Of a stretch of DNA of 53,317 bases, positions 1-53,317 are shown in pieces (within the stretch, counting starts at the first letter, position 1; every line of letters starts with the position of its first letter). The position numbers and the translations under genes were made by a program. A model generated the notes under the pieces. The model made no database searches, was not told the DNA's origin, and worked only from the letters and a program-made list of their open reading frames with translations. The stretch is from Clostridia bacterium (lineage in GTDB: Bacteria > Bacillota > DSM-521 > Neomoorellales > Neomoorellaceae), in contig JASKKH010000013.1 of assembly GCA_030154265.1 (NCBI GenBank), positions 1-53,317 on the forward strand, given 5' to 3'.

Positions 1-47
1 AACCCGCATAAATCCTGATCCGTGCCGGGGTAAAATATTTTTGCCAC
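1..47 (-). CDS. Possible start of a truncated gene downstream of rbgA
   Basis: A GTG at position 47 opens a frame that runs off the window edge and reads VAKIFYPGTDQDLCG. Only about 15 codons are visible. The Shine-Dalgarno is weak (a TAGGG-like stretch just upstream), so this may not be a gene start. In Bacillus the gene after rbgA is rnhB, but these residues do not show the RNase HII N-terminal motif. I do not recognise the product. Confidence 0.2.
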   Translation of the reverse strand, partial: MAKIFYPGTDQDLCG

Positions 48-100
48 TGCCCTAAAACGGCCTATTCATCTCTACTTCCGAACATCGCAATTGGCTCATA

Positions 101-922
101 TTAGCTAACAACAGGATATTCCAATGTAAAACGACCTAGTTTGCCTTCTCTAAAATCATTAACCACTGCGTTAGCTGTTTTTTCCTTATCAACTTCACCT
201 CCAGACATTAGAAAGCCACGTGCTTTACCTATAGTTGTAAGAATATCAGATTCAGTATTGTCCAAATTGATATTATATCTAGCAATTAAATTTTTTGGAG
301 CCCTTTCCTTTAAAAGCTCTCCTAATAAGATGGCAATCTCAGTTATTGGTAATCTACCATCTGGTATACAACCAATAGCCCCTAAAAATAAAACCTTCTC
401 ACGTCCATGCCAGTTAGGCCAAAGGACACCTGGAGTATCTAATAACTCCATACGACCCATTAAACGAATCCATTGAGGACCACGAGTAATTCCTGGGCGA
501 TCCCCGGTTCTAGCCACCCCACGCCCAGCTAAACGATTCAAAAGCGAAGATTTGCCAACATTAGGGATTCCTAAAACCATAATTCTTAAAGGGCGTTCCC
601 GTAATCCTTTCTGCTTCATTACTTCATTTTTCTGTTTAGCAACTATTGATAATTCTTTATGTAAAGTTTTAATCCCTTCCCCAGAACGGGCATTAATAGC
701 CAGAACGGATGTTCCTGCTGATTTGTAATATTCTAACCATCTAAGAGTAGCTTGAGGTTCGGCTAAGTCCATTCTATTTAAGATCAAAATAGATTTTTTA
801 CAATTAAACTTTATTCCTAATCCAGGATAACGGCTAGTAAAGGGCAAACGTGCATCAGCTACTTCTAAAACTACATCTACTACTTTTAAATATTGATATA
901 AGTCCTCTATTCCTACCGGCAA
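101..922 (-). CDS. rbgA: Ribosome biogenesis GTPase RbgA/YlqF
   Basis: This is a GTPase needed for late assembly of the 50S subunit. The G motifs are in circularly permuted order, as the family requires: G4 (NRMD, residues 49-52), then G1 (GIPNVGKSS, 118-126), then G3 (DTPG, 162-165). The C-terminal helical domain is present. The protein is 273 residues, slightly under the usual 280 or so. The start is TTG, with AGGTGG about 6 nt upstream. The frame is closed by a stop a few codons further up, so the WFPGHM-type N-terminus usual in RbgA is absent. It is the last complete gene of the cluster and follows lepB by 11 nt. Function is confident from the motifs; the short N-terminus is the odd point. 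Confidence 0.9.
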   Translation of the reverse strand: MPVGIEDLYQYLKVVDVVLEVADARLPFTSRYPGLGIKFNCKKSILILNRMDLAEPQATLRWLEYYKSAGTSVLAINARSGEGIKTLHKELSIVAKQKNEVMKQKGLRERPLRIMVLGIPNVGKSSLLNRLAGRGVARTGDRPGITRGPQWIRLMGRMELLDTPGVLWPNWHGREKVLFLGAIGCIPDGRLPITEIAILLGELLKERAPKNLIARYNINLDNTESDILTTIGKARGFLMSGGEVDKEKTANAVVNDFREGKLGRFTLEYPVVS

Positions 923-933
923 TATGTTTCCAC

Positions 934-1458
934 CTACTTTATCAAACCTATATTTTTAGGAGGCCAAAAAACAATCATGGCTTTACCAATTATTAATTGT
1001 CGATCTAAAGTTCCCCAAGATCTACTATCAGCACTATTATTACGGTTATCTCCCATCATAAAGTAATTATTAGCTGGTACTTTTATAGGGCCAAAATCCT
1101 CATAAATTACATCAGGCGGTAAATAATTTTCTTTTATAGGTTTGCCGTTAACATATAAAATATTATCCCTGGCCTCTACTGTGTCTCCAGCCAACGCTAT
1201 AACCCTTTTAATATAATCTTTTTGGGGATTAAGAGGGTATTTAAAGACTATTACATCCCCACGTTTAGGCTCTTCAAACCGATAGGCTAAACGGTTAACT
1301 ATTATTCGATCACCTGGATATAATGTGGGTTCCATTGAGGGTGATGGTATATAAAAAGGTGTAAAAAGAAATGAACGAATAATTAGAGCCAGAACTGCAG
1401 CAATAAAAACAGATGGAAGTAAATCCTTCCACCATGAGGTTTCATTTTTTTCTTCCAA
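934..1458 (-). CDS. lepB: Signal peptidase I
   Basis: A membrane-bound serine protease that removes signal peptides from exported preproteins. At 174 residues it is the short Gram-positive type. One transmembrane segment lies at about 15-33. The catalytic Ser is S41 in PSPSMEPTL and the general-base Lys is K84 in DYIKRVIALAGD. The later family box GDNRNNSADSRSWG is also present. The TTG start is chosen because GGGGGTG lies 6 nt upstream. It sits between rplS and rbgA, a placement common in Clostridia, where signal peptidase travels with the translation and secretion genes. A hairpin separates it from rplS. Confidence 0.95.
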   Translation of the reverse strand: MEEKNETSWWKDLLPSVFIAAVLALIIRSFLFTPFYIPSPSMEPTLYPGDRIIVNRLAYRFEEPKRGDVIVFKYPLNPQKDYIKRVIALAGDTVEARDNILYVNGKPIKENYLPPDVIYEDFGPIKVPANNYFMMGDNRNNSADSRSWGTLDRQLIIGKAMIVFWPPKNIGLIK

Positions 1459-1482
1459 AGTTCACACCCCCATTAGCCAAAT

Positions 1483-1505
1483 ACGGGACTGATTAACAGT
1501 CCCGT
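1483..1505. terminator. Hairpin between rplS and lepB
   Basis: A perfect 9-bp stem (ACGGGACTG / CAGTCCCGT) with a 5-nt loop. The run of five T follows the stem only on the plus strand. On the minus strand, the direction of rplS and lepB, it is followed by ATTTGG. It may therefore be a weak terminator or mRNA-stability element setting the rplS/lepB ratio rather than a full stop. Confidence 0.55.
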
Positions 1506-1510
1506 TTTTC

Positions 1511-1858
1511 TTAACTATTCTTTATTTCTTTAATGCGAGCAGCTTTACCAACTCGACCACGTAAGTAATAAAGTTTTGCTCTGCGTACACGACCACGCCT
1601 TACAACTTCAATCTTATCAATTCGCGGGGAATGAACTGGGAAAATCCTTTCAACAGCTACCCCATAAGATACACGGCGCACAGTAAAAGTTTCTTGTAAA
1701 TCCTTGCCACGCCGACTAATTACCACACCTTCAAAGACCTGAATGCGTTCCCTGTTGCCTTCAACAACTTTGACATGTACCCTGACGGTATCCCCAGGTT
1801 TGAAATCAGGTATATCTGATCGCATTTGTTCTTTTTCTAGGGCTTCGATGATGTTCAC
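1511..1858 (-). CDS. rplS: 50S ribosomal protein L19
   Basis: Bacterial L19, at the 30S-50S interface of the ribosome. The sequence has the typical opening ([20 protein letters not shown]) and the basic stretch [19 protein letters not shown]. The chosen start is GTG at 1858, because AGGAGG lies 8 nt upstream of it; the TTG two codons earlier is too close to that Shine-Dalgarno. The product is 115 residues, normal for the family. A near-consensus promoter sits immediately upstream in the gap to trmD, so it can be transcribed separately from the upstream genes. Confidence 0.96.
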
Positions 1859-1900
1859 CTGCAAACCCTCCTTTCCCTAACTACAATACAGTTGAAAAAT

Positions 1901-1930
1901 ATTATATCATAAACTTTTCCAGAGAAACAA
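1901..1930 (-). promoter_or_regulatory. Vegetative promoter for rplS
   Basis: On the minus strand TTGTTT (1930-1925) and TATAAT (1906-1901) are separated by 18 nt, a good sigma-A pattern. The expected transcript starts about 35 nt before the rplS GTG. It lies in the 68-nt gap after trmD. Confidence 0.65.
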
Positions 1931-1932
1931 TA

Positions 1933-2679
1933 TTAACGGTTTCCCTTACTCAAACCCTTAATCTCTGCCAATAACTCTTCATCTTCAGAACTTAGCTTTA
2001 CATTATTTAGTAATTCCGGACGCCGAAGCCAAGTTCGTTCTATTGCCTTCTTTCGACGCCAGCGCCGGATTTCTTCATGATTTCCTGATAATAAAACGTC
2101 AGGTACATCCAGCCCTCTGAAGGAACGGGGTCTAGTGTATTGTGGGTATTCCAAAAAACCCATAGCAAAAGAATCTTCCTTAGCCCCTTCCGGGGCACCT
2201 AATACACCAGGTATAAGACGAGTTATAGCATCAATTATTACCATGGCTGGTAGTTCCCCACCAGTTAGGACATAATCGCCAATCGAAATTTCCCGATCAA
2301 CTAAATTTTCCCTAACTCTTTCATCAATTCCTTCATAATGGCCACAAATTAAAACTAGTCGCTCTTCTTTAGCGAGTTCATTAGCTAAGTTCTGGTCAAA
2401 AACCTCCCCTTGTGGCGACATTAATATAACTGGCGGTTTAATAGATAGTCCCGATAATAACGACTCTATTGCCAAAAAAAAGGGCTCCGCCTGCATAACC
2501 ATCCCTGGGCCTCCACCAAAGGGATAATCATCAAGTTTTCGGTGTTTATTTTTGGCATAATCACGAATATTCACCAGATTAATGGATAAATGGCCTTTTT
2601 TTTGTGCCCGTTTGATAATACTGGTATTTACAAATCCCGTAAACATATCTGGTAAAATTGTAAGTATATCAACGTGCAA
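1933..2679 (-). CDS. trmD: tRNA (guanine-N1)-methyltransferase
   Basis: A SPOUT-class enzyme that uses S-adenosylmethionine to make m1G37 in tRNAs and so prevents frameshifting. Diagnostic stretches are FGGGPGMVMQAEPF, the knot motifs LICGHYEGIDERV and SIGDYVLTGGELPAM, and the C-terminal NHEEIRRWRRKKAIERTW. The length of 248 residues is typical. The start is TTG with AGGAGG upstream. It follows rimM by 11 nt in the conserved order rpsP-khpA-rimM-trmD-rplS, as in Bacillus subtilis. Confidence 0.97.
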   Translation of the reverse strand: MHVDILTILPDMFTGFVNTSIIKRAQKKGHLSINLVNIRDYAKNKHRKLDDYPFGGGPGMVMQAEPFFLAIESLLSGLSIKPPVILMSPQGEVFDQNLANELAKEERLVLICGHYEGIDERVRENLVDREISIGDYVLTGGELPAMVIIDAITRLIPGVLGAPEGAKEDSFAMGFLEYPQYTRPRSFRGLDVPDVLLSGNHEEIRRWRRKKAIERTWLRRPELLNNVKLSSEDEELLAEIKGLSKGNR

Positions 2680-2690
2680 AAGTAGGCCTC

Positions 2691-3203
2691 CTAATCCAAT
2701 AAACCAGGTATAATCTTAATTTCGATTTTTCCTTTATCTAAATCAATATTTTTTACTACATCTTTTAAAGCTGGAATTAAAATTTCTTTGTTTTCATCAT
2801 TTTTAACAACAAAAACATCATTTGCGCCAGTAGCTATAACTTCTCGTAAGGTTCCCAAAAAATCTCCATCAGTAGTAAAAACACTAGCACCTACTAGTTG
2901 AAATATATAATAATGTCCAGGTGGGAGGGGTTCCACCTCCCAAGGTTCTACCTTCAATAACGCTCCACGTAACTTTTCGGCCTCATTAGCATCATTTATT
3001 TCTGAAAACTTTATGATTAGATGCCTTCCTTGAGTACGAACTCTATTAACAGTGACAGTATGTATTTTTTCCCCCTGCTCCAAATAGAGTTTCAAATCTG
3101 AGCGAAAACGTTCAGGAAAATCAGTTAAAGGTAAAACCTTAACTTCCCCTCGTAGTCCATGGGTATTTATTACTTTACCGATAATGATTTTTTTTTGAGA
3201 CAT
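2691..3203 (-). CDS. rimM: 16S rRNA processing protein RimM
   Basis: A ribosome maturation factor that binds S19 and helps form the 30S head. The N-terminal RimM barrel begins with IIIGKVINTHGLRGEVKV and the C-terminal PRC-barrel includes YYIFQLVGASVFTTDG and NDVFVVK. The length of 170 residues is normal. The ATG start lies 3 nt after the khpA stop, so it is probably translated by coupling; its own Shine-Dalgarno is weak. Confidence 0.95.
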   Translation of the reverse strand: MSQKKIIIGKVINTHGLRGEVKVLPLTDFPERFRSDLKLYLEQGEKIHTVTVNRVRTQGRHLIIKFSEINDANEAEKLRGALLKVEPWEVEPLPPGHYYIFQLVGASVFTTDGDFLGTLREVIATGANDVFVVKNDENKEILIPALKDVVKNIDLDKGKIEIKIIPGLLD

Positions 3204-3206
3204 TTT

Positions 3207-3437
3207 CTATTGAATAATCTCCACCACTACACGTTTACCTTGATGTGAAGCAGCGGCTTTCACTAAAGTACGTATTGCTTTGGCAATTCTTCCTTGTTTA
3301 CCAATTACCTTACCCATATCCTCTTGTGCTACTCTCAGTTCAATGATAACTGATTTTTCTCCTTCTACCTGGTTAACACTGACCTGTTCTGGGTAATCTA
3401 CAAGTGCTTTGGCCAGGGTTAATACCAGCTCTTTCAT
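3207..3437 (-). CDS. khpA: KH-domain RNA-binding protein KhpA (YlqC)
   Basis: A 76-residue single KH-domain protein. The RNA-binding GxxG loop is visible in GKVIGKQGRIAKAIR (about 47-61). Homologues pair with KhpB/Jag and influence cell-division mRNAs in Gram-positive bacteria; that role is family knowledge, not shown here. The ATG follows TAGGAGG. It lies between rpsP and rimM, the standard position. Confidence 0.93.
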   Translation of the reverse strand: MKELVLTLAKALVDYPEQVSVNQVEGEKSVIIELRVAQEDMGKVIGKQGRIAKAIRTLVKAAASHQGKRVVVEIIQ

Positions 3438-3448
3438 CTTATTTCCTC

Positions 3449-3721
3449 CTATTTAGCTTGCCTTAAAGCTATAAATTTCTGCCATACACCTACTTTTTTT
3501 AACAGTGCACGTACTGTTTCTGAGGGTTGTGCACCAGTTTTCAACCAATTTAAAGCTTTATCTTCTTCAATTTTAATTTCTACAGGATTTTTTACCGGAT
3601 TGTAATATCCTATCTCTTCAATGACTTTACCATCACGGGGTGAACGAGAGTCTGCTACAACCAAACGATAAAATGGTGCTTTTTTAGCTCCCATCCTTTT
3701 TAAACGGATTTTTGTTGCCAT
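3449..3721 (-). CDS. rpsP: 30S ribosomal protein S16
   Basis: Small-subunit protein S16, recognised from the opening [20 protein letters not shown] and the following [18 protein letters not shown]. The start is the ATG at 3721, preceded by AGGAGGTGA at 5 nt. An upstream in-frame GTG overlaps that Shine-Dalgarno and is not used. The product is 90 residues, as expected. It follows ffh by about 70 nt with no clear terminator, in the ffh-rpsP-khpA-rimM order of Bacillus. Confidence 0.97.
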
Positions 3722-3791
3722 GAATATCACCTCCTCTAAAACTTGAAGTCATATTTCCTAAAAACAAGTTTTTCTTATTAAGAAATATTCC

Positions 3792-5141
3792 CTAAAAAGG
3801 GAAAAATCTTTTACCCTTTAGCTTTTTCTTTGCGCCACCTTCGCCACCAAAAATCTGCATAAACTTCTTAGCGTCCTCAAATTGGCGCAATAACCGATTT
3901 ACGTCTTGGACTCTAGTACCACTTCCTGCAGCAATACGTCTTTTACGACTACCATTTAATATTAAAGGATTTCGCCTTTCCTCAGGAGTCATGGATTGAA
4001 TAATAGCCTCTATATGAACCATTTCCTTGGGATCAATTTTAACATTTTTAAGTTGCTTCATCTTGCCGGTTCCAGGAAGCATACTAAGAATCTCTTCCAG
4101 TGGCCCCATCTGCTTCATTTGTTTCATTTGGGTGAGAAAATCTTCTAAAGTAAATTCCTGTTGTTTTATTTTCTTCTGTAATTCTTTAGCTCGTTCAACA
4201 TCAAGGTTGGCTTGAGCTTTCTCTATAAGGCTTAGAACGTCCCCCATTCCTAAAATTCTTGAAGCTAAACGATCCGGGCGAAAAATCTCCAGTGCGTCTG
4301 TTTTTTCACCCATACCAATAAACTTAATGGGACGGCCTGTTACAGCCCTAATGGATAAAGCAGCTCCACCTCTAGTATCGCCATCTAGCTTAGTCAAGAT
4401 AACCCCAGTTACACCTAACTGCTCATTAAAAGTAGTTGCCACTTGAACAGCATCCTGACCTGTCATGGCATCTACCACTAATAATATCTCCTGGGGATTT
4501 ACTTCCTCTTTTATTGCTACTAACTCATCCATCATAGTTTCGTTAATATGCAATCTCCCAGCGGTATCTAAAAGAACAGTATTATTACCATGATGATGAG
4601 CATGTTCTACTGCTGCCTTGGCAATATCTACTGGATTGCTGTTTTCCCCCATACTAAATACTGGAACGTCTAACTTTTCTCCTAATATCTGGAGTTGCTT
4701 AATGGCAGCCGGCCTATAGACGTCAGCAGCCACTAATAAGGGTCGTCGACCTTGACTTTGTACGAGACGAGCTAATTTGGCAGCCGTAGTCGTTTTACCT
4801 GCACCTTGCAAACCAACCAACATAATAACTGTAGGAGGTTGACTTGCCCAATTGATTTTACTTTCCTCACTATTTCCCATTAGTTTAGTTAATTCTTCAT
4901 AAACAATTTTTACTACTTGCTGCCCGGGAGTTAGGCTTTTCATAACTTCCTGTCCAACAGCTCGTTCTTTAACACTATTAATAAAGTCTTTTACAACCTT
5001 AAAATTAACGTCAGCCTCTAATAAAGCTAAGCGTATTTCTCGCATAGCTTTATTCACATCAGCTTCACTAAGTTTTCCTTTTCCCTTTAACTTCTTAAAA
5101 GTTTCTTGAAGTTTCTCTGCTAGCGACGAAAAGACTGCCAC
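3792..5141 (-). CDS. ffh: Signal recognition particle GTPase Ffh
   Basis: The protein subunit of SRP. It binds signal sequences and SRP RNA and delivers ribosomes to FtsY at the membrane. The N domain is followed by the G domain with G1 GLQGAGKTT (110-118), DTAGR (192-196) and TKLDGD. The methionine-rich M domain contains LTQMKQMKQMGPLEEIL. At 449 residues it is full length. The start is GTG behind a GGGGGTG Shine-Dalgarno. It lies 31 nt after ylxM and its receptor gene ftsY is nearby. Confidence 0.98.
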   Translation of the reverse strand: MAVFSSLAEKLQETFKKLKGKGKLSEADVNKAMREIRLALLEADVNFKVVKDFINSVKERAVGQEVMKSLTPGQQVVKIVYEELTKLMGNSEESKINWASQPPTVIMLVGLQGAGKTTTAAKLARLVQSQGRRPLLVAADVYRPAAIKQLQILGEKLDVPVFSMGENSNPVDIAKAAVEHAHHHGNNTVLLDTAGRLHINETMMDELVAIKEEVNPQEILLVVDAMTGQDAVQVATTFNEQLGVTGVILTKLDGDTRGGAALSIRAVTGRPIKFIGMGEKTDALEIFRPDRLASRILGMGDVLSLIEKAQANLDVERAKELQKKIKQQEFTLEDFLTQMKQMKQMGPLEEILSMLPGTGKMKQLKNVKIDPKEMVHIEAIIQSMTPEERRNPLILNGSRKRRIAAGSGTRVQDVNRLLRQFEDAKKFMQIFGGEGGAKKKLKGKRFFPF

Positions 5142-5172
5142 ATCAGCACCCCCTTATCCCTTTAAATTATAT

Positions 5173-5535
5173 TTACTCTTTACTACCTTCGGGTTTTTCT
5201 AATAGCTTATTAAGAATTAACCGAACTCTATCAAGATTTTCTTTATGTTCTTCTTCATAATATTTATTTAAATGCCGCAATGCGGAATTTATATTCTCTC
5301 GTAAGGACATATACCACTGCATATATCCCAATCTTGTTTCATAATCTTCCAGTGACTTAATCGCCCGTTGTAATCCGTCATATACCGCCTGGCGACTGAC
5401 ACCTTCTTCAAGGGCTATCTCACCTAAAGAAAGGTCATGGTGATAATGCAGTTCTAACCAATGTCTTTGTTTAGGAGTAAGAAGTGGTCCATAAAAATCA
5501 TATAAACGTGCTACTCTGGTTAACTGCTCAAGCAC
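5173..5535 (-). CDS. ylxM: YlxM family helix-turn-helix protein (UPF0122)
   Basis: A small protein with a sigma-70 region-4-like helix-turn-helix (LTPKQRHWLELHYHHDLSLG, then IALEEGVSRQAVYDGL). It is nearly always encoded before ffh and is thought to influence SRP; in streptococci it binds Ffh/SRP RNA (family knowledge). The C-terminus is an acidic/basic helix. The start is uncertain: GTG at 5535 has GGTGG 5 nt upstream and gives MLEQLTRVARL; an in-frame TTG at 5547 adds four Val-rich codons. Confidence 0.88.
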   Translation of the reverse strand: MLEQLTRVARLYDFYGPLLTPKQRHWLELHYHHDLSLGEIALEEGVSRQAVYDGLQRAIKSLEDYETRLGYMQWYMSLRENINSALRHLNKYYEEEHKENLDRVRLILNKLLEKPEGSKE

Positions 5536-5598
5536 AACAACCACCAACGTAAATTATAAGTCTCCTTAATATCTCTGTCAAGGGCTTGACTTTGACAC

Positions 5599-6540
5599 CT
5601 AAACCATTCTGATGGCAAACTGAGGGCAGACTTTAGTACAGTAACCGCAAAGGAGACATTTTTCTGAGTTAATCTTAGCTTTGCCATTTTCCAAGGATAT
5701 AGCTTGATTAATACAGGCATCTACACAGGCCCCGTCTCCTAAACAAAGGCTTTGTACTATTAAAAACTTTTTTGAGCTACTCTGGACTTCTCCCGGAAAT
5801 TTACCACTAAAGTACTGGATATTATAATCTACTTCTTGCTCACTAATCATACCAACAGCAATAGAAGCAACACCTGGCACACTCCTGGCAAAATCCATTG
5901 CTTCACGATATTTGCGTATCAAATTACCTCCAGCTAAAGTTTTCATAAGATATATACCTTTACCGGCAGATGCAGCTTGAGCAATTGCTGCTTTCATATC
6001 TTCAGGGCCACCACCAATAATACCCATGCCTTCTAGATTTAACAACGGAAAAACAACATCAATATCCTTTAAAGTTGCAGCTTTCTTCACAACTTCGACT
6101 GAATGAGTAGCAATACCTACAGCTCCAATTTTTCCTCTTATTTTTGCTTCTAATAAACACCGTATGGCTTCTGCCCGTTCTTCAAAAACATGTACTGTAC
6201 CTTTAGCTGCATGCAGAAGAAAAATATTAATGTGTTTTAAATCCAGCTCTTCTCTAGCCTCTTCAATAGCTTCTTTCATACCATTATAAGTTGTAGCAGC
6301 TGACTTTGTTGCAATTACCAAATTTTTAGTATCATATCCTTTTATTGCTTCCTTAATAATCCAATATGTTTCGTATAATTGAGCTGTATCAATAAAATTA
6401 ACTCCTCCGTTGAAGGCCCTTCTCATTATCCTTACACATGTATCCACATCAAGATTTTTTTGCCTAGGTCCCATTGGTAAAGTTCCAAAACACAGTTCTG
6501 AAACTTTCATCCCTGTTTGTCCGAGCTGCCGGTATTGCAT
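5599..6540 (-). CDS. Aldo/keto reductase with C-terminal ferredoxin-like domain
   Basis: An NADPH-type aldo/keto reductase barrel of about 250 residues fused to a two-cluster ferredoxin tail. The catalytic tetrad is visible: D51 (FIDTAQLY), Y56, K79 (IATKS) and H110 (FLLHAA). In the tail the second motif is canonical (C295xxC298xxC301xxxC305P). The first reads C266-L-G-D269-G-A-C272-V-D-A-C276, so an Asp replaces the second Cys (CxxDxxCxxxC). The substrate is unknown; the family includes electron-transfer-linked oxidoreductases of anaerobes. It follows mtaD by 16 nt and interrupts the usual ftsY-ylxM order. The Shine-Dalgarno (GGGGG) is somewhat far from the ATG. Confidence 0.87.
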   Translation of the reverse strand: MQYRQLGQTGMKVSELCFGTLPMGPRQKNLDVDTCVRIMRRAFNGGVNFIDTAQLYETYWIIKEAIKGYDTKNLVIATKSAATTYNGMKEAIEEAREELDLKHINIFLLHAAKGTVHVFEERAEAIRCLLEAKIRGKIGAVGIATHSVEVVKKAATLKDIDVVFPLLNLEGMGIIGGGPEDMKAAIAQAASAGKGIYLMKTLAGGNLIRKYREAMDFARSVPGVASIAVGMISEQEVDYNIQYFSGKFPGEVQSSSKKFLIVQSLCLGDGACVDACINQAISLENGKAKINSEKCLLCGYCTKVCPQFAIRMV

Positions 6541-6556
6541 TTAGCTTTAAAACCCC

Positions 6557-7843
6557 CTACATTTCCCTTGCTCTTTTTACTACATAATTAAAAATTTCAT
6601 TAACGTCTAAAGTTCGAACTTCGCCACCAGACATAATAACTTGTCCATTAACAATTACCGTATCTATGTCAGAACCCTTAGCAGCGTAAACTATATTAGC
6701 CTCTACGTCATGAAGCGGCATCCAGTGAGGTTGCTTTTTATTTATTAATATAATGTCAGCCTTTTTTCCTACTTCTAAGGAACCTATTTCCTTGTCAAGG
6801 CCTAAAGCCTTAGCACCATTTAAAGTCGCCATAGTTAATGCCTGATGAGCATCTATTACTGTTGGATCACCAGTAGTACCCTTAGCCAACAAAGCCGCTA
6901 TATGCATTTCCTCGAGCATATCAAGATTATTGTTGCTAGAAGCACCATCAGTACCTATTGCAACTGGGATACCAGCAGAAATCATATCAGCCACAGGAGC
7001 AATTCCGCTGGCTAACTTCAAATTACTCTCCGGGCAATGGGCTACCCCTACCTTTTTTTCTGCTATTATATTTACTTCATCTGTAGTTAAATGCACACAA
7101 TGCGCAGCTAATACTGGTAGGCTAAAGAGCCCAAGTTTGTCTGCCAATGCTATTGGAGTATAACCATATTGAGCTTTGATATTTTCAATTTCATCCTTTG
7201 TTTCAGCGAGGTGAATATGTAAGCCTACTCCTAATTTGGCGGCTTTATCTGCTACTTTAGTAAGATACTCTGGTGTACACGTATAGGGAGCATGAGGTCC
7301 TAACATAGTTGTGATACGACCTTCCCCTGCCCCATGCCAATCTTTAACCAGGCTTATACCAGTATTCAAACGTTCTTCATTAGCATCTTGAACCCCAATA
7401 AGGCCCTGGCTTAAACTTGCCCGTAATCCAGACTCAACTACTGCTTCAGCGACTTTGTCCATTTGAAAGTACATGTCAGCAAAAGTTGTTGTCCCAGAGC
7501 GAATCATCTCTAACAAAGCCAACTTGGTTCCCCAGTATATATCTTCACGAGTCAGCTTAGCCTCCTGGGGCCATATTTTTTCCTCCAACCAAGGTTTTAA
7601 AGGTAAATCATCAGCATAACTACGTAATAAAGTCATAGCTGCATGGGTATGACTGTTCACAAATCCGGGTAAGGCGACCATATCTTCTGCATTGATAGTT
7701 GTATCAGCCTTCCAATCTGTTGGTAAACCACTCTCAGGACCAAGATAATGAATCCGATCATTATTTATAGCAATTACCCCGGACTCAATTACAGACCCAC
7801 TTATAGGGATAATAGTACAATTTTTAATTAAGATTTTCCCCAC
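6557..7843 (-). CDS. mtaD: 5-methylthioadenosine/S-adenosylhomocysteine deaminase
   Basis: An amidohydrolase of the TatD/ATZ-TRZ superfamily that deaminates 5'-methylthioadenosine or S-adenosylhomocysteine to the inosyl compounds. Metal-binding motifs are present: NSHTHAAMTLLR (H65 and H67), HIHLAETKDE, AHCVHLT and GTDGASSNNNLDM. The length of 428 residues is typical. The GTG start shares a base with the ftsY stop and has GGAGG 7 nt upstream, so it is translationally coupled to ftsY. Substrate assignment is by family; guanine or other aminohydrolase activity cannot be excluded. Its place beside methyltransferase genes (trmD, rlmN and rsmB lie elsewhere in the window) is probably incidental. 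Confidence 0.88.
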   Translation of the reverse strand: MGKILIKNCTIIPISGSVIESGVIAINNDRIHYLGPESGLPTDWKADTTINAEDMVALPGFVNSHTHAAMTLLRSYADDLPLKPWLEEKIWPQEAKLTREDIYWGTKLALLEMIRSGTTTFADMYFQMDKVAEAVVESGLRASLSQGLIGVQDANEERLNTGISLVKDWHGAGEGRITTMLGPHAPYTCTPEYLTKVADKAAKLGVGLHIHLAETKDEIENIKAQYGYTPIALADKLGLFSLPVLAAHCVHLTTDEVNIIAEKKVGVAHCPESNLKLASGIAPVADMISAGIPVAIGTDGASSNNNLDMLEEMHIAALLAKGTTGDPTVIDAHQALTMATLNGAKALGLDKEIGSLEVGKKADIILINKKQPHWMPLHDVEANIVYAAKGSDIDTVIVNGQVIMSGGEVRTLDVNEIFNYVVKRAREM

Positions 7844-8829
7844 TAATCTTCCTCCTTTTCGACTTCTAAGTCTCTAAATAACGCCTCTACAAAGTCTCGA
7901 GGTTCAAAATCTTTTAAGTCGTCTATACCTTCTCCGAGGCCTACTAATTTAACAGGAATACCCATTTCATTAGTAATAGCTAATACCACACCACCTTTTG
8001 CAGTACCATCAAGCTTGGTAAGTACAATACCAGTTACATCTACAGCCTCATTAAAAATTTTTGCCTGAGATATTGCATTTTGACCAATTGTAGCATCTAA
8101 AACCAAGAGAACTTCATGGGGTGCTCCCGGAAGTTCACGCCTAATAACCCTTCCAATCTTCTTTAATTCTTCCATTAGATTGGTCTTTGTTTGCAATCGC
8201 CCTGCAGTGTCAACCAAGATATAGTCAGCACCTCTGCTTCGAGCTGACTGAATAGCATCAAAAACTACTGCAGCAGGGTCTGAACCAGCTTGATGCTGAA
8301 TTAATCCTGCACCAGAACGTTCTGCCCAAATGGAAAGTTGTTCAGCAGCTGCTGCCCTAAAAGTATCCGCCGCCGCTAATATAACCTTATTTCCATCTTC
8401 TACTAAGCGATTGGCAATTTTACCAATTGTTGTAGTTTTACCTGCACCATTAATACCCACTACTAAAATTACAGTAGGAGGTGTTATTGCAGTATTTATT
8501 TCAGGAACTTCTTCACCAAGTATTTCTACAACTATTTCCTCTAAAACTTCTCTTACCTCAGACATGTCTGATAATTTCCTGGCCTTAACTTCTTCCCGTA
8601 ATCTTTCAGATATCTCTAGGCTGGTTTTTGCCCCTACATCAGCTGTTAACAAAATTTCTTCAAGTTCTTCATAAAAATCTTCGTCTATCTTTATGGTTTT
8701 CTTAAATAATTGGCTTATTTTCTGGGAAAAGTTTTCCCTTGTTTTAGCTAAACCCTCTTTAAATATATTTTGGGAAAGGCTTTCCTTTGTTTTAGCTAAA
8801 CCCTCTTTAAGTTTACTGAAAAAACCCAA
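7843..8829 (-). CDS. ftsY: SRP receptor GTPase FtsY
   Basis: The membrane-associated receptor that docks SRP-ribosome complexes at SecYEG. The NG core is clear: GINGAGKTTTIGKIA (G1), DTAGRLQTK, and TKLDGTAKGG. At 328 residues it has the short Gram-positive form. The N-terminal amphipathic region contains a 16-residue tandem duplication (residues 8-23 and 24-39, both opening KEGLAKT). The start is TTG with AAGGGGG upstream. A strong terminator separates it from smc, unlike the smc-ftsY operon of Bacillus. Confidence 0.97.
   Translation of the reverse strand: MGFFSKLKEGLAKTKESLSQNIFKEGLAKTRENFSQKISQLFKKTIKIDEDFYEELEEILLTADVGAKTSLEISERLREEVKARKLSDMSEVREVLEEIVVEILGEEVPEINTAITPPTVILVVGINGAGKTTTIGKIANRLVEDGNKVILAAADTFRAAAAEQLSIWAERSGAGLIQHQAGSDPAAVVFDAIQSARSRGADYILVDTAGRLQTKTNLMEELKKIGRVIRRELPGAPHEVLLVLDATIGQNAISQAKIFNEAVDVTGIVLTKLDGTAKGGVVLAITNEMGIPVKLVGLGEGIDDLKDFEPRDFVEALFRDLEVEKEED
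8713..8808 (-). repeat. 48-bp tandem duplication inside ftsY
   Basis: Two adjacent 48-bp units (8808-8761 and 8760-8713) encode two copies of a 16-residue segment in the FtsY N-terminus. A 20-bp core starting GTTTTAGCTA (plus strand) is identical in both at 8741-8760 and 8789-8808. The frame is kept. Confidence 0.85.
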
Positions 8830-8857
8830 TTATAAATCCCCCTTACTATATATAAAA

Positions 8858-8885
8858 CCTCCTCTTTAATTTACCAAAGAGGAGG
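8858..8885 (-). terminator. Terminator after smc
   Basis: A perfect 10-bp stem (CCTCCTCTTT / AAAGAGGAGG) with an 8-nt loop, followed on the minus strand by TTTTATATATAG. It lies between the smc stop and the ftsY Shine-Dalgarno, so it should end or reduce readthrough from smc. Confidence 0.8.
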
Positions 8886-8912
8886 ACTTTTGTCCAAGGT
8901 TAACCTAGGTGT

Positions 8913-11900
8913 TTATGCCGGTAATTGATCCAATCGCACAGAAACCAATTGAGATATACCCTGGTCAACCATTGTAACACCATAAAGAATATCAGCTGCT
9001 GCCATTGTACCCTGACGATGAGAAATAACAATAAACTGACCCTGCTCCGCAAACTTCCTTAATAAACGAGCAAAACGTTCTACATTAGCCTCATCTAATG
9101 CTGTATCTACTTCATCAAAGATGCAAAAAGCACTTGGTTTAACCTTTAAAAGAGCAAAAATAAATGCTATTGCTGTTAAAGCTTTTTCCCCTCCAGATAA
9201 TAGTGCTAAATTTTGGGGGTTTTTCCCAGGAGGGCGAGCAATAATTTCTAACCCTGACTCCAAGATATCTTCACTATTAATAAGTTTTAAACTCGCTTCG
9301 CCACCATTAAATAGCTCATGAAAAATTGAAGAAAAATGTTTTTTTACTTCTACAAGAGTATCTTTAAATTTACGAGCCATTAATTTTTCCATTTCAACAA
9401 TTACTTTTTCTAAACCAAGACGTCCTTCTTCTAAATCTTTAATTTGTTGCTCTAACTCTTCATATCGAGACTTTAAACGTTCATATGATGTTATAGCAGC
9501 TGGATTAACTTCAGTCATGCCAAACAGTCTTTCCTTAATCTGCTGCCTAATTCGATTAGCCCTTTTCTCTATAAAGTACCGAGGCTTAATGTCTAACTTC
9601 TCTCTCCACTTGATACCATATCGCTCCTCAAGGTCTGACCGAATATTTGTAAGTACAGCATCAAAACGAGCTAAACTTATTTCTTTTTTCCTTAGTTTCT
9701 CTACTACTTTTTGCTTTTCTGATTGTAAATTAGTTAAATCCTGTTCTAAATTCTTCTTTTGTTCTTTCCATAAAAGCCCTTCCTTTTTCTTATGTTCTAA
9801 TTTTTCTGTGATTTGTTTACAGGCTTCCTCAAGTATTTTTTCTTCCATAATTAATTTTTCTTTTGTAACTTTTAGTTCATTTTCTCTTGTTATCCTTGAA
9901 GCTATCCTATCAGTCAATTCACTATATTGTTGTTCCCAGTTTTCTTGTTGTTTAGTAAGTTCATTTTCCCTTACTTTTAGCTGTTCATATTCATTTAGCA
10001 ACGATTGTAATCGCACTTCAATTACAGCAAGTTCTTGCTGATTAGCAGATAGTTTCTGCTGACTTTCAGTCAAATACTTTTGATAGTCAGTTAGCTCTTG
10101 ATTAAGTTTGCTCTCCTTCTCTCTCCACTGTGTTAATAGTTCTTGCTTCTTCTTTTGTTCTGCTATTAACATTTTAGAGTTATCATTGCTTTGATTTAAT
10201 TCTTCATCCAATACACTAATTCTCTCTTCTAGTTGAATTAGCTGTTCTTTGTATTCATTAACACGGTGGACTAAATTATGCAGCTTACTTTTATTAGTAA
10301 ATATTTCTTCCTCAATTTGTCTTAATTGTTTACGATTTGCTTCAAGTTCTTCTTTTTTTTCTTTATACTGTCCTTGGGTTGTCTGTAAATCATGTATTAA
10401 ATCAGCTAACTTAGTTTCATTATTTTTAATATCTATCCGACGTTGTAGAAAACCCGCTTGCTTCTTATTCACTCCTCCCGTTACTGGACCCCTAGGTTGA
10501 ATTACTTCACCATCTAAAGTAACAATCCGTACTGGTGGACGCAGTCGTTTACCCAAAGCTAACGCACACTGAATATGATTAACTATTAATATATGACCCA
10601 AAAGGTATTCTACTGCTATACGAACCTCTTCTTCACTTTTAACGAGGTTTGACGCTATCCCTAATACCCCTTTTTCTTGCAAGGCCCAATTAGCCCAAGT
10701 TGGCCATTGCCTAGGTTCAAGCCAGGATAAAGGTAAAACAGTAACACGACCTCTGCGCTTACTTTTAATATATTCAATTACTCTCTCAGCTTCAGAATCA
10801 GTTCTAACCAAAATTTGTTGTGCAGCCGCACCCAAGGCTACTTCCACAGCTTTAGCTAATTGATCCGGAACTATAATTTTTTCAATAACTACTCCTAAAA
10901 CATCAGAACAAGCAGGCTCTTTGTCTTTTTTTGCTTGTAGAATTAATTTTACTCCTTGACTAAAACCTTCATAATCTAACTGGGCCTGGCGTAATACCTT
11001 TAAGCGAGCCATAATTATACGCCTTTTTTCACTTATATTTACCAATTGTTTTTCCAAATCAGCAAGTTCTTTTTCTTTAAGAACTATATCTTTCTCAACC
11101 CCAATTTTCTGTTCGCTAAAAGTTTTTATCTTCTCTTCTAATTTAACTATCTGTTCTTGGCCTTCTTTTATTATAGTGTTCAATCTTTTATGTTCATTTT
11201 TTAATTCTTCAAACTGATTTCGTTTGTGTTCTTGAACACGCTCTATGCTAGATTGTTTTTCTTCAATACGCACCAATTCATTTTGACATTTTGTACGTTC
11301 ATGAATTGCTTGAAATAAATCAGACTTTAAGTTTTCGATTTTTGTTTGGAGTTCCTGATTCTTAACCCGTATTTGTTGTAAATCCCTTTGCCCTAATTCT
11401 AGTGAATGTTGTAAATTTAATTTCTCCTGTTTAATTTTATCTTGTTTACCTTTAATTTCATTTAGAACGAAATCAATATTATCTCTTTCTTTTTTTAATC
11501 TTTGTTCCCAATTTCTATCTTCCTGTTGTTGTCGTTTTATGGTTGAAATTTTTTCCTGAACTAAATTATGTTTAGCTTGAGTTTTCATTAATTGCTCTTT
11601 ATAATCTTGTAATTTTGCTAGATAACGTTGTTCCTCTCCTTGAATTTCTTCCTGCTTTTGTTGAAGTTTAATATTATTTTCAATGAGTACTTTTTCTAAA
11701 GATTTTAGTTCATTAACTTTGTCATTTAATTTTTGCCATTGCCTTTGACATTCTTCTCGTTTACTGATTGTTTCTTTATATTCTTTAGCTTTAATACTTA
11801 AATCAACTAACTTTAAGAGATTATTTAATTTATGATACCGTTTAGCCTTAGCCGCTTCTAAAGCAGCCGGCCCTAATTGACCTTTAAGATCATAAGCCAA

Positions 11901-12479
11901 ATCCTTCAAACGCAATAAATCCTGCTCTACCTTTTCAAGACGTAAAGTAGCCTCTTTTTTTCGCAAACGATAACGAGAAATGCTAGCAGCCTCTTCAATA
12001 ACCGTTCGCCTTTCCTCTGGTCGTGCAGAAAGGATTTGTTCTATTCGCCCCTGACTTATAATTGCCAAACCATTTCTTCCGGAACCCGTATCCAAAAAAA
12101 GTTCCTGGATATCCTTCAGTCTACAAGGTATTTTATTTATAAAATATTCACCTTCTCCAGTACGAAAAAAGCGACGAGTAATAGCTATATCCTGGAAATC
12201 TAAGGGAAGTGTGTTATCACTATTATCCAGGTGTAAAGTAACTTCAGCCATTCCTACCGGTCGACGTTTCTCACTACCAGAAAAAATAACATCATCCATT
12301 CGTGAACCCCGTAACGCTTTAGCACTTTGTTCACCCAAGACCCAGAGGATAGCATCGGCAACATTACTCTTTCCACTGCCATTAGGACCAACAATTACGG
12401 TAATACCAGGACCAATTTTTAATTTAACTCTATCAACAAAAGTTTTAAATCCTTGTATCTCTATCTCTTTAAGGTGCAT
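8913..12479 (-). CDS. smc: Chromosome segregation ATPase SMC
   Basis: Bacterial condensin, which loads at origins with ScpA/ScpB and aligns chromosome arms. The N-terminal Walker A is GPNGSGKSN (31-39). Long coiled coils flank a central hinge (around residues 500-680, with the GGV-rich stretch PRGPVTGGV). The C-terminal ABC signature LSGGEKALTAIAF is followed by Walker B FCIFDEVDTALDEAN. With the ATG at 12479 (GGAGAGG 6 nt upstream) it is 1188 residues, the usual size. A longer frame upstream runs through the spoVS terminator and is not coding. rnc-spoVS-smc-ftsY resembles Bacillus rnc-smc-ftsY. Confidence 0.98.
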   Translation of the reverse strand: MHLKEIEIQGFKTFVDRVKLKIGPGITVIVGPNGSGKSNVADAILWVLGEQSAKALRGSRMDDVIFSGSEKRRPVGMAEVTLHLDNSDNTLPLDFQDIAITRRFFRTGEGEYFINKIPCRLKDIQELFLDTGSGRNGLAIISQGRIEQILSARPEERRTVIEEAASISRYRLRKKEATLRLEKVEQDLLRLKDLAYDLKGQLGPAALEAAKAKRYHKLNNLLKLVDLSIKAKEYKETISKREECQRQWQKLNDKVNELKSLEKVLIENNIKLQQKQEEIQGEEQRYLAKLQDYKEQLMKTQAKHNLVQEKISTIKRQQQEDRNWEQRLKKERDNIDFVLNEIKGKQDKIKQEKLNLQHSLELGQRDLQQIRVKNQELQTKIENLKSDLFQAIHERTKCQNELVRIEEKQSSIERVQEHKRNQFEELKNEHKRLNTIIKEGQEQIVKLEEKIKTFSEQKIGVEKDIVLKEKELADLEKQLVNISEKRRIIMARLKVLRQAQLDYEGFSQGVKLILQAKKDKEPACSDVLGVVIEKIIVPDQLAKAVEVALGAAAQQILVRTDSEAERVIEYIKSKRRGRVTVLPLSWLEPRQWPTWANWALQEKGVLGIASNLVKSEEEVRIAVEYLLGHILIVNHIQCALALGKRLRPPVRIVTLDGEVIQPRGPVTGGVNKKQAGFLQRRIDIKNNETKLADLIHDLQTTQGQYKEKKEELEANRKQLRQIEEEIFTNKSKLHNLVHRVNEYKEQLIQLEERISVLDEELNQSNDNSKMLIAEQKKKQELLTQWREKESKLNQELTDYQKYLTESQQKLSANQQELAVIEVRLQSLLNEYEQLKVRENELTKQQENWEQQYSELTDRIASRITRENELKVTKEKLIMEEKILEEACKQITEKLEHKKKEGLLWKEQKKNLEQDLTNLQSEKQKVVEKLRKKEISLARFDAVLTNIRSDLEERYGIKWREKLDIKPRYFIEKRANRIRQQIKERLFGMTEVNPAAITSYERLKSRYEELEQQIKDLEEGRLGLEKVIVEMEKLMARKFKDTLVEVKKHFSSIFHELFNGGEASLKLINSEDILESGLEIIARPPGKNPQNLALLSGGEKALTAIAFIFALLKVKPSAFCIFDEVDTALDEANVERFARLLRKFAEQGQFIVISHRQGTMAAADILYGVTMVDQGISQLVSVRLDQLPA

Positions 12480-12504
12480 ATTAATCCTCTCCAAAAAACA
12501 CAAT

Positions 12505-12525
12505 AAGAGTGTCAAAAACACCCTT
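12505..12525 (-). terminator. Hairpin in the smc leader
   Basis: An 8-bp stem with one G-U pair (AAGGGTGT / ACACTCTT on the minus strand) and a 5-nt loop. A T-rich stretch, GTGTTTTTT, starts a few bases further and runs straight into the smc Shine-Dalgarno. It could act as a second terminator after spoVS or as an attenuator for smc. Confidence 0.4.
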
Positions 12526-12555
12526 AATAATTGCTGGATAATGCAAATAAAGAAA

Positions 12556-12572
12556 ACTGCTCTAAGAGCAGT
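12556..12572 (-). terminator. Terminator of spoVS
   Basis: A compact 7-bp stem with a 3-nt loop (ACTGCTCTTAGAGCAGT on the minus strand), followed by TTTCTTTATTT. It begins 4 nt after the spoVS stop. Confidence 0.75.
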
Positions 12573-12576
12573 CTTC

Positions 12577-12837
12577 CTATCGAGGTTCAATTATGAACCT
12601 AATTGCTGTTCTCTCTTCTCCATCAATACTAATCTCCGCAAAAGCAGGAATCATTACCAAATCAATCCCATTAGGGGCAATAAAACCTCTGGCAATGGCC
12701 ATTGCTTTAACGGCTTGATTAACTGCCCCTGCTCCAACTGCCTGAATTTCAGCCTTACCATGCTGGCGAAAAACAGCTGCTAGAGCTCCAGCTACAGACT
12801 TAGGATTAGATTGAGCAGAAACTTTTAATACCTCCAT
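12577..12837 (-). CDS. spoVS: Stage V sporulation protein S
   Basis: An 86-residue Alba-fold protein, the exact family length, starting MEVLKVSAQSNPKSVAGALA. In Bacillus it affects septation and spore coat/cortex stages. The ATG follows GGAGGAAGTA. It has its own terminator and a candidate sigma-H promoter upstream, so it appears to be an independent unit placed between rnc and smc. In B. subtilis spoVS lies elsewhere on the chromosome. Confidence 0.95.
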   Translation of the reverse strand: MEVLKVSAQSNPKSVAGALAAVFRQHGKAEIQAVGAGAVNQAVKAMAIARGFIAPNGIDLVMIPAFAEISIDGEERTAIRFIIEPR

Positions 12838-12881
12838 TACTTCCTCCTCCCTGTCTTTACCAAGGTTTGTAAGTACAGGAT

Positions 12882-12909
12882 ATTTTCGATATAATGTAAA
12901 CCAATTCCT
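12882..12909 (-). promoter_or_regulatory. Candidate sigma-H promoter of spoVS
   Basis: On the minus strand AGGAATT (12909-12903) and GAAAAT (12887-12882) are 15 nt apart. This resembles the sigma-H pattern AGGAWWT...GAAT. B. subtilis spoVS is sigma-H dependent, which supports the reading. The -10 half is imperfect. Confidence 0.45.
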
Positions 12910-12952
12910 CCAAAACTAAAGAAAAAGTTAAATAAAGAGGAAGTAAGTAACA

Positions 12953-13654
12953 TTAGCTATTAATCTTTAGTAATGACAGAGCTGCCCTTGCAGCGTCTTG
13001 TTCTGCCTCTTTTTTACTGCGTCCTTCACCAGTCGCTAACATTCTCTTCTTTAAAAATACGCCGGCTTTATACTGTTTGGCATGGGCAGGACCCCATTCA
13101 TCTAAAATTTTATAAAATACATTTTCTGAACCCTGTTGTTGAACAAATTCCTGCAAAGCGGACTTAGCATCAATAATTCTATTATCTTTTAAAATTTGTA
13201 ACGAGGGATTAAAAACCTTAATAATAAAATCCCTTGCTAATTCTAATCCCCCGGCTAAATATAAACTAGCTATTACTGATTCCATGGCATCGGCTAAGTT
13301 GGAAGGTCGCTCACGACCACCTGAATGTTCTTCTCCTTGCCCTAATAAAAGTAATTCTCCTAATCCAATACTCTTGGCAACTTTGCACAATGTAGCCTCA
13401 CAAACAATCGCCGCCCGCATCCTAGTCAAATCCCCTTCGGGTAAATGCGGAAATTGCTTATAAAGATATTCAGCTATGATTAGACCTAATACAGCATCAC
13501 CAAGAAACTCTAAACGTTGATTATCTTGAGGCAACTGATGTTCAAAAGCAAAAGTTGGATGCGTTAGGGCCAAATCAAAACCTTCAAGGTCAGGCATACG
13601 TAAATTTAAGCTGTCCAAGAATTTCTGTAACTTTTCTTGCCGGTTATTATCCAA
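12953..13654 (-). CDS. rnc: Ribonuclease III
   Basis: A double-strand-specific endoribonuclease that processes rRNA precursors and structured mRNAs. The catalytic signature NQRLEFLGDAVLGL lies at 45-58. The second acidic site is in NLADAMESVIASLYLAGG. A C-terminal dsRNA-binding domain (from about residue 160, with GVFLKKRMLATGEGRSKKEA) completes the 233-residue protein. It follows fabF by about 20 nt, so it is probably carried on the fatty-acid operon transcript, as in Bacillus (acpA-rnc-smc). Confidence 0.97.
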   Translation of the reverse strand: MDNNRQEKLQKFLDSLNLRMPDLEGFDLALTHPTFAFEHQLPQDNQRLEFLGDAVLGLIIAEYLYKQFPHLPEGDLTRMRAAIVCEATLCKVAKSIGLGELLLLGQGEEHSGGRERPSNLADAMESVIASLYLAGGLELARDFIIKVFNPSLQILKDNRIIDAKSALQEFVQQQGSENVFYKILDEWGPAHAKQYKAGVFLKKRMLATGEGRSKKEAEQDAARAALSLLKINS

Positions 13655-13675
13655 TATTTTTTCCCTTCTTATGAA

Positions 13676-14911
13676 CTAAAATTTACGTAATACTATAGTC
13701 GCATTATGACCACCGAAACCGAAAGAATTAGACATTGCAACCTCAATAGGTTGCTGCCGTGCTTCATTTGGTACATAATCTAAATCACATTCTGGATCAG
13801 GTTCTTCATAATTAATAGTTGGTGGAATAACTCCTGTATAAAGTGATAAAGCTGTAGCAATAGCCTCAACGGCCCCAGAAGCACCTAAGAGATGTCCAAT
13901 CATCGACTTGGTTGAACTAATTGCCAATTTATAAGCATGATCACCAAAAACTTTTTTAATCGCTAAAGTTTCTTGTCGATCATTCAATGGTGTAGAAGTA
14001 CCATGTGCATTAATATAATCAACATCTTCAGGTTTTAAACCTGCGTCTTCAAGTGCTAGAGATATAGCCCGAGTAACAGTTTCTCCTTCGGGAGAAGGTG
14101 CAGTCATATGATAAGCATCAGCTGTACAACCATAACCTGATATTTCAGCATAGATACGTGCTCCCCGAGCCTCTGCATGTTCTAATGTTTCAAGAACAAG
14201 GACACCTGCCCCTTCACCTAAAACAAAACCGTCTCGGTTATTTTCAAAAGGACGACTCGCCTTAGCTGGGTCGTCATTACGGGTAGATAATGCTTTCATA
14301 GCTGCAAAACCTGCTACTGTTAAGGGAGTTACACTAGCCTCACTCCCTCCAGTTATAACCACGTCAGCATCACCACGTTGTAATGCCCGAAAAGCTTCTC
14401 CAATAGAGTTAGTACCTGAAGCACAAGCATTTACTACTGTAAAGTTTACCCCACGAATACCTAAATTAATAGAAATTAAGCCTGCAGCCATGTTAGCAAT
14501 CATCATTGGTACAAAGAAAGGACTAATACGATTAGGACCTTTTTCCAGCAATACCTTGGTTTGTTCTTGAAAGGTTTCCATGCCACCATTGGCACTACCA
14601 AATATTACTCCTACTCTATCCCTATCTTCTTTTTCTAAATCTAAAGAAGCATCTTCTACAGCCATACGTGCTGCAGCTACAGCATATTGAGCAAAACGAT
14701 CCATTCTACGTATTTCTTTACGATTAATAAAATCACTAGGCACAAAATCTTTAACCTCGCCAGCAAAAGTAACTGGCAAATTCTCTGCATCAAACCTAGT
14801 AATAGGTCCAATTCCTGACTTGCCTTCTACCAAAGATTGCCACAATTTATCTTTACCAGTTCCAAAAGGGGTTATAGCCCCCATACCAGTTATTACTACA
14901 CGTTTTTTCAA
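13676..14911 (-). CDS. fabF: 3-oxoacyl-ACP synthase II
   Basis: A condensing enzyme that elongates acyl-ACP with malonyl-ACP. The Cys-His-His active site is visible: C163 in [15 protein letters not shown], His in [11 protein letters not shown], and His in [15 protein letters not shown]. The length of 411 residues is typical. The start is ATG with a GAGGGAT Shine-Dalgarno. It is the last fab gene in the operon, separated from acpP by 108 nt that carry a nested hairpin. Confidence 0.97.
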
Positions 14912-14929
14912 AATAATCCCTCTTTTTTA

Positions 14930-14964
14930 TGAGGAAGCCCCGTAAATCTACGGGACTATCCTCA
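14930..14964. terminator. Nested hairpin between acpP and fabF
   Basis: An outer stem TGAGGA/TCCTCA encloses CCCGTA/TACGGG with a short loop; the whole 35-nt element is nearly a perfect stem. In the direction of transcription (minus) it is followed by an A-rich stretch, not a U tract. It is therefore more likely an mRNA processing or stability element than a terminator. On the plus strand TTTTATTTT follows. Confidence 0.5.
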
Positions 14965-15019
14965 AAGGTTTTATTTTATAGAATTGAACATTTTAGATAA
15001 TATGTTTTAGTTAAATGTT

Positions 15020-15259
15020 TTAGTTAGTATGTTCTTTGATATAGTTTACAGCAGCACCTACAGTATTAAGCTTTTCAGCATCCTCATCTGGAATTTCTAA
15101 ATCAAATTCCTCTTCTAGGGCCATAATAAGCTCAACAATATCTAAGGAATCAGCATTTAGGCTTTCAAAAGAAGTATCCATAGTAATTTCACTTTCATCG
15201 ACACTGAGCTGTTCAACAACTATACCTTTAATTTTCTCAAAGATAGCTGAAACCTCCAT
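15020..15259 (-). CDS. acpP: Acyl carrier protein
   Basis: The small acidic carrier for growing fatty acids. The 4'-phosphopantetheine attachment Ser is S38 in the ADSLDIVEL motif. It starts at the ATG at 15259, preceded by AAGGAGGTGAG; an in-frame GTG three codons up falls inside that Shine-Dalgarno. The product is 79 residues. It lies between fabG and fabF, and the hairpin after it may favour the high ACP level the pathway needs. Confidence 0.97.
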
Positions 15260-15294
15260 GGGCCTCACCTCCTTCCATGAAATTAATCCGGAAT

Positions 15295-16044
15295 TTATAA
15301 GTTTAGGGTCAATCCCCCGTCAACAACGAGTACCTGACCTGTCATGTACTTCGAAGCTGACGAAGCAAGGAATAAAACAACATCTGCTACTTCTTCCGGT
15401 TCTCCCGGACGCTTTAATGGAATATGTTTATCCCATTCCTCTTTAACTTTCTCATTTAAGTCTGCTGTCATATCAGTAGCAATAAAACCAGGAGCTATGG
15501 CATTAACTAAAATGCCTCGCGAGGCTACCTCTTTAGCCAAAGATTTAGTTAAACCTATAACTCCAGCTTTAGCAGAAGCATAATTTATTTGACCAGCATT
15601 TCCCCTTAAACCTACTACCGAAGTTAGGTTAATAATACGTCCTTGACGTTGTTTAAACATGGGTTTTAAGACTGCTTGGCAACAATTAAACACCCCTGTT
15701 AAATTCGTTTGAATTACAGCAGCCCAATCCTCTTGTTTCAGTCGCATAGTTAGGCTGTCTCGCGTAATTCCAGCATTATTGACCAATATATCAAGACGAC
15801 CAAATTCATCTAAAGTTTTTTGAACTAATTCTTTAACCGCATTATAATCACTAACATCAGCACCTGCAGCTATTGCTTTGCCACCTTCATTTTTAATAGC
15901 TGTTACTACTTCTTCAGCAGCTACTGCCTGTCTGGCATAATTAACAACCACCTTAGCTCCAGCTTGAGCTAACTTCAAGGCTGTAGCACGACCAATGCCC
16001 CGTGACGCTCCCGTTATCAATGCTACCTGATCATTAAGTATCAT
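15295..16044 (-). CDS. fabG: 3-oxoacyl-ACP reductase
   Basis: An NADPH-dependent short-chain dehydrogenase that reduces 3-oxoacyl-ACP. The Rossmann motif [10 protein letters not shown] is at 11-20, NNAG follows, and the active-site Ser, Tyr and Lys appear in NLTSVVG and INYASAKAG. The length of 249 residues matches the family. Its ATG overlaps the fabD stop by 4 nt (ATGA), so translation is coupled. Confidence 0.96.
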
Positions 16045-16985
16045 TCTACTTTAGCCTCCCTTAACAAGCTAAGGGTCTTTTCTAGGGACTGACTATCTTC
16101 AACCTGTCCTATTCGAACACGGCGATTAACTCGTTTAATAAGACCACTTAAAACCTTCCCTGGTCCGACTTCGATAAATGTATCATAGCCATCATCCAAT
16201 AATCGACGAACACTATCTTCCCAACGCACTGGATTATTTATTTGTTTAATTAAACTTTCTCGAACCTCATCTGCTGTTCTAACATAGTTACCTGTAAAAT
16301 TAGCTACTACATGTGTATTCGGGTCAGAAATTGTTACCTCTCTTAAAACAGGAGCTAATTCTCGGGCTGCAGGTCCCATGAGACTTGAATGAAATGGACC
16401 ACTAACTTGGAGAGGTATTACTTTTTTGGCCCCAGCTTCTTTAGCCAGTTTAGATAGGTTATCAAGACCAACTCGATCCCCACCAACAACCACCTGTGCT
16501 GGAGCATTAAAATTAACTGCCTCTGCAACCCCTTTTTCTACTTTTTCGCAAAGTTCAACAACTTTTTCGGCTGATAAACCCAAAACAGCCACCATACCCC
16601 CTCGGCCTGAAGCCACAGCTGCTTCCATAAGCTGAGCACGTTTAGTTACTAACTTTATGGCATCTCTAAATTCAAGACTTCCAGCTGCCACTAAAGCACT
16701 ATATTCGCCTAAACTGTGTCCAGCCACTGCCTGAGGCATGATACCCTTTGAAGCTAAAACCCGAAAACACGCAACACTTACTGTCAATATAGCAGGTTGG
16801 GTATACTCTGTCCGAACGAGCTGTTCGTTTGGTCCGTTAAAACAAATTTCACTTATTGACCATCCTAACTCTTTATCAGCTTCAGTAAAGACTTCTGCTG
16901 CTTCAGGATAATGTTCTGCTATATCTTTTCCCATACCTACATACTGAGAACCTTGGCCTGGAAAAACAAAAACTATTCCTTGCAT
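16041..16985 (-). CDS. fabD: Malonyl-CoA-ACP transacylase
   Basis: Transfers malonyl from CoA to ACP to supply elongation units. The nucleophile S91 sits in AGHSLGEYSALVAAG, the QGSQ oxyanion loop near residues 11-14, and the catalytic His in SGPFHSSLM. At 314 residues it is full length. The TTG/ATG-region start reads MQGIVFVFPGQGSQ. It overlaps fabG by 4 nt and follows fabK by about 50 nt. Confidence 0.96.
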   Translation of the reverse strand: MQGIVFVFPGQGSQYVGMGKDIAEHYPEAAEVFTEADKELGWSISEICFNGPNEQLVRTEYTQPAILTVSVACFRVLASKGIMPQAVAGHSLGEYSALVAAGSLEFRDAIKLVTKRAQLMEAAVASGRGGMVAVLGLSAEKVVELCEKVEKGVAEAVNFNAPAQVVVGGDRVGLDNLSKLAKEAGAKKVIPLQVSGPFHSSLMGPAARELAPVLREVTISDPNTHVVANFTGNYVRTADEVRESLIKQINNPVRWEDSVRRLLDDGYDTFIEVGPGKVLSGLIKRVNRRVRIGQVEDSQSLEKTLSLLREAKVE

Positions 16986-17038
16986 GTCAGCCCCTCCGAA
17001 TATTTACTATTTGGATAAGTTCAAATTTAAAACAGTTA

Positions 17039-17977
17039 TTAAATCAAATTAGCCATACGTGATAATACCATTGTCGCATCATCCATTATTTGTTTAATTA
17101 TTTCCGCTGCAGGCTTTATCTCCTTTACCATAGCCGCACTTTGACCAGCCATAACAGAACCATTATCTACATCACCATCTACCACAGCCAATCTAAGTTT
17201 ACCAGTACCTAAACGTTCCAGCTCTTCTAAAGAAGCTCCCTCAGCAACCATTTTTTCATATTGGCGACTTAACTTATTTTTGAGAACACGTACACCATGC
17301 CCACGGGCTCCAGTGACTACTGTATCTCGGTCCCCTGCTTTTAAAATTACCTTCTTATAATTGGGGTGAGCGGTACACTCAGTTGAACAAATAAAACGAG
17401 TTCCTATCTGAACACCAACTGCTCCTAAAGCCAGAGCAGCTACAAGACCTCTTCCATCAACAAACCCACCTGCCGCAATCACAGGAATATCTACAGCATC
17501 TACAATTTGTGGCACTAACGGGAGGGTAGAAATTTGACCAATATGACCTCCACACTCCATCCCTTCAGCTACTAATGCATCAACACCCATTTTTTCTAAT
17601 CTTTTAGCAAGGGCAACCGAAGCAACTACAGGAATAACTTTTATCCCGGCTTCCTTTAACTTTGGCAGATGTTTACCAGGATTACCTGCACCAGTAGTTA
17701 CAACTGGTACTCTTTCTTCAACAACAACATCAATCAATTCTTCTATATAAGGTGACATATAGTAAACATTAACCCCAAAAGGTTTATCTGTTTTTTCTCG
17801 AACCTTATGTATCTCCTTACGGACCACATCTGGGGGAGCATTTCCAGCACCAATAATACCTAAACCTCCAGCAGCAGAAACAGCAGCTGCTAATTCACCA
17901 GTAGCTACCCAGGCCATTCCACCCTGTATAATAGGATAATCAATGCCAAGTAAATCACAAAGAGGTGTCTTTAACAT
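17039..17977 (-). CDS. fabK: Enoyl-ACP reductase II (FabK, FMN flavoprotein)
   Basis: An FMN-dependent TIM-barrel enzyme, related to nitronate monooxygenases, that reduces trans-2-enoyl-ACP. It replaces FabI in many Clostridia. Features are YPIIQGGMAWVATGELAAAV at the start, GMECGGHIG in the middle, and IAAGGFVDGRG for phosphate binding. The start chosen is the ATG at 17977, with AAAGGAG about 11 nt upstream; the longer frame overlaps fabH. The product is 312 residues. Its place between fabH and fabD identifies it as the pathway's enoyl reductase rather than a nitronate oxidase, and no fabI is seen here. Confidence 0.93.
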   Translation of the reverse strand: MLKTPLCDLLGIDYPIIQGGMAWVATGELAAAVSAAGGLGIIGAGNAPPDVVRKEIHKVREKTDKPFGVNVYYMSPYIEELIDVVVEERVPVVTTGAGNPGKHLPKLKEAGIKVIPVVASVALAKRLEKMGVDALVAEGMECGGHIGQISTLPLVPQIVDAVDIPVIAAGGFVDGRGLVAALALGAVGVQIGTRFICSTECTAHPNYKKVILKAGDRDTVVTGARGHGVRVLKNKLSRQYEKMVAEGASLEELERLGTGKLRLAVVDGDVDNGSVMAGQSAAMVKEIKPAAEIIKQIMDDATMVLSRMANLI

Positions 17978-17984
17978 GAAAATA

Positions 17985-19001
17985 CTAACTCCTTTCAGGG
18001 GGTTCAAGATCCCAATTTAACACGGCCGCACCCCATGTGAGCCCCGCCCCAAAAGCTACTAAAACTATTTTATAATCGCGCTTAATTAAACCCAAACGAT
18101 AAGCTTCGTCAAGAGCTACAGGAACAGAAGCACTAGACATATTGCCGTAACGTTCTAAATTAACATAAACTTTTTCTTTAGATAAACCCAATCGTTTTGT
18201 GGCAGCGTCAATAATTCGTGTGTTTGCTTGATGGGGTATTAAAAAATCTACTTCCTCCTTAGTTAAACCTGCCTGTTCCAATACACGCAAGCTGGCTTCT
18301 CCCATAATTCTAACAGCAAATTTAAACACTTCAGGGCCATTCATATGAACAGTATGTAATTTATTTTTAACAGTTTCGATACTTGCCGGTAAACGTGATC
18401 CTCCTGCAGGCATGTTAAGTAAGGGTCCTCCACTACCATCAGCCCCAAGATGTAATCCTAACAAACCTTTTCCTCCAGGAACTCCTTTAAGAACAGCAGC
18501 CCCTGCTCCATCGCCAAATAAAACACAAGTATTACGATCTTCCCAATTAACTATTTTTGATAAAACGTCAACACCAATAACTAAAGCATTATTATATGCC
18601 CCTGTTGATATAAATTGACTAGCAACTGATAAAGCATATATAAATCCGGTACAACCTGCTGATAGGTCGAAAGCTGCTGCATTTCTTGCACCCAAACGGT
18701 CTTGTACTAAACAAGCTGTAGAAGGAAATATTGTATCTGGAGTTATAGTAGCTACAATAATTAACTCTACTTCTTCTGGGGATAATCCAGCATCATTTAA
18801 AGCTTGAACAGCGGCGGGCACTGCAAGATCAGATGCAGCCGTATCATTATCGGCTAATCGGCGTTCTCGAACACCTGTCCTAGTACGTATCCATTCATCA
18901 CTAGTATCAACCTTTTGTTCCAGCTCTTTATTTGTTAAAACCTTTTCTGGCAAACAACTGCCTGTACCAACAATACCAGCAGTTCTTAATATCTTTGGCA
19001 T
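17985..19001 (-). CDS. fabH: 3-oxoacyl-ACP synthase III
   Basis: Starts fatty-acid synthesis by condensing an acyl-CoA primer with malonyl-ACP. C117 lies in DLSAGCTGFIYAL; the His is in LIPHQANTRIID and the Asn in RYGNMSSASVP. The ATG at 19001 has GAGGAGTGGG upstream, giving 338 residues; the frame extends 5 codons further without a ribosome site. It follows plsX by 38 nt. Confidence 0.97.
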   Translation of the reverse strand: MPKILRTAGIVGTGSCLPEKVLTNKELEQKVDTSDEWIRTRTGVRERRLADNDTAASDLAVPAAVQALNDAGLSPEEVELIIVATITPDTIFPSTACLVQDRLGARNAAAFDLSAGCTGFIYALSVASQFISTGAYNNALVIGVDVLSKIVNWEDRNTCVLFGDGAGAAVLKGVPGGKGLLGLHLGADGSGGPLLNMPAGGSRLPASIETVKNKLHTVHMNGPEVFKFAVRIMGEASLRVLEQAGLTKEEVDFLIPHQANTRIIDAATKRLGLSKEKVYVNLERYGNMSSASVPVALDEAYRLGLIKRDYKIVLVAFGAGLTWGAAVLNWDLEPPERS

Positions 19002-19039
19002 TATCCCACTCCTCACTCTGCGCCATCGTCCACCAGTCG

Positions 19040-20014
19040 TTAAAGACCTTCCATACCAGAAACTAACCCCTGTTTAACGCATAGATTAGCTACCCTAATA
19101 GCATTTTTTATAGCCCGGGCATTAGAACTGCCATGACAGATAACACTGACACCTTTAACTCCTAAAAGAGGAGCCCCTCCATGCTCTGCGTAATCCATTT
19201 TTTTCTTTAGCCCCTTTAAAGCTGGTAATGCTAAAGCAGCACCAATCTTTGCCCTTATACTTTTATTAACCTCACGATTAATCATCGTAAAAATAGCTTG
19301 ACCCATACCTTCACCAAATTTTAATAATGTATTACCTATAAAACCGTCACACACGATTACATCCGTCTCACCCAGAAAGATATCTCGAGCTTCAATATTT
19401 CCAATAAAATTAAACGATGCATCTTGTAGAAGTTTATAGGCTGCTAAAGTTTGTTCATTGCCTTTAGTAGCTTCGGAACCTATATTTAATAAACCGACAC
19501 GTGGATTATTAATATTCATTATTCTTTTAGCATAAACATTACCCATAAACGCAAACTCATATAGATGTTCTGGACGACAATCCACATTAGCTCCAGAATC
19601 TAATAGTAATTTTGGTCCTTTGAGGGTAGGTATAAGTGTTACAATAGCTGGACGTTGTATCCCTTTAATTCGACCTAAAATCAATAAAGCTGCCGCCATT
19701 TGCGCCCCGGTGCTTCCAGCCGAAACAACAGCTTCTGCACGACCTTCCTTAACTAACCTCGTAGCCACTACTATAGAAGCATCTCGTTTGCGACGCAACC
19801 CAAGAGCCGGAGACTCATCCATGCCTATTACCTGTTCAGTATGAACTATCTCTATATCTTTATTTGAATTTAATCCTCTGAGTTCTTTTTCAATATGTTT
19901 TTGATTTCCTACTAAAATAACGTCAGCAATTCCCAGATTGGTTGCTTCAACAGCACCTTTTATAATTTCATGAGGTGCATTATCGCCCCCCATAGCATCA
20001 ATGGCAATTTTCAA
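19040..20014 (-). CDS. plsX: Phosphate acyltransferase PlsX
   Basis: Makes acyl-phosphate from acyl-ACP, feeding PlsY for phospholipid synthesis. The N-terminus MKIAIDAMGGDNAPHEIIKG and the internal AVVSAGSTGAQMAAA, LLDSGANVDCRPEHL and VVCDGF-like (VIVCDGFIGN) boxes are diagnostic. The length of 324 residues is typical. The ATG overlaps the fapR stop by 4 nt. fapR-plsX coupling is conserved across Firmicutes. Confidence 0.97.
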   Translation of the reverse strand: MKIAIDAMGGDNAPHEIIKGAVEATNLGIADVILVGNQKHIEKELRGLNSNKDIEIVHTEQVIGMDESPALGLRRKRDASIVVATRLVKEGRAEAVVSAGSTGAQMAAALLILGRIKGIQRPAIVTLIPTLKGPKLLLDSGANVDCRPEHLYEFAFMGNVYAKRIMNINNPRVGLLNIGSEATKGNEQTLAAYKLLQDASFNFIGNIEARDIFLGETDVIVCDGFIGNTLLKFGEGMGQAIFTMINREVNKSIRAKIGAALALPALKGLKKKMDYAEHGGAPLLGVKGVSVICHGSSNARAIKNAIRVANLCVKQGLVSGMEGL

Positions 20015-20595
20015 TCGTCCCCGCCTCCACTTACACCACCTGGGGTACTAATAATGTACTGTCCTTTAAAAACAACCTCATTATCTACACGAGAATAAAC
20101 GGATATCAAATAATTAATACCTTTAACAACTTTAATTACCGCCCGAGCTATAACCCGTTCACCTTCGTATACTGGACGCTTATACCGTACCCTGGCACTA
20201 TTTGTCAATACAACTTCGGCACCTACAGTTGCCAAAGCCAGAGAATGTGCTTGGGCAAAAAGGTAATATCCGCGACAAACATTAGCAGGTTGTACTAGCA
20301 TTTCTGGAGTAATCTCTAGGATAGAAATGCCCATGATTTTTGGTTGTAGGTCTACAATTTCTCCTACAAGTTCTTCAGGTCTTACACCACGTACCTGAGA
20401 ACGAGCTTCATGAGCCATTTTCATAATTCGCTCACGAACTTCAGGTATACCTAAACCCAATCGATCTAAACGAATAGTAGGAACACTTACTTTAAATTTC
20501 TCAGCTAATTCCTCATCAGTTGCAAATGGATTTTTATGTATATAACGGCGAAGGGCCTGCTGGCGCTCTTCTTTTTGACTTTTTCGGCATCCCAA
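20011..20595 (-). CDS. fapR: Fatty-acid biosynthesis repressor FapR
   Basis: The malonyl-CoA-sensing repressor of fatty-acid and phospholipid genes. An N-terminal winged helix-turn-helix (ATDEELAEKFKVSVPTIRLD) is joined to a hot-dog fold ligand domain (about 75-190, with ARVRYKRPVYEGERVIARA). The length of 194 residues is normal. The start is TTG with GAGGTGAAT upstream. It leads the fab operon from a near-consensus promoter, and an inverted repeat between that promoter and the start is a possible autoregulatory operator. Confidence 0.95.
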   Translation of the reverse strand: MGCRKSQKEERQQALRRYIHKNPFATDEELAEKFKVSVPTIRLDRLGLGIPEVRERIMKMAHEARSQVRGVRPEELVGEIVDLQPKIMGISILEITPEMLVQPANVCRGYYLFAQAHSLALATVGAEVVLTNSARVRYKRPVYEGERVIARAVIKVVKGINYLISVYSRVDNEVVFKGQYIISTPGGVSGGGDD

Positions 20596-20614
20596 ATAAA
20601 TTCACCTCATACAT

Positions 20615-20632
20615 TGATACCAAATAATATCA
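20615..20632 (-). promoter_or_regulatory. Possible FapR operator (inverted repeat)
   Basis: TGATA and TATCA arms, 8 nt apart, lie in the leader between the fapR -10 box and Shine-Dalgarno. FapR sites are about 17-bp inverted repeats overlapping promoters, but this sequence is not a clear match to the Bacillus consensus. The position, not the sequence, is the main argument. Confidence 0.3.
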
Positions 20633-20647
20633 CCAGACCCTAATAGT

Positions 20648-20676
20648 AGTATAATGGATTTGGAAGCCTTATGCAA
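20648..20676 (-). promoter_or_regulatory. Promoter of the fapR-fab operon
   Basis: TTGCAT (20676-20671) and TATACT (20653-20648) on the minus strand are exactly 17 nt apart. The -35 box abuts the rpmF terminator, so the ribosomal and fatty-acid units are cleanly separated. Confidence 0.75.
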
Positions 20677-20680
20677 CAAA

Positions 20681-20707
20681 AATAACCGGCTATATTTGCC
20701 GGTTATT
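20681..20707 (-). terminator. Terminator of rpmF
   Basis: A perfect 10-bp stem AATAACCGGC / GCCGGTTATT with a 7-nt loop, followed by Us on the minus strand. It lies 10 nt after the rpmF stop and just before the fapR promoter. Confidence 0.88.
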
Positions 20708-20717
20708 GTCAAATTCA

Positions 20718-20900
20718 CTATTCAATTACCTGTAAAACTTCTCTTCCTTTGTAAAAACCACACTTAGGACAAACTCGATGGCTAAGCTTAAGCTCGTGAC
20801 ATTGTGGACATTCTACTAATTTAGGGACAGCCATTTTACTCCAAACTGAGCGACGTTTATTTTTCCTTGATTTTGATGTCCTCCTCTTTGGTACTCCCAA
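20718..20900 (-). CDS. rpmF: 50S ribosomal protein L32
   Basis: A 60-residue L32 with the typical basic opening [16 protein letters not shown] and a zinc ribbon of C31, C34, C44 and C47 (the zinc-binding form). The start is TTG with GGAGAG upstream. It follows yceD by 1 nt; the yceD-rpmF pair is one of the most conserved bacterial gene pairs. Confidence 0.97.
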
Positions 20901-20901
20901 T

Positions 20902-21441
20902 CTATTTCTCTCCTTCCTTGTTATTCAACCATTGTTTTAGAACTTCAAAACGCAGGTCAATAGAATCGGATTCGCATTGGCATTGGCCCTTATTTAAGTT
21001 TTGACCGCATTGAGAACACAATCCAAGGCAATCCTCTTTACAAAGAAATTTCATTGGCAAAGCCATAATTAATGCTTGATTTACGGCCGGTCCTAAATCT
21101 ATCTGGTACTTTTCCAGTAACCTAATCTCCTGATCTTCTTTTTCATTTTCCTCAGGCAGTGATTTAATAACCGAACCTTCAGCATATAACTCTTCCAAAG
21201 GTACAGAAACTTTTAAATTATATTTACTAAGACACCGATCACATATTAATTCAAGTGTAGTAGCTACTTTAGCTGTGACCGTAAATATACCTTTGTTATT
21301 AGTCACCCTCCCTTGGACAACCACAGGTGCAATAATAGGTAATTTTGCCTCAGATGTCTTTAAATAAGACCAGTTTTCCTTTAAGCAGAAATCAAGCTCA
21401 CTTCCTGGCCTCGCCTTTAAATTACTAACACCAATTTTCAC
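20902..21441 (-). CDS. yceD: YceD/DUF177 family protein
   Basis: A DUF177 protein, linked to 23S rRNA/50S biogenesis in other bacteria and plastids. Cysteines form two metal-ligand-like pairs, [10 protein letters not shown] and the cluster [13 protein letters not shown]. The start is placed at the GTG at 21441 ([13 protein letters not shown]), with AGGGTGA upstream; a GTG three codons earlier is also possible. A consensus promoter ends only a few bases before the start, so the mRNA leader must be very short. It is co-transcribed with rpmF. Confidence 0.88.
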
Positions 21442-21457
21442 CACATTCACCCTGAAG

Positions 21458-21487
21458 ATTATACTAGAAAGAAAGGTTTACTGTCAA
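21458..21487 (-). promoter_or_regulatory. Promoter of yceD-rpmF
   Basis: TTGACA (21487-21482) and TATAAT (21463-21458) with 18-nt spacing, both hexamers perfect. The -35 overlaps the ackA stop codon. The predicted start point, near 21451, lies only about 10 nt upstream of the chosen yceD start codon. Confidence 0.85.
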
Positions 21488-22680
21488 CCAACATTGGATA
21501 CAATGTTCTTTGTATCACGAGCAATCATTAGTTCCTCATTAGTAGGTATGACAAATACACGAGCTTTGCTCCCAGCAGCTGTAATTTCCTTTTCACAACC
21601 TCGTACCTTGTTTTCATTTTCATCTATTTCTATTCCAACATAATCCATATCTTTGCAAATGGCTTGTCTAGCACTTATGAAATTCTCACCTAGCCCGGCA
21701 GTAAAAACTAATATATCAAGACCGTTTAAGACAGCAATGTAAGAGCCAATAAATTTCTTTACAGTATAAACAAAAATATCCCAGGCTAATCGAGCACGGT
21801 CATTACCCTCAAGCATAGCTGACTCAACATCACGAAAATCACTACTAACTCCAGAAACCCCCAGTACACCCGACTGTTTATTCATCAGGCGATCTATCTC
21901 TTCGGAAGTATAGCCCTGATTTTGTAAATAAGTAACAATAGCAGGGTCAATATCACCACAACGGGTACCCATAGTTAAACCAGCCAAAGGAGTAAAACCC
22001 ATACTTGTATCCTGAACTTTTCCATATTTAATTGCTGCAATACTGGAACCATTTCCTAGATGACATGTAATCAATTTTAACTCTTCTAAAGGTTTTTCAA
22101 CCAGTGCAGCTGCCCTTAAAGCAACATATTTGTGTGATGTACCATGAAAACCATAACGACGTATATTATGGTTTTCATAGAGTTCATAAGGAAGGCTATA
22201 TATATAAGCATAGTCAGGCATGGTTTGATGAAATGACGTGTCAAAAACTGCCACTTGAGGGACCCCAGGTAATATAGCTTCGCAAGCCTCTATCCCCCGT
22301 AATCCTGGACCATTATGCAAAGGAGCAAGTTTAATTAAATCCCTTATCATATCTTTTATCTTTTGGTCAATTAAACTCGAATTGGAAATTTGGCCGCCAT
22401 GAACAATGCGATGCCCTATAGCATTAATCTCATTATAATTTTCAATAACTCCATATGTAGGATTAATTAAGGCTTCAAGGCAAAGTTGAACTGCAGCATT
22501 ATGATCGGGAATCTCTTTTTCTATTACTACTTTTTCCTGTCCTTCAGGATAATGAATTAAAGAAGCTCCTTCTATACCAATTCTTTCAACCATACCTTTC
22601 GCTAAGACACTTTCATTATCCATATTAAAAAGTTGATATTTAACTGATGAACTACCACAATTTAAAACCAAAATATTCAT
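21484..22680 (-). CDS. ackA: Acetate kinase
   Basis: Interconverts acetyl phosphate plus ADP and acetate plus ATP, the energy-conserving step of acetogenic fermentation. The start MNILVLNCGSSSVKYQLF is the family signature; HRIVHGG, FDTSFHQTMP, GTSHKYV and GTRCGDIDP follow. It is 398 residues with the ATG at 22680, behind GGGAG. No phosphotransacetylase gene is next to it. A 230-nt AT-rich gap with an inverted repeat precedes it, so it is likely its own unit. Confidence 0.97.
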   Translation of the reverse strand: MNILVLNCGSSSVKYQLFNMDNESVLAKGMVERIGIEGASLIHYPEGQEKVVIEKEIPDHNAAVQLCLEALINPTYGVIENYNEINAIGHRIVHGGQISNSSLIDQKIKDMIRDLIKLAPLHNGPGLRGIEACEAILPGVPQVAVFDTSFHQTMPDYAYIYSLPYELYENHNIRRYGFHGTSHKYVALRAAALVEKPLEELKLITCHLGNGSSIAAIKYGKVQDTSMGFTPLAGLTMGTRCGDIDPAIVTYLQNQGYTSEEIDRLMNKQSGVLGVSGVSSDFRDVESAMLEGNDRARLAWDIFVYTVKKFIGSYIAVLNGLDILVFTAGLGENFISARQAICKDMDYVGIEIDENENKVRGCEKEITAAGSKARVFVIPTNEELMIARDTKNIVSNVG

Positions 22681-22732
22681 ATTATCTCCCACCGTCCTTA
22701 TAATACTTAAAAATAAATCCTATTACTAAATT

Positions 22733-22756
22733 AACACTAGTAAAATAACTAGTATT
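22733..22756. repeat. Inverted repeat upstream of ackA
   Basis: AACACTAGT and ACTAGTATT arms, matched at 8 of 9 positions, flank an AAAATA spacer. The element lies about 50-75 nt upstream of the ackA start inside a very AT-rich gap. It could be an operator; no regulator is identified. Confidence 0.4.
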
Positions 22757-22913
22757 AATAATAAAAACTTTTAAAACATCAGTTAAATTTTACGTTTAAT
22801 TTTTTATACAATATTATTGATTTTTCTGTAATTTGTAGGTAATCTAAAACTTAAATTTTAATTATGTATTATATATAACCTTATTCATTTTTATGTTATT
22901 TTATCTATAGATT

Positions 22914-23723
22914 TTACCTTATAAGTTTACTCTCATCAATAGAATTATTAAAAATTAATTTTAATTCAGGTAAAATTTCTAGAGCCGCTTGGCGACCTAT
23001 CTCAATACATTCACTAACTTTATTTAAGCGAGCAGGATTTAAATGGCCCACATCAGGACTAATAACTAGATCGGCTCGCTCCAGAGATTTCCGACTTATT
23101 GCATAACCCGTGATAGCTAAGGAACGAAACAAAAGATGAAATAAATTAGTTACCTTCCCAACATCTTTTTCTATTACGCTATAGTTTACATCTACTGCTA
23201 TCACCTTCTCTACACCCCGTTGGCTTAATACCTCTACCGGAACAGGAGATAAAACAGCACCGTCAACCAATAAACGTCCATTCAATCTTTTAGGAACAAA
23301 AATTCCTGGTATAGCTATGCTGGCTCTAACAGCATCAGCTACCCCACCTTCTTCAATTACAACCAATTCACCTTTTTCAACATCAACAGCTACTACGTAT
23401 AATGGAATTTTTAGTTGAGAAAAAGATAATCCCTTAATTAAAGTACGTACAAGGGCTTCAATTCGTTGACCTCGAATTAGCCCCCAACGGGGCACAGCAA
23501 AATCAAGAAGTTTTTCCTCTTTTAGTTCCTTCGCCAACTTTTCGAGCCATTTAAAGTCAATACCAGCAGCATATAATGCTCCAAAAATTGCACCAACACT
23601 GCTACCTGCTACACAGTCAAACTCAAAACCATGTTCTTGGAACACTTGTAAAACACCAAGGTGAGCTAACCCCCGGGTAGCACCTGCTCCTAAAACCAGC
23701 CCTACTTTGGACTTACTATACAA
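22914..23723 (-). CDS. Patatin-like phospholipase family protein
   Basis: A putative lipid acyl hydrolase of the RssA/YchK type. The Ser-Asp dyad is visible: S42 in AGSSVGAIFG (GxSxG) and D154 in LLVDGAVLSP (DGA). The oxyanion loop is LGAGATRGLAHLG (11-23). At 269 residues it is the short bacterial form, with no signal peptide. The start is TTG, with AAAGGGG upstream at a longish distance. It is divergent from ylbJ with a 100-nt gap. The substrate is unknown. Confidence 0.88.
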   Translation of the reverse strand: MYSKSKVGLVLGAGATRGLAHLGVLQVFQEHGFEFDCVAGSSVGAIFGALYAAGIDFKWLEKLAKELKEEKLLDFAVPRWGLIRGQRIEALVRTLIKGLSFSQLKIPLYVVAVDVEKGELVVIEEGGVADAVRASIAIPGIFVPKRLNGRLLVDGAVLSPVPVEVLSQRGVEKVIAVDVNYSVIEKDVGKVTNLFHLLFRSLAITGYAISRKSLERADLVISPDVGHLNPARLNKVSECIEIGRQAALEILPELKLIFNNSIDESKLIR

Positions 23724-23824
23724 AGGACTTACCCCTTTCTTGATATTTTCTTTTAAGACATTTACTTCTAAATTACAAAAATATGCGTATATTGCAAAAT
23801 AGATAGTCCTAACGAGGTGAAAAA

Positions 23825-25042
23825 ATGAAGCGCCCTGTTGTTTTCATTATAAAACAGTTTTTACTTTTTTTAACTCTCATGATTGTGGTTGGTCTAGCCA
23901 TGGCTATCATCTTTTTCCCTCAGCCAGTCTTTCAAGCAGCTTTAAGAGGCCTTAATGCCTGGTTGGAAATTGTAATACCAGCTCTTTTACCTTTTTTTAT
24001 CATATCTCAACTTTTCATCAGTTTGGGAATAGTACATTTTCTGGGAGTACTCCTTGAGCCTATTATGAGACCTTTGTTTAATGTTCCAGGTAATGGAGCT
24101 TTTGTGATGGCTATGGGGTACACTTCAGGTGCTCCTATTAGTGCTATGATAACAGCACAACTGCGCCAGAAACAAATGATTACCAGAGTAGAAGGAGAAA
24201 GGCTTATTTGTTTTACCAATAACGCCAGTCCTTTATTTATGCTTGGTGCTGTAGCAGTTGGTATGCTTCATAACCCCGCCCTGGGACCTATATTGGCTTG
24301 CGCCCATTACAGTGCAAATTTCTGTCTAGGTATTTTATTACGATTCTATGGTAAAAATGATTTAAACTCTCCATCCACTAGCTATTCTCTTCTAACTTTG
24401 CCCAAACGAGCTTGGCAGTCCATGATATTAGCTCAACAAAAAAATATCCGCCCCCTAGGTCAACTTCTGGGAGATGCTGTTAGTCAATCTTTTCAAACCC
24501 TTATTACTATTGGAGGATTTATAATATTATTTAGTGTTATTATACAAGTTGTTGACACATTAGGATTACTAAAAACTATAGCAAAATTCTTTCAATTTAT
24601 ATGTATACCTTTAGGTTTAAATCCCGATTCATGCATTGCCCTAGCAGGTGGATTATTTGAAATGACTATGGGAACAAAATTTATAAGTGAAACAGCCATT
24701 CCTTTAAGACAACAAATGGTTGCTATTAGTCTTATAATGGGTTGGGCCGGACTATCTATTATAGGCCAGGTCGCAGCAATGATAAGTAAAACAGATTTGC
24801 GTTTAGGGCCTTTCATTATTTCGCGAATTTTCCATGGTTTTCTAGCTGCTATAATAGTTCAATTTCTCCAAGGTCCAGCCAAACCTGTAATTATGATGCT
24901 TCCTCACAGCCGAATGGTATCTTCATCATACCTTTCTCTCTGGCTTCAATATATAGGTTTTCCTCTGTTTATAATGATTATTTTCATAATAATCGGAGTT
25001 ATAACCTTAATAACCAATCGATTTATTTACCGCCGACCTTAA
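23825..25042 (+). CDS. ylbJ: Sporulation integral membrane protein YlbJ
   Basis: A polytopic membrane protein with two nucleoside-recognition (GATE) domains, about 405 residues, as in B. subtilis YlbJ (408). Hydrophobic segments run through the whole sequence, starting with one at about 10-32. Family motifs include AMGYTSGAPISAMITAQLRQ and TNNASPLFMLGAVAVGML. In Bacillus it is made in the mother cell under sigma-E and is needed for heat-resistant spores. The ATG follows GAGGTGAAAA. It is on the plus strand, divergent from the patatin gene, and its stop overlaps the end of the next minus-strand gene by 4 nt. Confidence 0.92.
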   Translation: MKRPVVFIIKQFLLFLTLMIVVGLAMAIIFFPQPVFQAALRGLNAWLEIVIPALLPFFIISQLFISLGIVHFLGVLLEPIMRPLFNVPGNGAFVMAMGYTSGAPISAMITAQLRQKQMITRVEGERLICFTNNASPLFMLGAVAVGMLHNPALGPILACAHYSANFCLGILLRFYGKNDLNSPSTSYSLLTLPKRAWQSMILAQQKNIRPLGQLLGDAVSQSFQTLITIGGFIILFSVIIQVVDTLGLLKTIAKFFQFICIPLGLNPDSCIALAGGLFEMTMGTKFISETAIPLRQQMVAISLIMGWAGLSIIGQVAAMISKTDLRLGPFIISRIFHGFLAAIIVQFLQGPAKPVIMMLPHSRMVSSSYLSLWLQYIGFPLFIMIIFIIIGVITLITNRFIYRRP

Positions 25043-25551
25043 TCGTAAATATTTTCAATATCCTCTCCTGGTACCTGTTGAGAAATAGAACTAGTTGCAG
25101 CAGCAGAAGAATACGCTTGTAACTCCTGACGCCCCTCCCGCACCTTAATTAAAGCCTGATTTATAGTTTCTTCTATTTGTCTTAACATTTGGTCAGAATA
25201 ACTTAATGTCCCACTTCTTATCTCTTCAGCCACTTCTTCAGCCTGTTTAATAATTTGACTAGCTTGAGATTTAGCCTTTATAACCAGTTGGTTTTCCTGG
25301 ACAATTACCTCTGCCTTTTTTTTAGCTTCCTCAATAACTGCTTGAGCCTTAAGATGTGCTTCTTCTAATAAACTTTCTTTTTCTTGCTGAATTAATTGAG
25401 CTTGATTAACTGCCTCTGGTAAACTCATACGTAACCGATCTAAATAATCAAGAAGCAAATCACCATCTATAAAGACCTTACCCGACAGGGGAACATGAGG
25501 CGCACTTTCTATGATATCTTGTATTTCATCTATTAGTGTCATAATGTCCAT
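25039..25551 (-). CDS. Coiled-coil protein resembling ATP synthase subunit b
   Basis: A 170-residue soluble protein. An N-terminal part (MDIMTLIDEIQDIIESAP, then SGKVFIDGDLLLDYLDRL) is followed by a long charged Ala/Glu/Lys/Gln coiled coil (about 45-145) like F0 subunit b or DivIVA-type helices, but without a membrane segment. The tail is Ser/Ala-rich. The ATG follows AGGAGG. It is 4 nt downstream of rsmD on the same strand, a pairing seen in Peptococcaceae. I do not know its function; a scaffold role is conceivable. Confidence 0.75.
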   Translation of the reverse strand: MDIMTLIDEIQDIIESAPHVPLSGKVFIDGDLLLDYLDRLRMSLPEAVNQAQLIQQEKESLLEEAHLKAQAVIEEAKKKAEVIVQENQLVIKAKSQASQIIKQAEEVAEEIRSGTLSYSDQMLRQIEETINQALIKVREGRQELQAYSSAAATSSISQQVPGEDIENIYD

Positions 25552-25555
25552 TGGG

Positions 25556-26107
25556 TTAACCTCCTGCTTTTTTATAAAAACTCAAAGCTGTATCTCCGTA
25601 AACTCTTTTAGAAAACATTTTGATTCCATTAATCTCAGAGGGTTTTTCTTTAACTGAGGTTTCCATAATAATCAATCCATATGGTAATAATAAATCATTA
25701 ACTGAGGGTAAAATAACATCTCCCCATCCTTTGGAATAAGGGGGATCAACATACACTAAATCAAAAAGTATATCCTTTTTTTTTAAATGTTCTAATGCCC
25801 TTCTGGCATCCGCGGCAATTACCAAACCTTTTGCTTTAAAATTAGTACTCATCAAATTAGAATTAAGACATTTTAAAGCTAGTTTATTATTCTCAATAAA
25901 GACAGCTTTTTTAGCTCCTCTACTTAAAGCTTCTAATCCAACTGCTCCCGAACCCGCAAAAAGGTCCAAGAAAATACTATCAATAACTCTGGAGCCTAAA
26001 ATATTAAATAAAGCTTCCCTAACTCTATCAGTTGTAGGTCTAGTAATTCGACCTTTTGGAGTACGTAAAGGATGCCCTCTTACTTCACCTGCTATTATTC
26101 GTAACAT
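25556..26107 (-). CDS. rsmD: 16S rRNA (guanine966-N2)-methyltransferase
   Basis: Methylates G966 of 16S rRNA. It starts MLRIIAGEVRGHPLRTPKG with the family's RPTTDRVREALFNIL, the SAM-binding FLDLFAGSGAVGLEALSRGA, and the catalytic VYVDPPYSKG. The ATG at 26107 has GAGGG upstream; the frame extends 14 codons further without a ribosome site. It is 183 residues. In many Firmicutes coaD follows rsmD, but here it is replaced by the coiled-coil gene. Confidence 0.93.
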   Translation of the reverse strand: MLRIIAGEVRGHPLRTPKGRITRPTTDRVREALFNILGSRVIDSIFLDLFAGSGAVGLEALSRGAKKAVFIENNKLALKCLNSNLMSTNFKAKGLVIAADARRALEHLKKKDILFDLVYVDPPYSKGWGDVILPSVNDLLLPYGLIIMETSVKEKPSEINGIKMFSKRVYGDTALSFYKKAGG

Positions 26108-26196
26108 AAAACTACCCTCTTTAAAACAACTATTTGCTAATATAGTCAAATTTTCGTCATTATTTTGTTTATATCCTGCTATGAAAGCCTCAATAA

Positions 26197-26227
26197 TTTA
26201 CATAAATTTGTTTTTAACATGTATAAT
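26197..26227 (+). promoter_or_regulatory. Promoter of the candidate small RNA
   Basis: On the plus strand TTTACA (26197-26202; five of six matches to TTGACA) precedes a perfect TATAAT (26222-26227). The spacing of 19 nt is longer than ideal. The predicted start is near 26234. Confidence 0.5.
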
Positions 26228-26233
26228 TTTTAC

Positions 26234-26408
26234 CTAAAACATCCATAATATAAACGGCAAAGCTAATTACTAGTTTTGCCAGAAGAGCTTAGGGTTATTT
26301 TATTAACCCTCCCCCATGAGCTCTTCCTCCGGTTTCTCCTCTCCCAAGCCACCGGTTACCCGCCGGTGGCTAAAATTTGGTCGTTCAATTGGAACGACCT
26401 TTTTTTTT
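26234..26408 (+). ncRNA. Candidate regulatory small RNA with CU-rich loops
   Basis: About 175 nt on the plus strand, between divergent rsmD and convergent trxA. Four hairpins can be drawn. H1 is 26256-26280 (10 bp with one G-U). H2 has outer arms GAAGAGCT/AGCTCTTC (26282-26289, 26319-26326) enclosing GGGTTA/TAACCC. H3 is GCCACCGG/CCGGTGGC (26348-26370). H4 is the terminator. The stretches left unpaired are CU-rich: TCCCCCAT at 26310-26317 and CTCC...TCTCCTCTCCC at 26327-26345. These could pair with Shine-Dalgarno sequences, as C-rich loops of Gram-positive sRNAs do. It does not look like 6S, SRP, tmRNA or a riboswitch I know. No supporting ORF exists here. Confidence 0.6.
26379..26408 (+). 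terminator. Terminator of the candidate small RNA
   Basis: A perfect 8-bp stem GGTCGTTC / GAACGACC with a 5-nt loop and nine consecutive T on the plus strand. No plus-strand protein gene lies upstream for it to terminate, which is the main argument for a small RNA. Confidence 0.85.
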
Positions 26409-26445
26409 AAAAAAAATTAAGAGGGTTTTTTAATAACCCCCTTAA
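26409..26445 (-). terminator. Terminator of trxA
   Basis: An 11-bp stem with one G-U pair (26417-26427 / 26435-26445), followed on the minus strand by eight Us (26416-26409). It sits back to back with the plus-strand terminator, so trxA and the small RNA converge. Confidence 0.85.
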
Positions 26446-26456
26446 TTTTATTTGGT

Positions 26457-26783
26457 TTAATGAATTATTTCTTTAAGTTTTTCTTTTAATTTTTCCTTGG
26501 GCATATACCCAACAACTCGCCCAATTTCCTGACTTTCCTTAAAAATAACCATTGTTGGAATGCTCATAATTCCATACTTAGAAGCTAATTCTTGATTTTC
26601 ATCAACATTTACTTTAACTATTTTAGCATTACAATCCTCATCATCTGCTAACTCTTCCAAGACAGGTGCCATCATTTGGCATGGTCCACACCAAGAAGCC
26701 CAAAAATCAACGACTACTGGTATTGGCGCTGATAAAACCTCAGCTTCAAAGTTGTCATTATTAACATCAATAGGTTTGCCCAT
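26457..26783 (-). CDS. trxA: Thioredoxin
   Basis: A cytoplasmic dithiol-disulfide oxidoreductase. The redox motif WCGPC holds C32 and C35, the fold motif VVVDFWASWCGPC is intact, and the cis-Pro loop is SIPTMVIF. At 108 residues it is standard. The ATG follows GGGAGG. It has a near-consensus promoter and a strong terminator of its own, so it is a single-gene unit. Confidence 0.97.
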   Translation of the reverse strand: MGKPIDVNNDNFEAEVLSAPIPVVVDFWASWCGPCQMMAPVLEELADDEDCNAKIVKVNVDENQELASKYGIMSIPTMVIFKESQEIGRVVGYMPKEKLKEKLKEIIH

Positions 26784-26824
26784 TTAATAACCTCCCGTTT
26801 ATTTTTTTAAGTAAATACATTTTT

Positions 26825-26853
26825 ATAATACTATATAACTTTTACGCTGTCAA
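26825..26853 (-). promoter_or_regulatory. Promoter of trxA
   Basis: TTGACA (26853-26848) and TATTAT (26830-26825) with 17-nt spacing. The -35 box abuts the stop codon of the small zinc protein upstream. Confidence 0.8.
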
Positions 26854-27021
26854 TTATATTGGTCGCTCTGGCTTTTGAGATTGTAAAGCTTGATAACGTA
26901 ACCTGGAACGACATAACTCACAGGTAAAAACAGCCTTAGTATCTCTTGCTAATTTCGTATAATCCTTATGTACTTTTGTTATTTTCTCTTTACGACCACA
27001 TATAGAACATTTGACTTCCAT
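26854..27021 (-). CDS. YlaI-like small zinc-ribbon protein (DUF2197)
   Basis: A 55-residue protein starting MEVKCSICGRKEKITKVH, with a second pair in FTCELCRSRLRY. The two CxxC pairs (C5/C8 and C34/C37) make a zinc ribbon. The ATG at 27021 is preceded by AAGGTGG at 7 nt. It resembles the DUF2197/YlaI family of Bacillus; the function is unknown. It is divergent from gpr and lies just upstream of trxA. Confidence 0.75.
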   Translation of the reverse strand: MEVKCSICGRKEKITKVHKDYTKLARDTKAVFTCELCRSRLRYQALQSQKPERPI

Positions 27022-27077
27022 AGTTTTCACCACCTTGTACTAATTATTCCACATTATTAGGGTTTTTCCCTTCCTAT

Positions 27078-27105
27078 GTATATTTTTATAAATAATGGAT
27101 AACCT
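27078..27105 (+). promoter_or_regulatory. Candidate forespore (sigma-F/G type) promoter of gpr
   Basis: GTATA (27078-27082) and GGATAACCT (27097-27105) are 14 nt apart, close to the sigma-F pattern GYATA...GGnnAnnnT. gpr is a forespore gene in Bacillus. The predicted start, near 27112, leaves room for the GGGGAGG ribosome site at 27126. Confidence 0.4.
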
Positions 27106-27139
27106 TACATTCAGGTCATTTTTTTGGGGAGGTATTACC

Positions 27140-28117
27140 TTGAATCAAGCTGAATTTTTCCAAATATCGGGAATTGTACTTGATCTTGCAGTCGAAGCAC
27201 ATGATTTATTACGGGGTGCAACACAACAAGAAATTCCTGGCGTTCGTGAGGATAAACAAAAGTTACCTAATGCAACAATAACCAATATTACTATAATGAA
27301 TAAAATTGGTGAACGGTCCATGGGCAAACCCCAAGGAACTTATATAACTATTGATGCTCCACAACTACGATCGGCTAACCCCCCAGTTCATGAAGAAATA
27401 GCTGGTTTACTGGCAAAACAGATAAACTTATTATTAAAAAAATATAATGTAAGCTCTAATGATCCTGTTTTAGTAGTAGGTCTTGGTAATTGGGAAGCAA
27501 CCCCAGACTCTTTGGGTCCAAAAGTTATAGCCCAGTTTACAGTTACTCGGCATCTGTTAAAATATGTGCCTCAAGACTTACCTCCTGGTACAAGACCAGT
27601 TAGCGCCTTAGCACCTGGAGTACTTGGCACCACTGGAATTGAAACTGCAGAAATTATTCAAGGAGTAATTCAAAAAACCCAACCTAAAGCAATTATTGCT
27701 ATTGATGCCTTATCTGCAGCAGATTTACACAGAGTTGGTAGTAGTATTCAAATAAACGATACAGGAATTAATCCGGGTTCTGGTGTAGGAAATCAACGTA
27801 TGGGAATAAATCAAAATACTATGGGTATACCAGTTATTGCTATTGGTATTCCCACAGTTGTAAACGCTGGCATAATTATTTACCAAGCTCTTAATCAACT
27901 AAAACAAAATTTACCACAAGCAAACCTTCAATTTAATAGAAATATCATCCAGAACCTAACTCAAAACGTATTATCACCTTTCGGTGGAAATCTTACAGTA
28001 ACTCCTAAAGAAATTGATGAACTTATACATAATCTTGCTTGGGTAATTGGTAATGCTCTTAATAGATCATTACACAGTAATCTATTAAAATCAAATGCAG
28101 CAATACCTTTACATTAA
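27140..28117 (+). CDS. gpr: Germination protease GPR
   Basis: An aspartic-type protease that degrades SASPs in the first minutes of germination; made in the forespore as a zymogen. Signature stretches are LDLAVEAHDLL near the N-terminus, VVGLGNWEATPDSLGPKV, and IAIDALSAADLHRVGSSIQI followed by DTGINPGSGVGN. The start chosen is TTG at 27140 with GGGGAGG 7 nt upstream, giving 325 residues; an ATG at 27095 lacks a ribosome site and lies in the promoter. It is on the plus strand and faces a SASP gene, its likely substrate, across a shared terminator. The N-terminal propeptide appears short. Confidence 0.95.
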   Translation: MNQAEFFQISGIVLDLAVEAHDLLRGATQQEIPGVREDKQKLPNATITNITIMNKIGERSMGKPQGTYITIDAPQLRSANPPVHEEIAGLLAKQINLLLKKYNVSSNDPVLVVGLGNWEATPDSLGPKVIAQFTVTRHLLKYVPQDLPPGTRPVSALAPGVLGTTGIETAEIIQGVIQKTQPKAIIAIDALSAADLHRVGSSIQINDTGINPGSGVGNQRMGINQNTMGIPVIAIGIPTVVNAGIIIYQALNQLKQNLPQANLQFNRNIIQNLTQNVLSPFGGNLTVTPKEIDELIHNLAWVIGNALNRSLHSNLLKSNAAIPLH

Positions 28118-28123
28118 TAAAAT

Positions 28124-28149
28124 AGGATGACGGGTTAACCCGCCATCCT
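28124..28149. terminator. Bidirectional terminator between gpr and the SASP gene
   Basis: A 26-nt near-perfect palindrome: AGGATG/CATCCT arms around CGGGTTAACCCG. T-rich stretches lie on both sides, so it can end both converging transcripts. Confidence 0.75.
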
Positions 28150-28155
28150 AATAAT

Positions 28156-28590
28156 TTATTGCTGTAATCCACCCTGGAAGCCTTGCTGTTGTAAACCTTG
28201 GGTCATACCCTGCTGTGCTCCCAACATACCGGTGGACTGAGCATCAAATTGCTGAGCATTAAGGTTTAATTTCTGGCCACTGACATTGTTTTGGGTAGGA
28301 ACTGGTCCACTAATAGCCCCGGTAACATTCTGAGCGGCACCTAGTTCTACATCCTGACCACCAAGGCCGCCAGCCTGTTGCTGCTGTTGACTAAGAGAGT
28401 TTTCATAAGCAGCAATCATCTTTTTGACCATTAATCCTCCAACAGAGCCGTTAACTTTAGAAGGTAGGTCACCAAGATAGCCCTGATAATTCTGGATACC
28501 CAGTTCAGTAGCAACTTCTTGTTTAAACCTATCCATGGAAGCTCTTGCCTGAGGAATTAATAGTTTGTTTGTTCTCTGGCCACCTGCCAT
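28156..28590 (-). CDS. Alpha/beta-type small acid-soluble spore protein with long Gln-rich tail
   Basis: Residues 8-66 are a SASP domain, opening NKLLIPQARASMDRFKQEVA. The GPR cleavage site is E25-V-A-T-E29 (family form E-I-A-x-E), and the second DNA-binding stretch is GDLPSKVNGSVGGLMVKKMI. SASPs coat spore DNA and protect it from UV. Here about 78 further residues follow, rich in Gln, Gly, Asn and Ala; a normal SASP is 60-75 residues in all. The ATG has AAGGAGGTGA upstream. A good sigma-G promoter precedes it, and gpr is its convergent neighbour. The role of the tail is unknown. Confidence 0.9.
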   Translation of the reverse strand: MAGGQRTNKLLIPQARASMDRFKQEVATELGIQNYQGYLGDLPSKVNGSVGGLMVKKMIAAYENSLSQQQQQAGGLGGQDVELGAAQNVTGAISGPVPTQNNVSGQKLNLNAQQFDAQSTGMLGAQQGMTQGLQQQGFQGGLQQ

Positions 28591-28622
28591 TTTGTTTCAC
28601 CTCCTTTGTGTTTGTCTAGTTG

Positions 28623-28652
28623 TAGTATGTTTCGAATACAGTTTTTTATGCT
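28623..28652 (-). promoter_or_regulatory. Sigma-G promoter of the SASP gene
   Basis: AGCATA (28652-28647) and CATACTA (28629-28623) with 17-nt spacing. This fits the forespore pattern TGMATR-N17/18-CATWMTA, with a perfect -10. Confidence 0.7.
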
Positions 28653-28703
28653 TAGTATAATTTGGCTAGGGAAAATTTTCATTTATACTATAAAATAGAA
28701 AAA

Positions 28704-28721
28704 AACGCCCCTTAGGGCGTT
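28704..28721 (-). terminator. Terminator of the YflT-like gene
   Basis: Stem AACGCCC / GGGCGTT with loop TAAG, then a run of Ts on the minus strand. It lies 11 nt after the stop of the gene upstream and separates it from the SASP promoter. Confidence 0.82.
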
Positions 28722-28732
28722 CGTTTTGATTT

Positions 28733-29131
28733 TTAAATTTGACCATCATTTGCCTCAATAATCTTCCGAGCTTTAGATATATTATCCTCTGTAGTAACTA
28801 CAGTTACCAAGAACCCTTCATTTCCAGCCACACCGTAATCATTTAAGCCTACACCACCGACAGATGGATCAGCTCCCAGTAATGCTCTTGTGTCTGTTTT
28901 TACTAGAGGATTGATGTCTGAAGAATAAATAGAAAGGCCAGTAATAGTATTAGCTTGATTAGCTATAGGATTATTATATTGATCATTATAACGTGATCCA
29001 AAACGTCCAACTCTGTCTAGTTGAGCTTCATTAATCCCGGCAGATTTTAAACTATTGATTGCTTTTTGAGCCTTTGTACTACTGGGAAAATAAGCCAAAA
29101 GAGAACGTTCGTTTTCTTTTAATCGTATAAT
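28733..29131 (-). CDS. Small YflT/DUF1269-like protein of unknown function
   Basis: A protein of about 121-132 residues with a beta-alpha-beta look: LLAYFPSSTKAQKAINSLKS, then a Gly/Asn-rich middle, then GFLVTVVTTEDNISKARKII. It resembles general-stress YflT-type folds that read small inserts between helices; this is weak. The start is the odd point. The first usual codon is TTG at 29098, which has no ribosome site. A strong GGAGGTGA lies at 29142-29135, 4-7 nt before in-frame ATT (29131) and ATA (29128) codons, and the frame stays open between. I give the ATT start. It sits between recG and the SASP gene, with its own terminator. Confidence 0.65.
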   Translation of the reverse strand: MIRLKENERSLLAYFPSSTKAQKAINSLKSAGINEAQLDRVGRFGSRYNDQYNNPIANQANTITGLSIYSSDINPLVKTDTRALLGADPSVGGVGLNDYGVAGNEGFLVTVVTTEDNISKARKIIEANDGQI

Positions 29132-29210
29132 TAATCACCTCCAGTAGCATATTTAATTATAGTGTGGCTTATTTTTAAAATGACAATCCTTATTTTAAAA
29201 AAAAATTATG

Positions 29211-31253
29211 TCAAATTGTCAAATTTGTAATTTTTTCCAAAGAAAGTTGGCAAAGCTTCTGGAATTCTGGTGAAGTCCAGAGCTTATGTTGACAAATATA
29301 AAGAGCATCCTTTTTTGCCTGTTCTAAAATGCGTTTATCTTGAGGAATTTTAGCTAAACGAAACTCAGGCATTCCATGCTGGCGAGTCCCATAAAACTCT
29401 CCTGGTCCCCTTAAACGTAAGTCATACTCTGAAATTTTAAAACCATCCTGACTTTTTGTTAAAATACGTAAACGTTTGTTATTATATGAACTATCATTGA
29501 CCATAAGAAAACAATAAGCATTCGATTGCCCACGACCTACCCGGCCTCTTAACTGGTGTAATTGAGCTAAACCCAGTCTCTCAGCACCTTCAATTAGCAT
29601 TACCGTAGCATTAGGTACATCTACTCCTATTTCAACAACAGTTGTTGCAACTAAAATATTAATTTTACCTTTTCTAAAATCATTCATTACAGTTTCTTTT
29701 TCCTTAAAGTTAAGTCTCCCGTGAACTAATCCAACATTAAAATTAGGAAATATTTCTTCACTCAAAGTTTTAGCCATAGCTATAGCAGCTTTGGCATTAA
29801 TATTTTCACTATCTTCTATCAATGGGCAGATAACATATACCTGGTGTCCCTTTTTAATCTCTTGCCGTATAAATTCGTAAATTTTGGGTCGATGTGTTTC
29901 TGTTAAAATTCGAGTAACAACAGGTTTACGCCCGGGAGGCAATTCATCTAAGTAAGATATATCAAGATCTCCATAAATTGTTAATGCAAGTGTTCGTGGA
30001 ATAGGCGTAGCTGTAAGAACAAGTAAATCAGGACATCTACCTTTAGCCTCAAGGGCTGCTCGTTGACCAACACCGAATCGATGTTGTTCATCTATAATGG
30101 CAAGACCTAAAGACTTAAAAATAACACTATCCTGTATTAAAGCATGAGTTCCAACAATAACAGGCAGTTCTCCAGTAGCTAGTTTCTTAAGAATTATTCT
30201 TCTTTCATTTGAAGGCGTATTACTGGTCAATGAGACTACAGGTATTTTTAAGGGCAAAAGTAACTTTTCTAATGTAGCCCTGTGTTGTTCAGCTAAAACC
30301 TCAGTCGGTACCATCAGCGCAGTCTGCCAACCTCCAGATACCGCCTTAACTATGGCCCCTGCTGCAACAATTGTTTTACCTGAACCTACATCTCCCTGGA
30401 GTAATCGAGCCATAGGAGTAGGTTTTTCCATATCATTAATTATTTCCCCTAGGACACGTTTTTGCGCTTCAGTTAAACTAAATGATAAATTATCAATTAA
30501 TTTTTCAACCATATAATTATCTTTTATGTGCGCTATGCCTTGAACTCCATTTTCGTAAATTGTACGGCGTAAATTTAACCCTAACTCCCATATCAATAAT
30601 TCTTCATACTTTAAGCGACGCTGAGCTTGGTATAGTTGGGTTATATTAGGAGGAAAATGAATATAATTCAAAGCCTCTGTTTTAGATAAAAGACGATACT
30701 TTTTACAGAAAGATTGAGGTAGAATTTCAGGTAAATCTTTGCCAACCAATTCAAGAGCTTGAGCAATTATTGCCCTAAACCACCGTTGAGTTAGCCCATT
30801 AGTTAATTGGTAAAAAGGTACAATACGACCTTTATGAAGGTTGTTATCCTTTTCCCCAAGAATCTCGTAATCCGTTACCTGTATTTGTGGTATGAAGTCC
30901 TTAAAATTAACCTTTCCAGTTAAGATAACCTTAGTTCCCGCTGGTAACTGACGCTTAAGATAGGATTGATTAAACCAAATTGCATACCCTGAACCATTCT
31001 TCCCTTGGATAAAGGCTTTTAGTAAACATAAATTTGGACGTATTTCCTTTTGTTCCCAAGAAATAATTGTTACTATAGTCGTAATTTCTTCTCCATTAAC
31101 TGCATTTGTAATTTCCTTTAGCTTACTTCTATCTTCGTAGCGCCTGGGAATATGCCACAGTAAATCACCTATTGTAGTTATTCCCAGATTGTTAAGGAGA
31201 GCAGCTTTCTTTGAACCTATATGTTTTAATTCCGATACTCGTTTATTTATCAC
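29211..31253 (-). CDS. recG: ATP-dependent DNA helicase RecG
   Basis: A helicase that reverses stalled forks and branch-migrates Holliday junctions. It has the wedge/OB domain (SELKHIGSKKAALLNNLG onward), Walker A GDVGSGKT, the DEAH-type box IDEQHRFGVGQRA, TATPIPRTLALTIYGDLD, and the late QLRGRVGRG motif VI. The start chosen is GTG at 31253, with GGGAAGG 6 nt upstream, giving 680 residues. The ATG five codons earlier overlaps that Shine-Dalgarno. It overlaps the DUF1858 gene by 11 nt, so translation is coupled. Confidence 0.96.
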   Translation of the reverse strand: MINKRVSELKHIGSKKAALLNNLGITTIGDLLWHIPRRYEDRSKLKEITNAVNGEEITTIVTIISWEQKEIRPNLCLLKAFIQGKNGSGYAIWFNQSYLKRQLPAGTKVILTGKVNFKDFIPQIQVTDYEILGEKDNNLHKGRIVPFYQLTNGLTQRWFRAIIAQALELVGKDLPEILPQSFCKKYRLLSKTEALNYIHFPPNITQLYQAQRRLKYEELLIWELGLNLRRTIYENGVQGIAHIKDNYMVEKLIDNLSFSLTEAQKRVLGEIINDMEKPTPMARLLQGDVGSGKTIVAAGAIVKAVSGGWQTALMVPTEVLAEQHRATLEKLLLPLKIPVVSLTSNTPSNERRIILKKLATGELPVIVGTHALIQDSVIFKSLGLAIIDEQHRFGVGQRAALEAKGRCPDLLVLTATPIPRTLALTIYGDLDISYLDELPPGRKPVVTRILTETHRPKIYEFIRQEIKKGHQVYVICPLIEDSENINAKAAIAMAKTLSEEIFPNFNVGLVHGRLNFKEKETVMNDFRKGKINILVATTVVEIGVDVPNATVMLIEGAERLGLAQLHQLRGRVGRGQSNAYCFLMVNDSSYNNKRLRILTKSQDGFKISEYDLRLRGPGEFYGTRQHGMPEFRLAKIPQDKRILEQAKKDALYICQHKLWTSPEFQKLCQLSLEKITNLTI

Positions 31254-31491
31254 TAATATCCTTCCCATTTTTTATTGCATAATTTAAATCATTGAGGAAA
31301 GTATTTAAATCAATACCACGATTTTTAGTTCCACTGGCAATTGTTTCATTCATCGCACCCATACATTTAGAACAAGAACTCATACCGTAGCGTTTAAATA
31401 CCGGCCATACTTGAGGATAAACCTGTAATACTTCTAAAATAGTAAGGCTAGGTGTTATTTTAAATGGAATTAAATTTTTTTTACTACTCAA
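31243..31491 (-). CDS. DUF1858 domain protein
   Basis: An 82-residue protein consisting of a DUF1858 domain: ITPSLTILEVLQVYPQVWPV, then FKRYGMSSCSKCMGAMN. The CSKC pair suggests a metal or redox site. The start is TTG at 31491 with GAGGAGGAAGGG just upstream. A longer frame up to 31596 has no ribosome site and overlaps the rpmB promoter on the other strand. In anaerobes DUF1858 proteins often go with hybrid-cluster or redox genes; the role is unknown. It is coupled to recG. Confidence 0.82.
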   Translation of the reverse strand: MSSKKNLIPFKITPSLTILEVLQVYPQVWPVFKRYGMSSCSKCMGAMNETIASGTKNRGIDLNTFLNDLNYAIKNGKDISDK

Positions 31492-31562
31492 TTTCCCTTC
31501 CTCCTCTATTAAACTTTCACCACAAAGTAAAATACTCCCTGCAATCAATAGCAATATATTCC

Positions 31563-31591
31563 TTGCTTTCTTAACTCTTCTTTGGTAAAAT
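31563..31591 (+). promoter_or_regulatory. Promoter of rpmB
   Basis: TTGCTT (31563-31568) and TAAAAT (31586-31591) on the plus strand with 17-nt spacing, about 35 nt before the rpmB ATG. Confidence 0.65.
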
Positions 31592-31626
31592 GACACTCGT
31601 AGGGTTTAAAAGAGAGGTGAAAAACA

Positions 31627-31815
31627 ATGGCTACATGCACTATTTGTGGTAAAAAAGCTAGCACTGGAAATCAGGTCAGTCACTCTAATATTAAAACGAA
31701 ACGCACTTGGCAGCCTAATTTACAACGGGTTAGAATAATTGTTAATGGTTCTCCCAAAAAGGCTTATGTATGCACCCGTTGCCTACGTTCTGGAAAAGTA
31801 CAGCGTGCTATCTAA
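31627..31815 (+). CDS. rpmB: 50S ribosomal protein L28
   Basis: A 62-residue L28 starting MATCTICGKKASTGNQVSHS. Two CxxC pairs (C4/C7 and the pair in VCTRCLRSGK) make it the zinc-binding form. The ATG follows AGAGAGGTGAAAAACA. It is on the plus strand, divergent from DUF1858-recG, as B. subtilis rpmB also stands apart from neighbours in this region. Its own promoter and a strong terminator make it a single-gene unit. Confidence 0.97.
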   Translation: MATCTICGKKASTGNQVSHSNIKTKRTWQPNLQRVRIIVNGSPKKAYVCTRCLRSGKVQRAI

Positions 31816-31834
31816 ATATCTAAAATATATAATT

Positions 31835-31863
31835 AACCCGGGGTTTTAGTAAAACCCCGGGTT
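31835..31863. terminator. Bidirectional terminator between rpmB and yfcE
   Basis: A perfect 13-bp stem (AACCCGGGGTTTT and complement) with a 3-nt loop. T-rich stretches follow on both strands, fitting the convergent rpmB and riboflavin operon. Confidence 0.9.
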
Positions 31864-31868
31864 TTAAT

Positions 31869-32435
31869 TTATTTAGTTAACCACGGTGACTCTGTAATTG
31901 TTTCTCCGTTAGAAATATCGAGAATTTTTACTCCAAAATCATCAGCTATAGCAACTGTTTTTTTATTACCCAAAGGACCATTTTTGGGTAAACTGGGACT
32001 TCCAGGGTTAAGAAAAATACGTTGGCCTTTAGTACTTAATAAGGGTACATGGGTATGACCGGTAATCCATAAATCAGCCTTATAATATTCAGCCAAAGGT
32101 TCCATATCACTTTCCTGTAATCGATGACCATGTTGAGCTACAATTCTATGTTTCCCCATCTGCAAAACTACCTGATCTTGTAGCGACATGTTTAATACCA
32201 TGGAATCTACTTCCGCATCACAATTTCCCCGAGCTATCAGAATGGGAATATCACATTCCTTTATAACTTCGGATAAATCCTTAGGTGCATAGTCTGCTAA
32301 AATAGGGTTACGAGGACCATGGTAAAGAACATCACCAGCATGAATAATCATATCTACCCCCTGGAAACAAGTACTAAGTACTTGTTTCCAGGCTAAAACA
32401 TCACCATGTGTATCGCTAATAATTCCTATCTTCAT
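31869..32435 (-). CDS. yfcE: YfcE/MJ0936 family metallophosphodiesterase
   Basis: A calcineurin-like phosphoesterase of 188 residues. All metal-binding motifs are visible: ISDTHGD, HAGDVL, RGNCDAE, QHGH, GHTHVP, and the trailing NPGSPSLPK typical of the YfcE group. Such enzymes hydrolyse phosphodiesters in vitro; the natural substrate is unsettled. It follows ribH by 1 nt and is the last gene of the riboflavin operon. A link to flavin metabolism is inferred from position only. Confidence 0.88.
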   Translation of the reverse strand: MKIGIISDTHGDVLAWKQVLSTCFQGVDMIIHAGDVLYHGPRNPILADYAPKDLSEVIKECDIPILIARGNCDAEVDSMVLNMSLQDQVVLQMGKHRIVAQHGHRLQESDMEPLAEYYKADLWITGHTHVPLLSTKGQRIFLNPGSPSLPKNGPLGNKKTVAIADDFGVKILDISNGETITESPWLTK

Positions 32436-32436
32436 T

Positions 32437-32910
32437 TTATTTATCTACTCCTATTTTATTAAATAAATTGGCCATTTCAATCGCTGTTATAGCAGCATCA
32501 AACCCTTTATTACCTGCTTTAGTTCCAGCCCGTTCTATTGCTTGTTCTATATTATCAGCTGTTATTACCCCATAAATTACTGGGACCTCACTATTTAGGC
32601 CCACCTGTGCAATACCTTTGGTTACTTCACTGGCAACATAATCAAAGTGAGGTGTTGCACCACGAATAACCGCTCCTAAACATATTACTGCATCATAACC
32701 CCTACTTAACATTTTTTTGGCTGTTATAGGTATTTCAAAGGCTCCTGGCACCCAAGCAATATCTACATTATTTAAATCAGCCCCATTTCGATTTAATGCA
32801 TCTAATGCTCCATCCAATAATTTTGAAGTAATAAACTCATTAAATCGACTAACAACAATACCAAACTTTAGGCCTTCCGCTTGTAAATAACCTTCTAAAA
32901 TATTAGGCAT
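32437..32910 (-). CDS. ribH: 6,7-dimethyl-8-ribityllumazine synthase
   Basis: Condenses the ribitylaminouracil with dihydroxybutanone phosphate to lumazine, the penultimate riboflavin step. Motifs are [28 protein letters not shown], and [16 protein letters not shown]. The ATG at 32910 (GGGAGG upstream) gives 157 residues; the frame continues 7 codons up without a ribosome site. It is fourth in the ribD-E-BA-H operon. Confidence 0.97.
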
Positions 32911-32935
32911 AGCTTTTTCCTCCCTTAACAATATC

Positions 32936-34150
32936 TTACCCTATATGCAAAAGGTGACCCATTTTTTCTTTCTTTGTTTTTAGGTATCTACGATTTGTTT
33001 TAATTGGACATATTTCGATTGGAACTCTTTCAACAACCTTTAGCCCATAACCTTCTAGCCCAGCAATTTTTTTGGGATTATTTGTCATGAGTCTGATTTC
33101 ACGTACCCCTAAATCAGCAAGGATTTGTGCTCCAATACCATAATCACGTAAATCTGGCGGAAAGCCCAATGCCTCATTAGCTTCGACCGTATCCTTTCCT
33201 TCTTCTTGTAACTTGTAAGCTTTAATTTTATTTAGTAGGCCAATTCCTCTACCTTCTTGACGCATATAAAGAAGAACACCACGTCCTTCTTTTTCAATCA
33301 TCTTTAAGGCTTGTTGTAGCTGATCCCCACAGTCACATCTACCCGAACCAAAAACATCTCCAGTTAAACATTCAGAATGAACACGGACTAAAACCGGTTC
33401 ACCATTGGAAAAATCACCCTTTACCAAAGCCAAATGACCTTTTCCATTAATTTTTTCTTCATAGGCAATGGCCTTGAAGTTTCCGTATTTCGTTGGTAAT
33501 TCTGCACAGGCTACTCTACGTATTAATTTTTCTGTCCTACGACGATATTCTATTAAATCAGCAATGGTGATCAATTTCAATCCATGTTGTTGGCAGAATT
33601 TATAAAGCTGGGGGACTCGTGCCATAGTTCCGTCTTCATTCATGATTTCACAAATTACACCAGCAGGATAAACCCCAGCTAAACGACATAAATCAACAGC
33701 AGCTTCTGTATGACCGGCACGCCGTAAAACCCCTTCCTCTTTAGCACGTAAGGGAAAAATGTGTCCAGGGCGACTTAGATCTTCAGGACGAGTATGTGGG
33801 TCTATAAGTTTTTTAACTGTTAATGCTCTTTCAAAGGCAGATATTCCGGTTGTTGTATCAACAGCATCTACCGAAACAGTAAAAGCCGTCCCCATGGATT
33901 CTGTGTTTTGAACGACCATGGGAGCAAGTTCCAACTCTTCTACACGTCGGGGCTCTAAAGGTACACAAATAAGCCCACGACCATATGTGGCCATAAAATT
34001 TATAGCTTCAGGGGTGACCTTTTCAGCGGCCATTATTATATCCCCTTCATTTTCCCGATCTTCATCGTCCACTACTACTACCATTCGCCCTTCTCTTATA
34101 TCATTTATAGCTTCTTCTATAGTATTAAATCTTACTTTTTCCTCACTCAT
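32936..34150 (-). CDS. ribBA: Bifunctional DHBP synthase / GTP cyclohydrolase II
   Basis: A fusion that makes both riboflavin precursors. The N-terminal RibB part has [14 protein letters not shown] and [11 protein letters not shown]. The C-terminal RibA part has the zinc cysteines in [18 protein letters not shown] and the RQEGRGIGL motif. It is 404 residues with the ATG at 34150 (AAGAAGG upstream). The frame extends 6 codons further. It follows ribE by 18 nt. Confidence 0.97.
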
Positions 34151-34168
34151 ATGAAGCCTTCTTTCCAT

Positions 34169-34828
34169 TTATTTTATAAAACCTTTACTCGCTAGGAATT
34201 CTAAGGTTAAACCTTGATTATTATTTGTTCCTTTAACACCATTATCTAAAAAAAGCTTTTCCAAGTATCGAGCTAAAAGGTCTACTTCAATATTAACTTT
34301 ATCCCCTGGTCTTTTATCCCCTAGAATAGTTACTTCAGCTGTATGGGGAATAAGACCTACTTTTACTTTATTTCCTTCAACATCTATAACTGTTAAACTC
34401 GTCCCATCCAACGTTAGTGAACCCTTTTTGGCAATATATCGTTCTAACCCATTGGGTACTGTAAGAGTAATTTCCCAAGCAAACCCAACTTTTCGCCTTT
34501 CGATAAGTTCACCAATACCATCTACATGTCCACTTACCAAGTGTCCTCCTAAGCGTTGACCTATTTGTAATGCTCGCTCTAGATTTACTCTGTCTCCAAT
34601 CCTCAAGAAATCTAAAGTAGTTAGTTTTAAAGTTTCAGCCATGGCCTCAGCAATAAATGCATTTGACATTAATCTTACAACAGTTAAGCAAACACCGTTA
34701 ACAGCAATACTATCACCAATACGGGTACCATCTAAGATCTCCCGGGCAGAAATAGTTAAATTTGCTCCATGACTATTCCTATCTATTCTATTAATAACAC
34801 CTATCTCTTCAATTAATCCTGTAAACAA
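34169..34828 (-). CDS. ribE: Riboflavin synthase alpha chain
   Basis: Dismutates two lumazines to riboflavin. It contains two repeated lumazine-binding barrels: MFTGLIEEIG with GDSIAVNGVCLTVV, then GGHLVSGHVDGIGEL with GTSLTVIDV. The length of 219 residues is typical. The start is TTG with AAGGTGAAGG upstream. It is second in the rib operon. Confidence 0.97.
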   Translation of the reverse strand: MFTGLIEEIGVINRIDRNSHGANLTISAREILDGTRIGDSIAVNGVCLTVVRLMSNAFIAEAMAETLKLTTLDFLRIGDRVNLERALQIGQRLGGHLVSGHVDGIGELIERRKVGFAWEITLTVPNGLERYIAKKGSLTLDGTSLTVIDVEGNKVKVGLIPHTAEVTILGDKRPGDKVNIEVDLLARYLEKLFLDNGVKGTNNNQGLTLEFLASKGFIK

Positions 34829-34870
34829 AATTCCTTCACCTTTTGCTAAATTATATGTTAATAGCCTAAA

Positions 34871-35974
34871 TTACTTTTTTAAATAGCCAGTTAGCATTAT
34901 ATCTTCACCACAAGCTTCTTGTTCGACATCTTTTAAAGTCCAGGCTTCTTCAGGAGTAGCAATCCCTATACCTGCTACTGGCCCTGGTGCTTCGGTACCC
35001 CCAAAAATTTTGGGAGCAATAAAGGCTATTACCTTGTCGACTATTCCGGCTTCAAGTGCCGTAGCATTTACTCCAGCTCCACCTTCTAGTAAAATACTTG
35101 TTATACTGCGCTTGGCAAGAGTATCAAGTAATGAATTCCAATCAACAAGACCTTCAGAAGCAGGTAATACCAATACTTCAACACCTTTTTCCTTTAATCT
35201 ATTTATAGAGTCTAATGGTGCTGCTTCAGAAGTAGCAATTATGGTTTTGGCAGGAGAATCAAGGTTAACCACCTTGGCTGAAAGTGGTATTCTTAATCTA
35301 CTGTCTAAAATTACCCTAACAGCATCCCTGCCTTTTTTTTCTGGTAATCGAGTAGTTAACCGAGGATCATCCGCTAAAACTGTCCCAATTCCCACCATTA
35401 CCGCATCATGAGTATCCCTTAATTGGTGAGCCTTGTTTCTTGAAGTTCGTCCAGTAATCCAACGAGAAACCCCTGTTCGAGTTGCAATTTTACCGTCAAG
35501 TGTTAATGCCATTTTTAGTGTCACCCAAGGCTTACCAGTAACAATATATTTTATAAATGCTTCATTTAATCTTCTGGCTTCTTTTTCTAGCACACCAACC
35601 TCTACTTCTACACCTTTTTGCCGTAAAAACTTTAAACCTCCACCAGCGACCTTTGGATTTGGATCAGCCATTGCTGCAACAACACGTCTGATACCAGCTT
35701 TAATTATAGCTTCAGTACAAGGAGGTGTTCGACCATAATGACAGCAAGGTTCTAAAGTAACATAAATAGTTGAACCCCTTGCAGCCTCACCAGCTTCTCT
35801 TAAAGCATGAATTTCTGCGTGAGGGGTACCAGCTTTCTGATGATACCCCTCGCCAACTATTTTATTATCACGAACAATAACCGCCCCGACAGCAGGATTG
35901 GGACTGGTTCGTCCTAACCCCTTTCTAGCTAAACTAAGAGCCCTTTTCATAAATTCAATATCTTTTGACTCCAT
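34871..35974 (-). CDS. ribD: Riboflavin biosynthesis deaminase/reductase RibD
   Basis: A bifunctional enzyme for the second and third steps of the pathway. The N-terminal deaminase has the zinc site HAEIHALREAG and PCCHYGRTPPC. The C-terminal reductase has TLKMALTLDGKIATRTG and ILLEGGAGVNATAL. The length of 367 residues is normal. The ATG has AAGGAGC upstream. It is the first gene of the operon and lies directly behind the FMN riboswitch terminator. Confidence 0.97.
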   Translation of the reverse strand: MESKDIEFMKRALSLARKGLGRTSPNPAVGAVIVRDNKIVGEGYHQKAGTPHAEIHALREAGEAARGSTIYVTLEPCCHYGRTPPCTEAIIKAGIRRVVAAMADPNPKVAGGGLKFLRQKGVEVEVGVLEKEARRLNEAFIKYIVTGKPWVTLKMALTLDGKIATRTGVSRWITGRTSRNKAHQLRDTHDAVMVGIGTVLADDPRLTTRLPEKKGRDAVRVILDSRLRIPLSAKVVNLDSPAKTIIATSEAAPLDSINRLKEKGVEVLVLPASEGLVDWNSLLDTLAKRSITSILLEGGAGVNATALEAGIVDKVIAFIAPKIFGGTEAPGPVAGIGIATPEEAWTLKDVEQEACGEDIMLTGYLKK

Positions 35975-36008
35975 TTTTATAGCTCCTTAAATTAACCATA
36001 AAAATAAA

Positions 36009-36027
36009 AACCCCGGCCCCCGGGGTT
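36009..36027 (-). terminator. Riboswitch-controlled terminator
   Basis: Stem AACCCCGG / CCGGGGTT with a 3-nt loop, followed on the minus strand by TTTTTATTTTT. It sits between the FMN aptamer and ribD, so FMN binding should favour this stop (transcriptional attenuation). Confidence 0.88.
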
Positions 36028-36057
36028 TGTTTACACATAGCCACAAATAGCTATAAT

Positions 36058-36174
36058 AAATCCTTCTCTCTTCCAGACTTTAACTGTCGGCTCCGGAATT
36101 TCGCCGGATCTGCCTAACGGCTCGCGGGCTTTTACCGCCGGTAAGGAATTTCACCTAACCCCGAAGGATTCACT
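36058..36174 (-). promoter_or_regulatory. FMN riboswitch (RFN element)
   Basis: Read on the minus strand it contains the RFN landmarks in order: ATCCTTCGGGG, GTGAAATTCC, ACCGGCGGTAAAAGCCCGCG, GCAGATCCGGCGAAATTCCG, GGAGCCGACAGT, and the closing AGAAGGAT. It lies between a sigma-A promoter and a terminator in front of ribD. The arrangement is the usual transcription-attenuation one for ribDEBAH in Firmicutes. Confidence 0.98.
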
Positions 36175-36177
36175 GTT

Positions 36178-36206
36178 ATTATAGACTTCAACCTTTTAAA
36201 CGTCAA
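36178..36206 (-). promoter_or_regulatory. Promoter of the riboflavin operon
   Basis: TTGACG (36206-36201) and TATAAT (36183-36178), 17 nt apart on the minus strand. The start point falls at the 5' edge of the riboswitch. It is immediately after the rpe stop. Confidence 0.85.
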
Positions 36207-36213
36207 GATTATA

Positions 36214-36873
36214 TTAGAATTCAGCTCCTTGTCGCAACTCTTTAATAGCAGCTGACCTATCAGATTTGCCAAATACCGCTGAACCAGCTACTAAAACATT
36301 AGCCCCAGCTTGACAAACCTTTCCTGCATTTTCTGGAGTGATACCACCATCAACTTCTAATAATATATCTTTATGATTATTTTTACGTAACTTTGTTGCT
36401 AAATCATTTATCTTAGGTAAAACTGCCGGTATAAAACTTTGGCCGCCAAAGCCAGGATTAACTGTCATTAATAATATCATATCTACCTCTTCTAAGATAT
36501 AATCCAATACATAAAGGGGTGTTGAGGGATTTAAAGCAACTGCTGGCCTACAACCAGCCTGGCGAATTTGTTGTATTACTCGGTGAAGATGGTTACATGT
36601 TTCCGCATGAACGCTGATATAATCTGCCCCAGCCTCAGCAAAAGCCGAGATATAATCCTCCGGCCTGGATATCATTAAATGAACATCAAAAGTTAGATTG
36701 CTATTCGAACGTAAAGCAGCCACAATATCAGGGCCAAAAGTTATATTAGGAACAAAATGACCATCCATGATATCGAGGTGTAACCAATCTGCCCCACCAT
36801 TAGTTATCGAATCAATTTCTGCTTTAAGGTTACTAAAATTGGCTGCCAATAAAGAAGGAGCAATAATTGGCAT
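36214..36873 (-). CDS. rpe: Ribulose-phosphate 3-epimerase
   Basis: Interconverts ribulose 5-phosphate and xylulose 5-phosphate. The metal and catalytic motifs are DWLHLDIMDGHFVPNITFGP, DVHLMI, NPGFGGQSFIP and LEVDGGI. The length of 219 residues is typical. The ATG has GGAGAGAG upstream. It is the last gene of the prkC-rsgA-rpe part of the operon, the order found in B. subtilis. Confidence 0.97.
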   Translation of the reverse strand: MPIIAPSLLAANFSNLKAEIDSITNGGADWLHLDIMDGHFVPNITFGPDIVAALRSNSNLTFDVHLMISRPEDYISAFAEAGADYISVHAETCNHLHRVIQQIRQAGCRPAVALNPSTPLYVLDYILEEVDMILLMTVNPGFGGQSFIPAVLPKINDLATKLRKNNHKDILLEVDGGITPENAGKVCQAGANVLVAGSAVFGKSDRSAAIKELRQGAEF

Positions 36874-36874
36874 T

Positions 36875-37744
36875 TTAATACTCTCTCTCCTTAGCTATAA
36901 CTTCATCAAGAAATATTAAATAATGTTTGTAACGTTGCTTGAATATTTTCCCTTCTTCTACAGCTTTAACTACTTCACAACCAGGTTCATCTTTATGTAA
37001 ACATGAATTAAATTTACATTGGCTAATATATGGTTTCATTTCCGGAAAACACTCAGCAACTTCTCTTCTCGGTATTAATGGTAAATCTAAGCGGCTAAAT
37101 CCTGGTGTATCAGCTATATAACCTCCGCCCGTTAATCTGATTAATTCAGAATGTCGAGTTGTATGACGACCTCGTCTACCCTTTTTACTTATAGTACCTG
37201 TCTTAAGGTTAAGACCTGGTTCAATCTTATTAAGAATAGAAGACTTACCAACTCCCGAAGGACCTGCAAACGCGCTAATTTTACCTAACATTAATCCTTT
37301 AAGTTCTTCAATCCCTTTACCATTATAAGTACTAGTTTCAACAGTAAAGTAACCTGTTTTCTTATATATCTTGGGTAAATAAAGATACTCCTCTTTTGCT
37401 GTATCGGCCTTATTCCAAACAATAATTGGTTTAATATTCGCTACATTACTCAAAAAAAGCAATCTATCTAATAACTCTAAATCAGGTGGTGGTTCACTAA
37501 GAGAAAAAACTACAAAAACCTGTTCAATATTCGCTACTGCTGGCCTCTCCATGCGGGTTTTACGAGGTTTTAAGGCCTCTATTACCCCTTCATTGGAGCT
37601 AACAGGCATCATTTCAACTCTATCACCTGGTAAGAATTCATACTGCTCACGGCGGAATCGTCCTCTTAAACGACAAACCCAAACTTGTCCATTACTTTCA
37701 ACATAATAAAATCCACCATAGCGACGTAAAAGGATACCTTCCAT
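36875..37744 (-). CDS. rsgA: Small-subunit assembly GTPase RsgA
   Basis: A circularly permuted GTPase that checks the 30S decoding centre. The order is OB domain, G4 NKAD (111-114), G1 GPSGVGKSS (161-169), G3 DTPG (212-215), then a zinc site C243, C248, H250, C256. It is 289 residues, starting at an ATG with TAGGAGG. It sits between prkC and rpe. In B. subtilis RsgA is phosphorylated by PrkC (literature), which makes the neighbourhood meaningful. Confidence 0.97.
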   Translation of the reverse strand: MEGILLRRYGGFYYVESNGQVWVCRLRGRFRREQYEFLPGDRVEMMPVSSNEGVIEALKPRKTRMERPAVANIEQVFVVFSLSEPPPDLELLDRLLFLSNVANIKPIIVWNKADTAKEEYLYLPKIYKKTGYFTVETSTYNGKGIEELKGLMLGKISAFAGPSGVGKSSILNKIEPGLNLKTGTISKKGRRGRHTTRHSELIRLTGGGYIADTPGFSRLDLPLIPRREVAECFPEMKPYISQCKFNSCLHKDEPGCEVVKAVEEGKIFKQRYKHYLIFLDEVIAKEREY

Positions 37745-37753
37745 TAAATCCTC

Positions 37754-39598
37754 CTAAGGTAATGAGCGTTCAAATATTAAATTTCCATCCCGGAAAACCT
37801 GTAATTTACCTTCTCCCCAGTATGATATCCTGGCCTTAATCTGCTGATCCTTATCTTGTTTCTGATTTAACTCTTCGTGAGTTCCCTTAGCATCAGAAAC
37901 TAAAATTCTTACCTGATGGTCTTGACCATCCCCAGCCGGATCGATAGTAACACCTGCCTGCTTTTCAACAGGGCCTGGCCCTTGACTAATTACTATATTA
38001 ACACGACTTCCCTGTAAAACACTAGTTTCCGGACTAGGATCCTGTGAAATAACAGTGCCGGAAAATTTGTCTTCACTTCGCTGATAAGTAATTGTACCTT
38101 GTTGTAGGCCAGCAGCCGCCAACTTTTGTTGGGCTTCAGCCAAGGGCAACCCAACTAATTTTGGAACAGGTATAAACTGCGGTTCCGGTCCGTTACTAAC
38201 AATTAATCTAATTTCTGTCCCTTCAGGTTGACGACTATTAGCAGGGGGAGATTGTTCAACGACTGATCCCTTCGGAATTGTTGGATGATATACTTTAAGT
38301 GATTCATCAACAACCTCAAAGTTTGCATTCTCTAACTTAAAACGGGCATTTCTTTCTGTTTCACCAATAACATTTGGTACTGTTATTAACCTTTTCCCTT
38401 TACTCACAGTTAAAGTAACCATTCTCCCCCTACGCACCTTCTCTCCGGCGGGGGGGTCTTGGGTTATGACATAACCTTCTGGGATATCTTGGTCATATTG
38501 CCTATTTCCGACCTTACCTTTTAGTCCAAATTTTGCCAAACGTGTTAATGCCTCTTTCTCAGTCAACTCAGTAACTGATGGAACTTGGGTTTCACCTACT
38601 AGTAGATAATAACTAATACCGGCCCATAAACCGCCACCTGCTAATCCTAAAAAAAACAAGGTAAGTAAAACCCAGGCCCATGCACGTGGGCGACGTCTCT
38701 TAGGTTGTTGTGAATTTGTATTTAATTCAGAAGAATCCACTGGAGTCAACACCTTAGTAGAATAATCATCTTCGTCTAACACATTTTTTATTGCCTGCAA
38801 TTCGGAACGAAGATCTGAGGCTTTAGGATAACGCCTCTCAGGGTCTTTTTCTAAGGTCCGCATTACTACTCTTTCTAACGAGGGAGGTATATCGGGGTTT
38901 ATCTCTCGTATAGAACGCGGAGTCTCTTGTATATGTTTTATGGCAATGGAAACTGGGGTGTCCCCTTCAAAAGGAAGTTCTCCTGTAAGCATTTCATAAA
39001 GCACAATACCTAAAGAATAAATATCAGCTGTAGGACCTGTAATTCCCCCTCTAGCTTGTTCGGGGGATAAGTAATGAACGGAACCTAAAAGCGTACCTTT
39101 ATTATAAGATAAAGTTGCTTCACTAACAGCTTGAGCTATACCAAAGTCTGTTACCTTAACGCGCCCTTCTCGAGTAATTAAAATATTATGAGGTTTAATA
39201 TCCCTATGAACAACACCATTTTCATGGGCATGTTCTAAAGCATCACATATTTGTAATGCAATTTCAATAGCTTCACCAGGAGGTAGCGGTGCCTTTTCTG
39301 TTATTAAATCTTTAAGAGATCTTCCTTCGACATACTCCATTATTAAGTAATGCAAACCATCTTCTTGTCCAACATCATAAATACTGACTACATTTGGGTG
39401 AGATAAACTTGCTACAGCTTGGGCTTCACTTTGGAAACGAGCTAAGAAGTCCTTATCTTCTGCATATTGTTCTTTAAGGATTTTAATGGTGACGCTTCGG
39501 TTCAATAATTGATCCTGGCCCTGATATACCTGAGCCATACCGCCACTGCCAAGTTCTCTTAGTATTTCATAACGGTCCTCTAGTATTTTTCCAATCAT
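37754..39598 (-). CDS. prkC: PASTA-domain Ser/Thr protein kinase PrkC
   Basis: A membrane kinase that senses peptidoglycan fragments, including germination signals in Bacillus spores. The kinase domain (1-270) has GSGGMAQVY, catalytic-Lys K39, HRDIKPHN (D133) and DFG (151-153). A Pro/Arg-rich linker and one transmembrane segment (about 306-330) lead to three extracellular PASTA repeats (each with a VPNVIG-like opening). It ends with a short beta-like tail. The 614 residues fit the family. The ATG follows GGAGGTGA. It lies after pbpA in a signalling and cell-wall block. Confidence 0.97.
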   Translation of the reverse strand: MIGKILEDRYEILRELGSGGMAQVYQGQDQLLNRSVTIKILKEQYAEDKDFLARFQSEAQAVASLSHPNVVSIYDVGQEDGLHYLIMEYVEGRSLKDLITEKAPLPPGEAIEIALQICDALEHAHENGVVHRDIKPHNILITREGRVKVTDFGIAQAVSEATLSYNKGTLLGSVHYLSPEQARGGITGPTADIYSLGIVLYEMLTGELPFEGDTPVSIAIKHIQETPRSIREINPDIPPSLERVVMRTLEKDPERRYPKASDLRSELQAIKNVLDEDDYSTKVLTPVDSSELNTNSQQPKRRRPRAWAWVLLTLFFLGLAGGGLWAGISYYLLVGETQVPSVTELTEKEALTRLAKFGLKGKVGNRQYDQDIPEGYVITQDPPAGEKVRRGRMVTLTVSKGKRLITVPNVIGETERNARFKLENANFEVVDESLKVYHPTIPKGSVVEQSPPANSRQPEGTEIRLIVSNGPEPQFIPVPKLVGLPLAEAQQKLAAAGLQQGTITYQRSEDKFSGTVISQDPSPETSVLQGSRVNIVISQGPGPVEKQAGVTIDPAGDGQDHQVRILVSDAKGTHEELNQKQDKDQQIKARISYWGEGKLQVFRDGNLIFERSLP

Positions 39599-39605
39599 TT
39601 TCGGG

Positions 39606-40994
39606 TCACCTCCTTAACGCTGCTGCCATAACTTGCCGGGCAATAGGAGCCGCTGCTACACCTCCAGACCCACCATTCTCCACAATTACTGCTACAGCAA
39701 TTTCTGGGTCTTCGGCCGGCGCAAAAGCAATAAGCCAAGCATGTGCCTTACCATGAGGATTTTGTGCCGAACCTGTTTTAGCAGCTACTTTGATATTAGG
39801 TAAAGCAGCTGCAGTTGCTGTACCTTCATTGACAGTAGCTATCATTGCCTCTTTAATCTTTTGAGCTACATCTTTTCTGGTTACTATTTGATACGGTCTA
39901 GGACGAGCCTTCCAAATAAGTTTACCCTCTGGATTAGTAATGTTCTTTACAAGGTAAGGTTGCATCATCACACCATCCATGGCCAAAGAACCGACTACCA
40001 TAGCCATTTGTAAAGGTGTCACTAAAACCGGTCCCTGTCCGATAGCACTTTCGGCCAAGGCGTTAGCATTCATTTTATTCGTAGTTGCTTGAGATTTTTT
40101 TAAAGGTAGATCAAACTCTATTTTTTTACCAAATCCATAATGTTCAGCTGTTTCTTTAAATTTATCAACACCAAATTTTAAGGCCAAATTAGCAAAGGTT
40201 ACGTTACAAGAATACATCATAGCCTCATTAAAATTTACTTCACCGTGAGGCCGAGGACAAGTTAGCCTCCTACCGTTGATTTCAATAAAACCTGAACAAT
40301 AAAACTCATAGTCAGAAATGTTAAGGTCTTCCTCCAAGGCCATAGTAGCTGTTATTATTTTCATAATTGACCCCGCTGGATATAAACCTTGAGTCGCCCT
40401 GTTTAAAAGTGGACTACCTGCTTTAGGACTATTTATCCATGACCACTCTTGTTCCAATTTATTTGGATCAAAATTTGGACTACTAGCCAAAGCTAACACT
40501 TCACCTGTTCGAGGATCCAGGGCTACCACTGCACCCCGTCGCTCACCTAGTAAGTTAGTAGATAATCTCTGTAAATCAGCATCAATTGTCAACGCCAAAT
40601 TATTACCTTGGACTGGTTTTTCCGTTAACCGCCTAAGTGTATTTCGAACCCGTTGCCACCCTGTTAATCCTAAAAGTTCTTCTTTATAGTTGGCCTCCAG
40701 CCCACTACTTCCAAATCTATCTGAGAGGTAGCCAACTACCAAAGCAGTTGATGGCCCATAAGGATATTGGCGCTCAAATCTATCCCCTACAAGAACATTA
40801 TCTGCAAGCACTTTACCGTTTCGGTCATAGATTATTCCCCTTTTTGTTTCCTGTTCAACTAATGCCAAACGAGGGTTTAGGGAATTTAGATAAAGCTTAT
40901 TTCCAATTATACCTTGAATGTAAGTTAAGTAAATAATTAAAATACTAAAGAATATAATTGTAACAAAAGTTAAACGGCGTATCTCTTTTTTCAT
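39606..40994 (-). CDS. pbpA: Class B penicillin-binding protein (PbpA type)
   Basis: A transpeptidase that cross-links peptidoglycan, with an N-terminal anchor (about 8-28). The active-site triad motifs are all present: SIMK in GLYPAGSIMKI, SCN in MMYSCNVTF, and KTGSAQNPHGKAHAW. At 462 residues it is short, like actinobacterial PbpA rather than the longer PBP2 of Bacillus. The ATG has AAGG upstream. It is paired with a SEDS gene, its presumed glycan polymerase partner, 4 nt upstream. Confidence 0.93.
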   Translation of the reverse strand: MKKEIRRLTFVTIIFFSILIIYLTYIQGIIGNKLYLNSLNPRLALVEQETKRGIIYDRNGKVLADNVLVGDRFERQYPYGPSTALVVGYLSDRFGSSGLEANYKEELLGLTGWQRVRNTLRRLTEKPVQGNNLALTIDADLQRLSTNLLGERRGAVVALDPRTGEVLALASSPNFDPNKLEQEWSWINSPKAGSPLLNRATQGLYPAGSIMKIITATMALEEDLNISDYEFYCSGFIEINGRRLTCPRPHGEVNFNEAMMYSCNVTFANLALKFGVDKFKETAEHYGFGKKIEFDLPLKKSQATTNKMNANALAESAIGQGPVLVTPLQMAMVVGSLAMDGVMMQPYLVKNITNPEGKLIWKARPRPYQIVTRKDVAQKIKEAMIATVNEGTATAAALPNIKVAAKTGSAQNPHGKAHAWLIAFAPAEDPEIAVAVIVENGGSGGVAAAPIARQVMAAALRR

Positions 40995-40998
40995 AAAT

Positions 40999-42246
40999 TT
41001 ACCTTCTTACAGACTCACTAACATTTAGTAACAAACCTAAAATTAAATAGCTTATAACCAAGGAACTTCCCCCGTAACTAACAAAAGGTAGTGTCACACC
41101 TGTTAGAGGTAACAGTTTAGTAACTCCCGCCATTATGATGAAAGCCTGAAAAGTAATTAAAGCTGTAAATCCACCAGTTAGTAAAACGCCATACTCTTCT
41201 TTTACCTTCATAGCAACTTTAAAACCTCTTAAAGCAAATAAAAGATAAATAATTACTATTCCTATACTACCTAATAAACCCATTTCTTCTCCCATAGTAA
41301 CAAAAATAAAATCGGTAGCAACTGCAGGAATTATAAGGGAGTAACCTAGTCCCAAACCAGTACCAAAAATGCCACCACTTCCTAAAGTAATTAAAGATTG
41401 TACTATTTGATATCCAGATCCAGCATAATCCTCCCATGGATTAAGCCATATATCAATCCTGGCTCTTAAATAAGGAAATACTATGTAAGCAATAAGTGCA
41501 CCTAAAAAAAACAAAACTCCACCTGCAGCTATAAAGTGCCACTTACCAGTTGCCAAATAAAGCATTGCCAAAAAAGTAACCAATAAAATTAAAGCAGAAC
41601 CCAGATCTCGTTGCATAACAAGTAATAAAATAGCTACTGTAGTTGCAGCTATTAGAGGCCCCCAAACTGGACGTCCTACTCCTTGAACTAACAGTTCCCT
41701 TTTTTCATTTAAATACCCTGCTAAATATATAACCATGAAAACTTTAACAACTTCTACCGGTTGCATTTGGAATGAACCTAAAGTCAACCAACTTTTTGCA
41801 CCACCAATACGAGTACCTGCTATTACTGTTATCAGAAGTGAAAGCAAACCAAGAGATAGAAAAAGATGGGGAAATCGCCCAAGTCGATGATAGTCCCTTA
41901 AACTGACGGTTACCACGACCAAAACTAAAATTCCAAGTATAGTCCATATAATCTGGCGATAGGCTAAATCAGGATCTAAACGAAATAAAAAAATAAGTCC
42001 TAAAGACGTTAAAGTTGCAGCCATTGGTAATAATAATTGATCTCCCTTGTGGTCAATAACTTTTAAAACTAAGTGAATCCCCCAAAATCCACTTAACAAA
42101 AGAGTTAATGCATAAAAAGGTTGCCATCCCTCATGGTGATTTCCGAATATTTTTATATAGAAGTAACCAGCTATTAAAATTAAAGATGGCCATAAAAGTA
42201 ACGCCATTTCGTGATTTCTTTTTATTCTCATACTTCTTTTATTCAT
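40999..42246 (-). CDS. SEDS-family peptidoglycan polymerase (RodA/FtsW)
   Basis: A polytopic membrane glycosyltransferase with about ten hydrophobic segments. The family signature PFVSYGGSSLVISYLILG is near the C-terminus, and QRDLGSALIL lies in the middle. The start is put at ATG 42246, overlapping the phosphatase stop; the ribosome site is weak and an ATG five codons later is also possible. The product is about 415 residues. Pairing with the short class B PBP fits the SEDS-bPBP complexes. RodA versus FtsW versus SpoVE cannot be told from sequence alone; context favours the actinobacterial RodA role. Confidence 0.92.
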   Translation of the reverse strand: MNKRSMRIKRNHEMALLLWPSLILIAGYFYIKIFGNHHEGWQPFYALTLLLSGFWGIHLVLKVIDHKGDQLLLPMAATLTSLGLIFLFRLDPDLAYRQIIWTILGILVLVVVTVSLRDYHRLGRFPHLFLSLGLLSLLITVIAGTRIGGAKSWLTLGSFQMQPVEVVKVFMVIYLAGYLNEKRELLVQGVGRPVWGPLIAATTVAILLLVMQRDLGSALILLVTFLAMLYLATGKWHFIAAGGVLFFLGALIAYIVFPYLRARIDIWLNPWEDYAGSGYQIVQSLITLGSGGIFGTGLGLGYSLIIPAVATDFIFVTMGEEMGLLGSIGIVIIYLLFALRGFKVAMKVKEEYGVLLTGGFTALITFQAFIIMAGVTKLLPLTGVTLPFVSYGGSSLVISYLILGLLLNVSESVRR

Positions 42247-42949
42247 ATCGAACCAGCACCACTGTAATGTTATCTGGCCCACCTCTGGCTAGAGCTAAGT
42301 TAATTAACTCCCTAGTTGCCTTAGCTAAATCCTGATAACGACTTAGAATCATTGCTAGTTCGTCGTCCTCAATTACTTCATAAAGACCATCAGTACATAA
42401 CAGTAGACAGTCTCCTTCAAAAAGATCCATTTCCCAGGTATCAATTTCTGCAACACTGTTAGTTCCCAAAGCACGGGTAAGAATATTTCTGTAAGGATGT
42501 TGTCGTGCTTCTTCTATTGTAATTTCTCCATTTCTTACAAGTTCCCCTACATAAGAATGATCGTTAGTCAAAACTTTTAATTGTCCGTTTCGAAAAAGAT
42601 AAGCGCGACTATCTCCAATATGAGTTAAATACCCCTTATTACCATTTACCCAAAAAACTGTCAGAGTAGTGCCCATACCATTCCTATCTTGGCTAGATAA
42701 AGAAGAACGATAAACTACTTCATTGGCAAATGTGGAAGCAGCAAGTATTCGAGATAAAGGGTCTCCTGACGAATCACTAAAAAGTTTTTCTGCTAAAGCT
42801 TCCAAAGCAAGATGACTGGCAATTTCTCCAGCCTGGTGCCCGCCCATACCATCAGCTACAGCAAATAAACCCTTCTCCATATTAACAATATAATAATCTT
42901 CATTACCGGGCCGCACCAGTCCGGTATGGGAAAGAGCTTCTGCTTGCAT
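42239..42949 (-). CDS. prpC: PP2C-type Ser/Thr phosphatase
   Basis: Reverses PrkC phosphorylation. The metal-binding Asp motifs are TGLVRPGNEDYY, VADGMGGHQAGE, THIGDSRAYLFR, LLLCTDGLYEV and GGPDNITVVLV. The length of 236 residues is standard. The ATG has GGGTGGGA upstream. Its start overlaps the preceding FHA gene by 47 nt in another frame, an unusually long overlap. It is the cognate partner of the kinase three genes downstream. Confidence 0.96.
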   Translation of the reverse strand: MQAEALSHTGLVRPGNEDYYIVNMEKGLFAVADGMGGHQAGEIASHLALEALAEKLFSDSSGDPLSRILAASTFANEVVYRSSLSSQDRNGMGTTLTVFWVNGNKGYLTHIGDSRAYLFRNGQLKVLTNDHSYVGELVRNGEITIEEARQHPYRNILTRALGTNSVAEIDTWEMDLFEGDCLLLCTDGLYEVIEDDELAMILSRYQDLAKATRELINLALARGGPDNITVVLVRYE

Positions 42950-43379
42950 TTTCCCACCCCACTTTAAAAGTCACTCCAGCAATATTTATTTTATCGCCAG
43001 GTTTTATACTTTGAGTATTTGTTAATTTAGTATTATTAATATAAGTACCATTAGTGCTGCCTAAATCAGTAAGCTGCCAACTCTCTCCTTGACTGGTTAT
43101 GACAGCATGCGAGTTTGAAACATACCTGTCTCTTATTACAATGTCGTTATGTTGACCTCTGCCAATGGTAATATTTTCTCTAAAAATATATTTTTCTCCT
43201 CTTTTTAAAGACCCACTTTTATCTTCTACCACTACTAAAACAGGATAACCTTTAAACCCCATAGCTGTTAAACGTGATTCCTTATACATGATGCGGATAA
43301 TATGAAATAAAAAAAAATATAACAACAACACAAAAATAAATCTCAAACCAATCATCAATAAATCATCTAAAGTAATCAC
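42903..43379 (-). CDS. Membrane-anchored FHA-domain protein (FhaB type)
   Basis: A 158-residue protein: an N-terminal transmembrane helix (about 5-28), then a forkhead-associated domain that binds phosphothreonine. FHA landmarks are ITIGRGQHNDIVI, SNSHAVI and LTDLGSTNGTYINN. The GTG start has AGGTGG at 6 nt. Layout and position match actinobacterial FhaB, which binds the kinase and cell-wall proteins; that role is by analogy. Its end overlaps the phosphatase gene. Confidence 0.9.
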   Translation of the reverse strand: MITLDDLLMIGLRFIFVLLLYFFLFHIIRIMYKESRLTAMGFKGYPVLVVVEDKSGSLKRGEKYIFRENITIGRGQHNDIVIRDRYVSNSHAVITSQGESWQLTDLGSTNGTYINNTKLTNTQSIKPGDKINIAGVTFKVGWENASRSSFPYRTGAAR

Positions 43380-43400
43380 TGTTAACCACCTGATAGACCC

Positions 43401-44150
43401 TTAACTTTTTTTAAATTCTAACACAGTAACTCCCACTTTTAAAAAATCTCCGGGTTTTAAAAAAGTACGGTCAATTTTGGAATTATTAACTAAAGTACCG
43501 TTACGACTACCTAAATCCGTAACCATTATACGACCATGTATCTCTTCGAACTGACAGTGCCGACGTGAAACTTGTTCGTCTTTAAGTATAAAATCACAAG
43601 TAGGTTGCCGTCCCAGAATATATTTTCCCGTTCCAACCATAAAAGTTCGATTAATATCTGGACCCTCAACAACAATTAATTCAAATAAAGGGTTTTTGGA
43701 TGAAACCGTTTTTCTATTGACTGATTTATATATTAAGGTGTCTTCATCTGTATCTAAACTGTTTTTATGTATATTATCATGGTCTTCTTCCAGACGAGCA
43801 TAAATCCGCATCTTACCTGGAGGAAGTTCTTCTTCAATCTCAAATTCTATTCTAGGTTCACCAACCATCGAATAATTTTGTTCCGAGGCCTTTTTTTTCA
43901 GATATTCACTTAATTCCTCAGCTAAAGAATTTTTAAATACAAATATACGTTCAAAATCTTGAGGACTTAAATTAACAAGATAAACATTAGGAACATAAAC
44001 ACGATTTACACTAACCGTCCGTTCGTTAAGCATAGTTTTAGCTAATTTTTTAGCTATTTCAACCGGTTGTAAAGCCACATTTGACCCGCGACGGAAAAGA
44101 CTATCAAATAATCGCTGCCAAAAATATTCATTTCTCTCTATCATATTCAT
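43401..44150 (-). CDS. FhaA-like protein (DUF3662 plus FHA domain)
   Basis: A soluble 249-residue protein. The N-terminal DUF3662 domain (about 5-120, with SLFRRGSNVALQPVEIAKKL and VYVPNVYLVNLSPQDFERI) is joined by a charged linker to a C-terminal FHA domain (YILGRQPTCDFIL, SRRHCQFE, TDLGSRNGTLVNN). The same architecture is seen in Mycobacterium FhaA, which binds pseudokinase MviN. The ATG lies after GGAGG, which overlaps the rlmN stop. It heads the FHA-phosphatase-SEDS-PBP-kinase block. Confidence 0.9.
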   Translation of the reverse strand: MNMIERNEYFWQRLFDSLFRRGSNVALQPVEIAKKLAKTMLNERTVSVNRVYVPNVYLVNLSPQDFERIFVFKNSLAEELSEYLKKKASEQNYSMVGEPRIEFEIEEELPPGKMRIYARLEEDHDNIHKNSLDTDEDTLIYKSVNRKTVSSKNPLFELIVVEGPDINRTFMVGTGKYILGRQPTCDFILKDEQVSRRHCQFEEIHGRIMVTDLGSRNGTLVNNSKIDRTFLKPGDFLKVGVTVLEFKKS

Positions 44151-44153
44151 GAA

Positions 44154-45221
44154 TTAAAATACCTCCTTTCTATACCGCAACTGTCCACAGGCAGCATTTA
44201 AATCTTGTCCCCGACTTTTCCTAACAGCAGCTTCTATTCCTGCCTTTCGTAACCATCCCTCAAAAATATAAGCCTTTTTATCAATTGAACCCCTAAAGTT
44301 ACTACCTTTGATAGGGTTTAAGGGAATTAAGTTAACAAAAGCTAGCATTCCTTTTAAAAGCTCAGCTAATCTTAAAGCATCCTGTTTACTGTCATTGATA
44401 TTAGCAATTAAAACGTATTCAAAAGTTACCCGCCGACCCGTTTTTTCACTATAAAATTTACATGCCGGAATTAACTTCTCTAATGGATAACGCTTATTGA
44501 TTGGCATTAATCTATTTCTTAATTCGTTTGTTGTGGCATGAAGAGAAATAGCAAGTTCTAAGGGAGGTTCTTCCTTTGACAGCTCTAAAATTTTAGGAAC
44601 AATCCCACAAGTAGAAATTGTAATCCTTCGATGACTTATGCCCCATCCTAAAGGATCTTCAAAAATGCGGACAGCCTTCAAAACAGCTTCATAATTAAGT
44701 AAGGGCTCCCCCATACCCATAAAAACAATATTACTTAGGCGTTGGTTGTTTCCATTTACATTGGTTTTATTTTTCTCTAGGAGAGAAACAGCCTGAAGAA
44801 CAATTTCCCCAGTACTAAGATTACGATAAAATCCCCCTTTGCCAGTAGCACAAAAACTACATCCCATGGCACAACCTACCTGACTTGACAAACAAGCAGT
44901 CTGCCGTCTTCGACCATTGTCATAGGACATGAGTACACATTCCAACAGTTGGCCATCCTCAAGGGAAAGGAGCACTTTTTGGGTCAAGTTATCATTGGAT
45001 ACCAATCTTTCTTTGACCTCAACAGACGTCAGTTTAGTAGCTTCCGCTAATTTTTTTCGAAAATCTTTTGGTAAATCTGTCATTGCCTCAAAACTAGTAA
45101 TTCTACGCCCATGAAGCCATTTAAAAATTTGCTGACCCCGATAGGGTTTTTCTCCTAGCTGTTCAGCCAAATCTTCCAATTCTTGTAGTGATAATCCCCG
45201 TAAATCTATTTTAGACTCCAT
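44154..45221 (-). CDS. rlmN: Dual-specificity rRNA/tRNA adenine-C2 methyltransferase RlmN
   Basis: A radical-SAM enzyme that makes m2A2503 in 23S rRNA and m2A37 in tRNA. The cluster cysteines are C117, C121 and C124 in VGCAMGCSFCATG. The C-terminal methyl-carrier Cys is in LNAACGQLRYR. The length of 355 residues is typical. The ATG has GGGGATT upstream. It is between rsmB and the FHA genes; a 74-nt gap precedes it. Confidence 0.97.
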   Translation of the reverse strand: MESKIDLRGLSLQELEDLAEQLGEKPYRGQQIFKWLHGRRITSFEAMTDLPKDFRKKLAEATKLTSVEVKERLVSNDNLTQKVLLSLEDGQLLECVLMSYDNGRRRQTACLSSQVGCAMGCSFCATGKGGFYRNLSTGEIVLQAVSLLEKNKTNVNGNNQRLSNIVFMGMGEPLLNYEAVLKAVRIFEDPLGWGISHRRITISTCGIVPKILELSKEEPPLELAISLHATTNELRNRLMPINKRYPLEKLIPACKFYSEKTGRRVTFEYVLIANINDSKQDALRLAELLKGMLAFVNLIPLNPIKGSNFRGSIDKKAYIFEGWLRKAGIEAAVRKSRGQDLNAACGQLRYRKEVF

Positions 45222-45295
45222 ATTAATCCCCTAGCTTTATTATGAAGAATGATATACCATAATATACCACCATATTTGACCCTAATTAAAATAAC

Positions 45296-46666
45296 TTACT
45301 TTTTCTTTTTTAAGCGAGCAATAAAAAATCCATCAGTTCCGTGACACTGTGGTAATAATTGTACCCAACCTTGTTTAGCGGAAGGCTTTAAATCTTCAGG
45401 GATAACAGGTAAAAAGTCTTCTAAAGAGTCTAGGAAAAAATCCTCAGCAGTATCTAAAAACTTATTGATAACTTCCTGATTTTCTTCCGGCGCTATAGAA
45501 CATGTACTATAGACCATAACACCACCAGGCTTAAGAACCTGTTTAGCCCCTAACATTATCTCTAATTGAAGACTTGAAAGTTCTTCAATCTGAGTTTCTT
45601 CTTTATGCCAGCGAGCATCAGGTCGTCGTCGTAATACTCCTAAACCGGAACATGGCGCATCAATTAATAAATAATCAGCTATTTCCGGAAAAAAATTTCC
45701 AAGTTGGCGCGCATCGACCATTTTGGTTTTTACACAATTTACACCTAAACGTCTGCAGTTTTCATCAATTAACTTCAAACGATTTTCATGGACATCACAT
45801 GATAAAATAGTCCCTTTATTACCCATAAGTTGAGCTATATGTGTTGTTTTACCTCCAGGAGCAGCACTAGCATCAATAACAACAGAACCTGGTTCTGGTT
45901 TAAGGGCATGACTGACTACTTGTGAACCTTCATCTTGAATATAAAATAACCCTTCCTGAAAGGAAGAGCTCTCGTTAACGGTGCCTAAACCCTCCACTTC
46001 CATCCCTTCCGGGGCAAAACGGACAGGTCTAACAGTCACATTTTCTTCTTGCAGACGTTTTATTAGACTTGGTACAGAAATTTTTAAAGTGTTGGTACGG
46101 ATAACCATAGGAGCAGGTTCATTATTAATCCTTAATAGCTCCTCTGTCTCCTTTAAACCAAATTGTTCTAACCATTTAGAAACCAACCAACGAGGATGAT
46201 AATAACGCAGGGAAAGATAACCTACGGGGTCTCTATTTACATCTGGATAGGGTAAATTATCTATGTTTCGAGCTATGTTTCGTAAAACCCCATTGACCAA
46301 GCTTACGGTACCCCTATGGCCATACTTTTTAGCCAATTCTACTGTTTCATAAATTGAAGCTCTACTTGGTATTCTTTCGATATATAATAACTGAGATGCA
46401 CCCAATCGTAATATTGAGCGTATCCAAGCTGGTAATTTTTTAATAGAACCTCTTACAAATAAGTCTAAAACCCAGTCAATTGTATTCCAAGCTTTAATAG
46501 TACTATAAGCTAATTCTGTAGCAAGATTACGATCACGGCTTTCAAGTTTTGAAGAATTCAAGACCTCATTCAATGCCAAACTAGCAAAAGCCTTTTGTTC
46601 TGTTACCTGGTATATAACTTGTAGAGCTGCTTCTCTTGGTGAGATAACTCTCCTCATTTTTACCAA
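45296..46666 (-). CDS. rsmB: 16S rRNA (cytosine967-C5)-methyltransferase
   Basis: An N-terminal NusB-like domain (VISPREAALQVIYQVTEQKA) is joined to a SAM methyltransferase. Motifs are VIDASAAPGGKTTHIA, DAPCSGLGVLRRRPD (motif IV Cys) and YSTCSIAPEENQE (nucleophile Cys). The usual Cys in the SAM loop is Ser here, outside catalysis. The start is TTG at 46666, with AGGAGTG 10 nt upstream; an ATG at 46657 is further away. The product is 456 residues. It follows the DUF116 gene closely. Confidence 0.95.
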   Translation of the reverse strand: MVKMRRVISPREAALQVIYQVTEQKAFASLALNEVLNSSKLESRDRNLATELAYSTIKAWNTIDWVLDLFVRGSIKKLPAWIRSILRLGASQLLYIERIPSRASIYETVELAKKYGHRGTVSLVNGVLRNIARNIDNLPYPDVNRDPVGYLSLRYYHPRWLVSKWLEQFGLKETEELLRINNEPAPMVIRTNTLKISVPSLIKRLQEENVTVRPVRFAPEGMEVEGLGTVNESSSFQEGLFYIQDEGSQVVSHALKPEPGSVVIDASAAPGGKTTHIAQLMGNKGTILSCDVHENRLKLIDENCRRLGVNCVKTKMVDARQLGNFFPEIADYLLIDAPCSGLGVLRRRPDARWHKEETQIEELSSLQLEIMLGAKQVLKPGGVMVYSTCSIAPEENQEVINKFLDTAEDFFLDSLEDFLPVIPEDLKPSAKQGWVQLLPQCHGTDGFFIARLKKKK

Positions 46667-46679
46667 AATATATTCACTC

Positions 46680-47486
46680 CTACATTCCACTACTGACCTT
46701 ATATTCAGTATTCTGACTCTGATTAAAGCTGACATTTTTGCCATACATAAAATGCTGAATTGCTTTTTCAACCTGGTTTAAATTAACCTGAGTATTAAGA
46801 CAAGGTCCGTTTGGTCTTTGGTTTAAAACACCTAAAACAGGCAGAGGTTGAGTATCTCGAATTCCACTAGTTAAATCACGTTCACAGGCTATAGCTACGA
46901 CAGCTTCAGGTTTATACTTTTTCACAAATTGCCTTGCTAGCGTTCCTCCCGTAGCCACTGCCAAACGAGTACCATATTTTTCAGCTACAGAATGTAAAGA
47001 ATCGATACAACAACGGCCACAACGACGACAATTATAAATATCTATGGTAATTTTATGAGGACAACCACTCCATTGTAAACAATGAGGGGCTAGAAGAAGT
47101 ATCTTTTCAGGTTTAACAATTAAACCTTGAATACGAACTATTTGATTATTTAATTCAATAAATGAAGCTTTTATAGTATCTTTCTTTATTCCAAAACGCT
47201 TTCCCAGAACTAAAGCAATAGGGAAAAGAATATTTATAGCTAATAAACCCAGGTGTTGAAATAAGGGTTGGCTCCGACCTTGTAAAATTATTAATATAAT
47301 AGAAACAATACCCAAAGCTATAACAAGAAATAATGCAGCCAGGGTAATTAATCCTAGAAATAAAAGCATACGATTAAAAAAACTAGAAGGATTAACAACT
47401 AGATACCATCCAAGTAAAAGTACAATTATCAAAAACAATAAACTTAAAGCTAAGAGGCCAATAAAGATGCGTTTTTTTATACGCAC
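46680..47486 (-). CDS. DUF116 family membrane protein
   Basis: A 268-residue protein with two or three transmembrane segments (about 7-31, 40-68, 78-92), then a cysteine-rich cytoplasmic part. This reads LLLAPHCLQWSGCPHKI and IYNCRRCGRCC, then AIACERDLTSGI. The Cys motifs suggest a metal or Fe-S site. The family is common in Clostridia and always near fmt/rsmB; the function is unknown. The GTG start overlaps fmt by 10 nt. Confidence 0.88.
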   Translation of the reverse strand: MRIKKRIFIGLLALSLLFLIIVLLLGWYLVVNPSSFFNRMLLFLGLITLAALFLVIALGIVSIILIILQGRSQPLFQHLGLLAINILFPIALVLGKRFGIKKDTIKASFIELNNQIVRIQGLIVKPEKILLLAPHCLQWSGCPHKITIDIYNCRRCGRCCIDSLHSVAEKYGTRLAVATGGTLARQFVKKYKPEAVVAIACERDLTSGIRDTQPLPVLGVLNQRPNGPCLNTQVNLNQVEKAIQHFMYGKNVSFNQSQNTEYKVSSGM

Positions 47487-48412
47487 CCCAGCACCTCCCC
47501 GATATTAACGGGGTATCCTCGTAGATAGTCTGACGCTGACATTATTTTTTTCCCAGGTGGTTGGACTTCGGTAATAAGTAATTGGCCACAACCTGTTTGT
47601 ACCACAAAGCCTTCTTTGGTAACATTAACAACCTGTCCAGCTAAACCTGTTTTATCTTTATCTAATATCCGAGAACGGTATATTTTGAGTCGTTTCCCAG
47701 ACCTTAAGGTATGAGAACCAGGCCATGGATTTAAACCCCTAATTTGGTTATAAATAACCTCTACCGGTTGCTCCCAGTTAATCCTCTCTTCTTCGGGCTT
47801 AATTGGTAGTGCATAAGTTACCTTAGACTCATCCTGTACTTGTCGGGGAGCTTTCCCTTTTTTAAGTAAATCTAAGGTTTTTGTTAAAAGTTTAGCTCCC
47901 ATGACAGCTAATTGGTCATGAATCTCCCCAGTAGTAGCATCACTCTCTATTGGTAACTCTTCCTGAAGGATAATATCACCAGCATCTAATTGTTGGCTAA
48001 TCCACATGGTAGAATTACCTGTTACTTTCTCCCCGTTCATTATCGCCCGATGAATGGGGGCTGCACCTCGATACTTCGGTAAAAGAGAGGCATGTAAATT
48101 AATGCAACCTAGCTTAGGTAAATTTAATATTTCCTGGGGTAAAATGCGGCCAAAAGCTACTACCACAATAACATCCGGTTGCCATGATGCCATTGTAGAT
48201 AAAAAATCAGTATCCTTAATATTAACTGGCTGAAGTACCGAAAGACCAGCTTCTATAGCTGTAACTTTAACCGGAGGCGGTTGTAATTTTTTCCCTCTCC
48301 CCCTTGGCCTATCAGGCTGAGATACGACGCCTAAAATTTCATAACCAGCTTTTATTAGCTCTTTTAAAGATGGAACAGCAAAATCTGGAGTTCCCATGTA
48401 TACCAGGCGCAT
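47477..48412 (-). CDS. fmt: Methionyl-tRNA formyltransferase
   Basis: Formylates initiator Met-tRNA. The motifs are VYMGTPDFAVPSLKELIKAG, CINLHASLLPKYRGAAPIHR (formyl-transfer Asn/His) and QLDAGDIIL. A C-terminal OB domain follows. The length of 311 residues is standard. The ATG follows GAGGAG and lies 2 nt after def. def-fmt is the functional pair for N-terminal formylation and removal. Confidence 0.97.
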   Translation of the reverse strand: MRLVYMGTPDFAVPSLKELIKAGYEILGVVSQPDRPRGRGKKLQPPPVKVTAIEAGLSVLQPVNIKDTDFLSTMASWQPDVIVVVAFGRILPQEILNLPKLGCINLHASLLPKYRGAAPIHRAIMNGEKVTGNSTMWISQQLDAGDIILQEELPIESDATTGEIHDQLAVMGAKLLTKTLDLLKKGKAPRQVQDESKVTYALPIKPEEERINWEQPVEVIYNQIRGLNPWPGSHTLRSGKRLKIYRSRILDKDKTGLAGQVVNVTKEGFVVQTGCGQLLITEVQPPGKKIMSASDYLRGYPVNIGEVLGCV

Positions 48413-48414
48413 CT

Positions 48415-48882
48415 TTACAACTCCTCAGGTTTGTTTTCTAGCCAACGCACTACTTTATCAACAAAAACAATACCATCGAGATGATCAATTTCGTGTTGAA
48501 GAGCACGTGCCAACAGACCTTCAGCGTTTATCTCTTTTTCCTGCCCATGACGATCAAGCCCTTTTACAGTTACAAATTGAGACCTCGGTACTTCGCCTAA
48601 AGCCCCCGGAACACTAAGACACCCTTCAGGCTCTACCGTTCTACCTTTTTTATCAATTATTTCAGGATTTATAAGTTCAATCAAACCCTCACCAACGTCA
48701 ACAACAATTACCCTTTTTAAAACTCCTATCTGAGGGGCAGCTAAACCCACCCCTGGTGCATCATACATTGTGTCTGCTAAATTATCTAACAGTTTTAATA
48801 TATTGGGGGTTATCTTCTTTACAGGTTGTGATTTTTCTCTCAATATATGGTCCCCCAATGTCAAAATATTATGGATAGCCAT
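48415..48882 (-). CDS. def: Peptide deformylase
   Basis: A metalloenzyme that removes N-formyl from new proteins. Its three motifs are [10 protein letters not shown] (44-53), EGCLSVPG with metal ligand C88, and QHEIDHLDG with H130, E131 and H134. The length of 155 residues is the short (type 1-like) form. The ATG has GGGGGCAAG upstream. It sits between priA and fmt, as in B. subtilis. Confidence 0.97.
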
Positions 48883-48894
48883 TATCTTGCCCCC

Positions 48895-51294
48895 TTACCA
48901 ATTATTAATTGGGCCTACATCAACTATAATGCGAATATCAGAATGGTTACGAAACGTCTTCAAACATTCTACTAAAGTTTTCTTGTTGTTTGCCCAATTT
49001 GTTAGCTTAAGCATTATTTGCCAACGGTAATTGTTATTCAACCGAGGTGGATATCCTGGCACTGGTCCCAAAACTTCTATATTACTTTCAGAAGAATTTA
49101 TTAACTGAGTTAAGGTATGAGCTGTTTCAATAACCCTTGCTTCGTTAGTACCTATAAACCCTAAACATACTAACTTAATAAAAGGAGGATAGTTTAAAGC
49201 CTTACGAAGCTTTATTTCTTGTTCATAAAAGCTCTTATAATCTTGTTTTGCAGCCAAAACAATAGCCGGATCGTCAGGATTATATGTTTGAATAAAAACT
49301 TTTCCTCCAAGAGACTTGCGGCCAGCACGTCCTGCTACTTGTGTTAAAATCTGAAAAGTACGTTCTCTAGCACGAAAATCCGGTTGATACAAAGATAAAT
49401 CTGCATTAATAACCCCTACTACATCAACATTAGGAAAATCCATTCCTTTAGCAATAGTTTGAGTACCAATTAATATATCTGCTTGCCCTTTCAAAAACGT
49501 ACTATATATTTTTTCCCATTGGCCCCTTCCGGTAATAGTATCCGCATCGGCTCTTAAAATTTTTGCTTTAGGCCATAAAGCCCTTACTTCTTCTTCTAAC
49601 CTTTGTGTTCCAATACCCAAACGTGCTAATTTTCCACCACAAAATTTACATTTATCCTTAAATTTAGCCACATGACCACAGTAATGACAACGTAGTGTAC
49701 TGTCGTTATGAAAAGTCAAAGCAATACCGCAGTTATCACACAAAGTCACTTGACCACAATTTCGACAAATTACTTGTGGTGCATAACCACGACGATTTAA
49801 AAAAAGAATAGCCTGCTTACCTGTTCTTAGTGTATTTGAAACTTTCTGTTTTAATGTTCTACTTAAATAACCATGATTACCAGTGCGAAATTCCTTCCTT
49901 AGATCAACTATTTCTACCTTAGGTAAACTTAAATTGCCTACGCGTAGAGGTAATTGTAATAAACCAATTCTGCCACTTCTGGCTAAATAATAACTTTCAG
50001 TACTTGGAGTAGCACTACCAAATACTACTACCGCTTCCTCCATAATCCCCCTTTTAATAGCTACTTCACGTGCGTCATAACGTGGCGCTTGATCTTGTTT
50101 ATAACTACTTACATGCTCTTCATCCAATATAATGAGGCCTAATCGTGGCAAGGGGGCAAAAAGAGCTGCCCGGGTACCAATTACTATCTTAATCTTTCCT
50201 TTTAATGATTTCTTCCATATTTCTGTTCTTTCACCATCTGGTAAGTTTCCTTGAATAACAGCTACTTGTTCTTCTCCAAGCTCCTGTCTAACACGATTTA
50301 ACATTTGGGGTATAAGTGCATGTTCCGGAACCAATAGTAAAACCTGATATCCCTTTTTCAGAGCTTCACGAGCACTTCTTAAATAAACTTCTGTTTTACC
50401 ACTTCCAGTAATTCCATGTAATAAAAAGGTTTTATATTTTCCCAAACAATTTACTATCGCATTTACGGACTGTTGCTGCTCTTTGTTAAGGTTTATTTCA
50501 TTAAAATTATCATTAGCCTTAATAGGAAGTTGTTCACTAAAATTAATTAATCCTTGTTCTTTTAAACGCTTAAGGGAACTGTATCCTCCTCCGCTAGTTA
50601 AGGCTGAAACCAATTGCGGACCATTCGTTAAAAGATTTTGAAGAATAGCAGCCTGGCGTGGAGCCTTTTTTCTTAAATTTTCAACTGCTTCAACTGCTTC
50701 CGGACGTGTTTCTACCCATAAACGCTGTCGTTGCCGTGGTGCCTTCTGCCAAAACCATTCCTTCTTAACAAGGCCATGGGATTCTAATAAATTTAGTTCC
50801 CTTATAATCTCACTTTTTTTGCCGAACTTAGAAAATTGGCTTTCACTTATTGTCTTTTTCTTTAATAAAAAGTCCGCTATTAATCCAGCAGTAGGAGATA
50901 AAAAATGGGCTAGCGAAACCGCTTCTTTATTTTCTGATTCATTTAGAGGCTGCCAACGCCATCGGTATTTTAAGCGTCTATTCATTGCCGGAGGTACAAG
51001 TGTGTTTAAGGCAATACCTAAAGGACAAAAATATCTTTCTGATAAGTAGTAGCCCAATTTTAACATCTTAGGCGGTATAAAATCTGTTTCTATTACTTGC
51101 TTAATTTGTTTAATACCTTTCTTTGCTATATCATAAATAAAGTCTATTACTATGCCCGTAGCTTCTTGTTTTCCAATGGGAACTAAAACCAGAGAACCTT
51201 TTTTAACCAAATCCTTTAAGTCAGGAGATACTCTATAGGTTAATATCTTATTAATTACGTTGGGGGTTGAGTTAATTACAACATTTACCAACAA
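48895..51294 (-). CDS. priA: Primosomal helicase PriA
   Basis: Restarts stalled replication by loading DnaB. The 799-residue protein has the DNA-binding N-terminus, Walker A GITGSGKTEVYL, the DEEH box ILDEEHVSSYKQD, a zinc region with eight Cys in pairs (CRNCG, CDNCG, CHYCG, CKFCG) and the C-terminal helicase motif VAGRAGR. The start is TTG behind GGGGGGGTG. A promoter lies just upstream. It opens the long priA-def-fmt operon. Confidence 0.97.
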   Translation of the reverse strand: MLVNVVINSTPNVINKILTYRVSPDLKDLVKKGSLVLVPIGKQEATGIVIDFIYDIAKKGIKQIKQVIETDFIPPKMLKLGYYLSERYFCPLGIALNTLVPPAMNRRLKYRWRWQPLNESENKEAVSLAHFLSPTAGLIADFLLKKKTISESQFSKFGKKSEIIRELNLLESHGLVKKEWFWQKAPRQRQRLWVETRPEAVEAVENLRKKAPRQAAILQNLLTNGPQLVSALTSGGGYSSLKRLKEQGLINFSEQLPIKANDNFNEINLNKEQQQSVNAIVNCLGKYKTFLLHGITGSGKTEVYLRSAREALKKGYQVLLLVPEHALIPQMLNRVRQELGEEQVAVIQGNLPDGERTEIWKKSLKGKIKIVIGTRAALFAPLPRLGLIILDEEHVSSYKQDQAPRYDAREVAIKRGIMEEAVVVFGSATPSTESYYLARSGRIGLLQLPLRVGNLSLPKVEIVDLRKEFRTGNHGYLSRTLKQKVSNTLRTGKQAILFLNRRGYAPQVICRNCGQVTLCDNCGIALTFHNDSTLRCHYCGHVAKFKDKCKFCGGKLARLGIGTQRLEEEVRALWPKAKILRADADTITGRGQWEKIYSTFLKGQADILIGTQTIAKGMDFPNVDVVGVINADLSLYQPDFRARERTFQILTQVAGRAGRKSLGGKVFIQTYNPDDPAIVLAAKQDYKSFYEQEIKLRKALNYPPFIKLVCLGFIGTNEARVIETAHTLTQLINSSESNIEVLGPVPGYPPRLNNNYRWQIMLKLTNWANNKKTLVECLKTFRNHSDIRIIVDVGPINNW

Positions 51295-51338
51295 TTAAAT
51301 ACACCCCCCCTTTTTTCTAAACTTATCCATCAATTTTG

Positions 51339-51367
51339 ATTATAGCAAATATGATTACTTTAGGAAA
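51339..51367 (-). promoter_or_regulatory. Promoter of the priA operon
   Basis: A perfect TATAAT (51344-51339) with a weak -35, TTTCCT (51367-51362), 17 nt away. It lies between the DUF3243 terminator and priA. Confidence 0.55.
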
Positions 51368-51372
51368 TGTGT

Positions 51373-51420
51373 TCATATAAAATTAACCCCATGTTTAATA
51401 CCGGGGTTAATTTTATATGA
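51373..51420. terminator. Terminator after the DUF3243 gene
   Basis: A perfect 18-bp inverted repeat (51373-51390 / 51403-51420) with a 12-nt loop. The inner TTAACCCC/GGGGTTAA is GC-richer, and the outer part is an A-tract/U-tract. It begins 4 nt after the stop. Confidence 0.82.
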
Positions 51421-51423
51421 TGT

Positions 51424-51678
51424 TTAATGTAAATTGCGGTTCTTAACCATTTTTACGAGCATACTTGCCATTGCTTTTTGCTCTTCTTCGGTGCCATTTT
51501 CCCACATTTCTTTTAATAACCTGTTTTGGGGAACATCGGGCTCTACATTACTAGCCAGGTAATCCCCTAACTGCTTTGCAGAATTAACTATAGTTTGATC
51601 GGACATACCTGCTTTTTCTGCTTTTTGTAAAGCTTCACCTAAAGTATTTAGCCATTGATCAAAATTGGTGATATCCAT
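51424..51678 (-). CDS. DUF3243 family protein (YmfJ-like)
   Basis: An 84-residue protein with the family's DQWLNTLGEALQKAEKAGMS, LGDYLASNVEPDVPQNRLLK and EEEQKAMASMLVKMVK. It resembles B. subtilis YmfJ; the function is unknown. The helical, acidic sequence has no membrane segment. The ATG has GGAGGTGG upstream. It is a single-gene unit between two terminators. Confidence 0.85.
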   Translation of the reverse strand: MDITNFDQWLNTLGEALQKAEKAGMSDQTIVNSAKQLGDYLASNVEPDVPQNRLLKEMWENGTEEEQKAMASMLVKMVKNRNLH

Positions 51679-51776
51679 TAAGTTCCACCTCCATTAAATT
51701 ACTACTAATAGTATGGACTCTGTCCAAGGAAAAATTACTAAATATAATCTTATTTTTTATTAAAAAATAAAAAAAA

Positions 51777-51815
51777 TCTCTTTCCCTGATAACCATAAGT
51801 TAACAGAAAAAGAGA
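51777..51815 (-). terminator. Terminator of malic enzyme gene
   Basis: A 17-position stem with one mismatch (51777-51793 / 51799-51815) and a 5-nt loop. On the minus strand it ends in a long U run (A tract from 51776 down). Confidence 0.85.
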
Positions 51816-51844
51816 CTTAAGAGGATAAAGAATATTGAATAAAT

Positions 51845-53083
51845 TTACCTATTGTAAACAAGTCTTTGAGTATGTTTTTTTACCCATTCGGGGTCTTTAG
51901 GATCCTGAGCAACCCCAGTTTCAACAGCCGCTTTAGCAACAGCAGCAGCAACATTAGGTGCTACCCTGATGTCAAACGCACTGGGAATAATATTATCAGG
52001 TCTTAAATCCTTATAATCTATTAAATCAGCTATGGCTTTTGCTGCTGCCATCTTCATAGCTTCATTTATGTCACTAGCCTTTACATCGAGAGCACCACGG
52101 AAAATACCAGGAAACCCGAGAACGTTGTTAACCTGGTTCGGAAAATCACTACGTCCAGTAGCAACAACTGCAGCTCCAGCCTCAAGAGCCTCATGGGGAA
52201 GTATTTCGGGAACAGGATTGGCCATGGCAAAAATTATTGGGTCCTTTTCCATAGAACGAATCATCTCTTGATTAATTGCACCTGCTACAGATACACCAAT
52301 AAAGCAATTAGCGCCAACTAATGCATCTTTCAATGTTCCCGAACGATCTTCTTTATTAGTATATTTAAGTATCATTTTCTTAAATTCATTAAGGTCTTTA
52401 CGTTTAGAAGAAATAATACCTTTAGAATCACAAACAAATAAATCCTTAACGCCTGCATCAAGAAGAAGTTTGGCACAAGCAATTCCTGCTGCACCTGCTC
52501 CATTAACAACTACATGGAGATCTTCAAGCTCCCTACCAGTGAGTTTACATGCATTAATTACACCGCTTAAAGTTACTACAGCCGTACCATGTTGGTCATC
52601 ATGAAATACAGGAATACACAATGTTTCCTTTAAACGTCTTTCAATTTCAAAACAACGTGGTGCGGAAATATCCTCTAAATTAATACCCCCAAAGGTAGGT
52701 AATAGATATTGGACAGTCTTAATAATTTCTTCAGTATCCTGAGTATCTAAACATATTGGAAAAGCATCTACACCAGCAAAGTGTTTGAAGAGAACACATT
52801 TGCCTTCCATTACAGGGTATCCTGCTTTAGGTCCAATGTTACCTAGGCCAAGAACAGCAGAACCATCTGTTACTACAGCAACAAGATTCCAACGTCTTGT
52901 ATATACATCCACTTTTTTAGGATCTTTATGAATTTCCTTACATATTGCCTTACAGGGTTCAGCCACCCCTGGTGTATAAGCTAAAGATAGATCTATTGGA
53001 TTACGTAGTGGTGTCCTACTATGAATTTCAATTTTCCCATGCCATTTTTCATGAAGTTTTAGTGCTTTCTCTTGCTCGTTCAA
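51845..53083 (-). CDS. NAD(P)-dependent malic enzyme
   Basis: Oxidatively decarboxylates malate to pyruvate. Features are LSLAYTPGVAEPCKAICKEI, DGSAVLGLGNIGP, VFHDDQHGTAVVTLSG, VNGAGAAGIACAKLLLDAG (cofactor Rossmann) and AMANPVPEILP. It is the short bacterial form, 412 residues, starting at TTG 53083 with GGGAGG 8 nt upstream; the open frame extends 9 more codons. Cofactor choice cannot be read safely. It is separated from its neighbours by terminators, so it forms its own unit. Confidence 0.95.
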   Translation of the reverse strand: MNEQEKALKLHEKWHGKIEIHSRTPLRNPIDLSLAYTPGVAEPCKAICKEIHKDPKKVDVYTRRWNLVAVVTDGSAVLGLGNIGPKAGYPVMEGKCVLFKHFAGVDAFPICLDTQDTEEIIKTVQYLLPTFGGINLEDISAPRCFEIERRLKETLCIPVFHDDQHGTAVVTLSGVINACKLTGRELEDLHVVVNGAGAAGIACAKLLLDAGVKDLFVCDSKGIISSKRKDLNEFKKMILKYTNKEDRSGTLKDALVGANCFIGVSVAGAINQEMIRSMEKDPIIFAMANPVPEILPHEALEAGAAVVATGRSDFPNQVNNVLGFPGIFRGALDVKASDINEAMKMAAAKAIADLIDYKDLRPDNIIPSAFDIRVAPNVAAAVAKAAVETGVAQDPKDPEWVKKHTQRLVYNR

Positions 53084-53147
53084 ATTTTTTTCCTCCCACA
53101 GAAAATTCACATCTTAACACAAAATTAATATATATCTATATAAATAA

Positions 53148-53178
53148 GGAGCTGGTTGCCAAAGCAGCTACCAGCCCC
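53148..53178 (-). terminator. Terminator of the gene at the right edge
   Basis: A 12-position stem (GGAGCTGGTTGC with GCTACCAGCCCC) with one mismatch and one G-U pair, followed by TTATTTATAT on the minus strand. It lies about 30 nt after the stop of the truncated gene. Confidence 0.75.
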
Positions 53179-53208
53179 AGAATACCTATTTAAAGAGAAT
53201 TTTTTCGC

Positions 53209-53317
53209 TTATTCTTCTCCTCTTGCTTTTTTCAAAGCAGCTTCTTTTGCATCAATTTCTGCTTGAGCTGCCAAAATGTCTTTAGCATTTAGATAAACAG
53301 GAGTATCTACCATTTTG
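53209..53317 (-). CDS. C-terminal end of an unidentified protein (truncated by window)
   Basis: The visible 35 residues are charged and Ala/Lys-rich and helical, including PVYLNAKDILAAQAEID and ending KKARGEE. The frame is open to the window edge, and a terminator follows. I do not recognise the family. A start at the ATG at 53313 is possible but an internal Met seems more likely. Confidence 0.5.
   Translation of the reverse strand, partial: KMVDTPVYLNAKDILAAQAEIDAKEAALKKARGEE

Follow-up and report, generated by a model that had tools for sequence, protein, structure and literature searches.

A copy of csfG, encoding a forespore small RNA, with a predicted sigma-G type promoter beside rsmD in a Clostridia bacterium

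What does the gap between rsmD and trxA encode in the 53,317-nt stretch of DNA from a Clostridia bacterium analysed here (hereafter, the window; contig JASKKH010000013.1)? A sequence-only reading had described, in this gap, a plus-strand unit of about 175 nt with a TATAAT promoter, three hairpins (H1-H3), two CU-rich stretches and a terminator with nine T, and had taken it for a small regulatory RNA whose layout belonged to no known family. The hairpins, both CU-rich stretches and the terminator with its nine T are all present; the promoter, the length and the novelty of the unit have to be revised. The element is almost certainly this genome's copy of CsfG, a small RNA (sRNA) of the forespore of endospore formers that is under the control of sigma-F and sigma-G. 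CsfG is already known, its original description in Bacillus subtilis being, reportedly, that of Marchais et al. in 2011; what is new here is the corrected promoter and the form of csfG in this Clostridia-type lineage.

The csfG gene, present in one copy in the source genome, spans positions 26256-26408 of the plus strand, on which all its parts lie, and is predicted to yield a transcript of ~150 nt, with the start placed by the -10 box. H1, the 5' hairpin (26256-26280), is variable in sequence and was not seen in all relatives. H2 (26282-26326), with the stem GAAGAGCUUA / UGAGCUCUUC, contains a nested stem, AGGGUUA/UAACCCU (26291-26310), which leaves CCCCCAU (26311-26317) unpaired. The conserved 34-nt core, CCCCATGAGCTCTTCCTCCGGTTTCTCCTCTCCC (26312-26345), is directly followed by H3 (26347-26371), the stem sequence of which is freely swapped with the hairpin retained, and then by the intrinsic terminator (26379-26408), an 8-bp stem at 26379-26399 and nine T at 26400-26408. 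The CU-rich stretches of the plus strand are TCCCCCAT (26310-26317) and CTCCGGTTTCTCCTCTCCC, which ends at 26345; in the predicted fold, two C/U-rich segments of the RNA, both taken in by the core, stay exposed: the loop region of H2 has CCCCCAU, and CUCC..UUUCUCCUCUCCC lies between H2 and H3. The region folds at -67.4 kcal/mol compared to -33.2 +/- 3.7 kcal/mol for shuffled sequences (z -9.2). The trxA gene is oriented against csfG, as noticed earlier, and has an inverted repeat of its own at 26409-26453.

At the Rfam gathering scores, the only match in the whole window is an FMN riboswitch elsewhere (RF00050, 36057-36172, minus strand, 118.7 bits), with none at csfG. In the E-value mode, the full RF00516 model ("ylbH leader") matches the minus strand of the element at 38.7 bits (E 7.4e-7), below the gathering score of 50. 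With E 0.01 as the limit, the same model matches 42 of the 61 genomes searched and recovers B. subtilis as the positive control; it passes the gathering score in only 1 of the 61. The sequence-only reading had stated that a hit to an RNA family already known would speak against it; RF00516 is such a hit, filed on the other strand. RF00516 represents the same DNA element as csfG, but its model describes the complementary strand and treats the element as a cis leader. The location is that of CsfG as well: rsmD, which is the same gene as ylbH, lies on the minus strand (25556-26107; TIGR00095, 163.7 bits) as the divergently oriented gene by which the csfG locus is recognised, and csfG itself is on the plus strand. 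The conserved CU-rich stretches of CsfG are placed in terminal loops and interhelical regions in the relevant part of PMC3574147, and those of the window copy are found in a terminal loop and between helices. The window copy and B. subtilis CsfG also share the ylbH/rsmD neighbour on the opposite strand, a forespore sigma promoter, an intrinsic terminator and a spore-former host. Structurally, the window copy departs from the RF00516 model in having H1 as an additional 5' hairpin and, inside H2, an insertion with the nested stem. The naming of this RNA varies, CsfG being equated with S547 in the pertinent text of PMC8216469, whereas that of PMC9147052 lists CsfG and S547 (Bvs196 homolog) apart.

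The putative promoter of csfG is of the sigma-G type (26221-26250, plus strand), with the -35 element GTATA (26221-26225), an 18-nt spacer and the -10 element CATAATA (26244-26250), and would serve a forespore sigma factor (F and/or G). The TATAAT at 26222-26227 that had been read as the promoter overlaps the -35 of this site and is not a likely -10; hence the RNA would start near 26256 and be ~150 nt rather than ~175 nt long. The sigma-G promoter pattern has 3 matches in the 53-kb window, compared to 0.3 expected per window under a first-order Markov model. One of the other two, the sigma-G-like GCATA-N17-CATACTA (28651, minus strand), precedes a gene for an alpha/beta small acid-soluble spore protein (28156-28590), the kind of gene that sigma-G would be expected to control. 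Another GTATA-N18-CATAATA (45267, minus strand) lies ~46 nt upstream of a 355-aa, rlmN-like frame (44154-45221) and may be due to chance. Whereas the promoter of the window copy is sigma-G type in appearance, B. subtilis csfG is reported to be controlled by both sigma-F and sigma-G, according to the passages of the citing papers that touch on this point (PMC3574147, PMC8216469, PMC9147052).

The name of RF00516 implies a different RNA, namely, a cis-acting 5' leader of rsmD/ylbH on the minus strand, akin to an orphan riboswitch. The Rfam consensus was indeed built on the rsmD strand, on which most loci have rsmD downstream of the element, but the signals of transcription are on the other side. 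Of 155 loci, 60 have a sigma-G-like promoter upstream of the core when the csfG strand is read and 4 when the opposite strand is read; for the strict form, the counts are 34 and 0. Of 144 loci, 130 have a terminator 3' of the core on the csfG strand, compared to 28 with one on the opposite strand. Wobble pairs point in the same direction: read on the csfG strand, the alignment contains 29 G-U cells and 6 A-C cells, and these 29 cells would become mismatches on the rsmD strand. Folding energy does not separate the strands, that of csfG being the more stable in 60 of 144 loci. In the published Northern blots, as presented in the part of PMC3574147 devoted to the B. subtilis ylbH element, RNA was seen from the reverse strand only, as CsfG, and went undetected as a ylbH leader. 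Given the promoters, terminators, wobble pairs and blots, we regard the leader as highly improbable. The complement of the core (26312-26345, minus strand), GGAGGAAGAGCTCATG, looks like a ribosome binding site with an ATG after it, a resemblance that may have favoured the interpretation as a leader in published work.

The structure of the CsfG RNA is borne out by covariation, for which the sequence-only reading had suggested looking in the stems. Across 13 family members, 95.6% of the pair cells are standard and 10 pairs are changed on both sides, with a covariation score above those of all 500 shuffles and all slid versions of the alignment. Within this family, H1, H3 and the terminator covary; compensatory changes affect 3 of the 10 pairs of H1, and H3 has A-U in the window copy where the relatives have G-C. 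Both arms of H2 are invariant in the family, so covariation is silent for or against this helix. RNAalifold on a wide alignment was of little use, since the variable stems had been misaligned by MAFFT, and the covariation figures come from the narrower family alignment instead. Of 147 loci, 127 have the middle segment of the core predicted to pair with sequence upstream of it, and 137 have a hairpin arm that begins no more than 12 nt past the core. A frame of 44 aa is open from 26276, which could suggest a small protein; but conservation in this region has no codon pattern, with all core positions fixed, and the flanking stems vary freely in length and sequence between loci, leaving this possibility with next to no probability.

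The core, CCCCATRAGCTCTTCCTCCGGTTTCTCCTCTCCC, shows little or no variation over 147 loci ranging from Clostridia to Bacilli. This count is partly biased because many loci were recovered by a pattern that fixes some of the positions; the loci recovered with RF00516 carry the same core. A pattern scan of named genomes found at least 117 stretches, and the matches listed come mostly from Bacillus, Paenibacillus, Brevibacillus, Alicyclobacillus and Clostridia MAGs. The genomic neighbourhood is conserved as well: 139 of 155 loci have a divergently oriented rsmD, nearly always right next to the core; the remaining loci are mostly near the end of the fetched stretch or lack an rsmD match. Some genomes contain more than one core: Paenibacillus alkalitolerans (L087) has two, ~2.8 kb apart (3413-3436 and 6260-6283), and G068 and G123 have two exact matches each. 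The core is also present beside rsmD in MAGs titled Acetobacteraceae (L103) and Desulfovibrio (L104), bins that are probably mislabelled or contaminated.

The core is associated with sigma-G. Among 199 genomes of the phylum, 91 of the 171 with sigma-G contain the core compared to 1 of the 28 without (Fisher p 2e-7), where the core was sought with one mismatch allowed and the sigma-G gene at E 1e-100, and a few of the 92 pattern matches may be due to chance. The sole exception, G195, encodes a C-terminal sigma-G fragment of 71 residues, and the missing full-length gene may reflect an assembly break. Within this set, and with this one exception, the core is confined to genomes with sigma-G, as expected of CsfG, an RNA of endospore formers. 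About half of the genomes with sigma-G lack the core by pattern, so CsfG is either not universal in spore formers or more divergent in some of them. In one 1.4-Mb genome that retains csfG, the sigma-G match is broken up over several frames, with a TAG (G002:C22:3017-3769), which is either a broken gene or an assembly error.

How might CsfG act? As the best explanation of the whole, we consider probable a scenario in which sigma-G RNA polymerase would transcribe csfG in the late forespore from GTATA-N18-CATAATA, divergently from rsmD, and would stop at the terminator (26379-26408); the ~150-nt RNA would fold into H1-H2-H3-terminator with the two C/U-rich segments exposed; and these segments would pair with Shine-Dalgarno (SD) regions of forespore mRNAs, possibly together with Hfq, and block ribosome loading. 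Forespore expression in the source organism is suggested by the promoter sequence, and the entire step of pairing with target mRNAs is one that we infer. Given that the RNA is CsfG, SD blocking is probably its main mechanism. RoxS, reportedly, blocks ribosome loading on ppnKB by pairing with the SD region. Among the sRNAs of Firmicutes, those that block SD sequences typically have C-rich segments exposed, according to PMC8216469 and PMC4409812, which also draw for CsfG the likeness to RsaE/RoxS that the sequence-only reading had drawn for this unit. That part of the proposal, an sRNA with exposed C-rich segments, stands; membership in the RoxS/RsaE family does not. RoxS/RsaE and FsrA share with csfG the exposed C-rich segments able to pair with SD sequences, a resemblance in the way of working, but differ in locus, promoter control and structure, and the RoxS/RsaE family model in Rfam gave no match to csfG either at gathering or with E up to 10.

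The target prediction that had been proposed supports SD pairing in part. Against 51 window genes, the C/U linker of csfG pairs more strongly with translation starts than with gene interiors (-12.8 compared to -7.9 kcal/mol), but shuffled C/U linkers of the same composition bind the starts almost equally well (z -1.1). The gpr gene is sixth in the SD-pairing ranking of these 51 genes, which is not evidence on its own. A search of 18 relatives for a long conserved target complementary to the core yielded, besides csfG itself, only imperfect matches (2-3 mismatches) with no recurrent place seen. The probe GGAGGAAGAGCTNATGG exceeded its backward control in most genomes, as a strong SD-like sequence should, with no evident conserved target among the matches listed. 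Since the shuffled linkers do almost as well and the 18 relatives yielded no further conserved site complementary to the core, SD pairing accounts for the composition of the core but not for its fixed sequence.

This leaves room for a mechanism in which CsfG mainly binds or titrates a protein or the translation apparatus of the forespore, with the core as the binding site and mRNA pairing secondary. The near invariance of the core across Bacillota, including helix arms where compensatory change would be free, speaks for such a contact, as do the lack of a second conserved complementary site in the 18 relatives and an SD affinity explained by composition alone. Two Hfq-family genes are present in the source genome (G000:C16:4063-4242 and G000:C17:5837-6016; 105.5 and 67 bits). 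Association of CsfG with Hfq by co-purification in B. subtilis, described in the part of PMC3574147 concerned, also fits. In the other direction, we know of no protein partner of CsfG besides Hfq, the exposed C-rich segments are characteristic of the Firmicutes SD-blocking sRNAs cited above, and many weak mRNA targets could fix a short core too. We therefore treat a contact of this kind as a minority possibility and retain SD blocking as the preferred mechanism.

Few sRNAs of spore formers are as widely conserved as CsfG, and papers from 2021 and 2022 state, in the passages that deal with it, that no target is known (PMC8216469, PMC9147052). The strand evidence assembled here supports correcting the strand of RF00516 in Rfam, which matters for genome annotation, and the window copy shows the form and the likely promoter of CsfG in a Clostridia-type lineage. 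The constraint on the 34-nt core poses a testable question. Extending beyond SD pairing, this constraint could reflect a contact between CsfG and a partner in the sporulating cell that is universally conserved, either a protein or the ribosome; we suggest, quite tentatively, that it could be a general regulator of forespore translation or of RNA chaperone activity rather than a regulator of a few mRNAs.
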